From positions 1 to 64,000 of the forward strand of contig JAHJMN010000092.1 in the NCBI GenBank assembly GCA_018821305.1: a stretch of DNA of 64,000 nucleotides. Direction: 5' to 3'. This document shows positions 1 through 64,000 of this stretch, one piece after another. The position numbers and the translations under genes are program-made. Below the pieces are notes generated by a model. The model was not told where the DNA came from, searched no databases, and saw nothing but the letters and a program-made list of their open reading frames with translations. Numbering within the stretch: the stretch's first letter is position 1; every line of letters begins with the position of its first letter. Source of the DNA: Myxococcota bacterium (GTDB lineage Bacteria; Myxococcota_A; Polyangia; HGW-17).

Positions 1-172
1 AATACCAACTTTTCAAGTTAACGTCTATTTCTATCACAGGACATTAAGAATGAAGACCTTGAAATTATTGTAGTGTTCTGAATAGCATGTTTTCGTAAAC
101 ATGCTCAATTTTGACAAAAATTGAATTTCAGGACACGAACTAAATAGTTACTGTCCTGAAATACAGTTTTTC
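1..172. repeat. Family A dispersed structured repeat, copy A1 plus partial second unit
   Basis: This stretch matches 35163-35312 and 45649-45793 over most of its length. It has an outer stem GTGTTCTGAA/TTCAGGACAC (about 73-136), an inner hairpin with arms AGCATGTTT/AAACATGCT (85-106) and a second hairpin CAATTTT/AAAATTG. After the CACGAACT end and AAAT, a second unit begins with AGTTACTGTCCTGAAATACAG-like sequence and fades out by about 172. The rest of the gap up to 336 is AT-rich and shows no gene. The left end is cut by the window edge. Confidence 0.85.
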
Positions 173-336
173 AAATTTTTTGTCGATTTTTTTTTCCAAC
201 GGATTATTGATCTCATTTCTTTGATGTGCTTTAATGCACATGTACTTGGAAAGAATATTTAATTTAAAAAAATTAGTTAACTTGCCGAAATATTGGCTTT
301 GGGTTTCAAAGCGGCCATGCCAAGAGGTTATGAAGG

Positions 337-2979
337 ATGAATTTATCCTCGGATTTTATACATCAGGTTCTGGATTCCACCACAGAAATTATCGCAAGTT
401 ACGATACCGATCTTCGGATCAAATGGTGCAATGAGTCGGGGCTCAAACAGGCAGGCAAACCCCTTTCAGAGATCCAGGGACACCACTGCTGGGAAGTCTG
501 GAAAAATCGCAATGAACCATGCGAAAATTGTCCGGTTTTGCGAACAAAAGAGACGGGAAAACCCGATGAAGGCGAAATTGAAACATCTGATCATCACTAT
601 TGGCATGTGCGAAGTTTTGGGATTTTTGATGATAATGGAAATCTTATTGGAATCACAGAATTCGGTCGGGACATAACCCGACGTAAACATCTGGAAACCA
701 TTGCGCAGGAAAAGGAAAACGACCTCAAACTTGCCCTGGATTCAATTCTGGATTCATTTTTTATATTCAGAGCGATAAGGGATGAAAACAACAAAATCAT
801 TGATTTTGTTTTTGTTCACGCGAATAAAAACAGCGCTAAAATGCTTCAAATGACTCCCGAATTCCTTGTGGGAAAGCGCATGTGTGAGCTTTTACCCGTG
901 AACCGGGAAAACGGGTTTTTTGAGAAATATGTAAAAGTTGTGGAAACCGGGATCCCCCTTGAAGAGGAATTTTACCTCCCTGAAACCCATGTTCCCGCTG
1001 CGTGGCACTATCATCAGGTTGTGAAGATGGGGGATGGAATAGCTATTTACCATCAGGATATTTCCGAAAATAAACAAGCCCAGGAAAAGATCTCCGTTTT
1101 AGCGGAAATGGTGGATCACGCACCCAATTCAATTACGGTACATGATATCGAGGGCAGGTTTTTATACGCAAATAGCAAAACTTATGAAATTCATGGCTAT
1201 TCTGCGGAAGAATTCATGAATCTGAATCTCCACGATCTTGATGTTCCCGAGTCTTCGGAACTAATCGAGGAGCGCATCGGACTTATAATGGAAACGGGAG
1301 AAGCAGCCTTTGAAGCTGGGCATTATCGGAAAGACGGCTCTACCTTCCCCGTTCAGGTCTTAGTAAAACGCATAAACTGGCTGGGAACTCCCGCCATGAT
1401 GAGCATCGCAACGGACATAACAGAACGCAAAAAATACCTCGAAACATTGAAGTACAGTGAGGAAAAATTCTCTACTGCTTTTATGACATCACCCTATGCA
1501 ATTCTGATCACTCGGGCAGAAGATGGTCGTATTTATGAAGTAAATGACACCTTCTGCAACAAAACCGGATGGGTTCGTGAAGATGCAATAGGGCACAGTG
1601 TTCTGGATCTGAATTTATATGAAACTTCGGATGATAGGGACTATATCCTTGGAAAGTTACAGCAAACAGGCCAGATAACCGACGAGGAATTCCGGTTCCG
1701 GATAAAAGACGGAACCCTTATAAACAGCCTCTTTTCCGGTCGTATTATTAAAATTGGTGATCAGACGTTAATCCTGTCCAGTATCAATGACATCACGGCC
1801 TATAAAAAGGCTTTATCTGACCGTGAAAAACTTGAAAAACAGCTCGCACAATCTCAGAAAATGGAAGCTATCGGAACTCTTGCGGGGGGAATTTCCCATG
1901 ATTTCAATAATCTACTCCAGGGAATTGGTGGTTATACCCAGCTTATGCTCATGGAAAAATCCCCGGAGGATCCTGATTATAGCTCCCTGAAATCGATTCA
2001 ATCTGCTGCACAGAGGGCCGGGGAACTTGTCCGGCAACTTTTACTGTTTTCCCGCAAAGCTGAATCCGTCAAGAAAAATCTGAGGCTTTGTGAAGAGGTC
2101 GTTTCCGCACGGAAGTTACTTGAGCGGACGTTACCGAAAATGATTAGCATTAAAACCCTGTGCGGAGGAAATATTCGCTCAGTATTTGCAGACCCGGTGC
2201 AGATTGAGCAGGTTATTTTAAATCTTGCTACAAATGCATCCCATGCCATGCCCGATGGTGGTGAATTGACCTTTTCCGTTGAAAATTGTGAACTTGAAGA
2301 AAGTAAGCTGCCTGATAACGTAGACGCCAGAAGTGGTCAATTTGTTTGTATGAAGGTTTTTGATACGGGGTGCGGTATGGATGCCGAGACCCTTTCCAAG
2401 ATTTTCGAACCCTTTTTCACTACAAAAGAAGCAGGAAAAGGCACGGGCCTCGGGCTTGCTTCGGTTTTCGGCATCGTAAAAGGTCATGGTGGCTGGATAA
2501 TGGTCACTAGTGAAGTGGGTAAAGGTACGGAGTTTAGTGTGTATCTGCCCGCAAGTTCTGAAAAAACTTCGTCCCAGACCGGCAAATATGAAGTTCCTGC
2601 TCCCGGAGGGCATGAGACAATTATGGTCGTGGATGATGAAGAACTTATCGTTAAGTTTGCCTCACGAACTTTGCAGAAATTTGGATACACAGTTCACAGC
2701 GCAAACAGCGGTGAAAAGGCCGTGGAAATTTTCAAAGAAAAATGCCAGGAGATAAATCTCATTGTACTTGATATAAGCATGCCCGGAATAGGTGGTTTAG
2801 CCTGTCTTAAGGAACTTCGGTCAATAAATCCCAATGTGAGAGTAATAGTAGCTTCCGGATATGCAGCATCTAACGTTGCTCAGGAATGTACCCAAATGGG
2901 CGCATCCTACCTTTCAAAACCCTATCAATTGAACGAACTTTTAAAGATAGTCCGGGAAATTCTCGATCGAAAATCCTGA
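337..2979 (+). CDS. PAS-containing hybrid sensor histidine kinase with C-terminal receiver
   Basis: 880-residue soluble hybrid histidine kinase. Four PAS-like segments occupy about residues 1-115, 125-245, 250-370 and 375-495; the first carries an EPCENCP motif typical of a Cys-bearing PAS subgroup. HisKA follows with the phosphoacceptor His at residue 521 (GGISHDFNNLL), then an HATPase domain (NLATNASHAMPDGG; DTGCGM; GTGLGLASVFGIV) and a receiver domain with phosphoacceptor Asp 812 (LIVLDISMPG) and the KP switch motif near the end. No membrane segment or signal peptide is visible, so it probably senses a cytoplasmic or diffusible cue. The start ATG has AAGAGG about 11 bases upstream. The gene stands alone, followed by a repeat-filled gap, so its output partner is unknown. 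Confidence 0.95.
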   Translation: MNLSSDFIHQVLDSTTEIIASYDTDLRIKWCNESGLKQAGKPLSEIQGHHCWEVWKNRNEPCENCPVLRTKETGKPDEGEIETSDHHYWHVRSFGIFDDNGNLIGITEFGRDITRRKHLETIAQEKENDLKLALDSILDSFFIFRAIRDENNKIIDFVFVHANKNSAKMLQMTPEFLVGKRMCELLPVNRENGFFEKYVKVVETGIPLEEEFYLPETHVPAAWHYHQVVKMGDGIAIYHQDISENKQAQEKISVLAEMVDHAPNSITVHDIEGRFLYANSKTYEIHGYSAEEFMNLNLHDLDVPESSELIEERIGLIMETGEAAFEAGHYRKDGSTFPVQVLVKRINWLGTPAMMSIATDITERKKYLETLKYSEEKFSTAFMTSPYAILITRAEDGRIYEVNDTFCNKTGWVREDAIGHSVLDLNLYETSDDRDYILGKLQQTGQITDEEFRFRIKDGTLINSLFSGRIIKIGDQTLILSSINDITAYKKALSDREKLEKQLAQSQKMEAIGTLAGGISHDFNNLLQGIGGYTQLMLMEKSPEDPDYSSLKSIQSAAQRAGELVRQLLLFSRKAESVKKNLRLCEEVVSARKLLERTLPKMISIKTLCGGNIRSVFADPVQIEQVILNLATNASHAMPDGGELTFSVENCELEESKLPDNVDARSGQFVCMKVFDTGCGMDAETLSKIFEPFFTTKEAGKGTGLGLASVFGIVKGHGGWIMVTSEVGKGTEFSVYLPASSEKTSSQTGKYEVPAPGGHETIMVVDDEELIVKFASRTLQKFGYTVHSANSGEKAVEIFKEKCQEINLIVLDISMPGIGGLACLKELRSINPNVRVIVASGYAASNVAQECTQMGASYLSKPYQLNELLKIVREILDRKS

Positions 2980-3093
2980 AAAGGGAATTGAAAATAAAGT
3001 GGGTTTCAGAACAACCTGTTTAAAGAAAGACTTCAGGAAAAAGACCCAGGACAGGAACTACTTAAGAAGAGGTCTAAAAGCCGGACTGAATCT

Positions 3094-3339
3094 TAGACCG
3101 CTTTCGAGGTAATACGATAGTAAATTAAATTAATGAAATGCTTCAGGAGAAAGCCCCTGATTGTCCTGTTGCTGTTACTGATTCCCTGTGTTCCTGATTT
3201 TTTAACAGGGACTCAGGTAGTCAGAAAAACAGGGGCAGGCTCAGATTCGTAAACATTCAACTTTAATGCGTAATTACAAAAACTTTAATAAAAATTCCAC
3301 TTTTCTGATTTCGATCCTTTTATTCCGCAAGCGGTATAG
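3094..3339. repeat. Family B dispersed repeat, copy B1
   Basis: 246-bp unit. It opens TAGACCGCTTTCGAGGTAA and closes ATTCCGCAAGCGGTATAG, which are imperfect terminal inverted repeats. The core is a long imperfect palindrome of CCTG and CAGG octamers around TTAACAGG. It matches copies at 26611-26992, 32940-33217, 40186-40433 and the left half at 52475. A degenerate second core (3340-3426) follows, starting GCATTCCCCCGGG; a similar insert is found inside the copy at 32940. It lies about 115 bp past the stop of the histidine kinase gene. Confidence 0.8.
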
Positions 3340-3426
3340 CATTCCCCCGGGCAAAATTGCGATCCCTGATTACCTGTTCCTCCTACTGATTAACTGAGTC
3401 CCTGATATTTTTGCAGGAGAGCAGGG

Positions 3427-3560
3427 TGCGGGCCAGCGGCCCGCAGCCGTAAGTCATGAAATGACGCCATCTTCAATAGCCAGGGGTAAAGGATGCGAAG
3501 CATCCGCGCCCCTGGAAATAGAACAGCAACAAGATCAGCCATGAAATGGCGGTCAAGAAA
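3427..3560. repeat. Family C hairpin-string repeat, copy C1
   Basis: About 134 bp made of successive perfect hairpins: TGCGGGCC-AGC-GGCCCGCA (3427-3445), GTCAT-GAA-ATGAC (3453-3465), CCAGGGG/CCCCTGG (3480-3515) enclosing GGATGC-GAA-GCATCC, and GCCAT-GAA-ATGGC (3538-3550). A near-identical copy is at 52864-53010. Three of the hairpins have a GAA triloop. No open reading frame is supported here. Confidence 0.85.
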
Positions 3561-3625
3561 CAGGGAATCAGGAAAACAGGGAGTCAGGGGGGCAGGGAAA
3601 ACAGGGAGTCAGGGAGTCGGGAAAT
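3548..3625. repeat. Degenerate octamer array (CAGGGARN)
   Basis: A run of about eight octamers beginning CAGG (CAGGGAAT, CAGGAAAA, CAGGGAGT and so on) directly after the C repeat and ending at the stop codon of the L,D-transpeptidase gene. The period and CAGG register match the core of family B and the longer array at 52621-52827. Confidence 0.6.
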
Positions 3626-5439
3626 CATTTCAGGCGGGCTTTTGAGTTTCTGCGAATTTTTTTGAAGGAAGTTGATTTGCGTTTAGAAGCGGTTGCTTTT
3701 TTTGTTTTAATCCGTCCGGCTTTTTTCTTTGCTACTTTCCGGCGTGGGGTTTTGTTATCTTCGTCAGTAACTTCCTGTTTTTTCGTGCTTTCCGCATTCT
3801 TTTTAGCATTTTTAGAAAGGGGTGAATCTCCCTTGTCATCATCATCGTTTTCCGCAAGCATCTGCTTTGTTTCCGCTTCAATCTTCTTTTTATAAGCTTC
3901 ATCAAGAGCCAAAAGTTGCTTTTCAGGAATGAAATTTCGAGCATATCCGAAAACCATTGGTCGATCTTCATCGTTTCTTCGGATTTGAACGGTCATACCC
4001 GGGGAGTTTTGCCCGGACCATTGATAAGCCCATGAACTTCCAGCATAAGGAGTGGACCATTCATAAATGAAACGAGCATCTTTAGGGGCTAAATTGATAC
4101 AACCATGACTTTTTTTACGGCCAAAATCATCGTGCCAGTAGGCGCCATGGAGGGCCTGACCTTTATAGAAGAATAAAGTCCATGGAACATCCGCTGCAAG
4201 GTACTGCTCATCTGCCCCAACTTCGTTTTTCATATCTGTTTCCGAAACCTTCCAGTAAACTCTGAAAACCCCGTGTTTTGTAGGATGTCCACCTTTTCCG
4301 GAAGATATAATAGATGCAAAAACAGGACGGGAACCTTCCCAGGCAACAATAGTTTGTCTTAAGAGATTAATATCCAGCCATTTTTCATCACTTCGAACTC
4401 CTGGGGGAACAGGTGACGGAAACGCAGCGGCCACATGCCTTGCCATTATCCAGCGGCAACGACCAAGTCGATAATATTTACGACCGGCAACTTTTTTTTC
4501 ACCATAAATTTTAACAGCCTGATGGTAATTTGTTTTTGCGACTTTTGCTCCTCCCGGGCGATCGTAAACCGGAATTGCAATGCCCTTACCGGAAGAGTCC
4601 TTGGCAATGGGAAATACCAGAGGAAGAGTCATGTTGCCATCAAGAGAAACTCCCATGTGAGTCGACGGACGATGGGCAGCAATGTTTTCTACGGGAACAT
4701 ATTGATTCTTTACAGTTTTCCAGTAATTTTTGCCATTTATCCGCGTAAATCTTTTAAAATGAACATAAAATCCTGCTCCCATTTCTCCCGCATGTTTCCC
4801 CTGTTTGACGGCATTTCTGGAGGCATACCATTTTGTTCCACCCAGACGCACATAGGCATACTTTCCGGGAGTTATGTCATTTTCTTTTACCACGGGAAAA
4901 ATCTGAACTTCCGGTTCCCTGCGGTCTTTGTGAAGGTTTTTTGAACAGACAAAAGCACTTATTCCAACCTGAATCCACCCCGATTTACAACCTTTTCCTT
5001 TTATATAGCCCACCGGGGGAATGGGGACCTGAGGATCGATCATCCCTATTTCAAGAGATTTTGAATCGGGTTTTGAATAGATGCGAAGAGGTTTTGCGGC
5101 CACAAGGGATTTAAACCACTTTGCTTTTGTCGGAAGAGTCCGAAATGCACCTTCAATGGCTTTTCGTACATCTGATTCACTTGGAAATACGTGAATAGAA
5201 GGAAGATCCGTCTGACCTTCGCTCAGACCTGGAGTTCTGAGTCCCGGCATTCCTGCAACCGAAAAATCCGATTTTGCTTCCTCATCTTCGGACATACATC
5301 CGGAACCTGGTGCGGCAAGAACATTGTTTTCATATGTTATTTTATCATCAGTTTGTTTTGAAAATTCTGGTGACTTATTGTTGTTTTGGCATGATATAGA
5401 AATCACTGACAACAATAATATAGTAAACATGTACTTCAT
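3625..5439 (-). CDS. Lipoprotein L,D-transpeptidase with SH3-like repeats and Lys-rich tail
   Basis: 604-residue envelope enzyme predicted to form or edit L,D cross-links in peptidoglycan. The start is placed at an ATG preceded by GGAGG (7-base spacing), giving a lipoprotein signal (MKYMFTILLLSVISISC). A run of SH3-like modules (about residues 110-340) precedes a YkuD catalytic domain with the HGAYWHDDFG and SHGCINL motifs; the catalytic Cys is residue 447. The last roughly 60 residues are Lys/Arg/Ser-rich and resemble a histone H1 tail, which is unusual for this family and may anchor the enzyme to polyanions. An upstream in-frame extension would bury the signal peptide and was rejected. It is transcribed divergently from the DUF4388 operon, with a short shared promoter region. 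Confidence 0.92.
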   Translation of the reverse strand: MKYMFTILLLSVISISCQNNNKSPEFSKQTDDKITYENNVLAAPGSGCMSEDEEAKSDFSVAGMPGLRTPGLSEGQTDLPSIHVFPSESDVRKAIEGAFRTLPTKAKWFKSLVAAKPLRIYSKPDSKSLEIGMIDPQVPIPPVGYIKGKGCKSGWIQVGISAFVCSKNLHKDRREPEVQIFPVVKENDITPGKYAYVRLGGTKWYASRNAVKQGKHAGEMGAGFYVHFKRFTRINGKNYWKTVKNQYVPVENIAAHRPSTHMGVSLDGNMTLPLVFPIAKDSSGKGIAIPVYDRPGGAKVAKTNYHQAVKIYGEKKVAGRKYYRLGRCRWIMARHVAAAFPSPVPPGVRSDEKWLDINLLRQTIVAWEGSRPVFASIISSGKGGHPTKHGVFRVYWKVSETDMKNEVGADEQYLAADVPWTLFFYKGQALHGAYWHDDFGRKKSHGCINLAPKDARFIYEWSTPYAGSSWAYQWSGQNSPGMTVQIRRNDEDRPMVFGYARNFIPEKQLLALDEAYKKKIEAETKQMLAENDDDDKGDSPLSKNAKKNAESTKKQEVTDEDNKTPRRKVAKKKAGRIKTKKATASKRKSTSFKKIRRNSKARLK

Positions 5440-5581
5440 AAAATCCTCCACAGCAGGGAAAATCGAAGTGGATTTCCGGAAACGAAACACTTCGGTACTG
5501 TATATAATCCACAAAAAGTGCTAAGATGCCAAAAAACAGGACTTTTATTGCCGAACTGCAGAATTGAAGGAGATACAGAGT

Positions 5582-6913
5582 ATGGAAAATAAAGAATGCT
5601 TTCTTCTTTCCGATGATAAAAATTTTTTCAGCAGCGAATCAAAGAAAATGGGTAAATACGTTCCGGAATTGGCAGATCTGAATAAAAACTCTGGAGAAGA
5701 ACTTTATGCGGATACTTTACATCATTCAATGACAACGGGGGAAATCGAAACATGGAACAGTCGAATTGGTCCCGTCATTTTATTAACACGCATACCTATT
5801 TCTAAACAATTCAGGAATATCAAAGGTATTCATGATTATGAACTGATAAATATAGATCATCTTGAAACAAAACTTGGGGAAACCCACAGTATTACGGAAA
5901 ATCCCGTAAAAAAAATACCGTCTTTGATTCCTCCGGTTCCGGAAAAAGGTACATTTGAAAGTCGGACCTGGCCAATTCTCCTGTCTTTGATTCATCTTAA
6001 CCGGGCCAGTGGAACTCTTTTTCTCAAGTCTGAGAAAGTAAAAAAATCAGTTACTTTTTATAATGGACTTCCCGTTGAAATAAAAAGCAACAAAGTTAAA
6101 GAGCTTTTAGGTCGAATGCTCGTGGATGAAGGTGTGGTTACCGCTGAGCAGTGTGAAAGCTCCCTTCATATGATGCGCACTGAAAAAATCATGCAGGGTG
6201 AAGCCTTTGTGAAAATGGGCTTGATGAAGGAAGAAGATATTGCTTTGGCCCTGAACAGGCAGTACGCCATTAAATTCGTTGATATCTTCCTATGGAATAA
6301 TTCTGAATTTGTTTTCAGATCGGAAAAAACTCAACCGATTAAGACACAACATAATTACATTGAATTGGTTTTTTCGGGACTGAACCTTGTTCCCCGGGGG
6401 ACTTATGATCCACCGTTAAATCTTGCATCAGGTCTTTATCCCGTATCCTGTCCCGATCCATTTCTTCGCTTTCAGACTTTACCCCGCGAAATTGATTTTT
6501 CAATTTTCAATCAGTGCGATGGACGAGTTCAATTAAAAGATTTCAGCGAAAAACTTGTAGATCCACAGGCAAAAAACCTGTTTCTGGCACTTATGTACTC
6601 CGGAGTGATAATTCTTTGTGGAAATCCTCTTGAAATTCCAGTTTCTTTTTGTGGTTTCCCTTTACCGGGCGAATCAAGCAACGACGCGGATATGCTGATT
6701 TCTGAACTCGAAAATGAATGGCACAGTGGCGAAATTGATCAGGATCGCATCGAATACTGGTTAAGAAAAATTCATCCTGACCGATTTACAGGTTTTGAAG
6801 ACTCAATTCGGCACTTGGCGGATGAGTGGTTTACAAAACTGGTGGAGAGGCGACCATACCCCCATGTGAGCATGCGGCATATGGAATTTTTCAACAGCGA
6901 CTGGAAAGGATAA
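5582..6913 (+). CDS. DUF4388 (PATAN-like) and MshEN-like domain regulatory protein
   Basis: 443-residue cytoplasmic protein, first gene of a three-gene operon with an HD-GYP regulator (3-bp gap) and a histidine kinase. About residues 125-175 carry the DUF4388 pattern (RASGTLFLKSEKVKKSVTFY...GLP) found in deltaproteobacterial gliding and c-di-GMP regulators. Residues 180-235 look like an MshEN module (LGRMLVDEGVV...MGLMKEEDIALALNRQ), a fold known to bind c-di-GMP in secretion ATPases. The C-terminus contains LRKIHPDRF, which resembles the HPD motif of J domains, but the rest of a J domain is short. The ATG at 5582 is chosen for its AAGGAG box nine bases upstream, rather than a TTG six codons earlier. 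Its exact role is unknown; regulation through c-di-GMP is inferred from domains and neighbours. Confidence 0.8.
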   Translation: MENKECFLLSDDKNFFSSESKKMGKYVPELADLNKNSGEELYADTLHHSMTTGEIETWNSRIGPVILLTRIPISKQFRNIKGIHDYELINIDHLETKLGETHSITENPVKKIPSLIPPVPEKGTFESRTWPILLSLIHLNRASGTLFLKSEKVKKSVTFYNGLPVEIKSNKVKELLGRMLVDEGVVTAEQCESSLHMMRTEKIMQGEAFVKMGLMKEEDIALALNRQYAIKFVDIFLWNNSEFVFRSEKTQPIKTQHNYIELVFSGLNLVPRGTYDPPLNLASGLYPVSCPDPFLRFQTLPREIDFSIFNQCDGRVQLKDFSEKLVDPQAKNLFLALMYSGVIILCGNPLEIPVSFCGFPLPGESSNDADMLISELENEWHSGEIDQDRIEYWLRKIHPDRFTGFEDSIRHLADEWFTKLVERRPYPHVSMRHMEFFNSDWKG

Positions 6914-6916
6914 GCG

Positions 6917-8026
6917 ATGGATGATTCAGTGAAAAGAAATCAGGCTCAAAAGATTCTCATTGTTGACGACGAAGTATTCAATCTGAAGGTTGTTTCCCTT
7001 GCTCTTTCTGAACTTAATGTAGAAATAATAAAAGCGGTATCGGGGAAAGAGGCAGTGGAATTATTAAAAAAAGAAAGCATAGATCTTGTGCTTTTAGATT
7101 TAATGATGCCTGAAATGAACGGATTTGAGGTTCTTGAACAACTGAAACCAACAGGGGTTTTGGATCATACATCCGTAATTATTCTAACGGCAATTCAGGA
7201 AAGTTCCGAAAAAGTTCATGCACTTGATCTTGGGGCTGTTGACTATATTACGAAGCCTTTTGTGAGAGCTGAACTGATCGCCAGAGTAAAACTTCATCTG
7301 GCTTTAAGAAATTATCAGAATACGCTGAATAACTATGCTACGAATCTGGAACAACTGGTTTCTGATCGTACTATGGAACTTTTTGAAACTCAGAATGTTA
7401 TTATTTTCAGTTTGGCCCGACTTGCAGAATCAAGAGATCCCGAAACTGGTGATCATCTGGAGAGAATGAGCAGATACAGTGCCATTTTGGCCAAGAAACT
7501 CATTAATCATCCGGATCTCGATATTTCCATCAATGAAGATTTCGCACGTATAATAAGCAAGGTAGCAGTTTTACATGATATCGGAAAGGTTGGAATCCCT
7601 GACCATATTCTTCTAAAACCTGGAAAACTAACCAGTGAAGAGTTCGATATTATGAAAACTCATACGAGCCTTGGCGGCGATACAATAAATGATGCTTTAA
7701 AGATTCTCCGCAGGCCCGTGGATTATCTCCAGATAGCTTGTGACATCGCCTATTTTCATCATGAAAAGTGGAACGGTGAAGGTTATCCACTTGGTCTCAA
7801 GAACACGAATATTCCCCTCAGTGCAAGATTGGTCGCTTTAGCTGATGTTTATGATGCCTTGAGAGCCAAGCGTGTTTATAAACCTGCTTTTTCTCATGAA
7901 AAGGCCAGGGAAATTATCCTTTCAGAACGAGGAAAACATTTTCAACCCATTGTAGTTGATGCTTTTCTGGAATGTGAGAATGAATTTATAGAAGTGTCAG
8001 AGAGATTCAGTCCTCCAGAGACCTGA
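6917..8026 (+). CDS. Response regulator with HD-GYP c-di-GMP phosphodiesterase domain (RpfG-like)
   Basis: 369 residues. An N-terminal receiver domain (phosphoacceptor Asp 61 in LVLLDLMMP, switch Lys in ITKPF) is joined by a short coiled coil to an HD-GYP domain with HDIGKVGIPD and the HHEKWNGEGYP signature. The family hydrolyses cyclic di-GMP, so phosphorylation by a kinase should alter second-messenger levels. The cognate kinase is probably the product of the next gene. The start lies 3 bp after the preceding stop with GAAAGGA upstream, so translation is likely coupled. A PilZ protein, a typical c-di-GMP reader, is encoded at 44026. Confidence 0.95.
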   Translation: MDDSVKRNQAQKILIVDDEVFNLKVVSLALSELNVEIIKAVSGKEAVELLKKESIDLVLLDLMMPEMNGFEVLEQLKPTGVLDHTSVIILTAIQESSEKVHALDLGAVDYITKPFVRAELIARVKLHLALRNYQNTLNNYATNLEQLVSDRTMELFETQNVIIFSLARLAESRDPETGDHLERMSRYSAILAKKLINHPDLDISINEDFARIISKVAVLHDIGKVGIPDHILLKPGKLTSEEFDIMKTHTSLGGDTINDALKILRRPVDYLQIACDIAYFHHEKWNGEGYPLGLKNTNIPLSARLVALADVYDALRAKRVYKPAFSHEKAREIILSERGKHFQPIVVDAFLECENEFIEVSERFSPPET

Positions 8027-8066
8027 TTTATATCATTTGGATAACTGTAACCAAGGAAGCCGGAAA

Positions 8067-9812
8067 ATGACCGACTATACCAAAATTCCTGAACTGCATC
8101 ATCTGCTGGATATCAGTTACCCTGATGGGGTTTTCTTTTTAGAAAACTGGAAGGTAGTTTATTGCAGTTCCTCTGCTCTCGAAATGTTCGATTCCTCCGA
8201 GGAAGATTTTATTAACAATGATTTCAGTAAACTTTTTTTCTGGGAGTTAATGGATTTTCGCTTCTCTGGCCTTAAAAACCGTATAAAATCAATGGGTGGA
8301 GTAATTTCAGGTGTTACTGTGGTGGGTTTGAGGCATGGACAGAATACTTTTCCTGCTCAACTTTCCATGTCCGTAATAGATGAAGAAACAGGAAAAATTG
8401 TAGTTATTATAAGGGATAAAAGTCAGGAATTGCGCAATGAGCGTAAACTTCAGGATGAAAAACGATCACTGGAAAGCGCGGTACAACTTCAGAACCGTCG
8501 ACTTGATGAACTCAATGTAACGCTGGAAAACGCGCTGGAAAACACAAAAACCGTTGAGCGCAGGAGTGAAGTTTATAGTAGAATAGTCAGTTATATCAAT
8601 GCCGTATGGGATTTGGATATTCTGCTATCGGGATATCTGGATCTTCTTTCAATAGTTGATATTACATATATTTCGAGTATTTACTTCTATGATAAAGAAC
8701 GTGATATTTTTGAATTGAAAGCCTACAACGGTTTACGTGAGGCGCCGGAAAAAGAACTCTCGGGTTCGTCGGGCATTCCGGGACAGATCCGAAAACATCG
8801 CCGCACAATTCAGAATTATTCTTCGGAAAATGATTCAGGGTTTGTGCTGTGGACACCTCTTGGACCCTGGACTCCGGAAAGTATGCTTTCATTCCCCATT
8901 GAGTACCGTTCAGAGTTTTATGGTGTCATTTCCATTGCTCTTGGTCACTCACCGGATGTCGATGAACTTAAGTTTTTTGAAACTCTCATAACTCATCTTG
9001 GAATTGGAATAAATAACCTTAATCAATACAACAGCTTGAAAGAGCTTGCTGAGAAACTTCATCAACAGACAGTGGAAATCGAAGGCAAAAATCAACTTTT
9101 AGAACAAAGTTCCCGGATGAAATCGGTTTTTCTAGCAAACATGTCACATGAATTCAAAACACCATTGAATTCAATTATTGGTTTCAGTGAAATTCTAAGA
9201 GATGGCGTTCTTGGCCAACTCACAGAAAAACAGGTGGAAACGATTACAGATATTCATACGTCCGGCATACATTTGCTCACTCTTGTGAATGATCTTATTG
9301 CTTTGAGCAAAATCGAAGGTGGAAATCTCGACCTCGAGATAAATATGTTTCACTTTCAGTCGAGTATGCGCAGTGAGTTTCAGGTTTGGGAGGAAAGGGC
9401 TTCAAGACATGGCTTGCAGATGCATGTTCATCTTCCCATTACTCCGTTGTTCCTTAATTGCGATGAAATTAAACTACGTCAAATAATTTCAAGTTTGCTT
9501 TCTAATGCTGTAAAGTTCAGTCGTCGTGGGGGAAATATTACTGTAATTATAAAATCAGTGGAGAAAGATCTCCATATTTCCGTTAAAGACGAAGGTATCG
9601 GTATCGACCCTGCAAATCATTCGATTATTTTTGATGCTTTCCAGCAGGTTCACAATGGAGAGTCACTTCCCTCGGGAGGGGCTGGTCTTGGCCTTACACT
9701 CACAAAAAAATTCGTGGAACTTCATAGTGGTACAATCCGACTTGAATCTGTTTTAGGCAGTGGAACAACGTTTTTTGTAGTTTTACCAAATGCCGTCGTT
9801 GAATCCGTCTGA
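8067..9812 (+). CDS. PAS-GAF soluble sensor histidine kinase
   Basis: 581 residues, last gene of the operon starting at 5582. It has a PAS domain (about 10-115), a coiled coil (about 120-175), a GAF domain (about 180-320), then HisKA with the phosphoacceptor His at residue 361 (ANMSHEFKTPLNSIIGF) and an HATPase domain (DEGIGIDPANHSIIF; GAGLGLTLTKKF). No transmembrane segment is seen, so signal input is probably cytoplasmic and may come through the GAF domain. The start ATG 8067 has AAGGA nine bases upstream; a TTG 30 bases earlier has no such box. Its phosphoryl acceptor is most simply the HD-GYP regulator just upstream. Confidence 0.93.
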   Translation: MTDYTKIPELHHLLDISYPDGVFFLENWKVVYCSSSALEMFDSSEEDFINNDFSKLFFWELMDFRFSGLKNRIKSMGGVISGVTVVGLRHGQNTFPAQLSMSVIDEETGKIVVIIRDKSQELRNERKLQDEKRSLESAVQLQNRRLDELNVTLENALENTKTVERRSEVYSRIVSYINAVWDLDILLSGYLDLLSIVDITYISSIYFYDKERDIFELKAYNGLREAPEKELSGSSGIPGQIRKHRRTIQNYSSENDSGFVLWTPLGPWTPESMLSFPIEYRSEFYGVISIALGHSPDVDELKFFETLITHLGIGINNLNQYNSLKELAEKLHQQTVEIEGKNQLLEQSSRMKSVFLANMSHEFKTPLNSIIGFSEILRDGVLGQLTEKQVETITDIHTSGIHLLTLVNDLIALSKIEGGNLDLEINMFHFQSSMRSEFQVWEERASRHGLQMHVHLPITPLFLNCDEIKLRQIISSLLSNAVKFSRRGGNITVIIKSVEKDLHISVKDEGIGIDPANHSIIFDAFQQVHNGESLPSGGAGLGLTLTKKFVELHSGTIRLESVLGSGTTFFVVLPNAVVESV

Positions 9813-10196
9813 AAATCCTTAGAACCCCTATACGCTGGTTATATAAAAATTCTTCTTTTAACTGTATTTTCTCTTTTTTATTTTCCTGATCTGTTTTAAC
9901 ATTTCTCCGGAGAATGCAGCAATTTATAAACAGCCCATATCTGTTTAATGAACAGGCAAATACCGGGATGTTTCCAAAGAAAAGTCTGAGTATTTTAGAC
10001 TACTTTTCCGTTGCGGTTCAAATGGTTCTATGATATAAATAGCGTTCTTGTAAACTCTTTGAAAACTAAGGAGTTTTTCCTGGTGACGAATAATTAGTTA
10101 ATGTCCTGTCAGGATTTTTTAAGAAATCCTTTGCGAAGCGAATTACAGGACAAGAGAAATATACAGTTCATATCGTTTCCCTTTATGGAGGTTCCC
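9813..10196. other. Intergenic gap before the giant TPR gene; contains repeat A4
   Basis: The first 280 bases are AT-rich, and I see no gene or convincing terminator in them. Bases 10096-10155 are a family A unit. The promoter of the giant gene should lie here, but no clear -35/-10 pair stands out. Confidence 0.6.
10096..10155. repeat. Family A repeat, copy A4 (cloverleaf module only)
   Basis: Single module with outer stem TGTCCTGT/ACAGGACA, inner hairpin AGGATTT/AAATCCT and a second GAA-triloop hairpin ending GCGAA. TAATTA precedes it, the same hexamer that flanks copy A5 at 26674. The unit would be translated if the downstream frame started at its first TTG or ATG, so it argues for a later start of the TPR gene. 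Confidence 0.8.
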
Positions 10197-13100
10197 GTGA
10201 CTGACTTCAGAATTGAAGACCTTGTAATTTCAATTGATGAAACCCTTGAAGGCGATGCCGCTGAATGGCTTGCTAAAGCAGAAGGCTTTGAAGAAGAAGG
10301 AAATCTTCCGAAAGCAATGGATGCCTATAACAGATCCGTCAAAGCCTCAGCGGACAATATGGTAGGACCTCGAATCAAGCAGGCCGGCATATTCCTCAAA
10401 ATGGAACGCTGGAACCAGTATGTTGACGCTTTAAACGATGTTTCCAAGCGTCTCCCGGACGAAATGCTTGATGAAAAAGTTGAACTGATAAAAATCTCGA
10501 TACCAGTTATTCGCGATAAAATGAAGGCCCAACCAAAGGTAATGGATGCTTATAAACGCATTCTTGAAATAAAACCCGACGATGAGGATGCTTTTGGGGA
10601 GCTTGTTGAACTCATAAAATCCGCTAAACGCTGGCCGGATCTTGTAAAACTTTATCAGTCACGCCTCGAAACAATTACTGATGACTATGAAAAAATCCCT
10701 GTCCTTCAGGAAATTGCTCGTATTTACAACGAGGATATGAACAATAAAAGAGAAGCTGTAAAGGCTTTTGAAGCTCTTTTAGAAGTTGATACTTATAATG
10801 CTGATGCTATTGCTCACCTTAAAGAAATGTATGAGCAATCCAGAGACTATGATAGCCTCATAGTCTTATATCGCAAGGAGATGGAAACCATTAACGATGG
10901 TGATCTCCTGCGTGAAAAATCAATAGAACTCGCGCAAATGGCTTCCACAAGGGTAAAAAACCCCGACACTCTTGTGGAGTTATGGCAGAATGTTCTGGAT
11001 ATTGATCCCGAAAACCTTGATGCTCTTGAAAACCTGGAAACACTGCACGAACGTAACAAGAATTTCGAGAAGGTAGCTGAAATCAGCGAAAAAATGCTCG
11101 AATTTCTTGATGATGAGAAAAAGAAGATTGCCCTCTGTACCAGACTTGCTCCTATTTATCAGGACAAACTGGAAAATGCTGAAAAAGCAGCAGAAATATG
11201 GAAAATGCTTCTTGAAATGGATCCTCAGAATCGCCGGGCACAGGATTCCATTAAAAAACTTCTTATTGATTCTAAAGAATGGAACGCTCTCGAGGTATTA
11301 TTTACCGAGTGGGATAAACTGGAAGAATACATCAGGATTATCAGCAAGGAAGCAGATTCTGAATCAACAGATGAAGGAAAAATAAGTTTACTCTTCAGGG
11401 AAGCCCGCATCTGGCGTCTTAACCTGGATAAAGCAGATCGGGCTGTCAAAGCCTATGAAAAAATCCTGACGGTTGATGATAATAATCTTGAAGCTGCGGA
11501 AGCTCTCATTGATCTCTACGTGGAAAGCAGTCAACATAAGAAACTGCCTCAGGTTCTGGAAATCCGGATCAAACACACGGAAGATGAGTTTACAAAAAGA
11601 GAGCGGATGGAAGAACTTGCTTCAGTGTATGAGGAGCATATTAAAGATAAAGAATCAGCATTCAGTTGGTACGCAGATGCGTTCAGCCTGGATCCTCTCT
11701 CTGAAAATATCCGTTTAAAAATGCAGGAGCTTGCGGGATCCGTTAAAGATGGCTGGGAAAAACTTGTTAAATCTTACACTGATGGAGTAGAGAAAATTAC
11801 TGCTGAAGTTGATTCTCTTCCACTTCTTATTGTTATTGCTAAAGCACAGGAAAATGAGCTCGACAAAACAGCGGATACTCTTGTAACTTGTAAGAAAATC
11901 CTTGAAATTGAGCCTTCGAATATTGATGCTCTCGACGCATGTGAGAGGATCTACCGCGCAAAACAGGATTGGGCGAGCCTCCTTGAGATTTATACAAGTA
12001 AAATTGATCTGGCTGCCGATGACGAAGAAAGAAAGACTCTTTACTGGAACAAAGCTGAAATCTTTGATTCCCTTATGGAAAAGCCTCAGGAAGCTGTTGA
12101 TTGTTACATAGCTGTTCTGGATTTCATCCCGGATCACATTGAAAGTCTTAATCAACTTGACGCTTTATATCTCAGACTTGAAAAGTGGGAAGACCTCAGT
12201 GAAACTATTGAAAAAGAACTTGATCTTACAAATGATGAGGCAAGTCGAGTTGAACTGAAGTTCCGTTGGTCAGAGCTTCAGGAGAAGTACCTTGATAAAG
12301 TATCTGATGCAATAGATGGTTATCGCGAAGTTCTGTCCTGGAATAACGGACATGAGCCTTCAAGAGTTAAACTTGAGAAACATCTCGAAGACGAAGATCT
12401 CGAGGTTCGACGCAACGCAGCAGATATCCTTGAACCCATTTATGAAATCCTTGCTGAATTTGAGAATCTTGTCCGGGTTCACGAAATTCAGGCAGAAACC
12501 GAAGATGATTTCGAGCGGAAACTTGAACTTCTTCTCACGATAGGCCGGATTTTAGCGGAAAACATCGGTGAGCCTTCAAGGGCCTTCGATGCTTATTCAA
12601 GAGCTCTTATTCACAATCCTGAAAGCGAAGAAGCTCGCAATCGTCTTGAAGGGATAGCAGAAGTTGAAGAAAAATGGCCTGAGACTCTGAGCGTCTATAA
12701 ACTCATTTTAAAGAATGAGGATCTTTCCGAGGACATCAAAAAGGTAATTAATATCAGAGCGGCTCAGATTGCAAGTGAGAAACTTGAACTTGAGGAAGAC
12801 GCCGTTAAATTTTATTCGGCAGCTCTTGAAATTCAGCCTGATAATGAAATGGTTCTTTCATCTCTTGAAACTCTGTATAGTCAAGCTGAAAAATGGGAAG
12901 AACTTCTTGATATTTCAAAGCGTCAATTGGATCTAGCCTTCGAAATTGATGATCGTCAGACTCTGCGATTCCGATGTGGTCAACTTCTGGATACAAAACT
13001 GAATAGACCCGAAGAAGCTGTCCCCGTTTATGAAGAAATTCTTACGGATGAACCTGAAAATCTCCAGGCTCTGCATGCTCTGGATGCTTTATATCTTAAA

Positions 13101-16100
13101 CTTGAGCAATGGAGTGAATTGGCGGAAAACCTCAATCGTCAATTGGAGCTTTCTGCTGATATGGAAGTTGCGGTTCAGAGTGAACTTCTCAGAAGGCTGG
13201 CAGCTCTGCAACATGAAAAACTCAATGAGACTGTAATGGCCATTGAGACATGGAAACGCGCCCTTGATCTTGATAACTCAGATGAAATTGTTATTTCAAG
13301 TCTTGAAAAACTTCTCGATGATGAAGATAACTCACTGACCGTTGCTCGAATTCTTGAGCCAGTCTATACAGCTCTGGGACGATGGGAGCAACTGATCCGT
13401 GCTTATGAAATTATGAAATCCGCCAGTTTCGATCCGGTGGAACAGATAGATCTTCTAAGTCAGATTGCAACAATTTATGAAGACAGTGGTGAAAAACCCG
13501 CGAGTGCCTTTGAAGCATATTCCCGTGCATTCAGGCTTGATCCTTCAAGGGAAGAGCTTCGTCAGCAGCTCGAACGTCTGGCTGTAAATCTTGGAAACTG
13601 GGAAGAACTCTTCAAACTTTATGAAGAAAAAATTGATGAAAATGAAGATGTGGAAATTGCACTGACACTTCAGACTAGAATTGCTGAGCTCCTTGCTAAT
13701 GCTGTTGGCGATGTAGAAAGAGCAGCAAAAGCGTATGAAAAACTTCTGGAAATAAAACCGGATTACATACCTGCAGTAGACGCGATTGAAGAACTGTTCC
13801 GAAATAATGATGATATTCCCCGGATGGTTCAGGCAATTCTGAAAAAGGTCGAGCTTGTTTTTGACCCCACTGAAAAGAAAGTCCTCGCATTCCGTGCTGC
13901 AGATATTCAACTCAACCAACTTGAGAAAAAGGAAGACGCAATTGCAACATATCGTCTGATTCTTGAAATTGACGATACTGACATTGATGCACTACAGCAC
14001 CTTGAAACTATTTTTGTTCAGGATGGTGACTGGGATAATCTTAAAGATGTCTATGCAAGAAAAGCTGATCTTGCGCCATCTCTGGAAGAAAAGAAAAATA
14101 TGCTTTATATCCTCGGTCAGGTATATGACGAGGAAATTAAAGACATCGAAAAAGCAATTGAAACCTATGAACGAGTTCTCGATGAAGACTCCATGGATGA
14201 TGTTGCTCTTCAAAAACTTGATAATTTATATGAAAGAGCAGAAAAATGGCAGGAACTCATTAATATTCTGGAAATTGAAATTCAGAATGCAATGAGTGAT
14301 GAGCATGTAGCATCTATCAAGTTGCGTCTTGCCCGTATCCATGAACTGAAACTTCAGGATGTTACTACAGCAGTGCCAATTTACGGTGAAGCGATTAATC
14401 TTGATGAATCCAATGGTGAAATCATAGTTAATCTAACCCGAGTACTGAATGGCGGAGAAGAAAATACAGAAATCGAATACTCTGCTGACGATCGACTGGC
14501 CGCAGCAAATCTACTTGATACATATTATTCAAGATTCCAGGATGCATCCAATCTTGTAGCCGTATTGAATGTTATGGTTACACAGGTTGATGATGATTAT
14601 GAAAAAGTAAATTTACTCCATCGACTTGTTGAAATTCATGAGCTTCAACTGGATAATCCAGGAAATGCACGTGTTGATATGGGTCGTGCGATTCTGATTG
14701 ACTGGTTAAATGAAAAAACGCTTATGGAGATTGAGCGTTTATCGGCAATTACAGGTGAATGGAACTGGCTCATAAATACTTATGATGAAGTTCTGAAAAA
14801 AGCCTCTGATGATGAAGAAAAAATCAGATTCCTCCTGGCAATAACTCGAGTTTATGAAGAGGAGCTTTCAGATCTGCCTTCGGCAACAAAACGTTTGCTC
14901 TCCATACTTGAAATCGATAAAGAAAATGAGAGTGCCCTTCGTGGCCTGGATCGTCTTTATGTCAAACAGGAATTGTGGGACAAGCTTACTGAAATACTAC
15001 GAATGGAAATTGAAGTTATTTCGGATCCATCGGAAATTCTTGAATTCAGAAGTCGCCTTGCACAACTTCTCGTAACCTACCTGCAAAAACCAATTGATGC
15101 GGTTACCGCGTACAAAGAACTCCTTGAAGAAGCACCAGATTTTGAAGGTGCTAGAAATGGTCTTGAGGAATTACTCAGGACGGGAATAGTCCCCGCAGAG
15201 ATTTATGGAATCCTTGAACCCCTGTACCGTGGGGATTCCATGTGGGAAAGACTCGTAGATATATCAGAAGTTTATTTGAGTTATTTGAAGGATGTTTTTG
15301 AGCGCGTTAGTTTACTGAAAACCATTTGCGATCTCCATGAGAATTATCTGGCAGATCCGGAGGCTGCATTCCGCACTTTCGCAAGAGCCTTTGATGAAAC
15401 TGTGGATGATCCGGAAGTTAATGACAGGCTGGAAGAGCTTGCCGGAAGACTGTCTTTATGGATGGATCTGACTGAAGTTTATGCAAAAGGTGCACAAAAT
15501 CAGACCAGACTTGCAAGAACTGATGAAGAAAATGCCGAGGATCACAGAATTTCCGCTGTTACCATATGGTTGAAAAATGCCAGAGTATTTGAGGATGAAC
15601 TTCATGATCCGTCAGGAGCTGAAACTTCAAACCTTGAAGTTTTGAAAATCGAAGTTGCAAACTTCACAGCACTTGAATCCCTTGATCGAATTTACTCACA
15701 AAATATGATGTATCCCGAACTGTCGGGAATTCTTTCCCGGCGTGCCGAATCAAGTGAAGATGACTACGATAAAGTAAACTTCTATTTCCGTCTTGCAAAG
15801 TTGGAAGAAACTGAACTTGGAAATCCCCTTAATGCTGTTGCTGCTCTCGAAAACGTCCTTAAAGTCGAAGGCGATAATCTGGAAGCCCTTGAAAATCTGG
15901 AAAGAATCCACTTCTATCTTAATAACTGGAAGGATCTTTACCATGTGTACGAACGCATTACAAAGGCCGTTACCAGCGATGATGAAATAAGTGAAGCATT
16001 GAGCCGTATGGCTAAGATTTCCAGTGACGCCCTTAAAGATCCGGTAAATGCAAAAGGTCTGTGGCTCAAAGTTCTTGAGCTTCGTGGTGAAGATGCCCGT

Positions 16101-19100
16101 GCATTGGCGGAACTTGCGGTTTTGGCGGAAAGAGACGAAAACTGGGATGCCACAGTTGATTTCCTCGATAGAATCACTTCAGCTTCTTATGATACAGATG
16201 AACAGGTTAGAGCCTACCTTAATCTCGGACGCATCTGTCTTGAAAGACTTAATGATCACCGCCGGGCTATGGATGCTTATCTCAACGTAAGAAGTATCCA
16301 GCCTGAAAATATTGAAGCTCTTGAAAGACTTTCACATATCTATAATGAAAGTCAGGCATGGGAAGAACTTGTTGAAGTTCTTGAAGCCCTTGTAATGTTT
16401 GGTATCGACTCTCTTGGTAATCAGAAATTACGTAATCGGTTTGCTCAGATTGGTCATATTGAAAAAGAATATCTTGTTCGTATGGACCGGGCAATTGATG
16501 CATGGGAGAGAGTGCTTGGCGTTATGCCAGGGGATAATGAAGCCCTTGATGCTCTGGAACTTCTTTATACCCAAGAAGAAAACTGGACATCGACCATTAG
16601 AATTCTCGAACTCAAACTTCAGGTTAGTAAATCCCGTGAAACAAGCAGGGAACTTCTGTTCCTTATAGCTGATATCTGGGAAACCCGAATGTACGGAAAT
16701 CACGAGGCATCCGATGCTTTCTTCCGTATCCTGCAATTCGACGAACTGAATGTAAAAGCATTTGAAAATATTGAGAGACTTTATCAATCGCTTAACTACT
16801 GGGATAAACTCATTGAAATTTATCTCAAACGTTATGAAAAACTAGGCGGTCTTGATGAAGATATTCCTGATGACAATAAACCAGAAATCGTATCCCTGCT
16901 TCAACGGGTAGCGGAAGTCTATGAAGACAAGAAGCATGACCGGGAACAGGCCTTCGTTGCTCTTTCCACTGCGTTTGATATCGAAACAACAAACAATATC
17001 ACTGCTGAAAGACTTGAGCGTATTGCGGGTATTGATAATAACTGGGAAGAACTCCTGGATATGTATCAGGAAGCTGTCGACAATGAAGCGGATCGAAAAG
17101 TTAAATGCGATCTGCTTGTTAAAATGGGTAAATGGTACTCAGATCAACTTGAAGACCTTGGTCGAGCCACTGAGGTTCTTAAGCAAGCCCTTAAGTTTGA
17201 TCCGAATTATGGTGGAGTTCACATCGTATTAGCGGAAGTTCATAAGAAAAACAACTCCATCGGTGAATACATCGAAGAACTGAAAAAAGCCCTGGAAGTT
17301 GAAAGTGATCCGAATATCCGGTTTAAAGCAGCTATGGAGCTTGCTTCTGTAAACGAAAAAGATTTCGGTGACCTTATGGAAGCTATCAGGTTCTACAGAA
17401 TTGCTCATGAAGCACTTGGGCATGAACCTACTCCCATTCAGGCTCTTGAAAGACTGCTAGAACAGACTGAAAAATGGCGTGAACTTATTGAAGTTATTCA
17501 AGAACGTGTTACAAAATCCACAAACGACGAAGAAATCATCGATCTGAAACTCCGGATAGCTGAGCTTTATGATGACCGTCGTGAGTCACCGACAAAAGCC
17601 ATCGAAACACTCAATGAAATCCTTGAAATCCGCGAAGATCACTTGCCGGCCATGCGCTATCTTGAAAGATTGTACGACAAGATTGGTGATATGGAAGAGT
17701 ATCTTGGTCTTCTTGAAAGACAGATGAATTTCATAACCAATGCTGATGAGCGCGTGGTTAAGTATCATCAGATGGCGGCCGTCTGGGAAGAGCACTATGA
17801 AAAGGTAGACAAATCCATTGAGTGCTACGAAGCGATTTTAGAGATCAATGATCGCGATGAGCAGGCCTACCGGAATCTGGCCCGTTATTATCGTCAGGAA
17901 AAACGTTGGTCCGACTATATTGATATTATCTACAGACATGTAAACTCCACCTATGATCCATCGGAGAGAGTACGCCTTTACAAGAGTGCAGCGGATGCTC
18001 TTGAGAGGTACCTCAATGAACCGGAAAGAGCCATTGACGCTTATCTTGCAATTCTTGATGAAGAACCCAAAGATATTGAATCATTGACAGCACTTGCAAG
18101 GCTCTATGAAACTCAAGGTAATTGGGAACGCAGCCTTGATATCAGCCAGCAACTCGTTGATCTCGTTGATGACGATCTTGTTAAAAAAGAGCTTTACTTC
18201 CGACTCGGTAAAATATCTGAAGAACAACTCAGAGATCACGATGAAGCGGAAAGATTGTATGCGGAAGCCCTTGCTATCGACCCGTCTTTTGTTGCTGCTC
18301 TGAGGGAACTCAGCAGGATTTACGAAAGTCGTGGAGACTGGATCAAAGCTTCGAGAATGCTTGATACTGCCAAGTCTCATACCTCAAATGTGGTGGATAA
18401 AGCCCAGTATCTATATCAGTCCGGTGTTATTTATTATGATCACCTTGAAGAACCTGCTCAAGCAGCGGTATTATTCAAAGAATGTCTTGATATTGATCCG
18501 GAACATGTTGATGCCGCCCTTAAATATGTTGATATTCTTTGGGATCAGAAAAAATATGATGAAATGTATCCTCATATGCACATGCTTGTACGTAAACTGA
18601 AAGCCCAGAATCCTGAGAAGGAACTGATGCTTAAAATTTACTTCAGGTATGGTACTTCCTGTGAGAAAAAAGGCGAACTGGAAAAAGCACTTAAAGCATA
18701 TAATGAAGCGTTTATACTTGAAAAGACTTCGCTTCCTATTTTACAGGGGCTCGCTTCCGTACATTATTCTCTTGGACAGTGGGATGATGCATTTAATAAA
18801 TATAAGCAAATACTTGTTCATTTACAGGGAAGTGAAGATATAGAGCTTCAGACAGAGATTTATTTCAATCTCGGAAATATCAAAGTTAAACAAAATGATC
18901 TTCACAGAGCGAGAAATCTTTATGACAAAGCTCTTGAAATGAATCCCCTTCATCGAAATACCCTTGAAGCTATGATTGAACTTCATGAGAAAGAGCATAA
19001 CTTCAAAGCTGCGGCGGAAATCAAAGAAAAGATACTGGAAGTAATTCCCTACGACCAGCAGGTTGAATATTTACTTAAACTCGGCGCTTATTATCGTGAA

Positions 19101-20702
19101 AAAGTCAAAGATGACAAAATGGCAATTGATGCTCTGAGTAAGGCTCTTAATATCGATCCTGAAAATACGATAATTATCCATGAGTTGATTGAACTTTATC
19201 AGACTACAGAACAGTGGAAGAGGGTTGCCCGTCTTATGATTAAACTTGCGGAAATGGAAAAAGAACCAATGATCCGCTCGAAAATCTGGTATGGCGTCGC
19301 AGGTATTTTCCGTGAATACATCAACAGTCTTGATGAAGCGGTTGAATATTACAACAAGTGTCTGGACGATGATTACACAAATCTAAAAGCTTTCTCTTAT
19401 GTCGATAAGATTCTGACTCAGAAAAAAGACTGGAAACTTCAGGAACGTGCTTATCGCCAGATGATTCGCCGCATAATGGAAAACAATCCTTCAAATACCG
19501 GACTGCTAGTCAGTCTCTGGCATGCTCTTGGAGAAATTTATCGAAGCCGCCTGCGTGAACTCACAGGTGCAATGAAGGCTTTTGAGACGGCCATCTCACT
19601 GGATCCCAGTGACATTGGACGATATGAAATTCTTGCAGAACTTTACTATCTCAACGGTTCAGATACATTTAAACAGGCAATTGAAACTCTTCAAGAAATT
19701 CTAAACAGGAACCCGAATCACAACGAGGCTCTCAAGCAACTGTACAGACTTTATATTGAAACCCGCTCTTATGACAGGGCATGGTGTATGTCCAGTGTTC
19801 TTAACTCCCTGCGCATAGCTGAACAGGAAGAAATGAGCTTCTACAACCAGTATAAACCTCAGGGGTTCATAAAACTGCAAAACCGCTTCACTGATGATAT
19901 CTGGGGAAATGTAATTACTTCATCCAAACAGGATATGTTCCTGCGTCATATCGTTGCCAATATTTCCGGTCCCATAAGTATGGCCAAAGGAAAAACGTTC
20001 AAGGCAATGAATATAAACAGAAAATTACGCCAGGAACCTTCACCGGATGCACCGACTTTCACTCAGATATTCTTCTATCTCGCGGAAAAACTTGGAGTAG
20101 AAGTTCCTGAAACATACCTTCTCACAGAACAACGCGGTACTTTCAGTCACTTTGTTGCAGTAGAAAAAGGACAGCGCACTCCGATAATGACCGTTGGCCT
20201 CGATATGCTTCGTGGTCATATGGAAAAAGATCTCGGGTATTATATCGCTAAAGAGCTCACTTATATGAGACCGGAAAACTATCTCATAAAACTCTGCGCT
20301 TCTCCTGGGGAATTTAACCTCTATGTACTCGGTGCAATTCGCCTGGTAAATCCGAACATTCCTCTCCCGGGTGATGCCAATGTTTTAGTATCCACAGCTC
20401 AGCAACTTGCACAGATTCTGCCCAGGGCAAATCAGGAAGTTTTAGCGGATGTAGTTAATAAAATGTTCATGGCTGGTCATATTCCCAACTTTAATGAATA
20501 TATGATGGGTGTTGAATTGACGTCCCATCGGGCTGGACTTTCTGCAATTCAGGATCTGGACACTTGTCTTGCTGTTATTCAGTCTGAGCCCATGGTTCAG
20601 GGTGGAGCTTCCAATCAGATCAAGAAAGAATCCATCATCAGGTTTGCCACAAGCGATCAGTTCTTCGATTTAAGGCGAAACCTTGGGGTGGCCATAGGAT
20701 AG
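10197..20702 (+). CDS. Giant tetratricopeptide-repeat protein (3,501 aa) with M48-like degenerate C-terminal domain
   Basis: Almost the whole protein is an array of TPR helices. Modules of about 70-75 residues recur with a W-x-x-L ... AL-x-x-L-x-x-LY pattern, for example LDALYLKLEQW and LEALENLERIHFYLNNW. The last 330 residues differ. There, GHMEKDLGYYIAKELTYMRPEN and a later TSHRAGLSAIQDLDTCLAVI segment follow the layout of M48-type metallopeptidase domains (HExxH helix, then E-x-x-DRAGL), but the zinc-binding HExxH is replaced by AKELT, so proteolysis is unlikely. No signal peptide, so it is probably a cytoplasmic scaffold. The GTG at 10197 is preferred because GGAGG sits five bases upstream; earlier starts fall inside repeat A4. 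A lipoprotein and a GRAM-like membrane protein follow within a few bases. Function unknown. Confidence 0.9.
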   Translation: MTDFRIEDLVISIDETLEGDAAEWLAKAEGFEEEGNLPKAMDAYNRSVKASADNMVGPRIKQAGIFLKMERWNQYVDALNDVSKRLPDEMLDEKVELIKISIPVIRDKMKAQPKVMDAYKRILEIKPDDEDAFGELVELIKSAKRWPDLVKLYQSRLETITDDYEKIPVLQEIARIYNEDMNNKREAVKAFEALLEVDTYNADAIAHLKEMYEQSRDYDSLIVLYRKEMETINDGDLLREKSIELAQMASTRVKNPDTLVELWQNVLDIDPENLDALENLETLHERNKNFEKVAEISEKMLEFLDDEKKKIALCTRLAPIYQDKLENAEKAAEIWKMLLEMDPQNRRAQDSIKKLLIDSKEWNALEVLFTEWDKLEEYIRIISKEADSESTDEGKISLLFREARIWRLNLDKADRAVKAYEKILTVDDNNLEAAEALIDLYVESSQHKKLPQVLEIRIKHTEDEFTKRERMEELASVYEEHIKDKESAFSWYADAFSLDPLSENIRLKMQELAGSVKDGWEKLVKSYTDGVEKITAEVDSLPLLIVIAKAQENELDKTADTLVTCKKILEIEPSNIDALDACERIYRAKQDWASLLEIYTSKIDLAADDEERKTLYWNKAEIFDSLMEKPQEAVDCYIAVLDFIPDHIESLNQLDALYLRLEKWEDLSETIEKELDLTNDEASRVELKFRWSELQEKYLDKVSDAIDGYREVLSWNNGHEPSRVKLEKHLEDEDLEVRRNAADILEPIYEILAEFENLVRVHEIQAETEDDFERKLELLLTIGRILAENIGEPSRAFDAYSRALIHNPESEEARNRLEGIAEVEEKWPETLSVYKLILKNEDLSEDIKKVINIRAAQIASEKLELEEDAVKFYSAALEIQPDNEMVLSSLETLYSQAEKWEELLDISKRQLDLAFEIDDRQTLRFRCGQLLDTKLNRPEEAVPVYEEILTDEPENLQALHALDALYLKLEQWSELAENLNRQLELSADMEVAVQSELLRRLAALQHEKLNETVMAIETWKRALDLDNSDEIVISSLEKLLDDEDNSLTVARILEPVYTALGRWEQLIRAYEIMKSASFDPVEQIDLLSQIATIYEDSGEKPASAFEAYSRAFRLDPSREELRQQLERLAVNLGNWEELFKLYEEKIDENEDVEIALTLQTRIAELLANAVGDVERAAKAYEKLLEIKPDYIPAVDAIEELFRNNDDIPRMVQAILKKVELVFDPTEKKVLAFRAADIQLNQLEKKEDAIATYRLILEIDDTDIDALQHLETIFVQDGDWDNLKDVYARKADLAPSLEEKKNMLYILGQVYDEEIKDIEKAIETYERVLDEDSMDDVALQKLDNLYERAEKWQELINILEIEIQNAMSDEHVASIKLRLARIHELKLQDVTTAVPIYGEAINLDESNGEIIVNLTRVLNGGEENTEIEYSADDRLAAANLLDTYYSRFQDASNLVAVLNVMVTQVDDDYEKVNLLHRLVEIHELQLDNPGNARVDMGRAILIDWLNEKTLMEIERLSAITGEWNWLINTYDEVLKKASDDEEKIRFLLAITRVYEEELSDLPSATKRLLSILEIDKENESALRGLDRLYVKQELWDKLTEILRMEIEVISDPSEILEFRSRLAQLLVTYLQKPIDAVTAYKELLEEAPDFEGARNGLEELLRTGIVPAEIYGILEPLYRGDSMWERLVDISEVYLSYLKDVFERVSLLKTICDLHENYLADPEAAFRTFARAFDETVDDPEVNDRLEELAGRLSLWMDLTEVYAKGAQNQTRLARTDEENAEDHRISAVTIWLKNARVFEDELHDPSGAETSNLEVLKIEVANFTALESLDRIYSQNMMYPELSGILSRRAESSEDDYDKVNFYFRLAKLEETELGNPLNAVAALENVLKVEGDNLEALENLERIHFYLNNWKDLYHVYERITKAVTSDDEISEALSRMAKISSDALKDPVNAKGLWLKVLELRGEDARALAELAVLAERDENWDATVDFLDRITSASYDTDEQVRAYLNLGRICLERLNDHRRAMDAYLNVRSIQPENIEALERLSHIYNESQAWEELVEVLEALVMFGIDSLGNQKLRNRFAQIGHIEKEYLVRMDRAIDAWERVLGVMPGDNEALDALELLYTQEENWTSTIRILELKLQVSKSRETSRELLFLIADIWETRMYGNHEASDAFFRILQFDELNVKAFENIERLYQSLNYWDKLIEIYLKRYEKLGGLDEDIPDDNKPEIVSLLQRVAEVYEDKKHDREQAFVALSTAFDIETTNNITAERLERIAGIDNNWEELLDMYQEAVDNEADRKVKCDLLVKMGKWYSDQLEDLGRATEVLKQALKFDPNYGGVHIVLAEVHKKNNSIGEYIEELKKALEVESDPNIRFKAAMELASVNEKDFGDLMEAIRFYRIAHEALGHEPTPIQALERLLEQTEKWRELIEVIQERVTKSTNDEEIIDLKLRIAELYDDRRESPTKAIETLNEILEIREDHLPAMRYLERLYDKIGDMEEYLGLLERQMNFITNADERVVKYHQMAAVWEEHYEKVDKSIECYEAILEINDRDEQAYRNLARYYRQEKRWSDYIDIIYRHVNSTYDPSERVRLYKSAADALERYLNEPERAIDAYLAILDEEPKDIESLTALARLYETQGNWERSLDISQQLVDLVDDDLVKKELYFRLGKISEEQLRDHDEAERLYAEALAIDPSFVAALRELSRIYESRGDWIKASRMLDTAKSHTSNVVDKAQYLYQSGVIYYDHLEEPAQAAVLFKECLDIDPEHVDAALKYVDILWDQKKYDEMYPHMHMLVRKLKAQNPEKELMLKIYFRYGTSCEKKGELEKALKAYNEAFILEKTSLPILQGLASVHYSLGQWDDAFNKYKQILVHLQGSEDIELQTEIYFNLGNIKVKQNDLHRARNLYDKALEMNPLHRNTLEAMIELHEKEHNFKAAAEIKEKILEVIPYDQQVEYLLKLGAYYREKVKDDKMAIDALSKALNIDPENTIIIHELIELYQTTEQWKRVARLMIKLAEMEKEPMIRSKIWYGVAGIFREYINSLDEAVEYYNKCLDDDYTNLKAFSYVDKILTQKKDWKLQERAYRQMIRRIMENNPSNTGLLVSLWHALGEIYRSRLRELTGAMKAFETAISLDPSDIGRYEILAELYYLNGSDTFKQAIETLQEILNRNPNHNEALKQLYRLYIETRSYDRAWCMSSVLNSLRIAEQEEMSFYNQYKPQGFIKLQNRFTDDIWGNVITSSKQDMFLRHIVANISGPISMAKGKTFKAMNINRKLRQEPSPDAPTFTQIFFYLAEKLGVEVPETYLLTEQRGTFSHFVAVEKGQRTPIMTVGLDMLRGHMEKDLGYYIAKELTYMRPENYLIKLCASPGEFNLYVLGAIRLVNPNIPLPGDANVLVSTAQQLAQILPRANQEVLADVVNKMFMAGHIPNFNEYMMGVELTSHRAGLSAIQDLDTCLAVIQSEPMVQGGASNQIKKESIIRFATSDQFFDLRRNLGVAIG

Positions 20703-20706
20703 TGAA

Positions 20707-20895
20707 ATGAAAAAAATTACTGTTCTCATTTTATTGATGGTCTTTGTCGGATGTACATCGGAAAAGAAAGAAACGACCACGGCAGATAAAGATAAAACTG
20801 CCGATAAAGAAAAAATGAAAAAAGGCTCCGTTCCTGCGGCGGAAAACTCCGGTGATCTTTGCCATGGGGATGCTTGTCCCGGTGCTGTTCGGTGA
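20707..20895 (+). CDS. Small lipoprotein
   Basis: 62 residues with a clear lipoprotein signal (MKKITVLILLMVFVGC), then a Lys/Asp/Thr-rich charged linker and a C-terminal pair of Cys residues (DLCHGDACPG). It begins 4 bp after the giant TPR gene and its TGA overlaps the GTG of the next gene, so the three are very likely cotranscribed. It could tether or partner the scaffold at the inner face of an envelope membrane, but nothing in the sequence shows this directly. I do not recognise the family. Confidence 0.7.
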   Translation: MKKITVLILLMVFVGCTSEKKETTTADKDKTADKEKMKKGSVPAAENSGDLCHGDACPGAVR

Positions 20896-21392
20896 AAGCA
20901 AACTCTTCCTTCCTGAAAATTTTTCTTTCAACAGCTATTCCTTTCGGCCTGATTATGAGTCTGGTTATAACTTTTCAAAGGGATAATATTTTTATAGGGG
21001 CTATCGCCGGGGTTGTTGCAGGAATAATGTTTGGTCTCATCCTTGCGGCTTTTGTTAAGAGGCAGGAAACCAAACTGCAATCAGAAGATAAGTTGTTTGA
21101 AGGGGAAAAAGTACTCCTGGAAGGCCCTACAAACCATTTTCTCAAGCTTGAGAGTCGGGGAGGGTGGCTTACCCTTACTTCGTCAAAACTGGCCTTCAGA
21201 TCTCATGGAAAGAATATCCAGAACACACCCGTGGATTTAAAAATTTCTGATATTGAAAAGGCAGTGGTTTCCGCAACGCTTTTTATTATCCCCAATGGCC
21301 TTAAGGTAATATTGAAAACTGGCAACTCAGAAAGATTCATTGTAACAAATCGCAAACTCTGGGTTGAAAAAATCAATTCCCTCCTCTCCTGA
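20892..21392 (+). CDS. Membrane protein with GRAM/PH-like domain
   Basis: 166 residues starting at a GTG that overlaps the preceding stop (GTGA). Two hydrophobic helices (about residues 6-25 and 33-55) are followed by a domain with the GRAM-like pattern GGWLTLTSSKLAFRSHG ... LIIPNGLKVIL ... KLWVEKI. GRAM domains bind lipids or proteins on membrane surfaces in other organisms; here the assignment rests on pattern only. A membrane-anchored partner of the TPR scaffold is a reasonable inference from the tight gene order. Starts further upstream would run through the lipoprotein frame and were not used. Confidence 0.65.
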   Translation: MKANSSFLKIFLSTAIPFGLIMSLVITFQRDNIFIGAIAGVVAGIMFGLILAAFVKRQETKLQSEDKLFEGEKVLLEGPTNHFLKLESRGGWLTLTSSKLAFRSHGKNIQNTPVDLKISDIEKAVVSATLFIIPNGLKVILKTGNSERFIVTNRKLWVEKINSLLS

Positions 21393-21469
21393 ACAATACC
21401 CTACAATTTCCCAGTGTCTTTTTTTTTCTTTTTTGAGATAATGCGCACGTTTTGAGAAGGAGTGACTAT

Positions 21470-22744
21470 ATGATAGACCCAAAACTACTTGATGATGAAC
21501 AACTTGAAAAAACACTTGCCAAACGCAATGCACGATATGCTCAGATGGCAGTAGAGCTTGCTAAGATAAATACTGAATGGAAAACCCTGAAGTCAGAAAT
21601 TGAGAATCTTCGTTTTGAACAGAAGAATCGTTCAAACAGCATGAAGACTCTCAAAGGAGACGAAGCTGCTGCTCTGAGAGAAGAGCTTAAAACTCTGTCG
21701 GATGACATTAAAGCCAAGTCTGCCGTGCTATCAGAGCTTGAAGAAAAGAAAAACAATCTGGCCCTTTATATTCCAAATATTCCCATGGAAGATACTCCCG
21801 ACGGAGGAGAAGAAAATAACCGTGAAATCCTTCGCTGGGGTGACATTAAGAAACTGGAAAATCCGCTTCCCCACTGGGAACTGGGTGAAAAACTCGGCAT
21901 TCTTGATTTTGACCGGGCCGCTAAAATGTCCGGAAGTCGGTTTTCAATTCTCAAAGGAGCAGGAGCCAGGCTTGAACGGGCTATAGTTTCATTTATGCTG
22001 GATCAGCACACTTCCCGTGGCTACACGGAAATGTCCATGCCCCTTTTAGTTAAAAGAGAAACAATGATCGGCACCGGACAGCTTCCAAATCTCGAGGAAG
22101 ATGCCTACAAAACCGCAGGTGATGATCCTTACTATCTGATTCCTACAGCGGAAGTCGTGCTGGTTAATTCAAGGCGGGACGAAATTCTCGATTTACAGGA
22201 ACTTCCAGTTAAATATGTTGGGGCAACACCATGTTTCAGAAGTGAAGCGGGCAGTTACGGTAGAGACGTCCGGGGCCTTATCAGGCAGCACCAGTTCATG
22301 AAAGTGGAACTCGTAAAGATAACTACCCCGGAAGACGCTGAAAAAGAACTTCTGGCTCTCCGTGAAGACGCCGAAAACATTCTCAGGCTTTTAGGACTGC
22401 CCTATCGCGTAGTAATGCTGGCGAAGGGAGACATGGGATTTTCTTCTGCACGAACATTTGATCTCGAAGTATGGCTACCATCGGAAAATACTTACAGGGA
22501 AATTTCCTCATGCTCCAATTGCACTGATTTTCAGGCAAGAAGGGCTAAAATCCGCTATCGGCCAGCAAATGGTGAGAAACCCGTCCTCTGCCATACCCTT
22601 AACGGAAGCGGACTTGCGGTGGGAAGAACTCTGCTGAGTATTCTCGAGAATTATCAGACACCGGAAGGAAATGTTATTATTCCGGAAATCCTTCGTCCTT
22701 ATCTTGGCGGAAAAACAATAATTACACCTTCGGGACTTGAATAA
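21470..22744 (+). CDS. serS: Serine-tRNA ligase
   Basis: 424 residues. The N-terminal coiled-coil arm (about 30-105, rich in Lys/Glu) that binds the tRNA-Ser variable arm is followed by a class II synthetase core. Motif 2 is FRSEAGSYGRDVRGLIRQHQ, and motif 3 is GSGLAVGRTLLSILENYQ. The enzyme charges tRNA-Ser with serine in the cytoplasm. The start ATG has GAAGGAG seven bases upstream. Length matches the family. It stands close to serC, also a serine gene, but with two unrelated genes between. Confidence 0.97.
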   Translation: MIDPKLLDDEQLEKTLAKRNARYAQMAVELAKINTEWKTLKSEIENLRFEQKNRSNSMKTLKGDEAAALREELKTLSDDIKAKSAVLSELEEKKNNLALYIPNIPMEDTPDGGEENNREILRWGDIKKLENPLPHWELGEKLGILDFDRAAKMSGSRFSILKGAGARLERAIVSFMLDQHTSRGYTEMSMPLLVKRETMIGTGQLPNLEEDAYKTAGDDPYYLIPTAEVVLVNSRRDEILDLQELPVKYVGATPCFRSEAGSYGRDVRGLIRQHQFMKVELVKITTPEDAEKELLALREDAENILRLLGLPYRVVMLAKGDMGFSSARTFDLEVWLPSENTYREISSCSNCTDFQARRAKIRYRPANGEKPVLCHTLNGSGLAVGRTLLSILENYQTPEGNVIIPEILRPYLGGKTIITPSGLE

Positions 22745-22861
22745 AGTCTTTATACCCGCTAGAAATTAATATCTTACTTGTGGTGGCCTGCAATACTTCA
22801 TCGAATTTCTCTAAGCGAAACGGAAATCGCAGGACACGCGCTGGTTCACACGGGAGGAAGT

Positions 22862-24136
22862 ATGAAATTTAAAAAGAAAAAAGCTATTGAGGTTATTAAC
22901 CGACGAAACTTTATCCTTGCGCTATCCGGAGCTGTCCTTGCTACAGCCTGCAGCAAAGGGGAGAAAAGCCCAGCGGGAAAACCGGGAACCGCTCCTACTC
23001 CTGAACCGACGAATGGAGATAAAAAACCGGAACTTAAAAAGCCAGAAGAAAAGAAACCGGCGAAAACAGCAGAGACTAAAACAGACAAAATACGTTATAC
23101 CTCAACTATTAAAGTCAAAACCCCCGCCGAAGTCTATTTCACAAAAGATCTTACTCCCGACGGAGTAATGAAAGTATACGAAAAGATAAAAGATCATGTA
23201 AAAGGACGAGTCGGATTTAAAGTCCACTTCGGTGAGCACGGAAATACGACCTACATAAAGCCTCACATGATGAAAAAACTCGTAAAACATCTGAAGGCTA
23301 CTTTAGTAGAAACCAATGTTCTTTATGTAAGCAGGCGGAAGTTCAAACATACGCATATCAAACTTGCAAAAGAACACGGTTTTGATTTTGCCCCTATCGA
23401 TATTCTCGACGGTGATGCGGATATGGAACTGAACGTCAATCTCAAGCATTACGGCAAAATTAAAATAGGTAAGAACACGGCTAACTACGATATGTTCCTT
23501 ATTTTCAGCCATTTCAAAGGTCATGGAAGCGCCGGATTTGGTGGTGCAATTAAGAACGTATCCATGGGAATCGGCTCAAGTGCTGCCAAAATGGCCATGC
23601 ATGCGCGAACTATTCCGGCCTATGAGCCTGATAAGTGCATAAAATGTGGGATTTGCGTTAAAAAATGCCCGGCAAATGCGATTACTTTGAAACCTCTGAG
23701 AATTGATCCGGACAAATGCATAGGATGTGGGGCCTGCATCAGTGAGTGCCCGTACAAAGTTATTTCTTCGGCAAAAGGGGACAAATCTACACAGGTTTTT
23801 CTGGAAAGACTGGTGGAATATACAAAAGCTATTATTGAATATAAGCCATGTGTATATATAAATGTTCTCGCAAATATAACCTCAAAATGTGATTGTATGG
23901 GTCGTCCCATGAAGCCGTTTATGCCAGACATCGGCATTTTGGCGTCCACGGATATTGTTGCAATAGATCGTGCCAGCCTTGATCTCGTAAATAAAAAGCA
24001 TAAATGCAAGGATGCTTTTCTCAAGGAAAGCCGCACCAGCGGTAATCACCAGCTTGATTACGCGGAAAAGATGGGAATTGGAACCCAGAAGTACACCCTC
24101 ATTGATCTCGATAAAACCGATAATAAAAAAAGTTAA
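22862..24136 (+). CDS. Tat-type lipoprotein with DUF362 and two [4Fe-4S] ferredoxin motifs
   Basis: 424 residues. The N-terminus has a twin-arginine motif (NRRNFILALSG) and a lipobox-like Cys (LATAC), so it is probably exported folded and lipidated. A Pro/Lys/Glu linker (about 40-80) leads into a DUF362 domain. Two ferredoxin-type clusters are visible: CIKCGICVKKCP and CIGCGACISECP, near residues 258-300. This arrangement is typical of DUF362 iron-sulphur proteins of unknown redox partner. The ATG at 22862 follows GGGAGGAAG; a longer frame starting at 22778 would hide the Tat signal and was rejected. No maturation or redox partner is adjacent. Confidence 0.88.
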   Translation: MKFKKKKAIEVINRRNFILALSGAVLATACSKGEKSPAGKPGTAPTPEPTNGDKKPELKKPEEKKPAKTAETKTDKIRYTSTIKVKTPAEVYFTKDLTPDGVMKVYEKIKDHVKGRVGFKVHFGEHGNTTYIKPHMMKKLVKHLKATLVETNVLYVSRRKFKHTHIKLAKEHGFDFAPIDILDGDADMELNVNLKHYGKIKIGKNTANYDMFLIFSHFKGHGSAGFGGAIKNVSMGIGSSAAKMAMHARTIPAYEPDKCIKCGICVKKCPANAITLKPLRIDPDKCIGCGACISECPYKVISSAKGDKSTQVFLERLVEYTKAIIEYKPCVYINVLANITSKCDCMGRPMKPFMPDIGILASTDIVAIDRASLDLVNKKHKCKDAFLKESRTSGNHQLDYAEKMGIGTQKYTLIDLDKTDNKKS

Positions 24137-24232
24137 CCTGCCTTCTCACACAAAATTTTATAAAAAAATAAAAAAAAATTAAAACGCGGGAATAAAGAAC
24201 CTTCTGCTCCTTGTTGTTAAGGGTTGAAAGTA

Positions 24233-24321
24233 GTGCGCCTCAAAACTCCTTTTCTCCTCTCGTCTCATTCTTTTCATTGTCTCCTCGTAACGAACCAAAG
24301 AGGCGCACCTTTCTTTTTTTC
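24233..24321 (+). terminator. Candidate long-loop terminator or attenuator
   Basis: A perfect nine-base GC-rich inverted repeat, GTGCGCCTC (24233-24241) and GAGGCGCAC (24300-24308), is followed directly by CTTTCTTTTTTT. The loop is 58 bases, long for a simple Rho-independent terminator. It sits between the convergent ends of the ferredoxin-like gene and the CheX-like gene, where a terminator is expected. Confidence 0.4.
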
Positions 24322-24348
24322 GATTTTTTCAAGGAAAATTATGGCAGG

Positions 24349-24807
24349 TTATTCGGAAAGTTGGATAAAAACTTCAAATTCCCAGTCTGATGAAGACAGC
24401 ACGGATGATGAACTTACAGTTTTTTTGAAAGAACTGATCTGATGATTTATTCCAATAATTATAGATGGAAGGGAAATAACAAAGGAACTCTGAGGGGATT
24501 GAAGTAAATTTTTAACCTGCCCGGAGACAATGTTTGCAATTTCGCCAATTCCATCCTGAAGAGTTTCTTCGTCCACTTCATCTTTTTCCATTCCGAGCAT
24601 TTGAGAAACCAGGATGCATGCGCCATCTTTTCTAAACCGTATCCCTATAATGCCCTTGTGTTCATTATGAAAAAAGGAAATAATTCCACTGATAAATGGG
24701 TTATCCAGTGATTTATCCATTGTTATTGTAACTGAGTCCGCATCAATACCCATCATCATGGAGAGCATTTCAACGGTGCCGTCTGTTGCCGCTTTAAGGT
24801 AGTTCAT
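24349..24807 (-). CDS. CheX-like chemotaxis phosphatase-family protein
   Basis: 152 residues. The segment LQDGIGEIANIVSGQVKNLL matches the conserved E-x-x-N helix of the CheC/CheX family, which in chemotaxis systems dephosphorylates CheY-P. The N-terminal part (MNYLKAATDGTVEMLSMMMG) also fits. The start ATG at 24807 has AAGGAGG nine bases upstream. It is a lone gene, divergent from serC and with no che cluster nearby, so it may act on a non-chemotaxis receiver. The C-terminus is Ser-rich. Confidence 0.8.
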   Translation of the reverse strand: MNYLKAATDGTVEMLSMMMGIDADSVTITMDKSLDNPFISGIISFFHNEHKGIIGIRFRKDGACILVSQMLGMEKDEVDEETLQDGIGEIANIVSGQVKNLLQSPQSSFVISLPSIIIGINHQISSFKKTVSSSSVLSSSDWEFEVFIQLSE

Positions 24808-25007
24808 CTTTGGGATCCTCCTTAAAAACATATCGTATTTTTTTTGAAAAAATTGAGTTTATTCTTAAATAAGAAATGGAAATCTTCGAATTTGTACCAA
24901 AATTCTGTCCTCAGTTTTATTTCATAAATTTTCCTTGATAAAATCATTTTAGTATATGAGAAATGCATTAGAGGCTTTAACCGTTCTGAAAGGAGTGCTC
25001 TATAAGT

Positions 25008-26099
25008 ATGACTAGAAAACACAATTTTTATGCAGGTCCCGCAGTTCTTCCCCTTTACGCTGTTACCAGAGCTCAGGAAGCAATCCTGGAGTACATGGAT
25101 TCCGGTTGTGGTATTGCGGAAATCAGCCACCGTAGCAAATATTTTGATGAAATTCTTGATGGTTCCATTGCTACAGCTAAAAAACTTCTCGGTCTTGGAG
25201 ATGATTACCACGTGATTTATGTCGGTGGTGGCGCATCCATGGTTTTTGCTATTAATGCACTGAATTTCTGCAAAGAAGGAAAAAAAGCACAGTTTATTGA
25301 TTCCGGTACCTGGGCCAGCCGGGCAATTACAGAAGCTTCCAGAACAAAGGCACAAGTTGATGTTGTCTGGTCCGGAAAAGATGTAAAGTATTCTCATTTG
25401 CCGGAACCCGAAGATCTTCAGTTTGACGATGACGCCAGTTTTGTTCATTTTACAACAAATAATACCATTTATGGCACACAGTTTAAAAAATTCCCTCAGG
25501 TAAAAGCTCCGCTTTTTGCGGATATGTCTTCGGACTTTTTCTCCCGTCCCATTGATGCAAATAAATTTTCCATGATTTACGGTGGACTTCAGAAGAACCT
25601 CGGTCCTGCCGGAGCCGCAATGGCAATTATACGGAAGGATATTCTTGAAAATATTCCTCAGGGTCTCAGCGAAATGCTTGATCTTAGTGTATATGTAAAG
25701 AAAAACAGCATATTCAATACTCCTCCTGTGTTCACAATCTTCATGACAAACCTTGTTCTTAAATGGCTTGATGAAGAAATTGGCGGACTTGCCAATATGC
25801 AAAAAATTAACGAAGAAAAAGCCGGATTGATCTACAATGCAATCGACTCAAGTGATGGTTTCTACAAAGGCGCTGTTGATGTAAAAGAACACCGCAGTCT
25901 TATGAACATTACATGGCGCTGCAAAACTGAAGAACTCGAAAAATTGTTCCTCACCGAATCCCAGACACATGGATTTATGGGTCTCAAAGGTCATCGTTCC
26001 GTTGGTGGACTGCGCGCAAGTGTTTATAATTCCTGCCCCATGGAAAGTGCTAAAACCCTTGCTGACTTCATGAATGATTTTGCAAAACGTAACGGATAA
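25008..26099 (+). CDS. serC: Phosphoserine aminotransferase
   Basis: 363-residue PLP enzyme of serine and pyridoxine biosynthesis, converting 3-phosphohydroxypyruvate to phosphoserine. The N-terminal NFYAGPAVLP, the glycine-rich YVGGGASM loop and the PLP lysine in GGLQKNLGPAG (Lys 196) are as in the family, as is the C-terminal GGLRASVYNS. AAGGAGTG lies upstream of the ATG. A cNMP-binding protein gene follows after 11 bp and may be cotranscribed. Confidence 0.96.
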   Translation: MTRKHNFYAGPAVLPLYAVTRAQEAILEYMDSGCGIAEISHRSKYFDEILDGSIATAKKLLGLGDDYHVIYVGGGASMVFAINALNFCKEGKKAQFIDSGTWASRAITEASRTKAQVDVVWSGKDVKYSHLPEPEDLQFDDDASFVHFTTNNTIYGTQFKKFPQVKAPLFADMSSDFFSRPIDANKFSMIYGGLQKNLGPAGAAMAIIRKDILENIPQGLSEMLDLSVYVKKNSIFNTPPVFTIFMTNLVLKWLDEEIGGLANMQKINEEKAGLIYNAIDSSDGFYKGAVDVKEHRSLMNITWRCKTEELEKLFLTESQTHGFMGLKGHRSVGGLRASVYNSCPMESAKTLADFMNDFAKRNG

Positions 26100-26110
26100 A
26101 CATTTTTTTT

Positions 26111-26554
26111 ATGGAACTCGATCCTCGCCTGATACAGAAAGCTGTAAATCTTAAAAATTCAGAATTTTTTTCCGGATTGCAGACTGATGTTCTGATTGAG
26201 ATCTCCCGTTTGTGTGAAGAAGTACATCTGAGTGCCGGACAGATCCTTTTCAAAGAAGGAGACTCGGCAAACGGACTCTATTTTATTCTTTCGGGAAGTA
26301 TTTCAGTGGTAATTAACGAAAATGTAGTAAATACTATGAATTCCGGTGAGGTACTCGGAGAGATCGCTCTTTTGGACTCCGGTCGTCGATCTGCTACCAT
26401 CGTAGCAGAGGAAACTTCAATTCTGCTTAAAATTTCCCCGGTTCTTTTTGATGAAATTCTGGAAGATTATTCAGAAGTTGCCCGGCAGACCATGAATATG
26501 CTCGTGAAAAGAATCAGAAATATAAAAAGCCGTATGGAAAACTCTCAAATTTAA
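26111..26554 (+). CDS. Stand-alone cyclic-nucleotide-binding domain protein
   Basis: 147 residues, essentially one CAP_ED/cNMP-binding fold: ILFKEGDSANGLYFILSGSISV and the phosphate-binding cassette region GEVLGEIALLDSGRRSATIVA. No DNA-binding helix-turn-helix follows, so it is not a CRP-type regulator. It probably senses a nucleotide or serves as a regulatory module in trans. It lies 11 bp downstream of serC. Such single-domain proteins are common in deltaproteobacterial genomes. The ribosome site is weak, consistent with coupling to serC. Confidence 0.85.
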   Translation: MELDPRLIQKAVNLKNSEFFSGLQTDVLIEISRLCEEVHLSAGQILFKEGDSANGLYFILSGSISVVINENVVNTMNSGEVLGEIALLDSGRRSATIVAEETSILLKISPVLFDEILEDYSEVARQTMNMLVKRIRNIKSRMENSQI

Positions 26555-26610
26555 AAAATACTTTGAATATTCTGGAGTGGGAAAAAAAGTTTGTATGGAT
26601 TATACCCACC

Positions 26611-26992
26611 AGACTGCTTCATGAGTAAAAGGATCGAAACGTAAAAAGTGAATGTTTTCATCACAATCCTTTGTAATTAGTTACTGTCCTGAAATACAGT
26701 TTTTGAAATTTTTGGACAGTTTTTCCCTCAGGACAGTAACCGCAAGGTGTTGAATTTACTAGTAGTGTCCTGTTAGGATTTTTAATAAAATCCTTCGCGA
26801 AGCGAATTACAGGACACGAACTAATTATGTATTGATATTGAATGTTTACGCTCTGAACCTGAACCTGAACCTGTTTTCCTGACTTCCTGTTAAAAAATCA
26901 GGAAAAATCAGTAGCAGCAACAGGAAATCAGGGTCTTTCATCTGAAGCTTTTCTCTCAAATTCAACAACAATCGTATTACTCAGGAAGCGGT
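26611..26992. repeat. Family B repeat, copy B2, interrupted by a family A element
   Basis: Reverse orientation relative to B1. The left end is AGACTGCTTCATGAGTAAAAGG and the right end is TATTACTCAGGAAGCGGT. Between them, TTTG-TAATTA is interrupted by repeat A5 and resumes at TAATTA-TG before TTGAATG and the CCTGAA-rich core. Copies at 40186, 3094, 32940 and 52475 are uninterrupted at this point. The right end overlaps the last codons and stop of the HAD phosphatase gene. Confidence 0.85.
26674..26827. repeat. Family A repeat, copy A5 (two modules), flanked by TAATTA duplication
   Basis: Complete two-module copy. Module 1 is bounded by a perfect 13-base stem GTTACTGTCCTGA/TCAGGACAGTAAC. A linker CGCAAGGTGTTGAATTTA follows. 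Module 2 has an outer stem GTGTCCTGT/ACAGGACAC enclosing AGGATTTT/AAAATCCT and TTCGC-GAA-GCGAA hairpins. TAATTA occurs at both edges (26674-26679, 26822-26827), and only once at the homologous empty site at 40186-40433. Confidence 0.88.
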
Positions 26993-27633
26993 CCAAACAA
27001 TTTAATCAAATCTTCAGGGATATCAGCGTAATAATCAGGGTTTAACGCTTTTAAATCAGTTGGATTCCGAAAACCCCACATAACAAGGCAGGATTTAATT
27101 CCCCCAGCTACGGCAGCTTTATAATCAACTTCACTGTCACCGATTAGTACAGTGGAGTCAGGTTTTGCATGCAGGTGGTCGAGGGCTGTTTTAATTGCTG
27201 CAGGATCAGGTTTTGCGGGATTAACATCAGAGGCGCAATATATATAAAAAAAATATTTTTTGAGGTCAAGAAGTTCCAGAGTGCGGCCTGTCAATGAAGG
27301 ACTTTTATTGGTAACAAGAGCCATGGGTGTCTTTTTACTCAGGAAATAGTCAAGAACTTCGATCATTCCTTCATAGGGCACAGTCTCATCTGTAATGGCG
27401 CTCATATATTCTTCTAAAAATATTTTATGCGTCTGCTGCTTTTCTTCCTCGGATACATCTGCAGGAAGGCAATCGCCAATGAGTTTACCAGGACCTCTTC
27501 CCACGTAGGACATTATTGTTTCATCGGAAGGACAGGGCCTCTGACACCTATCAAGGGTTCGGCAGACAGCTTTTATAATGTCTTTTCTTGTATCAATAAT
27601 TGTTCCATCAAGATCAAAAAGAAGCGTTTTCAT
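26977..27633 (-). CDS. HAD-superfamily phosphatase, phosphoglycolate phosphatase-like
   Basis: 218 residues. HAD motif I is FDLDGTIIDT at the N-terminus, motif II Thr is in MALVTNKSPS, and the motif III/IV region is KPDPAAIKTAL ... LIGDSEVDYKAA. The helical cap type matches phosphoglycolate and pyrophosphatase-like members, which dephosphorylate small metabolites in the cytoplasm. The ATG encoding MKTLLFD is the only sensible start, although its ribosome site is weak. The C-terminal GPLPE and the stop codon are encoded inside the terminal repeat of B2, so the native end may have been replaced. Substrate cannot be named. Confidence 0.88.
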   Translation of the reverse strand: MKTLLFDLDGTIIDTRKDIIKAVCRTLDRCQRPCPSDETIMSYVGRGPGKLIGDCLPADVSEEEKQQTHKIFLEEYMSAITDETVPYEGMIEVLDYFLSKKTPMALVTNKSPSLTGRTLELLDLKKYFFYIYCASDVNPAKPDPAAIKTALDHLHAKPDSTVLIGDSEVDYKAAVAGGIKSCLVMWGFRNPTDLKALNPDYYADIPEDLIKLFGPLPE

Positions 27634-27701
27634 GGCATGATTTCTTTAGCAGTGAAGATTGTATATGATAGATTCAGGACAAGCGGGGCTAGAGGGTAAA
27701 A

Positions 27702-28052
27702 TTATTTTTTACCTTTTTTAGCAGGGGCTTTTTCAGCTTTAGCAGCTTTTTTAGCAGGAGCTTTTTCTTTTGTTTTAACTGTATTTACCAGTTCACGAAG
27801 TTCTTTACCTACTTTGAAGTAGGGGAGTTTCTTTGGTTCTACTTCAACCGGTTCACCTGTTCTGGGGTTTCTTCCAGTGTATCCGGAATAATTGCGGATT
27901 GTGAAACTGCCAAAACCACGGATTTCAATTCTTTCGCCAGCGATTATTGAATCTTTCATGGAGTTGAAAATTGTATTAACAATGTGTTCAACTTTGGTTT
28001 TGGGGAGATTGTGCTGTTCAGCTACTTTCTGAATGAGTTCTGATTTTTTCAT
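27702..28052 (-). CDS. HU-family DNA-binding protein with Lys/Ala-rich tail
   Basis: 116 residues. The first 90 are a normal HU/IHF fold (MKKSELIQKVAEQHNLPKTK ... RGFGSFTIRNYSGYTGRNP). The last 25 residues are a PAKKAAKAEKAPAKK-type tail like eukaryotic H1 tails, seen in some other bacterial HU proteins. It would bend and compact DNA; the tail adds non-specific DNA contact. GAGAGGAT lies upstream of the ATG. It is a single-gene unit with its own promoter region. Confidence 0.95.
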   Translation of the reverse strand: MKKSELIQKVAEQHNLPKTKVEHIVNTIFNSMKDSIIAGERIEIRGFGSFTIRNYSGYTGRNPRTGEPVEVEPKKLPYFKVGKELRELVNTVKTKEKAPAKKAAKAEKAPAKKGKK

Positions 28053-28129
28053 TTTGTTATCCTCTCAAAAAAGACTGTTATATTCATAGTATCTGCGAAA
28101 AATCCATCAGATACAAACGGTTAGGTGCA

Positions 28130-28158
28130 AAGGTTATTGCTATTTTAATTTTTGTCAA
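28130..28158 (-). promoter_or_regulatory. Possible sigma-70 promoter of the HU gene
   Basis: On the minus strand a consensus TTGACA (28158-28153) is followed after 16 bases by TAACCT, which is only a partial match to a -10 box. It lies about 80 bases upstream of the HU start. The -35 match is good, the -10 is weak. Confidence 0.3.
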
Positions 28159-28309
28159 CGAGAATATTGCGTTTTGTCCATTGAAGTTATGAATTTTTTT
28201 CAGACAAATAATTGTAAATACCAAATATACTGTAATAACAGCTAGTTAGGAGTGTTATGCATGGTCTGTTTAATTATCAAAAAATCCTGAATTAAGCAGA
28301 CGAACCCAT

Positions 28310-28519
28310 TTATCCGATTATACTTTTTGCTTTTTCTACCTCATTAGGGAAAAGATCCGTTGGAACCGCTGGTTTTCCCAGTTTTGAAAAGATCATGAAA
28401 CGGGCGCAGGATTCGAAACTACCCTGACAGTACTTTTTTTTCATTATGTTAGCTGTTGATGGCATTGAATCCATACGATCATTAAAAAATGGGCATCCTG
28501 GTAAACATTTGCAGTCCAT
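28310..28519 (-). CDS. Small conserved Cys-rich protein
   Basis: 69 residues with five cysteines at positions 3, 5, 9, 31 and 38 (MDCKCLPGCPFFNDRM; KKKYCQGSFESC). The spacing suggests a metal or iron-sulphur site. The C-terminal AVPTDLFPNEVEKAKSII segment looks conserved in similar small proteins of deltaproteobacteria as I recall them, but I cannot name a function. AAGGAGA five bases before the ATG supports it as a real gene despite its size. No close operon partner. Confidence 0.75.
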   Translation of the reverse strand: MDCKCLPGCPFFNDRMDSMPSTANIMKKKYCQGSFESCARFMIFSKLGKPAVPTDLFPNEVEKAKSIIG

Positions 28520-28662
28520 TGGTTCTCCTTTTCTCTGCTGTTTTATGCAGTGTCATATGCCAACATCGGCGGGAAAAAAGAAGAGTTTAGCTATAAAATG
28601 AAATTTCTAGATTTTATTTATTTTAAGGAAAAATGGGGGAGAAAAGGAGGGGAAAAAGACTA

Positions 28663-31600
28663 TTAATAACCAATTTTAAGGTTGTCAATGAGCCAGTAAT
28701 AATCATAATTTCCAACATAGTGGAAGCGGATGCGAACATCTGATACGTTATTTGCGGAAGAAAGATCAACACTGGCATGCGTACCGTTAGTGGATGTGTT
28801 CCAGGTAGAAAGGGTTGTCCAGTTCGTTCCGCCGTCAACACTGATATCTACGGAACCAACATCACCGAAACCAAGTCGGTGGTTGAATGTCATTACAGCA
28901 TTATAAACACCAGTCATATCGATTGAAGGCATTTCAAAATAACGGTCTGCAACTTCGCCAGTGTTAAAAGTATCAATAGCAAGGAATGGTCCAACACTGT
29001 TTGTCAAAGAATAACTACAACCATTACATTGATACCAGTCAACGTTTGAAGTTGTTGTTCCATCATAGGCAGTCCAGCCGGTGAGAGGCCAGGTTGAGAA
29101 GTCTTCGGAGAAAACAGTGATTGTCCAGGCATTGAGAGCACCGGGTGTTCCGTAATGTGCATAAGGAACCGAAGATACTTCGAAGGCCGGAGCAGCAGGA
29201 GTGAGGTGCCAGTTTGCAATGTTGTCATTGTCAAGGTCGTTATAGAAAGCCGGATCAAGCTGAATTGAACGACCAGGTGCACCAGAAACTCCAGTGTAAT
29301 CTACATAATCCAAGTCTATTCCACCACAGTTAAGAGTTAACTGATCACCACCGTTACCAAGTTGTAAAACTGAAAGAGGATATGCGGAGGTAATTACACC
29401 ACCACCGGTTCCTTTGTTTTCAAACACTAAATAACCATTTGCAGGAATTGTTATAACTTCACTGATTGTGAATGTACTGCTATTATCAGTAATTGTGCAA
29501 CCGGTGAGGGATACGGGAACGGGAGTAGTATTGTAAAGTTCAATGTACTCGCCTTCGGGTTCTGTACCAGCAACGTCGAACATGATTTCCGTGAAAATGA
29601 TGTCACCGGCGGACATTACAAAGTTTACGGGAGTGGGGTTTGGAGCAATGCCGGGTTTGGAAATACCAACGATGGAATCCCCAATGTCATTTACCCAGTA
29701 ATCAATGGATATAACGCCATCTTCAAATAAAACAGCCTGAACCCATGCTTGATTTGTTGCGCCATATTCTTTTGCTTCCCAGGTTACTGCCCAGTAGTTT
29801 ATACCGTTAGTATCAACACCGGAATCAAACCATATAACATCTCCACTTACATTGTATGTGAGATCGTCCCATACGGCTGCGATCATTGGATTAGAGAAAA
29901 GTGAAGTAGTTGATTCGTAATTTTCAGTTCCCTGTGCAGTGTTAAAACTAAGGAAACCATTAGAGCTTACGCGAATTTGGTTGTAGTCATCTCCCCAGAA
30001 ATTAAAAGTAAAGGGGAGTGTTCTCGTCCATACACCACTGTCAGCCATTGCTACGCTTGTAGCTCCAGCGCTTGTACCTGGATCAATGAACCAATCCATA
30101 CCAAGGTCAGATACTGCAAAGGTGTAACCACCCATGAGGTCTGGAGTGAAGGTGATGTTTTTGCCTTCGAGGTCGTTTCCACCAGTTATGAACTGCTCAT
30201 AGATACCCATTCTGGGCTGGCAGGCGGGGATAAGACCGCAATCGGAGTCGGAACAGTCAATGACGCCATCGCCATCGTTATCAAAACTGTCTGAACAGGC
30301 AGCTTCTGTATCTTCAGCACCACAGGGTGCAATGCCCGTACAATCGGAGTCAGCACAGTCTGTGTTGCCATCAGCATCGTTATCAATGTCATCGTAGCAA
30401 TTTGATTCGGTGTCACAAGCACCGGCTACGCCGTAGCAGTCAGAGTCTTCGCAGTCGATGTCGCCATCGGCGTCGTTATCGAAGTTGTCAGAACAGAAAG
30501 CAGTTGTGTTTTCATCGCCGCAAAGAGCGGTGCCTGTGCAGTCAGAGTCTTCACAGTCAATATCACCATCGTTGTCGTTATCTTGACCATCATCACAGGT
30601 AACTTCAGTTGGTTCAAGTTCGACTATGGTAAAGTTGTAAGAAGTGACCGTTGTAGATGCTAAATAGATTTCAAGTACAATGTAATAAGTTCCTGTAGTC
30701 GCAGGAGAAAACACAAACTTTTCGGGAGTAGACGTAATTGTATCATCAACGGATTCAATACAAGCATTGGAAGCTCCACAGGAATCCTGAATATGTATTA
30801 CAGCGTCCATGCCTCCTGCAGTAATAAGATAAGTAGCTCCTTGGGTCATGTTTACTTCAAATACAGCATCAGAACCGTAAGCTGTTAAACAGCCAGTGCC
30901 ATCCATTGTGAGGTCACCGCTAAAATCACCATTGAAGTCAGTCCCAGCGATGGTGAAGGGAACGGTTACAGGAATAGCTGTTGAGCAATCTTCTCCGGAT
31001 GGAGGATCGATACAGGCAGCAGCGGTTCCGTCGTGGAAGCAAATCTGAGTTGTACCAAGGCAGTCGGTTCCAGCAGTCCATACTGTGCAGCCGTCGCCGG
31101 GATCTGTACAGGTATCAATAACGGTACCAGTGCATCGTGTAGCACCAGCTGTGCATTCGGGAACGCAGGTGTCAACGCAGGTAGCAGCGCCGCCAACCAT
31201 GTCACATGCCTGATTGGTGTCAGTGCAATCGGTTCCAGCACTCCAGTTGGTGCAGCCACTGGCCTGTACGAGACAGGTTTCAATGACATCATTTGTACAA
31301 CGAGTTGTATCTTCGGTACAGGCATCAACGCACTCATCAACGCACTGTGCGGCACCTTCAACAACAGCGCAGGTATCGCCATCGGCACTGCAATCATAGT
31401 CATCCCATACGGTACAACCGGTTTCAGTGTCGTTTACGCATGAACGCAGTGTGTCACCATTGCAAACCAGATTGCCGAGTTCGCACTCATTTGTACAACC
31501 ATTGGTACAGTTTGTCGTTTCAATGGTCTGGCAGTCTGTTGAGCATAGCAGTGTACCACCGGTGAAATCACCCATGGTTTCACAAGTTGCGGTTCCGAAA

Positions 31601-31767
31601 TCTGTGCCATCACAGGTTTCGCCGGCTTCCAGAATTCCGTTATTACATTGAGCATTTGTGTTGTTAATGTTGTTGTTGTTTGTATCGTCATCATCATCAC
31701 AGCCAATTGTAAAAACAGAAGTGGCAGCAAATATGAGGGCGATAAGCAGATTACGATAATTTTTCAT
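28663..31767 (-). CDS. Large surface lipoprotein with Cys modules, Ca-binding-like repeats, lamin-tail domain and jelly-roll end
   Basis: 1,034 residues. Signal peptide with lipobox FTIGC, then an Asp/Asn-rich linker. About residues 40-270 hold a CNNGILEAGETCDG motif and three Cys modules of about 50 residues (NDVIETC, GTVIDTC). Residues 390-520 contain four copies of a thrombospondin-type-3-like pattern (DNDADGDIDCEDSDC), expected to bind calcium. A lamin-tail domain follows around 700-800 (IIFTEIMFDV ... GEYIELYN), and the last 150 residues form a MAM-like jelly roll (WLIDNLKI) resembling the end of the lipoprotein at 62003. The start ATG is chosen for AAAGGAG seven bases upstream. It is likely surface-exposed and involved in adhesion or predation-type contacts, which is inference. 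Confidence 0.85.
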   Translation of the reverse strand: MKNYRNLLIALIFAATSVFTIGCDDDDDTNNNNINNTNAQCNNGILEAGETCDGTDFGTATCETMGDFTGGTLLCSTDCQTIETTNCTNGCTNECELGNLVCNGDTLRSCVNDTETGCTVWDDYDCSADGDTCAVVEGAAQCVDECVDACTEDTTRCTNDVIETCLVQASGCTNWSAGTDCTDTNQACDMVGGAATCVDTCVPECTAGATRCTGTVIDTCTDPGDGCTVWTAGTDCLGTTQICFHDGTAAACIDPPSGEDCSTAIPVTVPFTIAGTDFNGDFSGDLTMDGTGCLTAYGSDAVFEVNMTQGATYLITAGGMDAVIHIQDSCGASNACIESVDDTITSTPEKFVFSPATTGTYYIVLEIYLASTTVTSYNFTIVELEPTEVTCDDGQDNDNDGDIDCEDSDCTGTALCGDENTTAFCSDNFDNDADGDIDCEDSDCYGVAGACDTESNCYDDIDNDADGNTDCADSDCTGIAPCGAEDTEAACSDSFDNDGDGVIDCSDSDCGLIPACQPRMGIYEQFITGGNDLEGKNITFTPDLMGGYTFAVSDLGMDWFIDPGTSAGATSVAMADSGVWTRTLPFTFNFWGDDYNQIRVSSNGFLSFNTAQGTENYESTTSLFSNPMIAAVWDDLTYNVSGDVIWFDSGVDTNGINYWAVTWEAKEYGATNQAWVQAVLFEDGVISIDYWVNDIGDSIVGISKPGIAPNPTPVNFVMSAGDIIFTEIMFDVAGTEPEGEYIELYNTTPVPVSLTGCTITDNSSTFTISEVITIPANGYLVFENKGTGGGVITSAYPLSVLQLGNGGDQLTLNCGGIDLDYVDYTGVSGAPGRSIQLDPAFYNDLDNDNIANWHLTPAAPAFEVSSVPYAHYGTPGALNAWTITVFSEDFSTWPLTGWTAYDGTTTSNVDWYQCNGCSYSLTNSVGPFLAIDTFNTGEVADRYFEMPSIDMTGVYNAVMTFNHRLGFGDVGSVDISVDGGTNWTTLSTWNTSTNGTHASVDLSSANNVSDVRIRFHYVGNYDYYWLIDNLKIGY

Positions 31768-31970
31768 CAGCACGCTCCTTTCGGGTTAAAAAATAAATAC
31801 AGCAAACATACCTTAATAGAATATACATGGCTTTTTGTCCACTCGAAAAATGTAAAAACTCATATGGGCGATGTTTTAAATAAGGGTAAAATATTTTTTT
31901 AAATACAAAGGAAATACTTGAAGTTAAATGTAAAAATGCGTATTGTGGCACAGAAATATGTGGAGGAATT

Positions 31971-32816
31971 ATGTTAACTTTTATTACTATTCTTTTGGTT
32001 ACTCAACTGCCTCCGGGAAAACTTCCGGAGAAAAAAAAAGTTGAGAATTGTATGATTGGAGAAAACACTGAAAAAATAATAATTCTGAAAAGGCTTGATA
32101 TTTCTTATACTGTGTCTGACCAGAAGTTGTTTTCTTCCATTTCCAGTTCATTTATTCCTGTTAAGGAATGGAAAAATAATTGTCGATATTTAATCAAAAA
32201 ACGCATCAAAATTTTTAAAGTTCCTGAAAATACCATTGTAAAGGGCGAAATATCAAACGGAATTAACAATATTAAAATACCTGCACGAGTAATAAAATCA
32301 AAGGATTTTTATTATATCGAATCTGGAATAACCATACCACCATTTGATTCACAACCATCTGATAATATTCTGACATTCAAGTTTGAATTTGAAACTGAAA
32401 CTTTTCCTTCTTCAGATGAGGGTGGAGTGAAAAGACTTACTATTTTTCTAAGGCAGTTTTTGAAATATAAAACCACTGAAGATTTTTCCGGGAAAATCTT
32501 CGCGGAATTTTATGACAGATGGATCTCTCATGGGAGTACACTTCCTGAGGATAATACCGTGGGAAAGCGTCATGGATGGAAACTGGATCGTAAGTTTTCT
32601 CAAGATCTTATGATTCTTTTCGCTGATTTTGAAGTAACAGGTGATCCTCAAAAAAATGATGAAAAACCTCGCCCGGAGCAGATAGATCCGGTAATGTTTA
32701 TAATTACCTCTATTGCTACTCTGATAATAATCGGAGGCGTTTTACTCGTTTATCGCAGACGAAAAAACAAATCTCCGCAAAATCCTGACGCAGACAACTC
32801 TCCAGATAAAAACTGA
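31971..32816 (+). CDS. Unknown bitopic membrane protein
   Basis: 281 residues. An N-terminal hydrophobic signal (MLTFITILLVTQL), a soluble region of about 210 residues rich in beta-type sequence, and a single C-terminal membrane helix (VMFIITSIATLIIIGGVLLV) followed by a basic tail RRRKNK. This topology places the soluble part outside the cytoplasm. GGAGG five bases before the ATG. It is transcribed divergently from the lamin-tail lipoprotein across a 200-bp gap. I do not recognise a family. Confidence 0.75.
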   Translation: MLTFITILLVTQLPPGKLPEKKKVENCMIGENTEKIIILKRLDISYTVSDQKLFSSISSSFIPVKEWKNNCRYLIKKRIKIFKVPENTIVKGEISNGINNIKIPARVIKSKDFYYIESGITIPPFDSQPSDNILTFKFEFETETFPSSDEGGVKRLTIFLRQFLKYKTTEDFSGKIFAEFYDRWISHGSTLPEDNTVGKRHGWKLDRKFSQDLMILFADFEVTGDPQKNDEKPRPEQIDPVMFIITSIATLIIIGGVLLVYRRRKNKSPQNPDADNSPDKN

Positions 32817-32828
32817 TCTGATCTGTCG

Positions 32829-32943
32829 TAAAATTTCTAACAGGCCTTTACATCGCTTGCAGAGTAAAAGGATCGAGATCTCAAAGTGAGTGGAAATTTT
32901 TAATAAAATTCTTCGCGAAGCGAATTTACGGACACGAACTAGA
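32829..32943. repeat. Mosaic of family A and B fragments
   Basis: AAAATTTCTAACAGGCC (32829-32845) matches the inside of family A module 2 at 49852. It is followed by a B end (CGCTTGCAGAGTAAAAGGATCG), then the right half of another A module with the TTCGC-GAA-GCGAA hairpin and GACACGAACT end. Rearrangement between elements is the simplest reading. Confidence 0.7.
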
Positions 32944-33217
32944 CCGCTTTCGAGGTAATACGATAGTAACTTAATTTAAAGAAAAGCTTCAAGAGAAAGC
33001 CCCTCTAAAGCATTCCGCTGCGCGAAATTGCCTACCTGATTTTCCTGTTGCTGCTACTGATTTCCTGAATACCTGATTTTTTTAACAGGGAATCAGGAAG
33101 TCAGGTAAACAGGGTCAGGAACAGCGGTTAACCATTCAATATCTAATAATAATTAAAAAGAACGTAATTTTTAATTCAATTTCCCAATTTCAATCTTTTT
33201 ATTCCGAAAGCAGTCTA
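32940..33217. repeat. Family B repeat, copy B3
   Basis: 278 bp from TAGACCGCTTTCGAGGTAA to TTATTCCGAAAGCAGTCTA. It contains an extra GCATTCCGCTGCGCGAAATTGC segment related to 3340-3365. The right terminal repeat, read on the minus strand as TAGACTGCTTTCGG, supplies the TAG stop codon of the adjacent cNMP-domain gene. Confidence 0.82.
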
Positions 33218-34648
33218 GTTGAGTCTTTCTAAAATAGCTACAACATTGGCGGGGGAGTTTACGGCAAATTCCCGGAGTTTATCCGAATCAAACAAAACGA
33301 CCGTGGAATTTTCGATAGCGACATATTCACCTTCAATAGCAATTCCGTGGAGTGCATCCCTCATTCCTACGAAATGATCGGGGCCTGTACGGAAATAATC
33401 TCCGGAAGGAAGAGTGTATTGAACCTCTCCGGACATAATAAGGTAAACATTTTCAGGAACTTCTCCATCTTCGATCAGAACATCACCGGGGGAAACCAGC
33501 ATGATAGTTTTCATACAGGTAAGCAGTTCATCTCTCATCGCAACTTCCAGTTCCTGCATGCTTTCGTGCATTGAGAAAAAGCTGTCCAATTGGTGCATTA
33601 CTTTTGCATTTCTAATGCGCAGGGACAGTTCAGGGAATTTTTCCATTAATTCAAGAATTTTTTCCCCTGGAAAACGCCAGACTTTTGTCTTATCCCGGGG
33701 TGAAACAAGAGAAGCAGTGCATGCGAGGGTTCCCGGTGGTGAAAGTACGCTGGATTCCCCAAGAAATTCCCCGGGAAAGCAGGAACGAACGGTTCTTGCC
33801 CCACCAAAACCCTCTAATACAACATCGAGTAACCCTTTTTTGATAATGACAACATACTGAGCAGGTTCACCTTCCCGTATGATTGTTTCACCAGTATCCA
33901 GAGAAACTTCTTCGGCCATTATTTCAAGCTCTGTTATTGCTCCTTCGGGGAGACCAGCAAACATTGGGACTTCCGATAGGTTTTTAAGAGGGTACATACG
34001 CTCAACAGTGCGGCGCATGATGCTGTAAATTAGATGTTTTTCAAAATCTTCGGCTCCTAAAAATTTTTCAAGACGATCTGCAATCTTAAATATAAGTTCA
34101 ATCTGGGCTAAATTTGCATATTCTCGAGCTGCAGCTTCAAGATACTCCAGAGCCAGATCACGGTTATTCAGTGCAATTTCAAGTAATCCCATTTCGTGAA
34201 GAATTGCACCCCTCGTTACGGGATCTCTTAAAAGAAGTGGATAAAGGCCACGGGCTTCAGATAAAGATTCAGGATCGGTTTTAGAAAGAAGTTCATCAAT
34301 GCGCTGCCGAATTTCCTCGGGATTGTCCTCCGAAGAATCCTCCTCCTCGCCAATAAAAAGATCACTGAAATCATCACCAACATCCGAAGAAACCGTTTCA
34401 GAATTGAAATGACTGGTTATTTTGTCAACAATGTCTTGCTTGGAAAAAATAGTGATGAGATTTCCATCAGTGTCTGTTTCGATAACACCTATGGATATTT
34501 TAGTATCCTCAAGTTCAAGGAAAACTTTTCCACCCCAGCGCCGGCCTTCGGCGCGTCGAATTACTCCAACTTCACCAAGATTAAGAAAAGTACCGTATCG
34601 ATTATACAGCAACAATTGCATTACCTGAAGAGCTTCAGTTCGGGTCAT
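33215..34648 (-). CDS. Protein with two cyclic-nucleotide-binding domains
   Basis: 477 residues. An N-terminal segment (about 1-90, MTRTEALQVMQLLLYNRYG) and a helical TPR-like middle (about 120-230) lead to two cNMP-binding folds: GETIIREGEPAQYVVIIKKG with GEFLGESSVLSP, and GDVLIEDGEVPENVYLIMSG. There is no helix-turn-helix or catalytic domain. The start ATG at 34648 lies one base past the stop of the DUF192 gene (TGAAATG) with GGGAAG upstream, so translation is probably coupled; a longer frame from 34711 would overlap that gene by 62 bp. The stop TAG lies in repeat B3. Confidence 0.85.
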   Translation of the reverse strand: MTRTEALQVMQLLLYNRYGTFLNLGEVGVIRRAEGRRWGGKVFLELEDTKISIGVIETDTDGNLITIFSKQDIVDKITSHFNSETVSSDVGDDFSDLFIGEEEDSSEDNPEEIRQRIDELLSKTDPESLSEARGLYPLLLRDPVTRGAILHEMGLLEIALNNRDLALEYLEAAAREYANLAQIELIFKIADRLEKFLGAEDFEKHLIYSIMRRTVERMYPLKNLSEVPMFAGLPEGAITELEIMAEEVSLDTGETIIREGEPAQYVVIIKKGLLDVVLEGFGGARTVRSCFPGEFLGESSVLSPPGTLACTASLVSPRDKTKVWRFPGEKILELMEKFPELSLRIRNAKVMHQLDSFFSMHESMQELEVAMRDELLTCMKTIMLVSPGDVLIEDGEVPENVYLIMSGEVQYTLPSGDYFRTGPDHFVGMRDALHGIAIEGEYVAIENSTVVLFDSDKLREFAVNSPANVVAILERLN

Positions 34649-34649
34649 T

Positions 34650-35213
34650 TCAATCTTCCCATTTTGCTTTATCACCCACCTGTAAACCATGACGCGAGGC
34701 AAATCCGCCATTTACCTCGACTACATACATGGAAAGTTTTCCAGGGGATAGAGTGGTTTCATCCAGAGGCTTTGCATTTTTTATTACTGCAACAACGGTG
34801 CGGTTTTTATCAAGGAAAATCATATCCAAAGGAATAAGAGTGTTTGCCATCCAGAAGCCCACCTGTTGCTCCTGTTTGTATATGAAGATCATACCCTCAT
34901 CTTCGGGCATTGACTTTCTCCACATGAGACCAATTTGATGCTGAATTGGAGTTATGGCCTTTTGCACTGTAATCACTACAGGACGTGGGTTAGATTGCCT
35001 TGTGAATGTCACGGATGTTCTTGGCAGATCAAGCTGCGGTCCATGCGTGCGTTTTTCCTGAATCACTTCGGAGCCTCCCGGATCACCGGGATTATATACA
35101 GATTTCTTACATGATACAAAAAAAACAACAGGAAAAATAATGACAGAGATAATGAATGGTTTAGTTAATGTCCTGTAATATGATCTTTTCAAGCTTACAC
35201 CAAAATTCGACAA
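34650..35213 (-). CDS. DUF192 lipoprotein with 5' end split by a family A element
   Basis: About 187 codons open from a TTG at 35213 (another TTG at 35192). The lipoprotein core (TKPFIISVIIFPVVFFVSC) is followed by a DUF192 domain: HQIGLMWRKSMPEDEGMIFI, FWMANTLIPLDMIFLD. The usual ATG and first codons are missing. They lie beyond a 150-bp repeat at 35163-35312: on the minus strand ATG at 35342 reads MKTISSVKPF and then meets a TGA inside the repeat. Deleting the repeat and one flanking copy of GAATGGTTT restores MKTISSVKPFIISVIIFP in frame. So this is either a gene restarted from within the element (MKRSYYRTLTKPFI is a usable signal) or a recent pseudogene. Confidence 0.75.
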   Translation of the reverse strand: MSNFGVSLKRSYYRTLTKPFIISVIIFPVVFFVSCKKSVYNPGDPGGSEVIQEKRTHGPQLDLPRTSVTFTRQSNPRPVVITVQKAITPIQHQIGLMWRKSMPEDEGMIFIYKQEQQVGFWMANTLIPLDMIFLDKNRTVVAVIKNAKPLDETTLSPGKLSMYVVEVNGGFASRHGLQVGDKAKWED

Positions 35214-35321
35214 AGGACATTAAGAATGAAGACCTTGAAAATATTGTAGTGTTCTGAATAGTATGTTTTCGTAAACATGCTCAATTTTGATAAAAATTGA
35301 ATTTCAGAACACGAATGGTTT
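35154..35321. repeat. Family A repeat, copy A2, with direct-repeat flanks inside a gene
   Basis: The element (35163-35312) starts AGTTAATGTCCTG and ends TTCAGAACAC. GAATGGTTT occurs at both edges (35154-35162 and 35313-35321). The module 2 outer stem GTGTTCTGAA/TTCAGAACAC is perfectly paired here, while A1 has one wobble pair at the same place. It interrupts codons of the DUF192 lipoprotein signal peptide. Confidence 0.9.
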
Positions 35322-35389
35322 TACTGAAGATATAGTTTTCATCCTGTCCGCGGGGAAAAGTTTAGAGTAATATATATTTCTCAAATATA

Positions 35390-36478
35390 TTAAAAACTAC
35401 CGGAAATTCCAATACCACCACCATCAGGAAGTACCAGAGGAAGTATCTGAATGCTTTCAGCTGTTTTCTCTTCTTTAACTTCACCGCCAACTTCAACTTT
35501 GCGGCGTCCACCACCGGTGTAGTAAAGTACGGCCCCTGCTACTGCAGCAATACCTGCCGTCACATAAAGGCCAATGGATATATTTAAGAATAACTTATAG
35601 TTGTCATAACTTTCTTTAGATTTACTTTCCTCCCAGAGTACCGTTGATCTGGAGTAACTGGTATTAGCGGCATTTTGTATTTTGTCATCCCTGGATGCAT
35701 CCTGCACACTGGACCATTCCATCTTTGAATAGATATTAGAACCAACACCAAGAACCCCAGCTAGAATCCCGAATCCAACGATACTCAGACCAATTTTACT
35801 CTTTGAAGAAATAACGGTTTTATAACGTTTGCCAGGTTTTGTAACTGGGTCTTTAATATTCACATTATTATCAACAGGTTTTTTATCGGTTTTGAGAGCA
35901 TCATCAATCTGTTTTTGCTTAAGCTCCATAAGTTTTTTATATTCTGCCTTTATTTTTTCGATTTCATCGGCAGTTTTATTTTTCGCTTGATCTGCTTGTT
36001 TTTTCTTCAGTTCATCAAGTTCTTTCTTGAGTTCATCAATTTTTTTAGCAGATTCATCGACTTTTACTTCTACTTTGTCGGTTTTAAGAGGAACATCTTT
36101 AAGATTCTCTATTTCACTTATTCTTTTATTTATTTTCTTAACATACACCGGGTCAGCTTTTACGTCATCATTGCCAAGAAGGATTCTGTACTGAAGAATA
36201 GCTTTGGAGTATTGGCCAAGTTGATCTAAAACCCAAGCGTAACGGTACCTTGCACCGGCACTGTAGGGTATCAAACTAAGAACACATTCCAGATTTTCTT
36301 TGGCTTTCATGAAATCTTTTTGGCCTTCATGCACTTTAGCTATCTGGAAAAATATTTTGGCATTTTTCTTGTTTTCTTCAGTGGTGCTCGGTTTGGGACA
36401 CGCTGCGCCTTGAGCCTTTGCATTGGCACTGAATAAAATCATCGATAAGAAAGAAAAAATAAGTACAGAATTTTTCAT
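35390..36478 (-). CDS. Exported TPR and coiled-coil protein
   Basis: 362 residues. Cleavable-type signal peptide (MKNSVLIFSFLSMILFSANAKAQ), two TPR-like repeats (about 40-110), a long Lys/Glu/Asp coiled coil (about 125-200), then a membrane helix (IGLSIVGFGILAGVLGVG), a loop and a second helix (YVTAGIAAVAGAVLYYTGG). The Gly-rich end suggests a periplasmic or outer-membrane location. It follows the kinase gene with a 16-bp gap and probably belongs to the same transcript, a common pairing for myxobacterial kinases. GAGGT precedes the ATG. Function unknown. Confidence 0.8.
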   Translation of the reverse strand: MKNSVLIFSFLSMILFSANAKAQGAACPKPSTTEENKKNAKIFFQIAKVHEGQKDFMKAKENLECVLSLIPYSAGARYRYAWVLDQLGQYSKAILQYRILLGNDDVKADPVYVKKINKRISEIENLKDVPLKTDKVEVKVDESAKKIDELKKELDELKKKQADQAKNKTADEIEKIKAEYKKLMELKQKQIDDALKTDKKPVDNNVNIKDPVTKPGKRYKTVISSKSKIGLSIVGFGILAGVLGVGSNIYSKMEWSSVQDASRDDKIQNAANTSYSRSTVLWEESKSKESYDNYKLFLNISIGLYVTAGIAAVAGAVLYYTGGGRRKVEVGGEVKEEKTAESIQILPLVLPDGGGIGISGSF

Positions 36479-36494
36479 TGGTACCTCGAAAGTA

Positions 36495-38093
36495 CTAAAG
36501 TTCGTTTGGATTAAAACCCATGGGTTTCGGAACTGGTTTCATTTCAACCATGGGAGGTTTCATATTATTTACTACATGAGGCTTTTTGTTTCCAGTAACT
36601 TTTTTAACCTTTTTTGCGGTATAGGAAATTTCTATTGATTCCCTGTCAGGAGCAAAGGTCGTTGACCAGTTTTCATAGCCTTTTGCGACTACGGAGATGG
36701 CAACCATTGACTTTCCCCCGGGGATCTTCAGCGGTAGAGTTTTTCGTTCCCCATTGTATAAAACAACAGCTTTATCAGGCAGATCTTTGATGGAAACTAT
36801 ACAGTTGGCCGGGAGAACTGGTTTGGGAATTTCAACCTTCATTTCTGGTTTCATTTCCACAGGCGGTTTGACTTCAGGCTTCATCAAACCTGGGTCCGGT
36901 ACTGCCTTAGTGTTCTCATTTTTTGCAACCATATCGTTACCGGATTTCTTTTTGGTTCCTCCAAAAATTAAATATCCTCCAATGGCTGCTGCAATAATAA
37001 CTGCCACTGCTATACCTATAAAAATACCAGCTTTTCCTTTTCTTTCAGGTCTTATAACTTCTCCTGTAGTTATAGTCCCAATGGGTGTTTCGTTTTTACC
37101 ACTGTGGGTCATAGCTGCAGTTATGAGTTTGGGATCCGTGATAGCTGGTGTCTCATTACGACTGGGAAGTCGATCATTTGTTGCAATGCCATCAGTACCA
37201 TCGCCGGAAAACAAAGTATCTATGTTAACGCCTTCAAAAAATTTCATGAGATCTTCTTTAAAAGCAGCACAGTCCAGATATCGTTCATCCCGATTTTTTG
37301 CCATGGATTTTTCAATGATAGCATTTAATTCAGGTGGAATATCAGCCCGAATATCAGTGATTGGATGGTGCTCACCGGCTACTATCTGCAGAAGGACGCG
37401 ATTATAATTTGTGTCGTAATAGGGCAACCGAGAGCTCAGAAGTTGGTAAAGAATAACCCCGACACTGTAAATATCCGCACGACCGTCTACTTTTTGCCCC
37501 ATGGCCTGTTCAACGCTCATATAGTATGGCGTTCCCATGACGGTTCCCGTTCGGGTAAGAGACATGTTTTGTTGTTCAAGAGTAAGAAATTTTGAAATAC
37601 CAAAATCCAGAATTTTTACCTGAGGAACTACGGATTTATGACGTTTATGAAGGTACACATTCTCAGGCTTCATATCTCTGTGTACTACGCCCCTATTGTG
37701 CGCAGCCGTCAGAGTATCAAGGATTTCCGCAACAATAAACGTGGCTTTCTCTACACTCATCGGGCCAACAGAATCAAGATGCTCATCAAGGCTCTGCCCA
37801 TCAAGAAGCTCCATCGCAATAAACGGAGCCCCTGTGGAGTCTGTACCCGAATCAATAATTTCAACGATATTTGGATGCCCTATAAGCGCTGCAGCCTTTG
37901 CTTCACGTCGAATTCTGGCAAGGATTTCTTCGTTGTGGGCGTATTCCTGATGCAGGATCTTTACTGCAACCCATCGGTCTGTAATAGCATGCTGCGCCAG
38001 ATAAACCTGACCCATTCCACCTTCGCCAAGTAAGCTCTCAAGGCGAAATTTTTCAATAATTTCACCGCTTCTATCAAGAAGTTGTCCATCCAT
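36495..38093 (-). CDS. Membrane-anchored Hanks-type Ser/Thr protein kinase
   Basis: 532 residues. Kinase domain at about 12-275 with Gly loop LLGEGGMGQVYLA, catalytic Lys in VAVKIL, HRDMKPENV and DFGISK, and the GTPYYMSVEQAMG activation segment. One membrane helix (GIFIGIAVAVIIAAAIGGYL, about 345-365) leads to a Pro/Lys-rich linker and a PEGA-like extracytoplasmic domain (VVLYNGERKTLPLKIPGG). It phosphorylates unknown proteins at the cytoplasmic membrane. The ATG has GGAGG seven bases upstream. The TPR/coiled-coil gene directly downstream is a candidate partner. Confidence 0.95.
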   Translation of the reverse strand: MDGQLLDRSGEIIEKFRLESLLGEGGMGQVYLAQHAITDRWVAVKILHQEYAHNEEILARIRREAKAAALIGHPNIVEIIDSGTDSTGAPFIAMELLDGQSLDEHLDSVGPMSVEKATFIVAEILDTLTAAHNRGVVHRDMKPENVYLHKRHKSVVPQVKILDFGISKFLTLEQQNMSLTRTGTVMGTPYYMSVEQAMGQKVDGRADIYSVGVILYQLLSSRLPYYDTNYNRVLLQIVAGEHHPITDIRADIPPELNAIIEKSMAKNRDERYLDCAAFKEDLMKFFEGVNIDTLFSGDGTDGIATNDRLPSRNETPAITDPKLITAAMTHSGKNETPIGTITTGEVIRPERKGKAGIFIGIAVAVIIAAAIGGYLIFGGTKKKSGNDMVAKNENTKAVPDPGLMKPEVKPPVEMKPEMKVEIPKPVLPANCIVSIKDLPDKAVVLYNGERKTLPLKIPGGKSMVAISVVAKGYENWSTTFAPDRESIEISYTAKKVKKVTGNKKPHVVNNMKPPMVEMKPVPKPMGFNPNEL

Positions 38094-38609
38094 ATTAAAG
38101 CCTCCACCAAGTCTAATGCTGGGCAGACTATATTTTAGTCTGTATCTAAAAAATCAAAAAAACATCACGAACGGTTTAACTTGTAACTGCTGAAATTCAA
38201 GCTGAGAAATAAAAAAACCATAGAAAATTAAGCCTTATCAGCAGTATATGTATTAGAACCCCGTCCACCTGAAAGTAGTTTTACCAGATCTTCTGACAGA
38301 AAGTAGAAACTAAAGTTGTCCAAACGGGCATCACTTTCTGGAAAACATGCGAAGAACTTACCCGGGGTACCAGAGTATTATACATAGTAATAGTATCGGC
38401 TGCAATTTTAATCCTTTGAATGAAAAAATTTTCACTTTAATTTAGTCGCTTCGGATTTAACAAATGTGAATTTGTCGACAATTGCCCGAAAAATAGCCTT
38501 CAAATCGGATTTAATATAAACTCCCCCCTCAGACCTCCTTGGGTTGATAAAAGTCCTGTCCTGATCGCCGTACTGACTGACATCCCGGGACAGAGACCAC
38601 AGGATAGCA
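38094..38609. other. Divergent intergenic region between kinase and murJ
   Basis: 516 bases with no supported gene. It should hold the two divergent promoters. Visible structure is limited to an inverted repeat CAGAAAGT/ACTTTCTG (38297-38304, 38333-38340) and, close to murJ, a weak CTGTCC/GGGACAG pair (38556-38593) that may be a decayed family A unit. A short frame on the minus strand here is not convincing. Confidence 0.5.
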
Positions 38610-40184
38610 ATGGAAAAAAAGATCAGCATAGTCCGCGCCGCCGGTATCGTTTCTATTTTTACTCTTTTAAGTCGGATTTTTGGCCTTGCCAGAGATATTA
38701 TTATTGCAACTATTTTTCCTAAAGCTGCAACAGATGCATTTTTTGTTGCTTTCACAATTCCAAATGTTTTACGTCGTTTGCTTGCCGAAGGTGCTTTAAC
38801 CGTAAGTTTTATTCCAGTATTCAGTGATTATCGAAAGAAAAGCCGTGAGGAAAGTGTTGATTTTGTTTCTGCAGCTTTTACGGTAACGGCTATTGTTGTA
38901 GCTGTGGTTTCAATAATAGGTATACTCGTTTCTCCTCTTTTAGTATGGCTGTTCGCCGCCGGCTATCGATCTGATCCTGTGAAATTCTCAATGACTGTGG
39001 ATCTTACTCGGATTATGTTTCCTTATATTTTCTTTGTTTCTCTCATGGCGCTGAGTATGGGAGTTTTGAACACCCTTGGGCATTTTGTTGCTCCCGCAGC
39101 GGCCCCGGTGTTCCTTAATCTTACTCTGATTATTATTGGAGTTGCATCTCCTTTTATAGCGAAAATGCTTGGTATTCCAGCAATTCATGTTCTTGCATGG
39201 GGTGTGCTTCTTGGGGGGATTTTTCAATTTCTGGTCCAGTTGCCACCCATGGTTTCCCGGGGACATGCTCCTAAATTCAAGCCGGATTTCCGGCATCCAG
39301 GCGTAAAAAAAATCCTTCTTCTAATGGGGCCATCTTTATTCGGTCTGGCTGTTTATCAGGTTACAATTATTTTATCGCGGCTTTTAGCAAGTTTTCTCGA
39401 ATCCGGTGCCAACAGTTATATGTATTATTCCCAACGACTCATTGAGTTTCCCATGGGCGTATTTGCCGTGGCAATTGCAACGGCTGCAATGCCTAACCTT
39501 TCTTCTGATGCTTCTGATGGCCAGATTGAGAAATTAAAGCAGACTTTAAGAGATACTATAAGTCTAACTTTTTACGTAATTATACCTTCGATGATTGGTC
39601 TGCTGACTATTACAATACCGATTGTAGCAATATTTTTCCAGCGCGGCCGTTTTGATTATAATATGACAATTCAGACATCGAAATCTCTTGCAGCATTTGC
39701 ACTGGGATTGCCGGCAATGGCTCTAACGCGGCAGCTTGTGCCTGCTTTTTATGCGCTGAAAGACTCTAAAACTCCAGTAAAGGCGAGTTTCATCGCTCTT
39801 TTAGCTTATATCGTTTGTGGATTAAGTTTAATGTGGCCCCTTGGACATGCAGGTCTGGCTCTTGCGATAACAGTCAGTTCCTGGGTAAATGCTGTTTTCC
39901 TGATTTTTATGCTGAATAAAAAAATAGGCAGTGTGGGTTTCAAAACTATTTCGGGAGATGTACTTAAAATGTGTTTAAGCGCAGCAGTCATGGGCCTTGC
40001 TGCCTGGATTTGTTCGCTTCCCGGGAACTGGAAAGCTGGTGGGAACAATAAATGGAATATCTTAATTTTATTATTTTCGCTTTGTGTTTCGGGAATAGTC
40101 TATTTTATCGCCACAGGGGCCATGGGTCTTTCCCATTCGCGTAGAATTTCAGCGACTCTAAAAAGAAAAATTCTCCGAAGGTAA
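38610..40184 (+). CDS. murJ: Lipid II flippase MurJ (MviN)
   Basis: 524-residue polytopic membrane protein, about 14 helices, of the MOP family. The N-terminal IVSIFTLLSRIFGLARD and DAFFVAFTIPNVLRRLLAEG segments are the MurJ hallmark, with the conserved VSFIPVFSDY following. It flips the lipid-linked peptidoglycan precursor across the inner membrane. AGGAT lies before the ATG. A family B repeat starts immediately after the TAA. Confidence 0.96.
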   Translation: MEKKISIVRAAGIVSIFTLLSRIFGLARDIIIATIFPKAATDAFFVAFTIPNVLRRLLAEGALTVSFIPVFSDYRKKSREESVDFVSAAFTVTAIVVAVVSIIGILVSPLLVWLFAAGYRSDPVKFSMTVDLTRIMFPYIFFVSLMALSMGVLNTLGHFVAPAAAPVFLNLTLIIIGVASPFIAKMLGIPAIHVLAWGVLLGGIFQFLVQLPPMVSRGHAPKFKPDFRHPGVKKILLLMGPSLFGLAVYQVTIILSRLLASFLESGANSYMYYSQRLIEFPMGVFAVAIATAAMPNLSSDASDGQIEKLKQTLRDTISLTFYVIIPSMIGLLTITIPIVAIFFQRGRFDYNMTIQTSKSLAAFALGLPAMALTRQLVPAFYALKDSKTPVKASFIALLAYIVCGLSLMWPLGHAGLALAITVSSWVNAVFLIFMLNKKIGSVGFKTISGDVLKMCLSAAVMGLAAWICSLPGNWKAGGNNKWNILILLFSLCVSGIVYFIATGAMGLSHSRRISATLKRKILRR

Positions 40185-40185
40185 T

Positions 40186-40433
40186 TAGACCGCTTGCGGA
40201 ATAAAAGGATCGAAACGGGAAAAGTACTTGTTTTCATCCTGCCATTTGTAATTATGCTTTGATGTTGAATGTTTATGACCTGCGCCTGTCCCTGTTTACC
40301 TGACTTCCTGAGTTCCTGTTAAAAAAAATCAGGTAACCAGGAAATCAGTAGCAGGAACAGGAAAATCAGGGGCTCTTTCCTGAAGATTTTCTTTAGAATA
40401 ACTCACAATCTTATTACTCAGGAAGCGGTATAG
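40186..40433. repeat. Family B repeat, copy B4
   Basis: 248 bp from TTAGACCGCTTGCGGAATAAAAGG to ACTCAGGAAGCGGTATAG, starting one base after the murJ stop codon. This copy shows the undisturbed TTTGTAATTATGC site at which copy B2 carries a family A insertion. Confidence 0.88.
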
Positions 40434-40521
40434 TAATAAATTCAACACCTTGCGGTTACTGTCCTGAGCGAAAATCCGGCGAAAAAATTGAAAAATTGAA
40501 TTTCAGGACACGAACTAATTA
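40434..40521. repeat. Family A repeat, copy A6 (module 1 and linker)
   Basis: Reverse orientation. The CACCTTGCGG linker, then GTTACTGTCCTGA paired with TTTCAGGACACGAACT, ending in TAATTA. The TAA of that hexamer, read on the minus strand, is the stop codon of the next gene. Directly abuts copy B4. Confidence 0.8.
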
Positions 40522-41319
40522 TTTTCCTACCCAGGTGGAAAGGTCTATTAAAACCGTTCTCCCGGTGCTGTCTTTGAAAGTTGTGGAGAGTTCAAGAGTG
40601 TAAAGCCTGTACTTTTGACGTGCACCTTCAGAACTAATTTCAAGAGGAATTGTAAATGACTTTGTTGTTCCGCTTTTAAAGTTATCCAAAGAGTAATTTA
40701 CATATTTGGGAGATGGTTTTCCCGGCCATGATTCATAATGTGCTCGAAAGGAAATTTTATTAAGCAAAACTCCAAAATCGTTACGAAAAGTTACTTTCGT
40801 TGCTGATTTTTGTTTTAAAACCGATAAAAAACCGGATTTCGAAGCGGAATTAGCTTTAATAAAATAAAGAGATTTCAGTCTTTCCAATGTAGTAATCCAG
40901 ATGCTGTTTCCACATTCAGGGCTGACCCAGTCACTGCGCATTTGCATTATTGGAATATCCTGCTGATTACATTTTCCTGATTTCTTGATAACTGTTGTGA
41001 GATCTTTGACAGGAGTTCCGATGACTTCCACAGCAGGACTTTTAGAAATTGCGCTCAGGATCTGATCTGAAAGACCGGAAATGTTCATTTTCCCCATCCG
41101 CCAGCCAAATCCATTGTACAGATCTCCATCGCTGGAATCCTTTTTCAGAATGCAGTAGCGATCGGGAGCACTATAATTATATTTCGAATTTTTTGTAAGA
41201 TTTCCAATATACCTTGTTTTTAAAACGGCGGCTTTTTTCTGAGGCCCTCCCGCATTGACGACAGAAATAAGCGCTACAAAACTGAGAATAACTGCGCTGA
41301 AAATATAAAAATTTTTCAT
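40519..41319 (-). CDS. Exported protein of unknown function
   Basis: 266 residues with a signal peptide (MKNFYIFSAVILSFVALISVVNA) and no further membrane segment, so probably periplasmic or secreted. Four Cys residues (YCILKK, GKCNQQD, PECGNS) could form disulphides. The C-terminal half is beta-rich (VTFRNDFGVLLNKISFRAHYESWPG), resembling an immunoglobulin-like or transglutaminase-accessory fold, but I cannot name it. AAGGA precedes the ATG. Its stop codon lies at the edge of repeat A6. Confidence 0.75.
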   Translation of the reverse strand: MKNFYIFSAVILSFVALISVVNAGGPQKKAAVLKTRYIGNLTKNSKYNYSAPDRYCILKKDSSDGDLYNGFGWRMGKMNISGLSDQILSAISKSPAVEVIGTPVKDLTTVIKKSGKCNQQDIPIMQMRSDWVSPECGNSIWITTLERLKSLYFIKANSASKSGFLSVLKQKSATKVTFRNDFGVLLNKISFRAHYESWPGKPSPKYVNYSLDNFKSGTTKSFTIPLEISSEGARQKYRLYTLELSTTFKDSTGRTVLIDLSTWVGK

Positions 41320-41494
41320 ATGGACATCCTTGTTAGTTTATATTCTCTGATCCTCACAGCAAAAGATTTTACGAAAATATATTCAATAGAAATAACAGAA
41401 GATTGCGATTCGGGAAATACCTTTCATTGTGAGCATAGTTTTGAATGAAAATTTTTATTGAAAAAACATTACTTAATTAGTATTGTGACTACCC

Positions 41495-41917
41495 ATGAAA
41501 AAACTGATTTTCCTCACTTTTCTTTCATTCATTTTTACTGCTTGTCTGGCGGAAGAAACTCCCGGGTGGCCTCCCGTTTCAAGATTCACCGTTTCACCTG
41601 CGTATGTGAATACCGGTGAATCCACGGAGATCGTTTTAGATGGAAGGAGATCCTGCGATGCACTTGATTCTCCAGAACTTTGCGATAATACAGGAGAAGG
41701 TGATGGTGCACCATCAACATGCCCCGGAGGAATTACATATAAATGGTCAATTCCCGGTCTTGAGGGCGATTTTCTCGCATCGAATGAAAATAATTCATTT
41801 ATTCGTGTTTCGGTAAATATTAGTCGTCCAGTACGTATTGAACTCACGGTGACTGATTGTGATGGAAACGAAACTACTGCCTATAAATGGCTCGGAGTCA
41901 CCGAAGATATCGAATAG
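41495..41917 (+). CDS. Small lipoprotein with PKD-like domain
   Basis: 140 residues. Lipoprotein signal with lipobox FTAC (MKKLIFLTFLSFIFTAC), then one beta-sandwich domain with PKD-like features: FTVSPAYVNTGESTEIVLDG, ITYKWSIPG and VRIELTVTDCDGNET. Two cysteine pairs (RRSCDALDSPELCDN; STCPGG) are inserted. PKD domains usually mediate binding at the cell surface. The ribosome site is weak; no other ATG is near. Confidence 0.75.
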   Translation: MKKLIFLTFLSFIFTACLAEETPGWPPVSRFTVSPAYVNTGESTEIVLDGRRSCDALDSPELCDNTGEGDGAPSTCPGGITYKWSIPGLEGDFLASNENNSFIRVSVNISRPVRIELTVTDCDGNETTAYKWLGVTEDIE

Positions 41918-42067
41918 CCTGTTTTCTTAATCGTGCTCGATTTGATCTTTTACCTGTCTGTATTTCGCCACCACTATCCTAATAACATCAAATTACATCT
42001 CCCCAATTCTGTTAAGTACTTGTATTTAATGTAAAAATAGTTGGTATCATATTTGCTTTGTATGTTG

Positions 42068-42188
42068 GTTCGTGACCGGAAATTCGCTTCTCGAAGAGTT
42101 TAAAATTCTATCCGGCCACTACTAATATTTCCAGCACCTTGCGGTGTCTATCCAAACCTCGTTTTTTCGAATTTCCGGATAGACATCA
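42068..42188. repeat. Family A repeat, copy A7, with substituted but paired stems
   Basis: Reverse orientation. It keeps the family layout and linker (CACCTTGCGGTG) but carries different stem sequences: module 2 GTGACCGGA/TCCGGCCAC and module 1 TGTCTATCC/GGATAGACA, each still pairing. The usual stems are GTGTCCTGT/ACAGGACAC and TGTCCTGA/TCAGGACA. Confidence 0.75.
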
Positions 42189-42207
42189 GGTGGGCGGAGT
42201 GTCTAAT

Positions 42208-43326
42208 ATGGTCGCTATATTATTATATATATCAAGCCTGACCCCTTTGACTGATTCCTGTGTTTTTATATCCCGGGGACAGGGATCACAGATAAAAGCA
42301 GTAATTTCAAAGAAAGTTTATACAGAATCCTGGTTCGCATCCGGGTCAGAAGTGCAGTTAAAGACTATAAAAATCAGTTTGCCAGCGTCGGATTTGTCTG
42401 AAATAAATATACCACAAGAGCACACGGGAATTAAAACTGTAAAGCGACGACTTTTTTATAAATCGGATGAAATTCTTTACGAAATGAAAAAATCATCCTG
42501 GGTACAGTTAAGTTCAAATGTTAAAAGTGCTGATGTCTGCGGAAACCACCTGTTTTACGCCACAAAGGATGTTCTTTGTAACGAAAATGGGAAGAATTGC
42601 ATTCCTGCTCCTCCGGATGTCAAAGGCGTATTTTGTTTCGATGGAAAACCGGCTTTGGAGAGTAATGGAAAATTCTGCAAACGTATAAAATCTTTCTGGA
42701 AATGTCGCAGTGTTTCGCCGGGAAGTATTTTGTTTATTTGCGGATATGACACATGTGAGTTTACAGGAAACGAGGTATTTTCAGGGAAAAAGAGGCTTTT
42801 AAAGGGGGCCGTAACCAGGGTTCTTACTCACGGGCGAGACTTTATTATAACAACACCTGAAAACATTTATCTCTTCCGGGACGGGAAGAAAACAACATGT
42901 ATTTTTCCGGGTTTAAGCAGGGATATAGTGGGATTTGGAGAAAATAACACTGTCTGGACTGATAATGAAGTATTCACAATAACAACAATCAAATCGTTGC
43001 CTGAGTTAAATTATCTCATTTCTCATACCAGAGCGAGAATGGAAGATTGTAAGCTCAGTTATAACTATAAAAGTCATTATGAAAGGCGATTTATTCCAGG
43101 TGTCAGTATCAATATTTTTCGAACTGATTTTTCATCCCTGAAGGAAAAAAAATACAATCAAGGAATTATCGTTAACTTCAGTTGGAGTGCGGGTTTGGAT
43201 TTTTTAATCCCCGAAAGTACTCTTAAATTTAAAATTGCAACGGCAGAAATAACAAATTACGAGAAATGCTATAGTTTAAAAAAGTATTACCGGGAACTAA
43301 TCAACCTCAAAGAAAGGATGGAGTAA
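42208..43326 (+). CDS. Exported protein of unknown function, start of a four-gene set
   Basis: 372 residues. Hydrophobic N-terminus (MVAILLYISSLTPLTDSC) that may be a lipoprotein signal. The middle has short beta-strand repeats with paired cysteines (VLCNENGKNCIPA, FICGYDTCEF, TTCIFPG), suggestive of a beta-propeller or beta-barrel. The ATG at 42208 has GGAG eight bases upstream; a longer frame would begin at a TTG inside repeat A7 and is rejected. It is followed after 2 bp by the gene at 43329, so the two are cotranscribed. I do not recognise a family. Confidence 0.7.
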   Translation: MVAILLYISSLTPLTDSCVFISRGQGSQIKAVISKKVYTESWFASGSEVQLKTIKISLPASDLSEINIPQEHTGIKTVKRRLFYKSDEILYEMKKSSWVQLSSNVKSADVCGNHLFYATKDVLCNENGKNCIPAPPDVKGVFCFDGKPALESNGKFCKRIKSFWKCRSVSPGSILFICGYDTCEFTGNEVFSGKKRLLKGAVTRVLTHGRDFIITTPENIYLFRDGKKTTCIFPGLSRDIVGFGENNTVWTDNEVFTITTIKSLPELNYLISHTRARMEDCKLSYNYKSHYERRFIPGVSINIFRTDFSSLKEKKYNQGIIVNFSWSAGLDFLIPESTLKFKIATAEITNYEKCYSLKKYYRELINLKERME

Positions 43327-43328
43327 CT

Positions 43329-44033
43329 ATGTTACCAAATTTAATTTTAATACTTGCGATTATGACTACACCTCCTGAATCAGGAAAAAATGCCGAGGAG
43401 GGAAAACGGAATGCGAAAAAAGCGGGCCAGATAGAATCTTTAAAAAATCTAAATATAAAAAGACCCGAAAAAAGTCAGATAAGTTGGGAAAAGAAAATTG
43501 AGTTATGCCGAAGATGGGGCCTTAAAACAAAATATTGTAAGTGCCGGAAAATAAATACCCCGGAATATAGCGGCATTCGTCGAAATGCTGTGGTGCGATT
43601 CCAGAAATCTTTCGGACGTATAAAACAAATTGAGCGCAGAATGAAAAAGAGCGCGTGGCTTCCGAAAATCTCCGGTGAATGGTCGAGATTTAACGATGTA
43701 GATCGAGAACTGTCTTCTGAATCGGGTCCCTATGGTTGGGATCAGGCCATTGGGGTTCGTCAGAGTTGGAAAGTAAAAATAGAATGGGATCCAGGACTCT
43801 TGATATTTGACCCAAAGGAGATTAATCTGTTAAATGAAAAGAGACGTCACGCACTCCAACTTGAGTCTACTCTGGAACGGGTGAGGAGAAATTTTTTTGA
43901 CTGGAAATACAGACTTCTTATGTTCATGAGGCATCCATCTTTAAGGAAGCATTTTGAACTGGAAGAGCTGGAACAGATGTTAAATCTGTATACAGGAAAC
44001 AGATTTTCCACTATGCTGAGGTGTTATGAGTAA
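43329..44033 (+). CDS. Exported protein of unknown function, TolC-like fragment pattern
   Basis: 234 residues with a hydrophobic N-terminus (MLPNLILILAIMTTPP). The C-terminal half (KIEWDPGLLIFDPKEINLL, then a long charged helix) resembles uncharacterised myxobacterial envelope proteins that share the WDL...LIFDP...RR-helix pattern of outer-membrane efflux-type proteins; this is from memory of the pattern, not a search. Cys residues occur at CRRWG and YCKCRK. GGAG precedes the ATG, and the gene overlaps the PilZ gene by 8 bp. Confidence 0.65.
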   Translation: MLPNLILILAIMTTPPESGKNAEEGKRNAKKAGQIESLKNLNIKRPEKSQISWEKKIELCRRWGLKTKYCKCRKINTPEYSGIRRNAVVRFQKSFGRIKQIERRMKKSAWLPKISGEWSRFNDVDRELSSESGPYGWDQAIGVRQSWKVKIEWDPGLLIFDPKEINLLNEKRRHALQLESTLERVRRNFFDWKYRLLMFMRHPSLRKHFELEELEQMLNLYTGNRFSTMLRCYE

Positions 44034-44424
44034 TGAAGATTATCTGAATCGAAGGTCATCAGAACGATTTAATCTTAAAATGGAGATTGATCTCCGATGT
44101 CCTGATTCTGGTTTGTTTTCCCACGTAACAACTAATGATCTCAGTCTTGGAGGCGTCTGCTTCCAGTTGGATAAACGGATCGATCTCGACAGGAATCTTG
44201 AACTTGGTCTTTCTCTTATTCTTGGTCCTGATGCCATGAGCGAAATAGTTTATGTCGCTGGAAAGGTCGTCTGGTGTGCCGAGGAATTTCCAGGTGTTTT
44301 TCAAATCGGAGCTGCATTTACAAATCTTGATGACGAGAAAAAAGTAAATCTGGATACATTTCTAGAGTTTATCAGGCAGGGTATCGATATTCAGCAAATC
44401 AGCGGGGATGCGGATGACAATTGA
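44026..44424 (+). CDS. PilZ-domain protein
   Basis: 132 residues, a single PilZ domain. The c-di-GMP-binding signature is present: an RRSSERF arginine motif near residue 9, and NDLSLGG about 27 residues later. It should bind cyclic di-GMP and signal by protein contact. It starts 8 bp inside the previous gene (GAGG before the ATG) and overlaps the next, so it is firmly part of this operon. The HD-GYP enzyme at 6917 could control its ligand, an inference. Confidence 0.88.
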   Translation: MSNEDYLNRRSSERFNLKMEIDLRCPDSGLFSHVTTNDLSLGGVCFQLDKRIDLDRNLELGLSLILGPDAMSEIVYVAGKVVWCAEEFPGVFQIGAAFTNLDDEKKVNLDTFLEFIRQGIDIQQISGDADDN

Positions 44425-45277
44425 GTTATGTAAAGTTTGTTTCTCCCGCTGGAAAGATTCACATTGCCCTCAGTGCGGAAACAGGGAACCAGCCCCGGAG
44501 GGAGAGAAACCTCAAGAAATTGGTTCATATAAATTAAACCAACTTCTTGCAGAAGCCTATGGTGGCCACATTTATTCATGTGAAAAAAATGAGAAGGGCT
44601 ATATCATTTGGGTTTCCGATGTAGTGTCGGAACAGATTGAAATACATGAAGAATCTTCCGGGTTTTTGCCCATAGATTCAGGTTTAGAAGATGACCGTCC
44701 CTGGCTTGTTTATGGAATTCCAGACAGAACGATAACGGGAAAATCACAGGAAGCTTCGGAAATCTGGCCTCAATTCAAACAGATGCTACCGGAACTCGAA
44801 TCCAGATTTTTAAGTGGTCTTGAGCCTCAGCCCTGGGAGATCGTTTTTACCGGAGGGCTCTGGAAAATCTGGGGAGGATGGGAAAATCCTGGTCGCGCAA
44901 GGCTGAGCCATCGAAAAACGCCCTATACTCCTCCCGAAAAGTATCTTGGACAAGCTCCTGATAAAAAAAGTCTGACCTATTTTTATAGTGCTATAATATA
45001 TAATGCTCTTACGGGGAGGTTGCCCGTTGGCTTATTAAAACCCCCCAGTGGCGCCCGTGAAAACCTGACAAACCTTGATTATATTATATTATCCAACCTG
45101 AATCAGGATGCTCAAAAGCGAATGACTCCTGAAGAGTTTGTCAACAATATGGAAAAATATTATGGTGAAAGGCAGACTGTCAGCAAGTTGCTCAGCGCTT
45201 TAACCGCTGTATCCGGTGCCGCCATAATTGCTGCTCTTGGGTATGGTTTGACTATTATAATGTCCCACGTAATTTGA
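44414..45277 (+). CDS. Zinc-ribbon pseudokinase with C-terminal membrane anchor
   Basis: 287 residues. A zinc ribbon at the N-terminus (Cys 6, 9, 18, 21; CKVCF, CPQCGN) precedes a region with the outline of a Ser/Thr kinase: SYKLNQLLAEAYGGHIYSCE in place of the Gly loop, and TPYTPPEKYLGQAP ... NALTGRLPVGL in place of the APE segment and F helix. The catalytic Lys, HRD Asp and DFG (here IWGGW) are absent, so it is unlikely to phosphorylate. A hydrophobic helix ends the protein (AAIIAALGYGLTIIM). It may act as a membrane-bound scaffold reading PilZ or kinase state. Two ATGs six bases apart are possible; the second has GGGG at better spacing. Confidence 0.7.
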   Translation: MTIELCKVCFSRWKDSHCPQCGNREPAPEGEKPQEIGSYKLNQLLAEAYGGHIYSCEKNEKGYIIWVSDVVSEQIEIHEESSGFLPIDSGLEDDRPWLVYGIPDRTITGKSQEASEIWPQFKQMLPELESRFLSGLEPQPWEIVFTGGLWKIWGGWENPGRARLSHRKTPYTPPEKYLGQAPDKKSLTYFYSAIIYNALTGRLPVGLLKPPSGARENLTNLDYIILSNLNQDAQKRMTPEEFVNNMEKYYGERQTVSKLLSALTAVSGAAIIAALGYGLTIIMSHVI

Positions 45278-45352
45278 GTGTATTGACTTTTAGTATTCTC
45301 TGTAATACGCTCCAGTGGTTATCCCGGGTTCTCCGGATTCAGGAGTCATGAT

Positions 45353-45535
45353 ATGCTGTTTAATGGAGTTAAAGTATTTTCCGCCACTATGGCTCAGGAA
45401 AGAGAAAATCTTGGGGAAAAAGTTACAGATTGGCTGTCTTCCCGTCCGAGCTTAGAAGTAATTGATATTCAGACAGTTCAGTCATCAGATCAGGCATTTC
45501 ACTGCATAAGTATTGTGCTTTTTTATAAAGAATAA
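45353..45535 (+). CDS. Small conserved protein (60 aa)
   Basis: 60 residues: MLFNGVKVFSATMAQERE at the start, LGEKVTDWL in the middle and AFHCISIVLFYKE at the end. I have seen close relatives of this short pattern (KVF-A-T ... LGE-VT-W ... QSSD-xFHC) in deltaproteobacterial genomes but know no function. AGGAG lies eight bases before the ATG, and the composition is normal for the window. A family A repeat separates it from the next gene. Confidence 0.7.
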   Translation: MLFNGVKVFSATMAQERENLGEKVTDWLSSRPSLEVIDIQTVQSSDQAFHCISIVLFYKE

Positions 45536-45648
45536 AAATTCTCTAAGTGTTTTTTTTGAAATTCCCGAAAAAATCTGTAAAATCCACTTTGATGACAGGG
45601 CGAATTTACGTATAAAATTGTCTGCCTTATTTTTGCCAGATACTGTCA

Positions 45649-45793
45649 TGAAATACGGTCTTTTCAAGTTCTGTATCAATTTGGGTACAGGATTTTAAGA
45701 ATGAAGAGCTTGAAATTATTGTAGTGTTCTGAACGGCATCTTTTGTTAAGTATGCTCAATTTTTGATAAAAATTGAGTTTTAGAACACGGACT
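45649..45793. repeat. Family A repeat, copy A3
   Basis: Starts ATACTGTCATGAAATACGG and ends TTTAGAACACGGACTA. The inner hairpin CTCAATTTTT/AAAAATTGAG pairs over ten bases, three more than in A1, through paired changes. The first hairpin has decayed. It lies just before the membrane coiled-coil gene. Confidence 0.82.
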
Positions 45794-45842
45794 ATTTCTA
45801 AGTTCTGTGACCACTTATCGTGAGACTTTTCGTCCGGGGAAT

Positions 45843-46274
45843 ATGCCTTTTATGAATTTTATCCCAAGTGGAATTATTACAATTGTTGCATTTATTCTGG
45901 GTTTTGGATTGGCGGCACTCTGGTTAAAGAAAAAGCAGAATGCCAAGGCACAGAGTACTTCCGGGAATCGGAATATTGAAAATCTTGAGCCTGAAAATAC
46001 TGAAGAACAAACAAGAAAAGTAGAACTTGTAGATATTAAAGATTTACTTGCAATGGATGGGGATGTAATCGAAGCAGAGCCTGCACCTACGGTCTCAGAG
46101 GACAAACTCCTCAAAGCTGAACTTGAGATTGAAAGACTTAATTATGAAATTAAGAAACTTCAAGGTCGTGAGCAAAGTAAAGAAATAGCACTGGCACAAC
46201 TCAGGAAAAAACTGGAAGACTCCGGTCCGATTCCGGCAGAAGAGAAATCTGCTGCTGATTCAAGTAAAACATGA
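45843..46274 (+). CDS. Membrane-anchored coiled-coil protein
   Basis: 143 residues. One N-terminal membrane helix (IPSGIITIVAFILGFGLAAL), then a charged linker and a Glu/Lys coiled coil (about 85-125). Most of it should face the cytoplasm. The last codon overlaps the ATG of the HisD-like gene (ATGA), so the two are translationally coupled and may interact. Start is uncertain: ATG 45843 and ATG 45852 are both possible, and a GTG at 45807 sits close to repeat A3. Confidence 0.6.
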   Translation: MPFMNFIPSGIITIVAFILGFGLAALWLKKKQNAKAQSTSGNRNIENLEPENTEEQTRKVELVDIKDLLAMDGDVIEAEPAPTVSEDKLLKAELEIERLNYEIKKLQGREQSKEIALAQLRKKLEDSGPIPAEEKSAADSSKT

Positions 46275-47425
46275 AAAATACGACTCAACCGGATTTTGCC
46301 GGTGATTCAACACAACTAAAAGGTCGAGCCTCCAAACGAATCAAAGAAGTGGAAGAGAAGGGTGCCAGTTTTCTTGATTCATACACCCGCGGACGCGGTA
46401 TAGAACTGCTTCCGGGAACTATTTCTCAAGCTGAAGATCTTGTTTCACCAGGAGTTATTGCGGGAATTGAAGACATAGTCCGGCTTCAGGAGCGGGCTAT
46501 GGCCAAGCAACTTGATTCTTTAAGACCCTACACAGTTCTTGTTTCAACGGGAATTCGAATTACTCAGGAGACTCGAAGTATTGAGTCATGTGTCATATCG
46601 ACCAGCGGAATATGGGGGGACGAATCCATTTCCGAGTTGACGGGAATGCTTACAGCGGCAAGGGTTTGCGGCGTACGCAAGCGCACGGTTATTTTAGAAC
46701 CGGATCCTCAGGGAGGGCTAAGTCCTCTTTCAATAAAAGCTGCTTCAATCGCTGGAGCAACAACTATATATCGTATGCCCCAACTTGAAGGACTTACGGG
46801 TCTGGTTAACGGCTGGTTTGGGGAGCCGCCTTCAGCAATTTTCTGTGCTCGTCCAGGAAAGCTGCTTGAAGCAGGACGACAGATTCTATCTGGTCGATTA
46901 AAAAAAACTTATTGTCATCTTCTTGTTCTCATTGACAGCATGAGCAGCGCACCGAAAGCAGTAGATATTCTTATTGACTCGGTCACTATAAAACCTGATT
47001 CTAATATTGTTATCGTAAGTACATCAAAACGTATTTTAGCCAAAATAGAAGCCCTGATTGTCGAGAAAAAAGCCTCTAACCCTGTGTGGTCAGCAGATAT
47101 TGATAAAATTCAGACTGTTTTTGTTCTGGACTCCGGTAAAGCTATGGATGTTTTGAAAGAGATGGAAATTGAAAATCTCATGCTGATGACTGCCGCTTCA
47201 GAAACTTACAATCCAGAGAATTTAGTTGCCGGGCGCATTATCACAGGTGATATTTACCCGGTTATGTTGACAGATCGTATAATAATGTCAGGTTATCAAC
47301 GACCGGACACGGACACCTGGAATGGCGTTTTCAGTTTTTGTGGAACGGTAAATATTATTAACATTACAAATAGAGCTGGTCGCAGGTTTCAGATGATGAA
47401 TAATCAAATCGATAAATCTCAGTAA
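46271..47425 (+). CDS. Histidinol-dehydrogenase-like protein lacking catalytic residues
   Basis: 384 residues, close to HisD in length and layout. Landmarks: LSPLSIKAASIAGATTIYR where HisD has P-x-x-LAAA-x-x-AG-x-x-x-IY, a following pseudo-GGAQA loop (MPQLEGLTGLVNG) and an NPG/PGN-like segment (CARPGKLLEAGRQILSG), then ASETYNPENLVAG where HisD has N-x-x-PEHL. The catalytic Glu-His becomes Glu 316-Asn 317, and the zinc-binding Gln/His of the QAEH helix are not there. It therefore should not oxidise histidinol. No his gene is nearby. It is coupled to a membrane coiled-coil protein. Its stop codon falls in a family A fragment (47419-47460). Confidence 0.6.
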   Translation: MKNTTQPDFAGDSTQLKGRASKRIKEVEEKGASFLDSYTRGRGIELLPGTISQAEDLVSPGVIAGIEDIVRLQERAMAKQLDSLRPYTVLVSTGIRITQETRSIESCVISTSGIWGDESISELTGMLTAARVCGVRKRTVILEPDPQGGLSPLSIKAASIAGATTIYRMPQLEGLTGLVNGWFGEPPSAIFCARPGKLLEAGRQILSGRLKKTYCHLLVLIDSMSSAPKAVDILIDSVTIKPDSNIVIVSTSKRILAKIEALIVEKKASNPVWSADIDKIQTVFVLDSGKAMDVLKEMEIENLMLMTAASETYNPENLVAGRIITGDIYPVMLTDRIIMSGYQRPDTDTWNGVFSFCGTVNIINITNRAGRRFQMMNNQIDKSQ

Positions 47426-47460
47426 CCGCAAGGTGTTGAATTTATTACTAGTAGCCTGTA
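47419..47460. repeat. Family A fragment (linker and module edges)
   Basis: CAGTAACCGCAAGG and TGTTGAATTTATTACTAG match the module 1-linker-module 2 junction of copies A5 and A6. The TAA of CAGTAACC is the stop codon of the preceding gene. Confidence 0.75.
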
Positions 47461-47486
47461 ATCTTTTTTCCGACCTAAGGAGCACC

Positions 47487-48008
47487 ATGTCAGATTCTAA
47501 TATTCACGAAATTATTGAAGATTTCAGAAAAGCACTTCCAGGGAAAGTTCTTGGTTATGACAGTGAGGTTCATGCTCTCATTCTTGAACCGGACTGTGAA
47601 TCCAGAGAAAAACTCACCAGAATACTGAAGGATATGGGCTATGGTGTTTATCAGGCTTCCACAATTGAAGAAGCAAGGCAATCTCTGGCAAAGATGTCTA
47701 ACCTTGCACTTGCCATTGGAGTTCCAAGACCTGAAGGCACAGTGGAAGCGGAAGGTATTGATTTCTTGAGTGAACTCAAAGCTGTTAATCAGTCAGTAAT
47801 ACCGGTTCTAAGTGTGACTTTTGCAGAGTCGGGAGATGCAGTGGGCGCACTCAGAAAAAACATTGCAGGTTTTTTCATAAAACCGTATGACCGTCGGGAG
47901 GTTATGAGATCTTTAAGCGATCTTCTCTACCTTCATGACAGGCACGACTTTCTTGCAAGGCTCATCCATCATTTTTTCCGGAGAATTGATGAAAATACCA
48001 AAGCTTAG
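47487..48008 (+). CDS. Pseudo-receiver domain protein
   Basis: 173 residues with a receiver fold: HALILEPDCESREKL at the first strand, a Lys in FFIKPYDRREV at the switch. The phosphoacceptor position reads LALAIGVPRPEG and shows no Asp, so phosphorylation in the usual way is unlikely. A short helical tail follows (HHFFRRIDENTKA). TAAGGAG five bases before the ATG sets the start. It follows the HisD-like gene and precedes the methyltransferase gene by 73 bp; a role as a phosphorylation-independent switch is inference. Confidence 0.75.
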   Translation: MSDSNIHEIIEDFRKALPGKVLGYDSEVHALILEPDCESREKLTRILKDMGYGVYQASTIEEARQSLAKMSNLALAIGVPRPEGTVEAEGIDFLSELKAVNQSVIPVLSVTFAESGDAVGALRKNIAGFFIKPYDRREVMRSLSDLLYLHDRHDFLARLIHHFFRRIDENTKA

Positions 48009-48081
48009 GTTTCTTTGAGTTCCTGCAATATCCTGAAAGAAACTGGAAAATCAGGATTAATCCTGGAAAATGGAGGTTTCC

Positions 48082-49275
48082 TTGAGTAATGAAAACCGGG
48101 GAAAACGTGATGATTACCCCATTATTATTATAAATAAATCCGCTGTTAAAAAACTTGAAAGTGGATGTCCATTTGTTTACCGAAGTGACATTATTCGTAT
48201 TCCCCAGGGGATTTCTGCGGGAGTTGTTGGAATGACTGAGCCTGCCGGAAAATGGGTAGGGATGGCACTTTATAATCCAGAAAGTGTTATAACACTTCGC
48301 TATATGACTCATAGGCGACGAGTTGATGTTGCAGGGCTTGTGACTGAACGTTTCAAGACAGCCTGGGAATTCAGAAGGGATGTTCTCGGTTTTCAGAATG
48401 AAAGTTGCCGAATTGTAAATGGAGAAGCCGATGGAATTCCAGGAATAGTCTGCGATCGGATAGGAAACGGTGTTACTATACAATCCTTTTCCAGTTCATC
48501 AGATGATCTTAGTCCCCTAATCACAGAGGCTGTGTTAAAATATATTCAGCCGGATGTTGTTGTCCTTAAGAATACTTCCAGTAGTCGCGGTAAAGAGAAT
48601 CTACCTCTTTATTCAAGGATGGTTCATGGCACTGATCCACTTGTAAATTATTCTGAAGGTGTCATACGTTATACGGTTAACCTTATGGATGACCAGAAAA
48701 CGGGTACTTTTCTGGATCAGAGATTCAATCACATTATGATGGGGAATCTTGCACGCGGAAAATCTCTGGATCTTTTTTCATACCATGGTGGATTCGGCCT
48801 TTCGATGGCTAAAAATGCAAGCAGTGTCATCAGCGTTGATTCTTCTCAAAGCGCCGTGGATAAAATTATCTCAAACGCTCGGGAAAATAACATTGAAATT
48901 GAAGCAGTGCGATCAGATGGGTTTGATTATCTGAGAGATTGTGTGAAAAATCAGCAAATCTTTTCTACAGTTGTTTGTGATCCGCCAGCTCTAGCCAGAA
49001 AGAGAACTGATATCGAATCAGCCCTCAAAGCTTACCATGATCTTGCGGTAAACTGCATGAAAGTAACGGGTTCAGGGGGTCTGATTCTCTTCTGCAGTTG
49101 CAGTTCAGTGGTTAAAAAAGAAATGCTTCTGGAAACTATTTCCAGTGCATCCGGCGTGGCATCAAAGCGCGTTTCCCTGTGTGGCATTTATGCTGCTCCG
49201 GCGGATCATCCGTCAATACCATTCATTCCAGAGACCAATTATTTGAAGTGTTTTCTTCTTCGTGTAATAGTATGA
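48082..49275 (+). CDS. Class I rRNA large-subunit methyltransferase of the RlmI/RlmK type
   Basis: 397 residues. An N-terminal PUA-like domain (about 15-75) and a central region lead to a Rossmann SAM-binding domain: LDLFSYHGGFGLSMAKN (motif I) and TVVCDPPALARK (motif IV, DPPxL as in m5C 23S rRNA methyltransferases). A pair of Cys (LFCSCSS) close to the end is the expected m5C catalytic site. The start is the TTG at 48082 preceded by GGAGG; an ATG twelve bases earlier overlaps the ribosome site. The same ATGGAGGTT(T/C)CC arrangement is used by the giant TPR gene. Confidence 0.88.
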   Translation: MSNENRGKRDDYPIIIINKSAVKKLESGCPFVYRSDIIRIPQGISAGVVGMTEPAGKWVGMALYNPESVITLRYMTHRRRVDVAGLVTERFKTAWEFRRDVLGFQNESCRIVNGEADGIPGIVCDRIGNGVTIQSFSSSSDDLSPLITEAVLKYIQPDVVVLKNTSSSRGKENLPLYSRMVHGTDPLVNYSEGVIRYTVNLMDDQKTGTFLDQRFNHIMMGNLARGKSLDLFSYHGGFGLSMAKNASSVISVDSSQSAVDKIISNARENNIEIEAVRSDGFDYLRDCVKNQQIFSTVVCDPPALARKRTDIESALKAYHDLAVNCMKVTGSGGLILFCSCSSVVKKEMLLETISSASGVASKRVSLCGIYAAPADHPSIPFIPETNYLKCFLLRVIV

Positions 49276-49311
49276 GTTTAAAGCGGAACGAAAACCGCAA
49301 AGAGGCTCAAC

Positions 49312-49728
49312 ATGAAAGAAGAAATTGTAAAAACTCTCGCGGCAGAGGCCCTGGTTGTAAGGGATAATGCTTATGCTCCTTATAGTCAGTACCATGTTGG
49401 TGCTGCTGTAATATCCGAAAAGGGCATTATTTACCGTGGAGTTAACGTAGAAAATTCGAGTTATGGTGGAACCGTTTGTGCTGAAAGAAATGCGATTTTT
49501 GCAGCAGTCACAGCGGAAGGTACATCCATGCGACTGGCGGGTGTTGCCGTTGCAACTTCAAGTTCTCCTCCGGCGGCTCCCTGCGGTCTTTGTCTTCAGG
49601 TAATTGCGGAATTTTGTGAGGATGAAATGCCCGTATTCCTCGTAAACGACCGCAATGAGATTACACAAAAAAAATTCGGAGATTTACTTCCGGTCTCTTT
49701 CCGACCTCATATGCTGAAAAAAAGTTGA
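49312..49728 (+). CDS. cdd: Cytidine deaminase
   Basis: 138-residue homotetrameric-type cytidine deaminase of pyrimidine salvage, deaminating cytidine and deoxycytidine. The zinc site is formed by CAERNAI (near residue 56) and PCGLC; the usual PCGxCRQ has Leu in place of Arg (PCGLCLQ). Substrate motif VNVENSSYGG is present. AGAGG lies seven bases before the ATG. The gene starts 36 bp after the methyltransferase. Confidence 0.95.
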   Translation: MKEEIVKTLAAEALVVRDNAYAPYSQYHVGAAVISEKGIIYRGVNVENSSYGGTVCAERNAIFAAVTAEGTSMRLAGVAVATSSSPPAAPCGLCLQVIAEFCEDEMPVFLVNDRNEITQKKFGDLLPVSFRPHMLKKS

Positions 49729-49784
49729 CTTTCATAGACAGCAACGCAATTTTAAAGGTTCAGAAAAGTAAGCCGATAACTCTA

Positions 49785-49950
49785 TATTTCAGGACAGTAA
49801 CTATTTAGATCGTGTCCTGTAATTCGCTTCGCGAAGAAATTTATTAAAATTTCTAACAGGCCACTAGTAATATTTTAAACACCTTGCGGTTACTGTCCTG
49901 AGCAAAAATTGGGCGAAAAAATTGATTTTCGGTATTTCAGCACAGTAACT
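49785..49950. repeat. Family A repeat, copy A8 (two modules plus adjacent partial unit)
   Basis: Reverse orientation. Module 2 shows GTGTCCTGT/ACAGGCCAC and hairpins AGAAATTT/AAATTTCT and TTCGC-GAA-GCGAA; module 1 shows GTTACTGTCCTGA with GCACAGTAAC. A partial second unit joins at the AAAT junction exactly as in A1. It ends about 20 bases before the kinase-LRR start codon. Confidence 0.85.
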
Positions 49951-49969
49951 ATTTAAAGTCGGAATTTGC

Positions 49970-52477
49970 ATGTCAGAAGAAAGCCTTATTGGAAAAAGAG
50001 TAAATAACTACGTCATAAAGAGTTTTCTCGGCGAGGGTGGATTTGGTACCGTTTACCTTGCTACTAATCCCACGATTGAAAGCAATGTTGCGATAAAGGT
50101 CCTCTCAGATGCATTCAGCAGGGATGAATCAGTTATATCTCGCTTTATAAATGAAGCAAAATCTGTAAATAGAATAAATCATAGGAATATCATTAAGATA
50201 TTCGATTTCGGTAAACTGGAGGATGGGCGACATTATTTCTTAATGGAGTTTATTGACGGAAGGGAACTTGAAAAAGAAATAAAAATGTTTGGTCATTTTT
50301 CCGTGTCTCTTGCCAGCGCAGTAATTGAAAAAATTTGTGATGGTCTTGAAGCCGCACATCGATGCGGCATTATTCATCGCGATTTAAAACCGGAAAACGT
50401 GATGTTTTCGAGAACTGCGGCAGGTCCGGAAATCAAGATTCTCGATTTTGGTATTGCAAAACTGTTAGAGCAACCGGATCGCGGAAAAATTCGTGGAGAA
50501 ACAGGCCAGGTCATAGGAACTCATGGATACATGTCTCCGGAGCAGGAAAAGGGTGAGAGCTCTGAAGTTGATTTTCAGGCGGATATTTATGCCTGCGGAG
50601 TACTTTTGTATAAAATGCTCACAGGGCACCTTCCATATAATGGAAAAACAAAAGAGGAAATAATTCATTGTGTTCTGGAAGAACCACCAGTTACCATTTC
50701 TACATATAGAGATGATCTGCCCTCCGAACTCGATTCTTTTTTCAGTAAAGCGCTTGAAAAAAACCCGGCAGAACGGTTTCAGCGAGTAAGGGAATTTTTA
50801 AACGAGTGGAAAAAAATTACCGTAGAACTGGGATTGGCTTCCCCCGCTCCCGGCATCGACGTTAGTCTTACACCTGTGTCCATTGATGACCAACTTGCCC
50901 GGCAGGTTTCTTCCCACGCCGGGATAAGTACAGATAGCAATACAGGGACAAACAGTGAAATCATTGGTAAACTCACGGATTTCTTTGTAAAAAAAATAGC
51001 AGGAAGAGGAGGCCAACGCCCTGATCTTCATCAGGTTTCAGTAATTGACTATGAGGATTTTTCCCTTTTACTTCCAGATATTTTCCAATATGCTACATCT
51101 TCGGAATCGTTTTACAAGCAGGGTTTCTTTTATTATTTCGATGAAATACCTGTTGGTGCTTTTCTTGAGAATACCCCTCTCAGTTCCTGCAGGCATATTT
51201 TTGAATCGTATTACCCTCGCATAAAAAATTATGAAATAAATCTTTCAACCTTGGGCAATATAGAAATATTGAATATTCTGGAACAACGGGGTGATTCTAA
51301 AGTTTTTTTTAAATTGGCATGGGAAGAAGTAGACACAGGAATATTTAATAAGATCAGCCTTTTATCAAACCTCAGGCTTTATCTTGAGCTTCCTCCAAAT
51401 TTTCCGGTAAATTACTTTGAGGATTTGACAAGATTGACAAATTTGGAAGGACTTATCTGTCGCGGATGCGAAGTAACCGATGAGACAGCGGTTTTTTTAT
51501 CCCAGATTCCTTCTATCGAATATCTGGATCTCAGTGAAACCATGGTTACTTCACGAAGTATGGCTGGTATCGGTCGCATGAAGAATTTAAAACATTTAAT
51601 TTTAAAAAATACGACCATAAACGATGAGGGCATCAAATTTCTTTCAGAATCAAGGAAACTGAAAACACTGGATCTAACAGGCACAAAAGTTACTGATTCA
51701 TGCTCAGTATATCTTAATAATATGACTATGCTAAACTCTCTAGTCCTGAAAAACTGCAGGATATCAGATCGTTTTTTAAAAAATATTCCTGGAAAAACAA
51801 TAAGATTACTTAATCTGTATGGGACTGATATTTCAGATCGAAGTGCAAAAGTAATGGAAAAGTTTGAAGCACTTAGAAGCTTAAATATCTCTCACAGCCG
51901 CATTTCTGACAAACTGTTAGAGGGTATTTCAGGTCTCAGGAATCTGAAAAAACTTGATATGAAATATACTTCTACTGGGGATAATTCCGTAAGCAGTATA
52001 AAAAATCTGCGTTCACTACGCTGGATCGGTGTTTCAAAAACAGGAATTACTGATGATTTTATTCAGGGAATTTCTTCATGTGAGTATCTAATTTATCTCG
52101 ATGCTTCCCTTAACGATATTTCAGATCGCAGTTTTGCATATCTTGCGGATCTGGCCAGTTTACAGCATCTGGATTTGAGCAGTACCAGAATTTCAAGTAG
52201 AGGCCTTCTTTATCTTCCCAAACTTGAAAATCTGAATAGTCTTAATCTTAAGAAAACCGTAATAACAGATGAAGCCTTTGAATATATAAAAAAATTATCC
52301 AGCCTCAGAGTTCTGAATATTTCCGGATGCAGCATATCCGACAGGATCTGTGATTACCTTCCTTTTATGGAAAAACTTCGAACAATCAATCTTGCCGATA
52401 CGCTTGTCTCTGTAAATAAAATCAAAGAAATGCGTTTAGTGCACCCCTCCGTAAACATTCTCAGATTTGATCGATAG
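49970..52477 (+). CDS. Ser/Thr protein kinase with C-terminal leucine-rich repeats
   Basis: 835 residues. The kinase domain (about 12-280) has FLGEGGFGTVYLA, VAIKVL, HRDLKPENV (near 135) and DFGIAKLL with THGYMSPEQEKGE. A linker of about 100 residues follows, then a mixed region and about 14 leucine-rich repeats of roughly 24 residues (LKTLDLTGTKVTDSC; LQHLDLSSTRISSRG) up to the end. No membrane helix is seen. LRRs should recruit substrates or partners, so this is a receptor-like kinase in soluble form. GGAA precedes the ATG. The stop TAG is the first three bases of a family B terminal repeat. Confidence 0.94.
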   Translation: MSEESLIGKRVNNYVIKSFLGEGGFGTVYLATNPTIESNVAIKVLSDAFSRDESVISRFINEAKSVNRINHRNIIKIFDFGKLEDGRHYFLMEFIDGRELEKEIKMFGHFSVSLASAVIEKICDGLEAAHRCGIIHRDLKPENVMFSRTAAGPEIKILDFGIAKLLEQPDRGKIRGETGQVIGTHGYMSPEQEKGESSEVDFQADIYACGVLLYKMLTGHLPYNGKTKEEIIHCVLEEPPVTISTYRDDLPSELDSFFSKALEKNPAERFQRVREFLNEWKKITVELGLASPAPGIDVSLTPVSIDDQLARQVSSHAGISTDSNTGTNSEIIGKLTDFFVKKIAGRGGQRPDLHQVSVIDYEDFSLLLPDIFQYATSSESFYKQGFFYYFDEIPVGAFLENTPLSSCRHIFESYYPRIKNYEINLSTLGNIEILNILEQRGDSKVFFKLAWEEVDTGIFNKISLLSNLRLYLELPPNFPVNYFEDLTRLTNLEGLICRGCEVTDETAVFLSQIPSIEYLDLSETMVTSRSMAGIGRMKNLKHLILKNTTINDEGIKFLSESRKLKTLDLTGTKVTDSCSVYLNNMTMLNSLVLKNCRISDRFLKNIPGKTIRLLNLYGTDISDRSAKVMEKFEALRSLNISHSRISDKLLEGISGLRNLKKLDMKYTSTGDNSVSSIKNLRSLRWIGVSKTGITDDFIQGISSCEYLIYLDASLNDISDRSFAYLADLASLQHLDLSSTRISSRGLLYLPKLENLNSLNLKKTVITDEAFEYIKKLSSLRVLNISGCSISDRICDYLPFMEKLRTINLADTLVSVNKIKEMRLVHPSVNILRFDR

Positions 52478-52620
52478 GTCGCTTTCGGAGTAAATGGATC
52501 AAAATCTAAAATTTGAATATTTTATCCATTTTTGTAATTTTACTTTGATGTTAAATGGTTACGACCTGATCCTGCCCCTGTTTCCTGACTACCCGTCTAC
52601 CTGTTAAAAAATTTCAGGCA
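52475..52620. repeat. Family B repeat, copy B5 (left part)
   Basis: Begins TAGGTCGCTTTCGGAGTAAATGG and continues through TTTTGTAATTTTACTTTGATG to TTCCTGACT and CCTGTTAAAAAATTTCAGG. The right half is missing or replaced by the octamer array. The opening TAG is the kinase gene stop codon. Confidence 0.8.
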
Positions 52621-52827
52621 AGCAGTGAAGCAGGGAAGCAGTGAAGCAGGGAAGCAGGGAAGCAGGGAAGCAGTGAAGCAGGGAAGCAGGGAAGCAGGGA
52701 AGCAGGGAAGCAGTGAAGCAGGGAAGCAGGGAAGCAGGGAAGCAGTGAAGCAGGGAAGCAGGGAAGCAGGGAAGCAGGGAAGCAGGGAAGCAGGGAAGCA
52801 GGCGGCAGTGAAGCAGTGAAGCAGGGA
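52621..52827. repeat. Octamer tandem repeat, AGCAG(G/T)GA, about 25 units
   Basis: Units are AGCAGGGA or AGCAGTGA. In order the T variant appears at units 1, 3, 7, 12 and 16, then a run of G variants, suggesting larger duplications of sub-blocks. The period of eight makes all three frames open on both strands, so long frames here (Ser/Leu/Pro/Cys repeats) are not genes. It follows B5 and precedes C2. Confidence 0.95.
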
Positions 52828-52863
52828 TGGATCGATTCTTTCTCTCATTCTTTTCCCAAGGAT

Positions 52864-53010
52864 TTGGGCCGTTCGGCCCAATTCCGCACGTCATGAAATG
52901 ACACCATCTTCAATAGCCAGGGGTAAAGGATGCGAAGCATTCGCGCCCCTGGATCCGCGCCCCTGGACATAGAGCAGAATAACGATCAGCCATGAAATGG
53001 CGGTCAAGAA
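52864..53010. repeat. Family C hairpin-string repeat, copy C2
   Basis: Matches 3427-3560. The first hairpin is TTGGGCCG-TT-CGGCCCAA, different in sequence from C1 but also fully paired. GTCAT-GAA-ATGAC (52890-52902), GGATGC-GAA-GCATTC within CCAGGGG/CCCCTGG, and GCCAT-GAA-ATGGC (52989-53001) follow. A 14-base segment ending CGCGCCCCTGG is tandemly duplicated at 52953-52966. Confidence 0.85.
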
Positions 53011-53037
53011 TCAGATATTCAGGGAAGGGATAGAGGA

Positions 53038-53784
53038 CTATTTTAGAAAAAGTTCTCGGGCTTTTTGTATAAAATCTTTTCGTTTTTCAGGATTGGCAAT
53101 TTCATTTGCAAGAGAATCGATAAGTTCTGATGTGCTTCCCCGGGGAAAAACAGTTTCATGATAACCCAATGAGCGGGCAGCTTTTTTAACAATGGGTTTT
53201 GCTACGGGACCAATGGAATAGGCGAGCAACTTCACTAGAGCTTTCATGGCATCAGAACTCACTGGATCCGGGACTTCCGATGGGTAATTTACTCCGGAGT
53301 TCTTACTGAAAGAATTTATTCCAGAGGTAACAGAAGGAGCTGGGGAGATTCCACTGTTCATACGGTTTGCGGGAAACTGCCCAGAAGGTCTTGAATTGTT
53401 TGAGGAAAAATGTGAAACAGAAGACATGGATGAAAGCCCGCTGGTAGTTTTCTTTAATTTATAGGCAACTACATTGAGGGCTACGTTCAGCATGGAGAAA
53501 TTTACACCATCAGAACAGGTTATCATCACGAAAAATTCTCCGGATTTCCGAATCAGCAACCCACCGAATTCAAACTGGAGCCACATATCGTTCCATGACC
53601 AGTCCTCAGAGAGAGATTGCCACGGACCAATACTGCGTAAATATTCACCCAGAGCTTCAGATATCAGATCATTGCTGTAGATTTCCGGTAGCGCAGAGAG
53701 ATGAAGAACACCATTTTCATCGAAGAGACAAGCTCCCGTAACACCTTGAATTTTTAAAATATCCGAAAATGCACTGTCTATCAT
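53038..53784 (-). CDS. Roadblock/LC7-domain protein with C-terminal helical domain
   Basis: 248 residues, last gene of a three-gene operon. Residues 1-110 look like a roadblock/LC7 fold (ILKIQGVTGACLFDENGVL; FGGLLIRKSGEFFVMITC). A Ser/Asn/Pro linker leads to a helical end (LLAYSIGPVAKPIVKKAARSLG; ELIDSLANEIANPEKRKDF), which resembles a C-terminal module seen in myxobacterial kinases and roadblock proteins. Roadblock proteins of this lineage regulate small Ras-like GTPases such as MglA, but no GTPase is in the window. AGGAGG precedes the ATG. Confidence 0.75.
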   Translation of the reverse strand: MIDSAFSDILKIQGVTGACLFDENGVLHLSALPEIYSNDLISEALGEYLRSIGPWQSLSEDWSWNDMWLQFEFGGLLIRKSGEFFVMITCSDGVNFSMLNVALNVVAYKLKKTTSGLSSMSSVSHFSSNNSRPSGQFPANRMNSGISPAPSVTSGINSFSKNSGVNYPSEVPDPVSSDAMKALVKLLAYSIGPVAKPIVKKAARSLGYHETVFPRGSTSELIDSLANEIANPEKRKDFIQKARELFLK

Positions 53785-53793
53785 GATAACCTC

Positions 53794-54903
53794 CTACACC
53801 CCTCCAACCAGTTTGTTTATATTCAGTTTTCCTGCCTTGCCTGAAATATAGGTTGTCCCTTCCTGAGGGCTCACGGCAACAGCATAACTGGATTTGTCTC
53901 CGGAAATGAAGACTCTCATGCACTGCCCGAGGCCAAGCATTCCGCCCATTTCGTCAAGACTTTTTAAAGAGTAAATAGCAACTGGTCCGGTTTCATCAGC
54001 ATTATCCGCTTCTTCGCCCCAGATTTGTTTAATGCCACCATCCTCACCAATAGAAGCAACCCATGGCATATGGGATAACAATTTGGAAACAGTGAGACTC
54101 ATTTCTGATGCTCCTTTCACAGCTTGCATCTGTCTTGTATCTTTTCGGGACCTGTTCAGTTTATCAGTATCTCGAGATTCACGAGAATGATTTTGATTTA
54201 TAGACTGCCCAGGCTCTTCACTTAGCGCTTTAATGATTATGTCAGCAGTTTCTCCAGATAGATTAGGCGCTGCCGGCAGATACTCGGAAACAGTTAAATG
54301 AAATGTCCGCATTTTAGCGTGAGCCATATATGTGAGGGCGTCCATACCAAAGTAGACTGGCTCGCCTTCTCTCGTACACAACTCGGCATAGTATAATGAA
54401 TTTTCCGGAGAGTAGATACGACCGATGAGACCATTGTCGTCTTTGAAAACGATCATCTGATGTATGTCAGAATCAGTAATCAAATCAATAATGTCAGGAA
54501 AATCACCTTCTCCTGTTAAAGTGAATGCGGAAACTTCATAAAATGAACTTACATCTACCAGTCGTAGAAAATCCTTATAAAAAATGGTCTTCAGGACATT
54601 TCCAAGCCTGAAATACTCACTTTGAAACAATTTTTCATGAGCATCAGGAATTGCGCATACAGTCGGTATAAATCGATTCTGACCAAGGAGTATAGTCAGA
54701 ACATCCACAGTCAACTGACTTGAAGCATCTGTGTGTATTATAACAAGACCGACTTCATTGTCCTGTTTAAGGGTCTGACTGAAATTTTCAAACGGAACTG
54801 ACGTAAATTCGCAATGCTCTGGAATATTAAGCAGGTATTCCGCAGTACGGTTCACAAAATCCGGTTTTTTCAGTAGATCAACTAAAAGGATTTTTTTTGC
54901 CAT
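53794..54903 (-). CDS. Receiver-like and roadblock-like two-domain protein
   Basis: 369 residues. The N-terminus resembles a receiver fold (MAKKILLVDLLKKPDFV ... LVIIHTDASSQ), with Asp in place at the first strand but no typical phosphoacceptor motif. The middle (about 150-220) has a DUF4388-like pattern (GRIYSPENSLYYAELC), and the last 110 residues (LLSHMPWVASIGEDGGIKQ ... MGGMLGLGQCM) look roadblock-like. It sits between the sensor gene and the roadblock gene; the ATG at 54903 overlaps the region just past the sensor's stop, with GAGGA upstream. Function unknown; likely a relay within the operon. Confidence 0.65.
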   Translation of the reverse strand: MAKKILLVDLLKKPDFVNRTAEYLLNIPEHCEFTSVPFENFSQTLKQDNEVGLVIIHTDASSQLTVDVLTILLGQNRFIPTVCAIPDAHEKLFQSEYFRLGNVLKTIFYKDFLRLVDVSSFYEVSAFTLTGEGDFPDIIDLITDSDIHQMIVFKDDNGLIGRIYSPENSLYYAELCTREGEPVYFGMDALTYMAHAKMRTFHLTVSEYLPAAPNLSGETADIIIKALSEEPGQSINQNHSRESRDTDKLNRSRKDTRQMQAVKGASEMSLTVSKLLSHMPWVASIGEDGGIKQIWGEEADNADETGPVAIYSLKSLDEMGGMLGLGQCMRVFISGDKSSYAVAVSPQEGTTYISGKAGKLNINKLVGGV

Positions 54904-54905
54904 TA

Positions 54906-56282
54906 TCAATCCTCATCCTGGTCCACGGCTTCGAGAAGTTTTTTAACACTGACTGACATTCTTTCAAATGCTGCTCCAAGTTCACCGATTTCATCTTCAC
55001 GTTTTGAAATATCAGTAATATCAACATCTTCTCCCGTTGAAATCATGTCTGCCGCTGAAGTTAATCGTTTAACTCTGCCAACCAGGGGCTGAATCAAAGA
55101 GAAGCGGAAGATGAAGATAAGGGAAATCGTGAGAATCAGAACAAAACCAAGAATTATTATGAAATAAAAGCGTAGTGTGGATTGGAATTCAGATTTCTGC
55201 TTTTCAACTTGAGCGTTAACTTTTTGTTTTTGCAGTTCAATTTGCTTTTCCACGTAGTCGATGTAAACGCCGGTTCCTACAACCCAGTTCCAGTCGGCAA
55301 AACCCCTGATGAAACTCATTTTGGGAGCTGGTTCAGACTGTCCTGGTTTAGGCCACCAGTATTTCATTGATTCTCCCTCTTCTCCCCGTCGTTTAGCGAT
55401 TGAGAGGAATTTTTCAAAGATTTTAGTACCTTTAGCATCTTTGTAATCTTTAAAGTTTTTACCAACGTTGGCGGGAGTAATATGGGAAAGCATTTTCTGG
55501 TCGTAGTCATTTACCCAGAAATAATCATTGTCGCCGTAACGCATGGAACCAATTGTTTCAAGAGCTTGTTTTTTAATGTCTTGCTCTAAAAGTAACGCAT
55601 GAGTTCCACTACCGATAATCCAACCCCATTTTTTGAAGAGTTTTAAATAAGTTACTTTGAGGGTCGGGTCTGTATCGCCGGGTCTTACCCACCAGTAATC
55701 AGAAAAACCTTCGCCCTTGGTTTTACCAGTTTTAATAAAGTCTTTTATATAGAACTTACCTTTTTTATCTTTATATTCAAGCATATTGGTGCCAACAAGA
55801 TTACTTTTAACATGAGCGAGCATAATACCTTCGGTGTCATGAACAAAGACATAATTACCGAGATCATCTTCGTAACGGATTGCTCCGATAGTTTCCAGAG
55901 CAAGTTTCTTTTTCTCTTCTTCCTTGAGTTTGGGCATTTTCGAAATATGATCGATGATGTGGTAGGCGCTGATTACAACGTTTTTAACCCTGGGTCTGAA
56001 TTTTTCTGCAAGTCTGTTTGTATCGTGAGCTTCCTTATGATAGCTCTTTACGGTAGAGACAGCCAATTGAGTTAAGTCCTTCAGACGGCTTTCATGAAGA
56101 CTGTACATGTCTTTTCCATATTGCTTCTGGATATTGTCCATGTCTTCGACGTAGCCCTTGATGGATTTACCTGAGTATCCGCGTAATAAGATGATTGAGC
56201 CTGCGGTAATCCCAGCGGCCATTATGACGGCAAATAAAATGAGACCCACATTCAACTTTGTTCCAATTGATTTCTGTGCCAT
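54906..56282 (-). CDS. Membrane sensor with double Cache and HAMP domains, no transmitter
   Basis: 458 residues. Membrane helix 1 (VGLILFAVIMAAGITAGSII), then two Cache-type modules in the periplasm (about 95-210 and 220-330, each with a YFWVND- or NYVFVHD-type strand and WGWIIGSGTH or WNWVVGTGVY), helix 2 (YFIIILGFVLILTISLIFIF), and a HAMP domain (LVGRVKRLTSAADMISTGED). The protein ends right after HAMP, where a kinase, cyclase or methyl-accepting domain would normally follow. Output is therefore probably passed to the co-transcribed receiver-like and roadblock proteins. GCAGGAG six bases before the ATG sets the start. Confidence 0.88.
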   Translation of the reverse strand: MAQKSIGTKLNVGLILFAVIMAAGITAGSIILLRGYSGKSIKGYVEDMDNIQKQYGKDMYSLHESRLKDLTQLAVSTVKSYHKEAHDTNRLAEKFRPRVKNVVISAYHIIDHISKMPKLKEEEKKKLALETIGAIRYEDDLGNYVFVHDTEGIMLAHVKSNLVGTNMLEYKDKKGKFYIKDFIKTGKTKGEGFSDYWWVRPGDTDPTLKVTYLKLFKKWGWIIGSGTHALLLEQDIKKQALETIGSMRYGDNDYFWVNDYDQKMLSHITPANVGKNFKDYKDAKGTKIFEKFLSIAKRRGEEGESMKYWWPKPGQSEPAPKMSFIRGFADWNWVVGTGVYIDYVEKQIELQKQKVNAQVEKQKSEFQSTLRFYFIIILGFVLILTISLIFIFRFSLIQPLVGRVKRLTSAADMISTGEDVDITDISKREDEIGELGAAFERMSVSVKKLLEAVDQDED

Positions 56283-56297
56283 AAAAAACTCCTGCAA

Positions 56298-56683
56298 TGG
56301 TAGGTAGAAGGATTAGGTATTAAGTGCCTAATCGGCATTTTTTAACAATACTTTAACGCTCCATAAAATCAAGTAGATAAATTCTATTATTCATGAGAAA
56401 GTAAGTAGTATCAATGTTGTAAGAAAACTATAAATTGCTAAATCTAAATCAAATTAGTAAGTTATAAATATATGGTGCAAAACAAAAACAAGGTATTGTC
56501 AAGGATGTAATATATTATAAAATCATGGACAGGTTTTGTATAATTACTATTCTGTATAGTATACCATAAAGCTCATTTTCATGGTTTGAAGCGGATTAAC
56601 AAAACTTCAGCTTGACCAAAATGCAATATTTTCGTTATCCTCTCATGCGTGCATTTTGAAACCACAAATGGAAGGAATTACAA
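56298..56683. other. AT-rich divergent intergenic region
   Basis: 386 bases between the Cache/HAMP operon and the DUF1232 gene, strongly AT-rich, with no supported gene. An inverted repeat GATTAGG/CCTAATC (56311-56333) lies in the expected leader of the Cache/HAMP gene. TATAAT-like strings occur near 56537 but no well-spaced -35 partner is clear. Confidence 0.5.
56311..56333 (-). promoter_or_regulatory. Possible operator or leader hairpin
   Basis: Perfect seven-base inverted repeat GATTAGG (56311-56317) and CCTAATC (56327-56333) with a nine-base spacer, about 30-50 bases upstream of the Cache/HAMP start. It could bind a regulator or fold in the leader; nothing decides which. Confidence 0.25.
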
Positions 56684-57214
56684 ATGACGGATTTAGAACT
56701 TCTCAAAGCACTTGATAAATGGATTCAGACCCTCTCCGAGGACGCCAAGGAACTTCGTGCGGCCATCGATCTCCCAGATACTTCCAGGGAAGCAAAAAAA
56801 CTGCTTGTGGGCGGGCTTTCATACCTCATCATGAAAATCGATCTTATCCCCGACTATATCGGTGGTGTTGGCGTTTTAGATGATGCTTCTGTTCTTCGCG
56901 TTGCAGCTTTTGAAGCTCTTAAAGCCGGAATGCCATCGGCATCTGATCGCTTCAAGGAAATTGCTGGCGATCTCGAACTCGTGAAACTCCTTCTGGAAGA
57001 TCACTACGATAAATTTTCTGCATATGTTGTAGGTCTTCCTGACAAACGTATCCGCAACCGCACCGCAGACGTCATTTTAGACGAAAAAGGTGCAATGGAT
57101 CAGTTTGACAGAGAAATAGAAGATGAAGTCAGAGGTTACAAACCGAAACCGCTTGGTGAAAATGAACGCACACTGAGGGAATTCCGGTCATTCATTAAAA
57201 CCAAAGTTCTCTGA
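56684..57214 (+). CDS. DUF1232 (YkvA-like) protein
   Basis: 176 residues. The segment LLVGGLSYLIMKIDLIPDYI then GGVGVLDDASVL matches DUF1232, where it forms a short membrane-associated hairpin. The rest is acidic and helical (FDREIEDEVRGYKPK). GGAAGGA lies before the ATG. The role of the family is unknown; a membrane-surface location is plausible. Confidence 0.85.
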   Translation: MTDLELLKALDKWIQTLSEDAKELRAAIDLPDTSREAKKLLVGGLSYLIMKIDLIPDYIGGVGVLDDASVLRVAAFEALKAGMPSASDRFKEIAGDLELVKLLLEDHYDKFSAYVVGLPDKRIRNRTADVILDEKGAMDQFDREIEDEVRGYKPKPLGENERTLREFRSFIKTKVL

Positions 57215-57427
57215 TACCGTGGCAGATCCGAAAAACTCGCTCTCTTTTCTCTTTCAATTTTACAAAAAACAATTCTATTGTAGAGTTTTTGAAATTTTCG
57301 GGCATATTTAAAGGTTCTGTGAGTATTACCACATGGCCCCACATGTGCTTTTGCCGGGGGTTTTCCAGGTATGTTGAAATCCGGGGTTCAGTTGACATCA
57401 CATCCGGTTCTTATTCAGAGGTATTTT

Positions 57428-60379
57428 ATGAAGAAATCATTTTTTGTTTCACTTGCGTTGATAATCTCCACACTCTTTTCCTGCGCGGGACACGCCTGGG
57501 GTTCTAAGAAAAAATACAAGTCGGAAATAATGGATCTCAAGTTGACGATATTCTATGTTGCTCAGCGTTATCTTGAGCCTGAACGCATTGATGCGTCAAA
57601 AATGTTTCTAGCGGGGCTTGATAATGCGGCGAGAATGGTTCCTGAAATAATGGTACGTGAAGCATCGGGGCTTGTTGAAGTTGAAGTCATGGGCAAAACA
57701 AGACGGTTCAAGGGTAAGATTGAGAGTGTATTGTATCTCATGGAGTCCTTTTCCGATGCTTATAAATTCCTCAAAGCAAATCTTCCGAAGGATGTAAAAC
57801 TGGAAAAAGTTGAGCATGCAATGATTTCCGGAATGCTTGAAACCCTTGATCCTCATACGAATTACATGCCTGCGGATTATTTTAAGGAAATGAAAATTCA
57901 TCATTCCGGGGCTTTCGGCGGACTTGGAATAGTTGTGGCCGTTTGCAGTGGAAAACTCTCAGTTCTTAAAGTTCTTCCCAACGGCCCCGCTTTCACTGCA
58001 GGGCTTAAACCCGGTGATCACATTATTTCAATTAATAAAACCAGCACCGATAACCTTTCCCTTCAGGAAGCGGTAAAAAGGCTTCGCGGGGAACCGGGAG
58101 ACGCTGTTGCAATTCAAATAAAACGTATTAATAAAATTGAGAAGTACACAATTTCTCGTCAGGTTATCTCTTATGACGGTGTTTCTCACCAGACAATTAA
58201 ATCCGAAGCTGGTGATCTCGGTTATATAAAAATCCGTGGATTTCAGGTACCAACGGCAGCACAGGTTAAAAGTGCGATCGTTAAAATGAAGAATAAAAAC
58301 ATCCGTGGATTGATCATCGACATGCGCGGAAACGGTGGTGGTCTTCTGCGAAGCGCAATAGAAATCGTAAACTTTTTCCTGGATACGGGCACAATTGTAT
58401 CTCAGGTTGCAAAAAATTCAAATCGCAGTGGTCGTAGAGAATATCGAGCGGATTTTTCTTCAACAATTTATAAAGGACCTTTGGTGGTTTTAGTTGATGA
58501 AGGCAGTGCAAGCGCAAGTGAAATCGTTGCGGGATCTCTGAAATACAGTGGCAGAGCGGTTGTTTTAGGGGCAAGGACTTTCGGTAAAGGCTCCGTTCAG
58601 GATGTCATTGAGTATCCTCTTGATAGTGCATTGAAAATCACTATCAGTCAGTATCTTACTTACGGAGACGTTTCCATTCAGGGTAGAGGAATTGTCCCGG
58701 ATATCGAAGTCCATGATGTCAAACTCAATCCAAAAAATCGCGGTCGTCAGGTGGTTTTTTATACATCCGGCAGGGAAACAATGACGGAAGCTTCCCTCAA
58801 AAGTTCCCTTAAAGCCGCAAGGGCGAACATCTCGGCAAAAAGTTCCTATTACATTTATACTCTTGGGGCGAAAGCGATTTCCATGCCATTTAAATGTCAC
58901 TATTGCGGTCAGGATCCCGATGATGACTACAGCGAAGATCAGGATGCCTTTAAAATGGACGGTGTTGTAAAGACAGCGAAAGCTCTCCTCGAAACTCGAC
59001 GCGGTAAACATGAAAGTCGTGAAATAACGCTTCACAAGTCCAAGGCTGCACTAGCTGAATTTCAAAAAAAGGAAATGAAGAAAATTTCCGACGAACTTAA
59101 GAAAACATTTAAAATTGATTGGACTGAAAATAAAACATCCACAAATCCTTCGCTTTCCGTTTCCCTGAAACCTGTAAAAAATAATGTTCCCGCTGGCTCC
59201 TGGGCTAAGCTTGAATTAAAAGTAAAAAATACCGGAAAGCAGCCTGCTTTCAGAATCAGAAGCGAGCTTCACAGTTCAAATCCTCGTATTAATTTTCAGG
59301 AAGTTCTATTCGGTAAAATTGATGCAGGAAAAGAAGTTAAGAAGATTGTCGAGGTTAAAATTCCCGATGGCGTAAGTTCTCGAATGGATTATGTGAAAGC
59401 TGATTTTTTCTCTGATGTTCAAAAACTTAAATTCAAATCTGATTCAACTATAACGGTAAAGGGTGCAAATAATCCTTCGATATCAATGAGTTATTACTTT
59501 AAAGATACCATCGGAGACGACGGTAAACTTGAAGAAAACGAAACGGGGGAATTTCATGTGATCCTTAAAAACACAGGCAAGGGTAAGTGCGGAGAATCAA
59601 GTCTGATTCTGAAGAATTTCACGGGACCCCAGGTTGAAATGATCAATACGAAGTCCGATCTCAGCAAACTTGGAGCTGGTCAGACGAGAGAAATAGTTTT
59701 CCGTGTGAAGGCTATAAAAACAAGTGCTGACGAGTATTTCCAGTTCAAATTGAAGTATAAAGACTGTGTTTTTGCCGATGAACTTGAAATTCCATGGTTT
59801 GTTAAAACCCACCGATCCAGACAGGATGATATTAAAAAAGTTAACTACTGGGTACGCGCAGCCAATAATCTGGAAGTGACGGATGTTCCCTGGGAAAAAG
59901 CCCGACAGAAGGTCTGGCAGGCGAAGAAGGGTTCATCTTTTAACGTAACTGCAGAAAAGAATAACTATCTCCGGATTTCAACGGGAGATAAAAAGTTCCC
60001 GTATGCCTGGGTTGCCCGCAGCTCTACAGCTTTGATGCAGGCGAAGGGTAAAACGGGAAAACTGTCTAATGTATTTACGCTCACACCCCCGGAAATTAAA
60101 ATAAACAATTACCAGATGATGGTTTCCGATGGAAAAGTAACACTCACAGGTAAAATAACTGACACTGAGGGTCTTCGAGACTTCTATGTGAGTGTTTCAA
60201 ACATAAAAGCACGCATTTATGGTAAAAAAGTTGAGTACAAAGTTCTCGGAAATATACTTGATTATAATTTTAAAGTAGTAGTTCCCCTGTATAAAGGTAT
60301 CAATATAATAAGCATTGTTGCCCGAGACAAAGCTCTTACAAAACAATCAGAAAACGCCATTGTTCTCTTCCGTAAATAG
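57428..60379 (+). CDS. C-terminal processing protease (S41, Prc/CtpA type) with long C-terminal extension
   Basis: 983 residues. Signal peptide (MKKSFFVSLALIISTLFSC, lipobox-like), a helical region, PDZ domain (GAFGGLGIVVAVCSGKL ... GDHIISINKTS) and an S41 protease core with VLVDEGSASASEIVAG (Ser 362) and FGKGSVQDV (Lys 387), the Ser/Lys dyad 25 apart as in E. coli Prc. It should trim periplasmic proteins from their C-termini. After a KCHYCGQDPDDD motif near 500, about 400 extra residues follow: CARDB-like beta domains (AKLELKVKNTGKQPAF; GEFHVILKNTGKGK), an SH3-like segment and a final Ig-like domain (VTLTGKITDTEGL). The ATG has AGAGGT upstream; an earlier frame start would spoil the signal. 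Confidence 0.92.
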   Translation: MKKSFFVSLALIISTLFSCAGHAWGSKKKYKSEIMDLKLTIFYVAQRYLEPERIDASKMFLAGLDNAARMVPEIMVREASGLVEVEVMGKTRRFKGKIESVLYLMESFSDAYKFLKANLPKDVKLEKVEHAMISGMLETLDPHTNYMPADYFKEMKIHHSGAFGGLGIVVAVCSGKLSVLKVLPNGPAFTAGLKPGDHIISINKTSTDNLSLQEAVKRLRGEPGDAVAIQIKRINKIEKYTISRQVISYDGVSHQTIKSEAGDLGYIKIRGFQVPTAAQVKSAIVKMKNKNIRGLIIDMRGNGGGLLRSAIEIVNFFLDTGTIVSQVAKNSNRSGRREYRADFSSTIYKGPLVVLVDEGSASASEIVAGSLKYSGRAVVLGARTFGKGSVQDVIEYPLDSALKITISQYLTYGDVSIQGRGIVPDIEVHDVKLNPKNRGRQVVFYTSGRETMTEASLKSSLKAARANISAKSSYYIYTLGAKAISMPFKCHYCGQDPDDDYSEDQDAFKMDGVVKTAKALLETRRGKHESREITLHKSKAALAEFQKKEMKKISDELKKTFKIDWTENKTSTNPSLSVSLKPVKNNVPAGSWAKLELKVKNTGKQPAFRIRSELHSSNPRINFQEVLFGKIDAGKEVKKIVEVKIPDGVSSRMDYVKADFFSDVQKLKFKSDSTITVKGANNPSISMSYYFKDTIGDDGKLEENETGEFHVILKNTGKGKCGESSLILKNFTGPQVEMINTKSDLSKLGAGQTREIVFRVKAIKTSADEYFQFKLKYKDCVFADELEIPWFVKTHRSRQDDIKKVNYWVRAANNLEVTDVPWEKARQKVWQAKKGSSFNVTAEKNNYLRISTGDKKFPYAWVARSSTALMQAKGKTGKLSNVFTLTPPEIKINNYQMMVSDGKVTLTGKITDTEGLRDFYVSVSNIKARIYGKKVEYKVLGNILDYNFKVVVPLYKGINIISIVARDKALTKQSENAIVLFRK

Positions 60380-60490
60380 TCAGGTAGTGGCCTGAAATAC
60401 GCTTCAATATAAATCCCGAAACGCTATTGATAAAAATCCCTCAATGATATAGATGTTAAGACCCTTGCAAGGTCACCCCGGAGGTGAAAA

Positions 60491-61978
60491 ATGTGCGGTT
60501 TTGTTGGTCTTATTGGCGTAGAACAGGCATCTCATGAGGTTTTTACTGCTTTGCAGAGTATCCAGCACCGTGGGCAGGACAGCGCAGGAATTGCTTCTAA
60601 AAAAGGTAACCATTTCAGAATTTCAAAAGATCTTGGGCTTGTGCACCAGATTTTTAAAAAGGAAGACTTGGACCGACTTGAAGGCAGTGCAGCCATTGGC
60701 CACGTGCGTTATCCCACCATCGGTTCGGGAAACCGCGAGGATACTCAACCATTTTACAGCCGGCGACCCGGTATCGTTATGGCCCACAATGGAAACATCA
60801 TTAATTTTGAGGAGATAAAGGATTTTCTTCTGGAAAAATCCATCTATCTTTCTTCCCATTGCGATGTGGAGCCAGTTCTGCATGTGATGGCTTCTTACAT
60901 CACAAAAGAAACAAAACCCGGGTATTCCCTTGAAGATGTCATTCATTCCCTCAAAGAAACATTCCGGATTGTCAAAGGAGCGTTTTCCATCGTCGGAATC
61001 ATGAATATTGACGGAAAAGACACCATGTTTCTTACACGCGATCCCAATGCCATACGTCCGGCAGTTTATGGACGTAAAGGAACCGCCTGGATTGCTGCTT
61101 CCGAAAGTGTGTGCCTCGATATTCTCGATTTTGAAATCTGTGGCCACGTGAAACCAGGGGAAGTGATTTTTTTCCGGGAGGGTGAAGAGCCGGTTTTCGC
61201 TGATATCGCACCGGAAAAGCCCAGTCACTGTGTTTTCGAGTACATCTATTTTGCTCGTCCGGATTCACATCTTGATGGCAAGTGTGTTTATCAAAGCAGG
61301 CTGGAACTGGGGCGTGAACTTGCAAGACAGTGGCTTTTAAAACATAAAGCATCTGAAATAGATGTTGTCATTCCGATTCCTGATACTTCCAGACCATCTG
61401 CCATTGCTTTCAGTGAGTATATTGGTGTCCCACACCGGGAGGGGTTTATTAAAAACCGGTACTCCGGGCGAACTTTTATTATGCCTGACCAGGCCGCTCG
61501 AATGAAGGCTTTAAAACTAAAATTGAACCCCATTGATACGGAAGTGACAGGTAAAAATGTCATGCTTATCGATGACAGTATTGTCCGTGGAAATACCATC
61601 GCACGTATTACCGAGGTGTTGAAAACCAGAAAACCGCTATCGATTCACGTGGGTATTTATTCTCCCCCCGTTGTTAATCCATGTTTTTACGGAATCGATA
61701 TGTCTTTAAAGTCGGAACTTATGGGCCGTGTTGTTATGGAGCGTTTAAAGATAGATGAACCATGTCCTGATGGTGAGACTCTTGATATTATTGAGAAAAA
61801 AATGGCAGAAATGATGGGTGTGGACAGTGTTACATTTATTCCCGTATCTGCGCTCAGGAACGTTTTTCCCAAAAAATTTTGCATGGCCTGTTTTGATAGT
61901 AATTATCCTGTTGAAATAACGCAGGAATACCTTAAAGTAATTGAGAACGATCGTTTATGCGGTCAGTGTAATATCTAA
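60491..61978 (+). CDS. purF: Amidophosphoribosyltransferase
   Basis: 495 residues; first step of purine synthesis, making phosphoribosylamine from PRPP and glutamine. The glutaminase nucleophile Cys 2 directly follows Met (MCGFVGLIG), so no propeptide has to be removed. The PRPP loop is VMLIDDSIVRGNT. Cys residues at KPSHCVFEY, NPCFYG and FCMACF match the four ligands of the [4Fe-4S] type known from Bacillus PurF. GGAGG six bases before the ATG. Confidence 0.97.
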   Translation: MCGFVGLIGVEQASHEVFTALQSIQHRGQDSAGIASKKGNHFRISKDLGLVHQIFKKEDLDRLEGSAAIGHVRYPTIGSGNREDTQPFYSRRPGIVMAHNGNIINFEEIKDFLLEKSIYLSSHCDVEPVLHVMASYITKETKPGYSLEDVIHSLKETFRIVKGAFSIVGIMNIDGKDTMFLTRDPNAIRPAVYGRKGTAWIAASESVCLDILDFEICGHVKPGEVIFFREGEEPVFADIAPEKPSHCVFEYIYFARPDSHLDGKCVYQSRLELGRELARQWLLKHKASEIDVVIPIPDTSRPSAIAFSEYIGVPHREGFIKNRYSGRTFIMPDQAARMKALKLKLNPIDTEVTGKNVMLIDDSIVRGNTIARITEVLKTRKPLSIHVGIYSPPVVNPCFYGIDMSLKSELMGRVVMERLKIDEPCPDGETLDIIEKKMAEMMGVDSVTFIPVSALRNVFPKKFCMACFDSNYPVEITQEYLKVIENDRLCGQCNI

Positions 61979-62002
61979 ATTTTGGCCCATCGGAGGTGCT
62001 TG

Positions 62003-63760
62003 ATGAAAGTCAGTCGTTTCTTATTTCTTGCAGCAGCCCTTACTTTTGTATTCACATCCTGTGATGATGACAAAAACAATAACTGTGGAAATGGAATTCT
62101 TGATGAAGGAGAGCAGTGCGATCCTGAAATTCCATCACCTTATTCTACCTGTAGCGAGGATTGTCTTCTTTTACAGTTCTGCGGAAATGGCCTGATTGAA
62201 GGCAACGAAGAATGTGATGATGGCAACCATGGTAATAATGACGGTTGCAGTGCATCCTGTCAGAAGGAAGTCGGCTGTGGTAACGGTTACATTGATTTCA
62301 CCAAGGGTGAAAATGGCGAACTTCTAATTGAAGAGTGCGATGACGGTAATCTTATTGATGGCGACGGCTGCAGTGCTACCTGTACCTCAGAAGGTGCTCA
62401 AGTTTGCGGCAACGGGATCCTCGAATACGGCGAATCCTGCGATGATGGAAATACAACAGATGGTGACGGCTGCAGTGCTCTTTGTAAAGTGGAATCCGGC
62501 TGCGGTGATGGCATCCGTGACTGGCCTATTGAAATCTGCGATGACGGCAATCTTGTAGCTGGTGATGGCTGCAGTCAATACTGCCGCCCGGAATTCGACT
62601 GCGGTAACGGTATCTGCGAAGAAGAAGACGGTGAATTCTGCGACGTATGCCCTCAGGATTGTTGTCCGGATTGCGGCAACGGAATCCTGGATGAGGGAGA
62701 AACTTGCGAGGATTCCAACAACGTCCGTTACGACGGTTGTAGTCCCGGCTGCATGGACGAAGACGGCACTCCCACTTGCGGTAACCTGATCCTCGAAACT
62801 GGCGAAGAATGCGATGACGGTAACGTAGTTGAAGGCGATGGCTGTGATGAAAACTGCCTTCGTGAATTCATTGTTGGCGACGGCATTTGCGAACGCACTA
62901 AAAATGAAAACTGCATGAATTCCCTTGCTGACTGCTGTCCCGACTGCGGTAACGGCAAAATCGACGCCGGGGAAGAATGTGACGGAACCCTTCTCAATAA
63001 TCAGACCTGCACAAACAACTGCTGGGAAGGTGGCACCATTGCCTGCACCAGTTACTGTATGCTTGATTTCACAGGTTGTACCGGCACGGGCCCTGTTTGT
63101 GGTGATTCCACAGCTGAATGCTCTGAAAAGTGCGACGGGTCTGATTTTAAAGGCAAAAACTGTTCTTCCTTTGGTTATGAATCCGGTTCCCTCGTTTGTC
63201 GCTCCAACTGTACCATCGATACTGTTGGATGCTCCGGGTTCCTGTATTACGCATTTTCCGATTTCGCAGACAGCGCCCTTCCTGATGGATGGACCATGGC
63301 TGGTGAGTTTGCTCTTGGAACTCCCACTTCAGTATCAGGGCCCTCCGGCTGTTATTCGACTCCGTACTGCGTTGGTACTGATCTGGCAGGAGAATACGCA
63401 AACTCCCTGAGTTATGACACAACTTATCTCAAACTTCCGGAAATAGATCTATCGATAGCTACGGCTCCGGTTATGACTTTCTACGGATGGGTTGATGCCG
63501 AATCCTGTTGCGATGGTGGAAAAGTTCAGATTTCAAATGACGGAGGCATTACCTTTGTCGATATTCCGACATCCGAAGTAAGCCCTGCTTATCAGGGAAC
63601 TTACGGCTGGACCGGTGTTAACACAACTTGGACTCAGCACACTGTTAATCTAACAAGTTATATCGGAAATACTGTTGTCATTCGATTTGCCTTCCGTTCG
63701 GACTCCTCCGTTACAAATGAAGGCTGGTTCATCGACGACATCATAATTGAAGAGCAGTAG
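62003..63760 (+). CDS. Lipoprotein with Myxococcus cysteine-rich repeats (DUF4215) and jelly-roll end
   Basis: 585 residues. Lipoprotein signal with Cys in VFTSC ([20 protein letters not shown]). About residues 25-370 hold many CGNG...EECDDGN...GDGCSATC repeats (the Myxococcus cysteine-rich repeat, TIGR02232/DUF4215). The last 160 residues are a MAM-like beta-sandwich ([15 protein letters not shown] ... GWFIDDIII) shared with the protein at 28663. Both are probably displayed on the outer surface. CGGAGGTG seven bases before the ATG; an earlier in-frame start would spoil the signal. Confidence 0.88.
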
Positions 63761-63773
63761 TCATCCGTGTCAT

Positions 63774-64000
63774 ATGGATTATGAACTTATTGTTTCCCAA
63801 ACCGGTTCCGAAGGCCTGAGTCCCTACGACGGGCTTGATCCCCAGCAACTTGAAGCAGTCAAATCCCCTTCCGGGCCACTTCTCATAATCGCCGGGGCCG
63901 GCACCGGTAAAACGAAAACCCTCATCAGTCGCGTTGGACATCTGCTTGTTTCCGGTGTTCCTCCCGAGCGTATCATGCTTTGTACGTTCACCATAAAGGC
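63774..64000 (+). CDS. UvrD/Rep-family DNA helicase, 5' part
   Basis: The first 75 codons run off the window edge. LDPQQLEAVKSPSGPLLI then AGAGTGKTKTL (Walker A, motif I) and CTFTIKA (motif Ia) identify a superfamily I 3'-5' helicase of the UvrD/PcrA/Rep group. The Q-motif Gln pair (DPQQLEAV) is in place. The start ATG lies 13 bases after the lipoprotein stop and lacks a strong ribosome site, so it may be coupled to it or start elsewhere. Confidence 0.85.
   Translation, partial: MDYELIVSQTGSEGLSPYDGLDPQQLEAVKSPSGPLLIIAGAGTGKTKTLISRVGHLLVSGVPPERIMLCTFTIK

Follow-up and report, generated by a model that had tools for sequence, protein, structure and literature searches.

The short repeats of family A in this genome are very probably MITEs, and an ISNCY-type insertion sequence (IS) of about 1,679 bp resident in the same genome very probably encodes the DDE transposase that recognises their ends. 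One copy is nested inside B2, a repeat of family B at 26611-26992 of the window, by which we mean the whole 64,000-nucleotide stretch analysed. The junctions of this insertion read ...ATCCTTTG-TAATTA-[142 bp]-TAATTA-TGTATTGATATTG, and the 142-bp A inside B2 is bounded by exact TAATTA copies, just as the earlier note had described. The features of the nested insertion and of its uninterrupted counterpart are as follows.

26611 to 26679, plus strand: left part of B2, including the left TAATTA (nhmmer with the B model; rejoined flanks)
26674 to 26679, no strand: left 6-bp target duplication, TAATTA (sequence read; flank statistics)
26680 to 26821, plus strand: family A copy, very probably a MITE, A142 subtype, 142 bp, with ends GTTACTGTCCTGAAATA... 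and ...ACAGGACACGAAC
26822 to 26827, no strand: right 6-bp target duplication, TAATTA (sequence read; flank statistics)
26822 to 26992, plus strand: right part of B2, including the right TAATTA (nhmmer with the B model, model positions 62-241)
40187 to 40429, plus strand: B4, an uninterrupted B copy, with the empty-site TAATTA at 40249-40254

The empty site in B4 reads TTTGTAATTATGC, with a single TAATTA, and more than 35 B copies are continuous across the A insertion point in the part of the genome that was sampled (ten contigs selected by size, 859 kb together with the window, in which A loci were called by HMM). B1, B3 and B5 had been described as likewise uninterrupted; uninterrupted copies are indeed numerous, but not every sibling has the wording of B4, since B5 (52480) reads GTAATTTTAC and B3 reads TTTTAATTATTA. 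When A and one TAATTA are excised by script, B2 matches positions 1-241 of the B model at 168 bits. A second nested case, at C67:32607-33027 with A at C67:32819, uses the same B site with A in the opposite orientation to B, and its siblings read CTTTTTAATTATTAATTG at the empty site; this insertion is an event independent of that in B2. Both B2 and the C67 copy can thus be set against empty sites in uninterrupted B copies. With just 3 of 48 elements situated inside B, no strong preference of A for B can be claimed. B4, which served above as empty-site reference, is directly adjoined at its right end by a truncated A remnant (40431-40521).

Of the 107 A-type loci in the sample, 43 are full length, and 42 of these could be used for flank comparison. 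The check proposed in the earlier note, scoring duplications and consensus at the flanks of A, was run on these 42 copies. A perfect 6-bp duplication was found in 23 of them, compared with a mean of 3.5 and a maximum of 11 under shuffled pairing (2000 shuffles); the signal at register 6 has z = 11.1, and lengths of 2-5 and 7-10 bp gave none comparable. The proposed duplication of 4-6 bp is therefore real, but its length is 6 bp only, and it recurs at this fixed length at multiple loci. Likewise, the target is AT-rich and mostly palindromic as anticipated, although the consensus is TANNTA (first T in 93%, second A in 88% and last A in 95% of cases) and not TAATTA. Sites that depart from the consensus are faithfully duplicated (GAATTA/GAATTA, GATTTA/GATTTA, TTATTA/TTATTA and TATGTA/TATGTA), and since these match within each locus, the variable bases come from the target site rather than from the element itself.

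Family A is short and non-coding, with imperfect terminal inverted repeats (GTTACTGTCCTG and GTTCGTGTCCTG), and occurs as two subtypes of 142 and 153 bp, A142 and A153. Both are built alike: one hairpin module of 61 bp is followed, after a 20- or 31-bp spacer, by another of about 61 bp, and in each module the element end pairs with an inverted inner copy of that end. The modules of the nested copy and the other A copies of the window are listed below.

26680 to 26740, plus strand: first hairpin module of A, 61 bp, in which the outer end and its inverted inner copy pair over 13 bp (GTTACTGTCCTGA/TCAGGACAGTAAC)
26765 to 26817, plus strand: second, two-armed hairpin of A, in which compensatory changes are seen between copies
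49808 to 49949, minus strand: second full-length A142 in the window, duplication TATTTA/TATTTA
35164 to 35316, plus strand: copy of the A153 subtype, duplication GGTTTA/GGTTTT
1 to 196, plus strand: head-to-tail pair, made up of an A153-type copy (1-140), a shared TAAATA (141-146) and a truncated A142 (147-196)

The predicted fold of A is stronger than that of shuffled sequences (z of -5.1 as RNA and -5.9 as DNA), and its stems carry compensatory changes at 6 pairs (32 cells vs 10.1 in shuffles). The hairpins may have been retained for transposase binding or through copying between palindrome arms. A few elements of 59-61 bp carry near-duplications of their own, and the sequences suggest that a single hairpin module of A could move alone.

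Across the genome, the pattern TAATTAGTTACTGTCC occurs 417 times with at most 2 mismatches, against 7 occurrences of the reversed control. Scaling from the sample, in which A makes up 1.3% of the bases, gives about 650 A loci and about 260 full copies, and copy numbers taken from the assembly are lower bounds, with many contigs ending inside A or the ISNCY element (among them C46, C32, C81, C114, C153 and C174). A is almost absent from genes. The window also holds an open frame of 3,533 amino acids, at 10101-20702, and the MurJ encoded in it shares 40-48% identity with the MurJ proteins of uncultured Deltaproteobacteria and Desulfobacterales. The A copy in B2 is 99% identical to C108:3851-3992; together with the estimated 260 or so copies and the absence of a match in the same-genus genome, this leads us to claim a probably recent spread of A.

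The candidate source of the transposase was found by genome-wide searches with the models PF01609, NF033559 and PF13358. PF01609 identified a single gene, at the start of contig C216, which begins inside the element. The right end of the IS lies on this contig downstream of the transposase gene and reads CAGGACAGTAAC followed by TATTTA, and the left end, GTTCGTGTCCTGAAATTAAG, preceded by TANNTA, was read from six other contigs that end in its first 80 bp or so. TANNTA is present at all nine IS junctions seen, where the IS strand reads TATTTA or TAACTA. The assembly has collapsed the IS: none of its contigs spans the full element, and no left and right duplication pair could be matched to one copy. 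Near-identical IS sequence at several contig ends suggests that the assembler merged several recent copies. The transposase matches the ISNCY model NF033593 at 294 bits (E 2e-87, model positions 19-443 of 444), below the curated cut-off of 325. Its frame is open, and D (in DST), D (GDRGF) and E (GVEGNIS) align with those of ISRm17 and of a Marinobacter ISNCY transposase; D150, D355 and E406 are invariant in alignment A3, in keeping with the conserved DDE residues of ISNCY, a group in which an ISDol1 subgroup exists (PMC8147514). A comparison of the transposase with contigs of other genomes confirmed no relative, and a sequence search of the PDB gave no match.

A and the IS have the same two unequal ends (GTTCGTGTCCTG / GTTACTGTCCTG) on matching sides, with identity to GTTACTGTCCTGAAATA over 17 bp on one side and to GTTCGTGTCCTG over 12 bp on the other. 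Inside these ends the two sequences are unrelated, and because only the terminal 12-17 bp are common, the IS copies seen did not give rise to A by simple internal deletion. On the evidence of C216 and the junction contigs, which give a resident element with the same ends and target, the IS is the probable autonomous partner of A. We infer that its enzyme would move A in trans, by a cut-and-paste or a copy-out route. The gene-less A would be recognised at its two unequal ends by the ISNCY-type DDE transposase, cut at GTT.../...AAC and inserted at TANNTA through a staggered cut of 6 bp, producing the direct duplication; the insertion in B2 would have used TAATTA, a site common in B repeats. Transposition by a DDE enzyme acting in trans, as the earlier note had supposed, is the best reading of a 6-bp duplication in a genome that encodes a DDE transposase with matching ends.

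We considered whether A was instead moved by a different, unseen transposase, its likeness to the ISNCY ends being due to convergence or a shared ancestor. Such an origin would agree with the restriction of the likeness to the outermost 12-17 bp and the unrelated interior, and the genome-wide searches covered three transposase models; however, A and the IS agree at both unequal ends, each on the proper side, A has the same 6-bp TANNTA target as every one of the nine IS junctions, and PF01609 found no element besides the IS, which makes a second enzyme unlikely. Highly implausible, in our view, is site-specific recombination at a TAATTA core, as by an integrase or in cassettes, in place of transposition with target duplication. 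No other single site is as frequent as TAATTA, and tandem A copies have one core between them, like a cassette array, but the four off-consensus sites are duplicated faithfully, the core differs between loci while agreeing within each locus, which is the mark of a variable-target duplication, and the gene with matching ends encodes a DDE transposase.

The strong two-hairpin fold, with its compensatory changes at 6 pairs, could also be that of a structured RNA or terminator module kept for its function, mobility being secondary. Against this, A shows no preference for convergent gene ends (9 of 41, vs 21% of intergenic bases), and this lack of enrichment between convergent genes rules against a terminator role; its near-absence from genes is expected from insertion tolerance alone, an Rfam search gave no family near its gathering score, and A was not found in the relatives searched. 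We consider a functional module quite unlikely, and recognition of A by the ISNCY-type transposase is the reading that we retain.

The nesting had also been taken to order the two families in time, and at the level of families this fails. B2 was in place before A entered it, but a B copy at C166:30415-30650 (L121:10415-10650) lies inside an A142 with TA on both sides, and the rejoined flanks match A positions 1-141 at 150 bits; C35:80463 may be a further case of B in A. Because both nestings exist, that in B2 dates one event and not the families, and A and B were mobile over overlapping periods. Nor can an age order be drawn from relatives, since A has no match in the other genomes of the family searched, including the same-genus genome, and B has two short partial matches only in the latter (the other family genomes having also been searched). 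B has the ends AGACCGCTT.../...AAGCGGTCT, and one B insertion, at C166, duplicates TA. Two broken DDE_3 (IS630-type) remnants lie beside B-type ends (L165:1-300 on C10 and L164:1560-2400 on C56), with no intact element seen; as a lead only, this suggests that B may be an IS630-type MITE derived from an IS630-type element.

Copies of A frequently abut. Two A-type ends lie 6 bp apart at 71 places in the genome and at none in the reversed control, and 43 of 48 exact junctions are head-to-tail with one TANNTA in common (binomial p 1e-8, the junctions being not fully independent); in three of the other five, a contig end is no more than about 150 bp away. Since A142 is also found beside A153, and the IS beside A, tandem duplication alone does not account for the abutting copies. 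Head-to-tail arrays that combine A142 with A153, with one TANNTA each, were seen at L096:6362-6662, L115:18501-18948 and L121:15433-15733. Of 512 intergenic TANNTA sites, 62 (12%) flank an A-type end, and 12 are double-ended, for which a rough estimate under random insertion gives about 3-6. Target scarcity, with random reuse of the regenerated TANNTA, explains much of the number of junctions, and on this comparison self-targeting was rejected as its cause. Palindrome instability and assembly bias may lie behind the orientation: inverted neighbours form long palindromes, which are unstable and poorly assembled, and exceptions occur near contig ends, so we do not claim orientation targeting. 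It is conceivable, though doubtful, that the transposase reads an existing end beside TANNTA and sets the orientation of the incoming copy, so that MITEs and IS would build head-to-tail arrays by targeting their own ends, a property that ISRm17-type elements would share.

ISRm17 and related ISNCY elements of Sinorhizobium and Marinobacter are the closest annotated relatives of the partner IS in the plasmid collection, with 27-29% amino acid identity over the whole transposase and D, D and E kept. Their ends, GTGCCCGTCC, resemble GTTCGTGTCC, and the ISRm17 target fits TAGNCTA at six loci, a TA-n-TA site like the TANNTA of A but of 7 bp instead of 6. ISRm17 copies also abut with one target copy in common, as A copies do; among the junctions read in Sinorhizobium plasmids three are head-to-tail and one head-to-head. 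ISRm17 nevertheless differs from the partner IS, transposase identity being below 30%. In pHRC017 (L158, NC_019313.1), three ISRm17-type ISNCY copies stand head-to-tail with a period of about 1,671 bp, neighbours having single TAGNCTA copies in common.

Nested and multimeric MITEs of eukaryotes arise by insertion into the duplicated target of earlier copies. A resembles them in reusing its target but differs in being bacterial and in the head-to-tail order of 43 of its 48 exact junctions. Bacterial MITEs moved in trans by an IS, such as a 187-nt MITE of Microcystis whose presumed mover is an ISL3-type transposase (PMC11448079), are like A short, non-coding and intergenic, with a target duplication and terminal inverted repeats that match a resident IS; the partner of A, by contrast, is of the ISNCY type, and A has two hairpins, each with an inverted inner copy of an end. 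In the open-access literature we found no direct precedent for ISNCY MITEs or for a TANNTA target.

This uncultured bacterium provides a fairly complete case, in which one genome combines a MITE in many copies and its probable autonomous partner with an exact target rule, with empty sites and with nested insertions. It adds TA-n-TA targets and abutting copies to what is known of the poorly described ISNCY group, and A and the IS offer a compact system for testing MITE mobilisation. Both shape the genome and also its assembly, in which contigs repeatedly end in one or the other.
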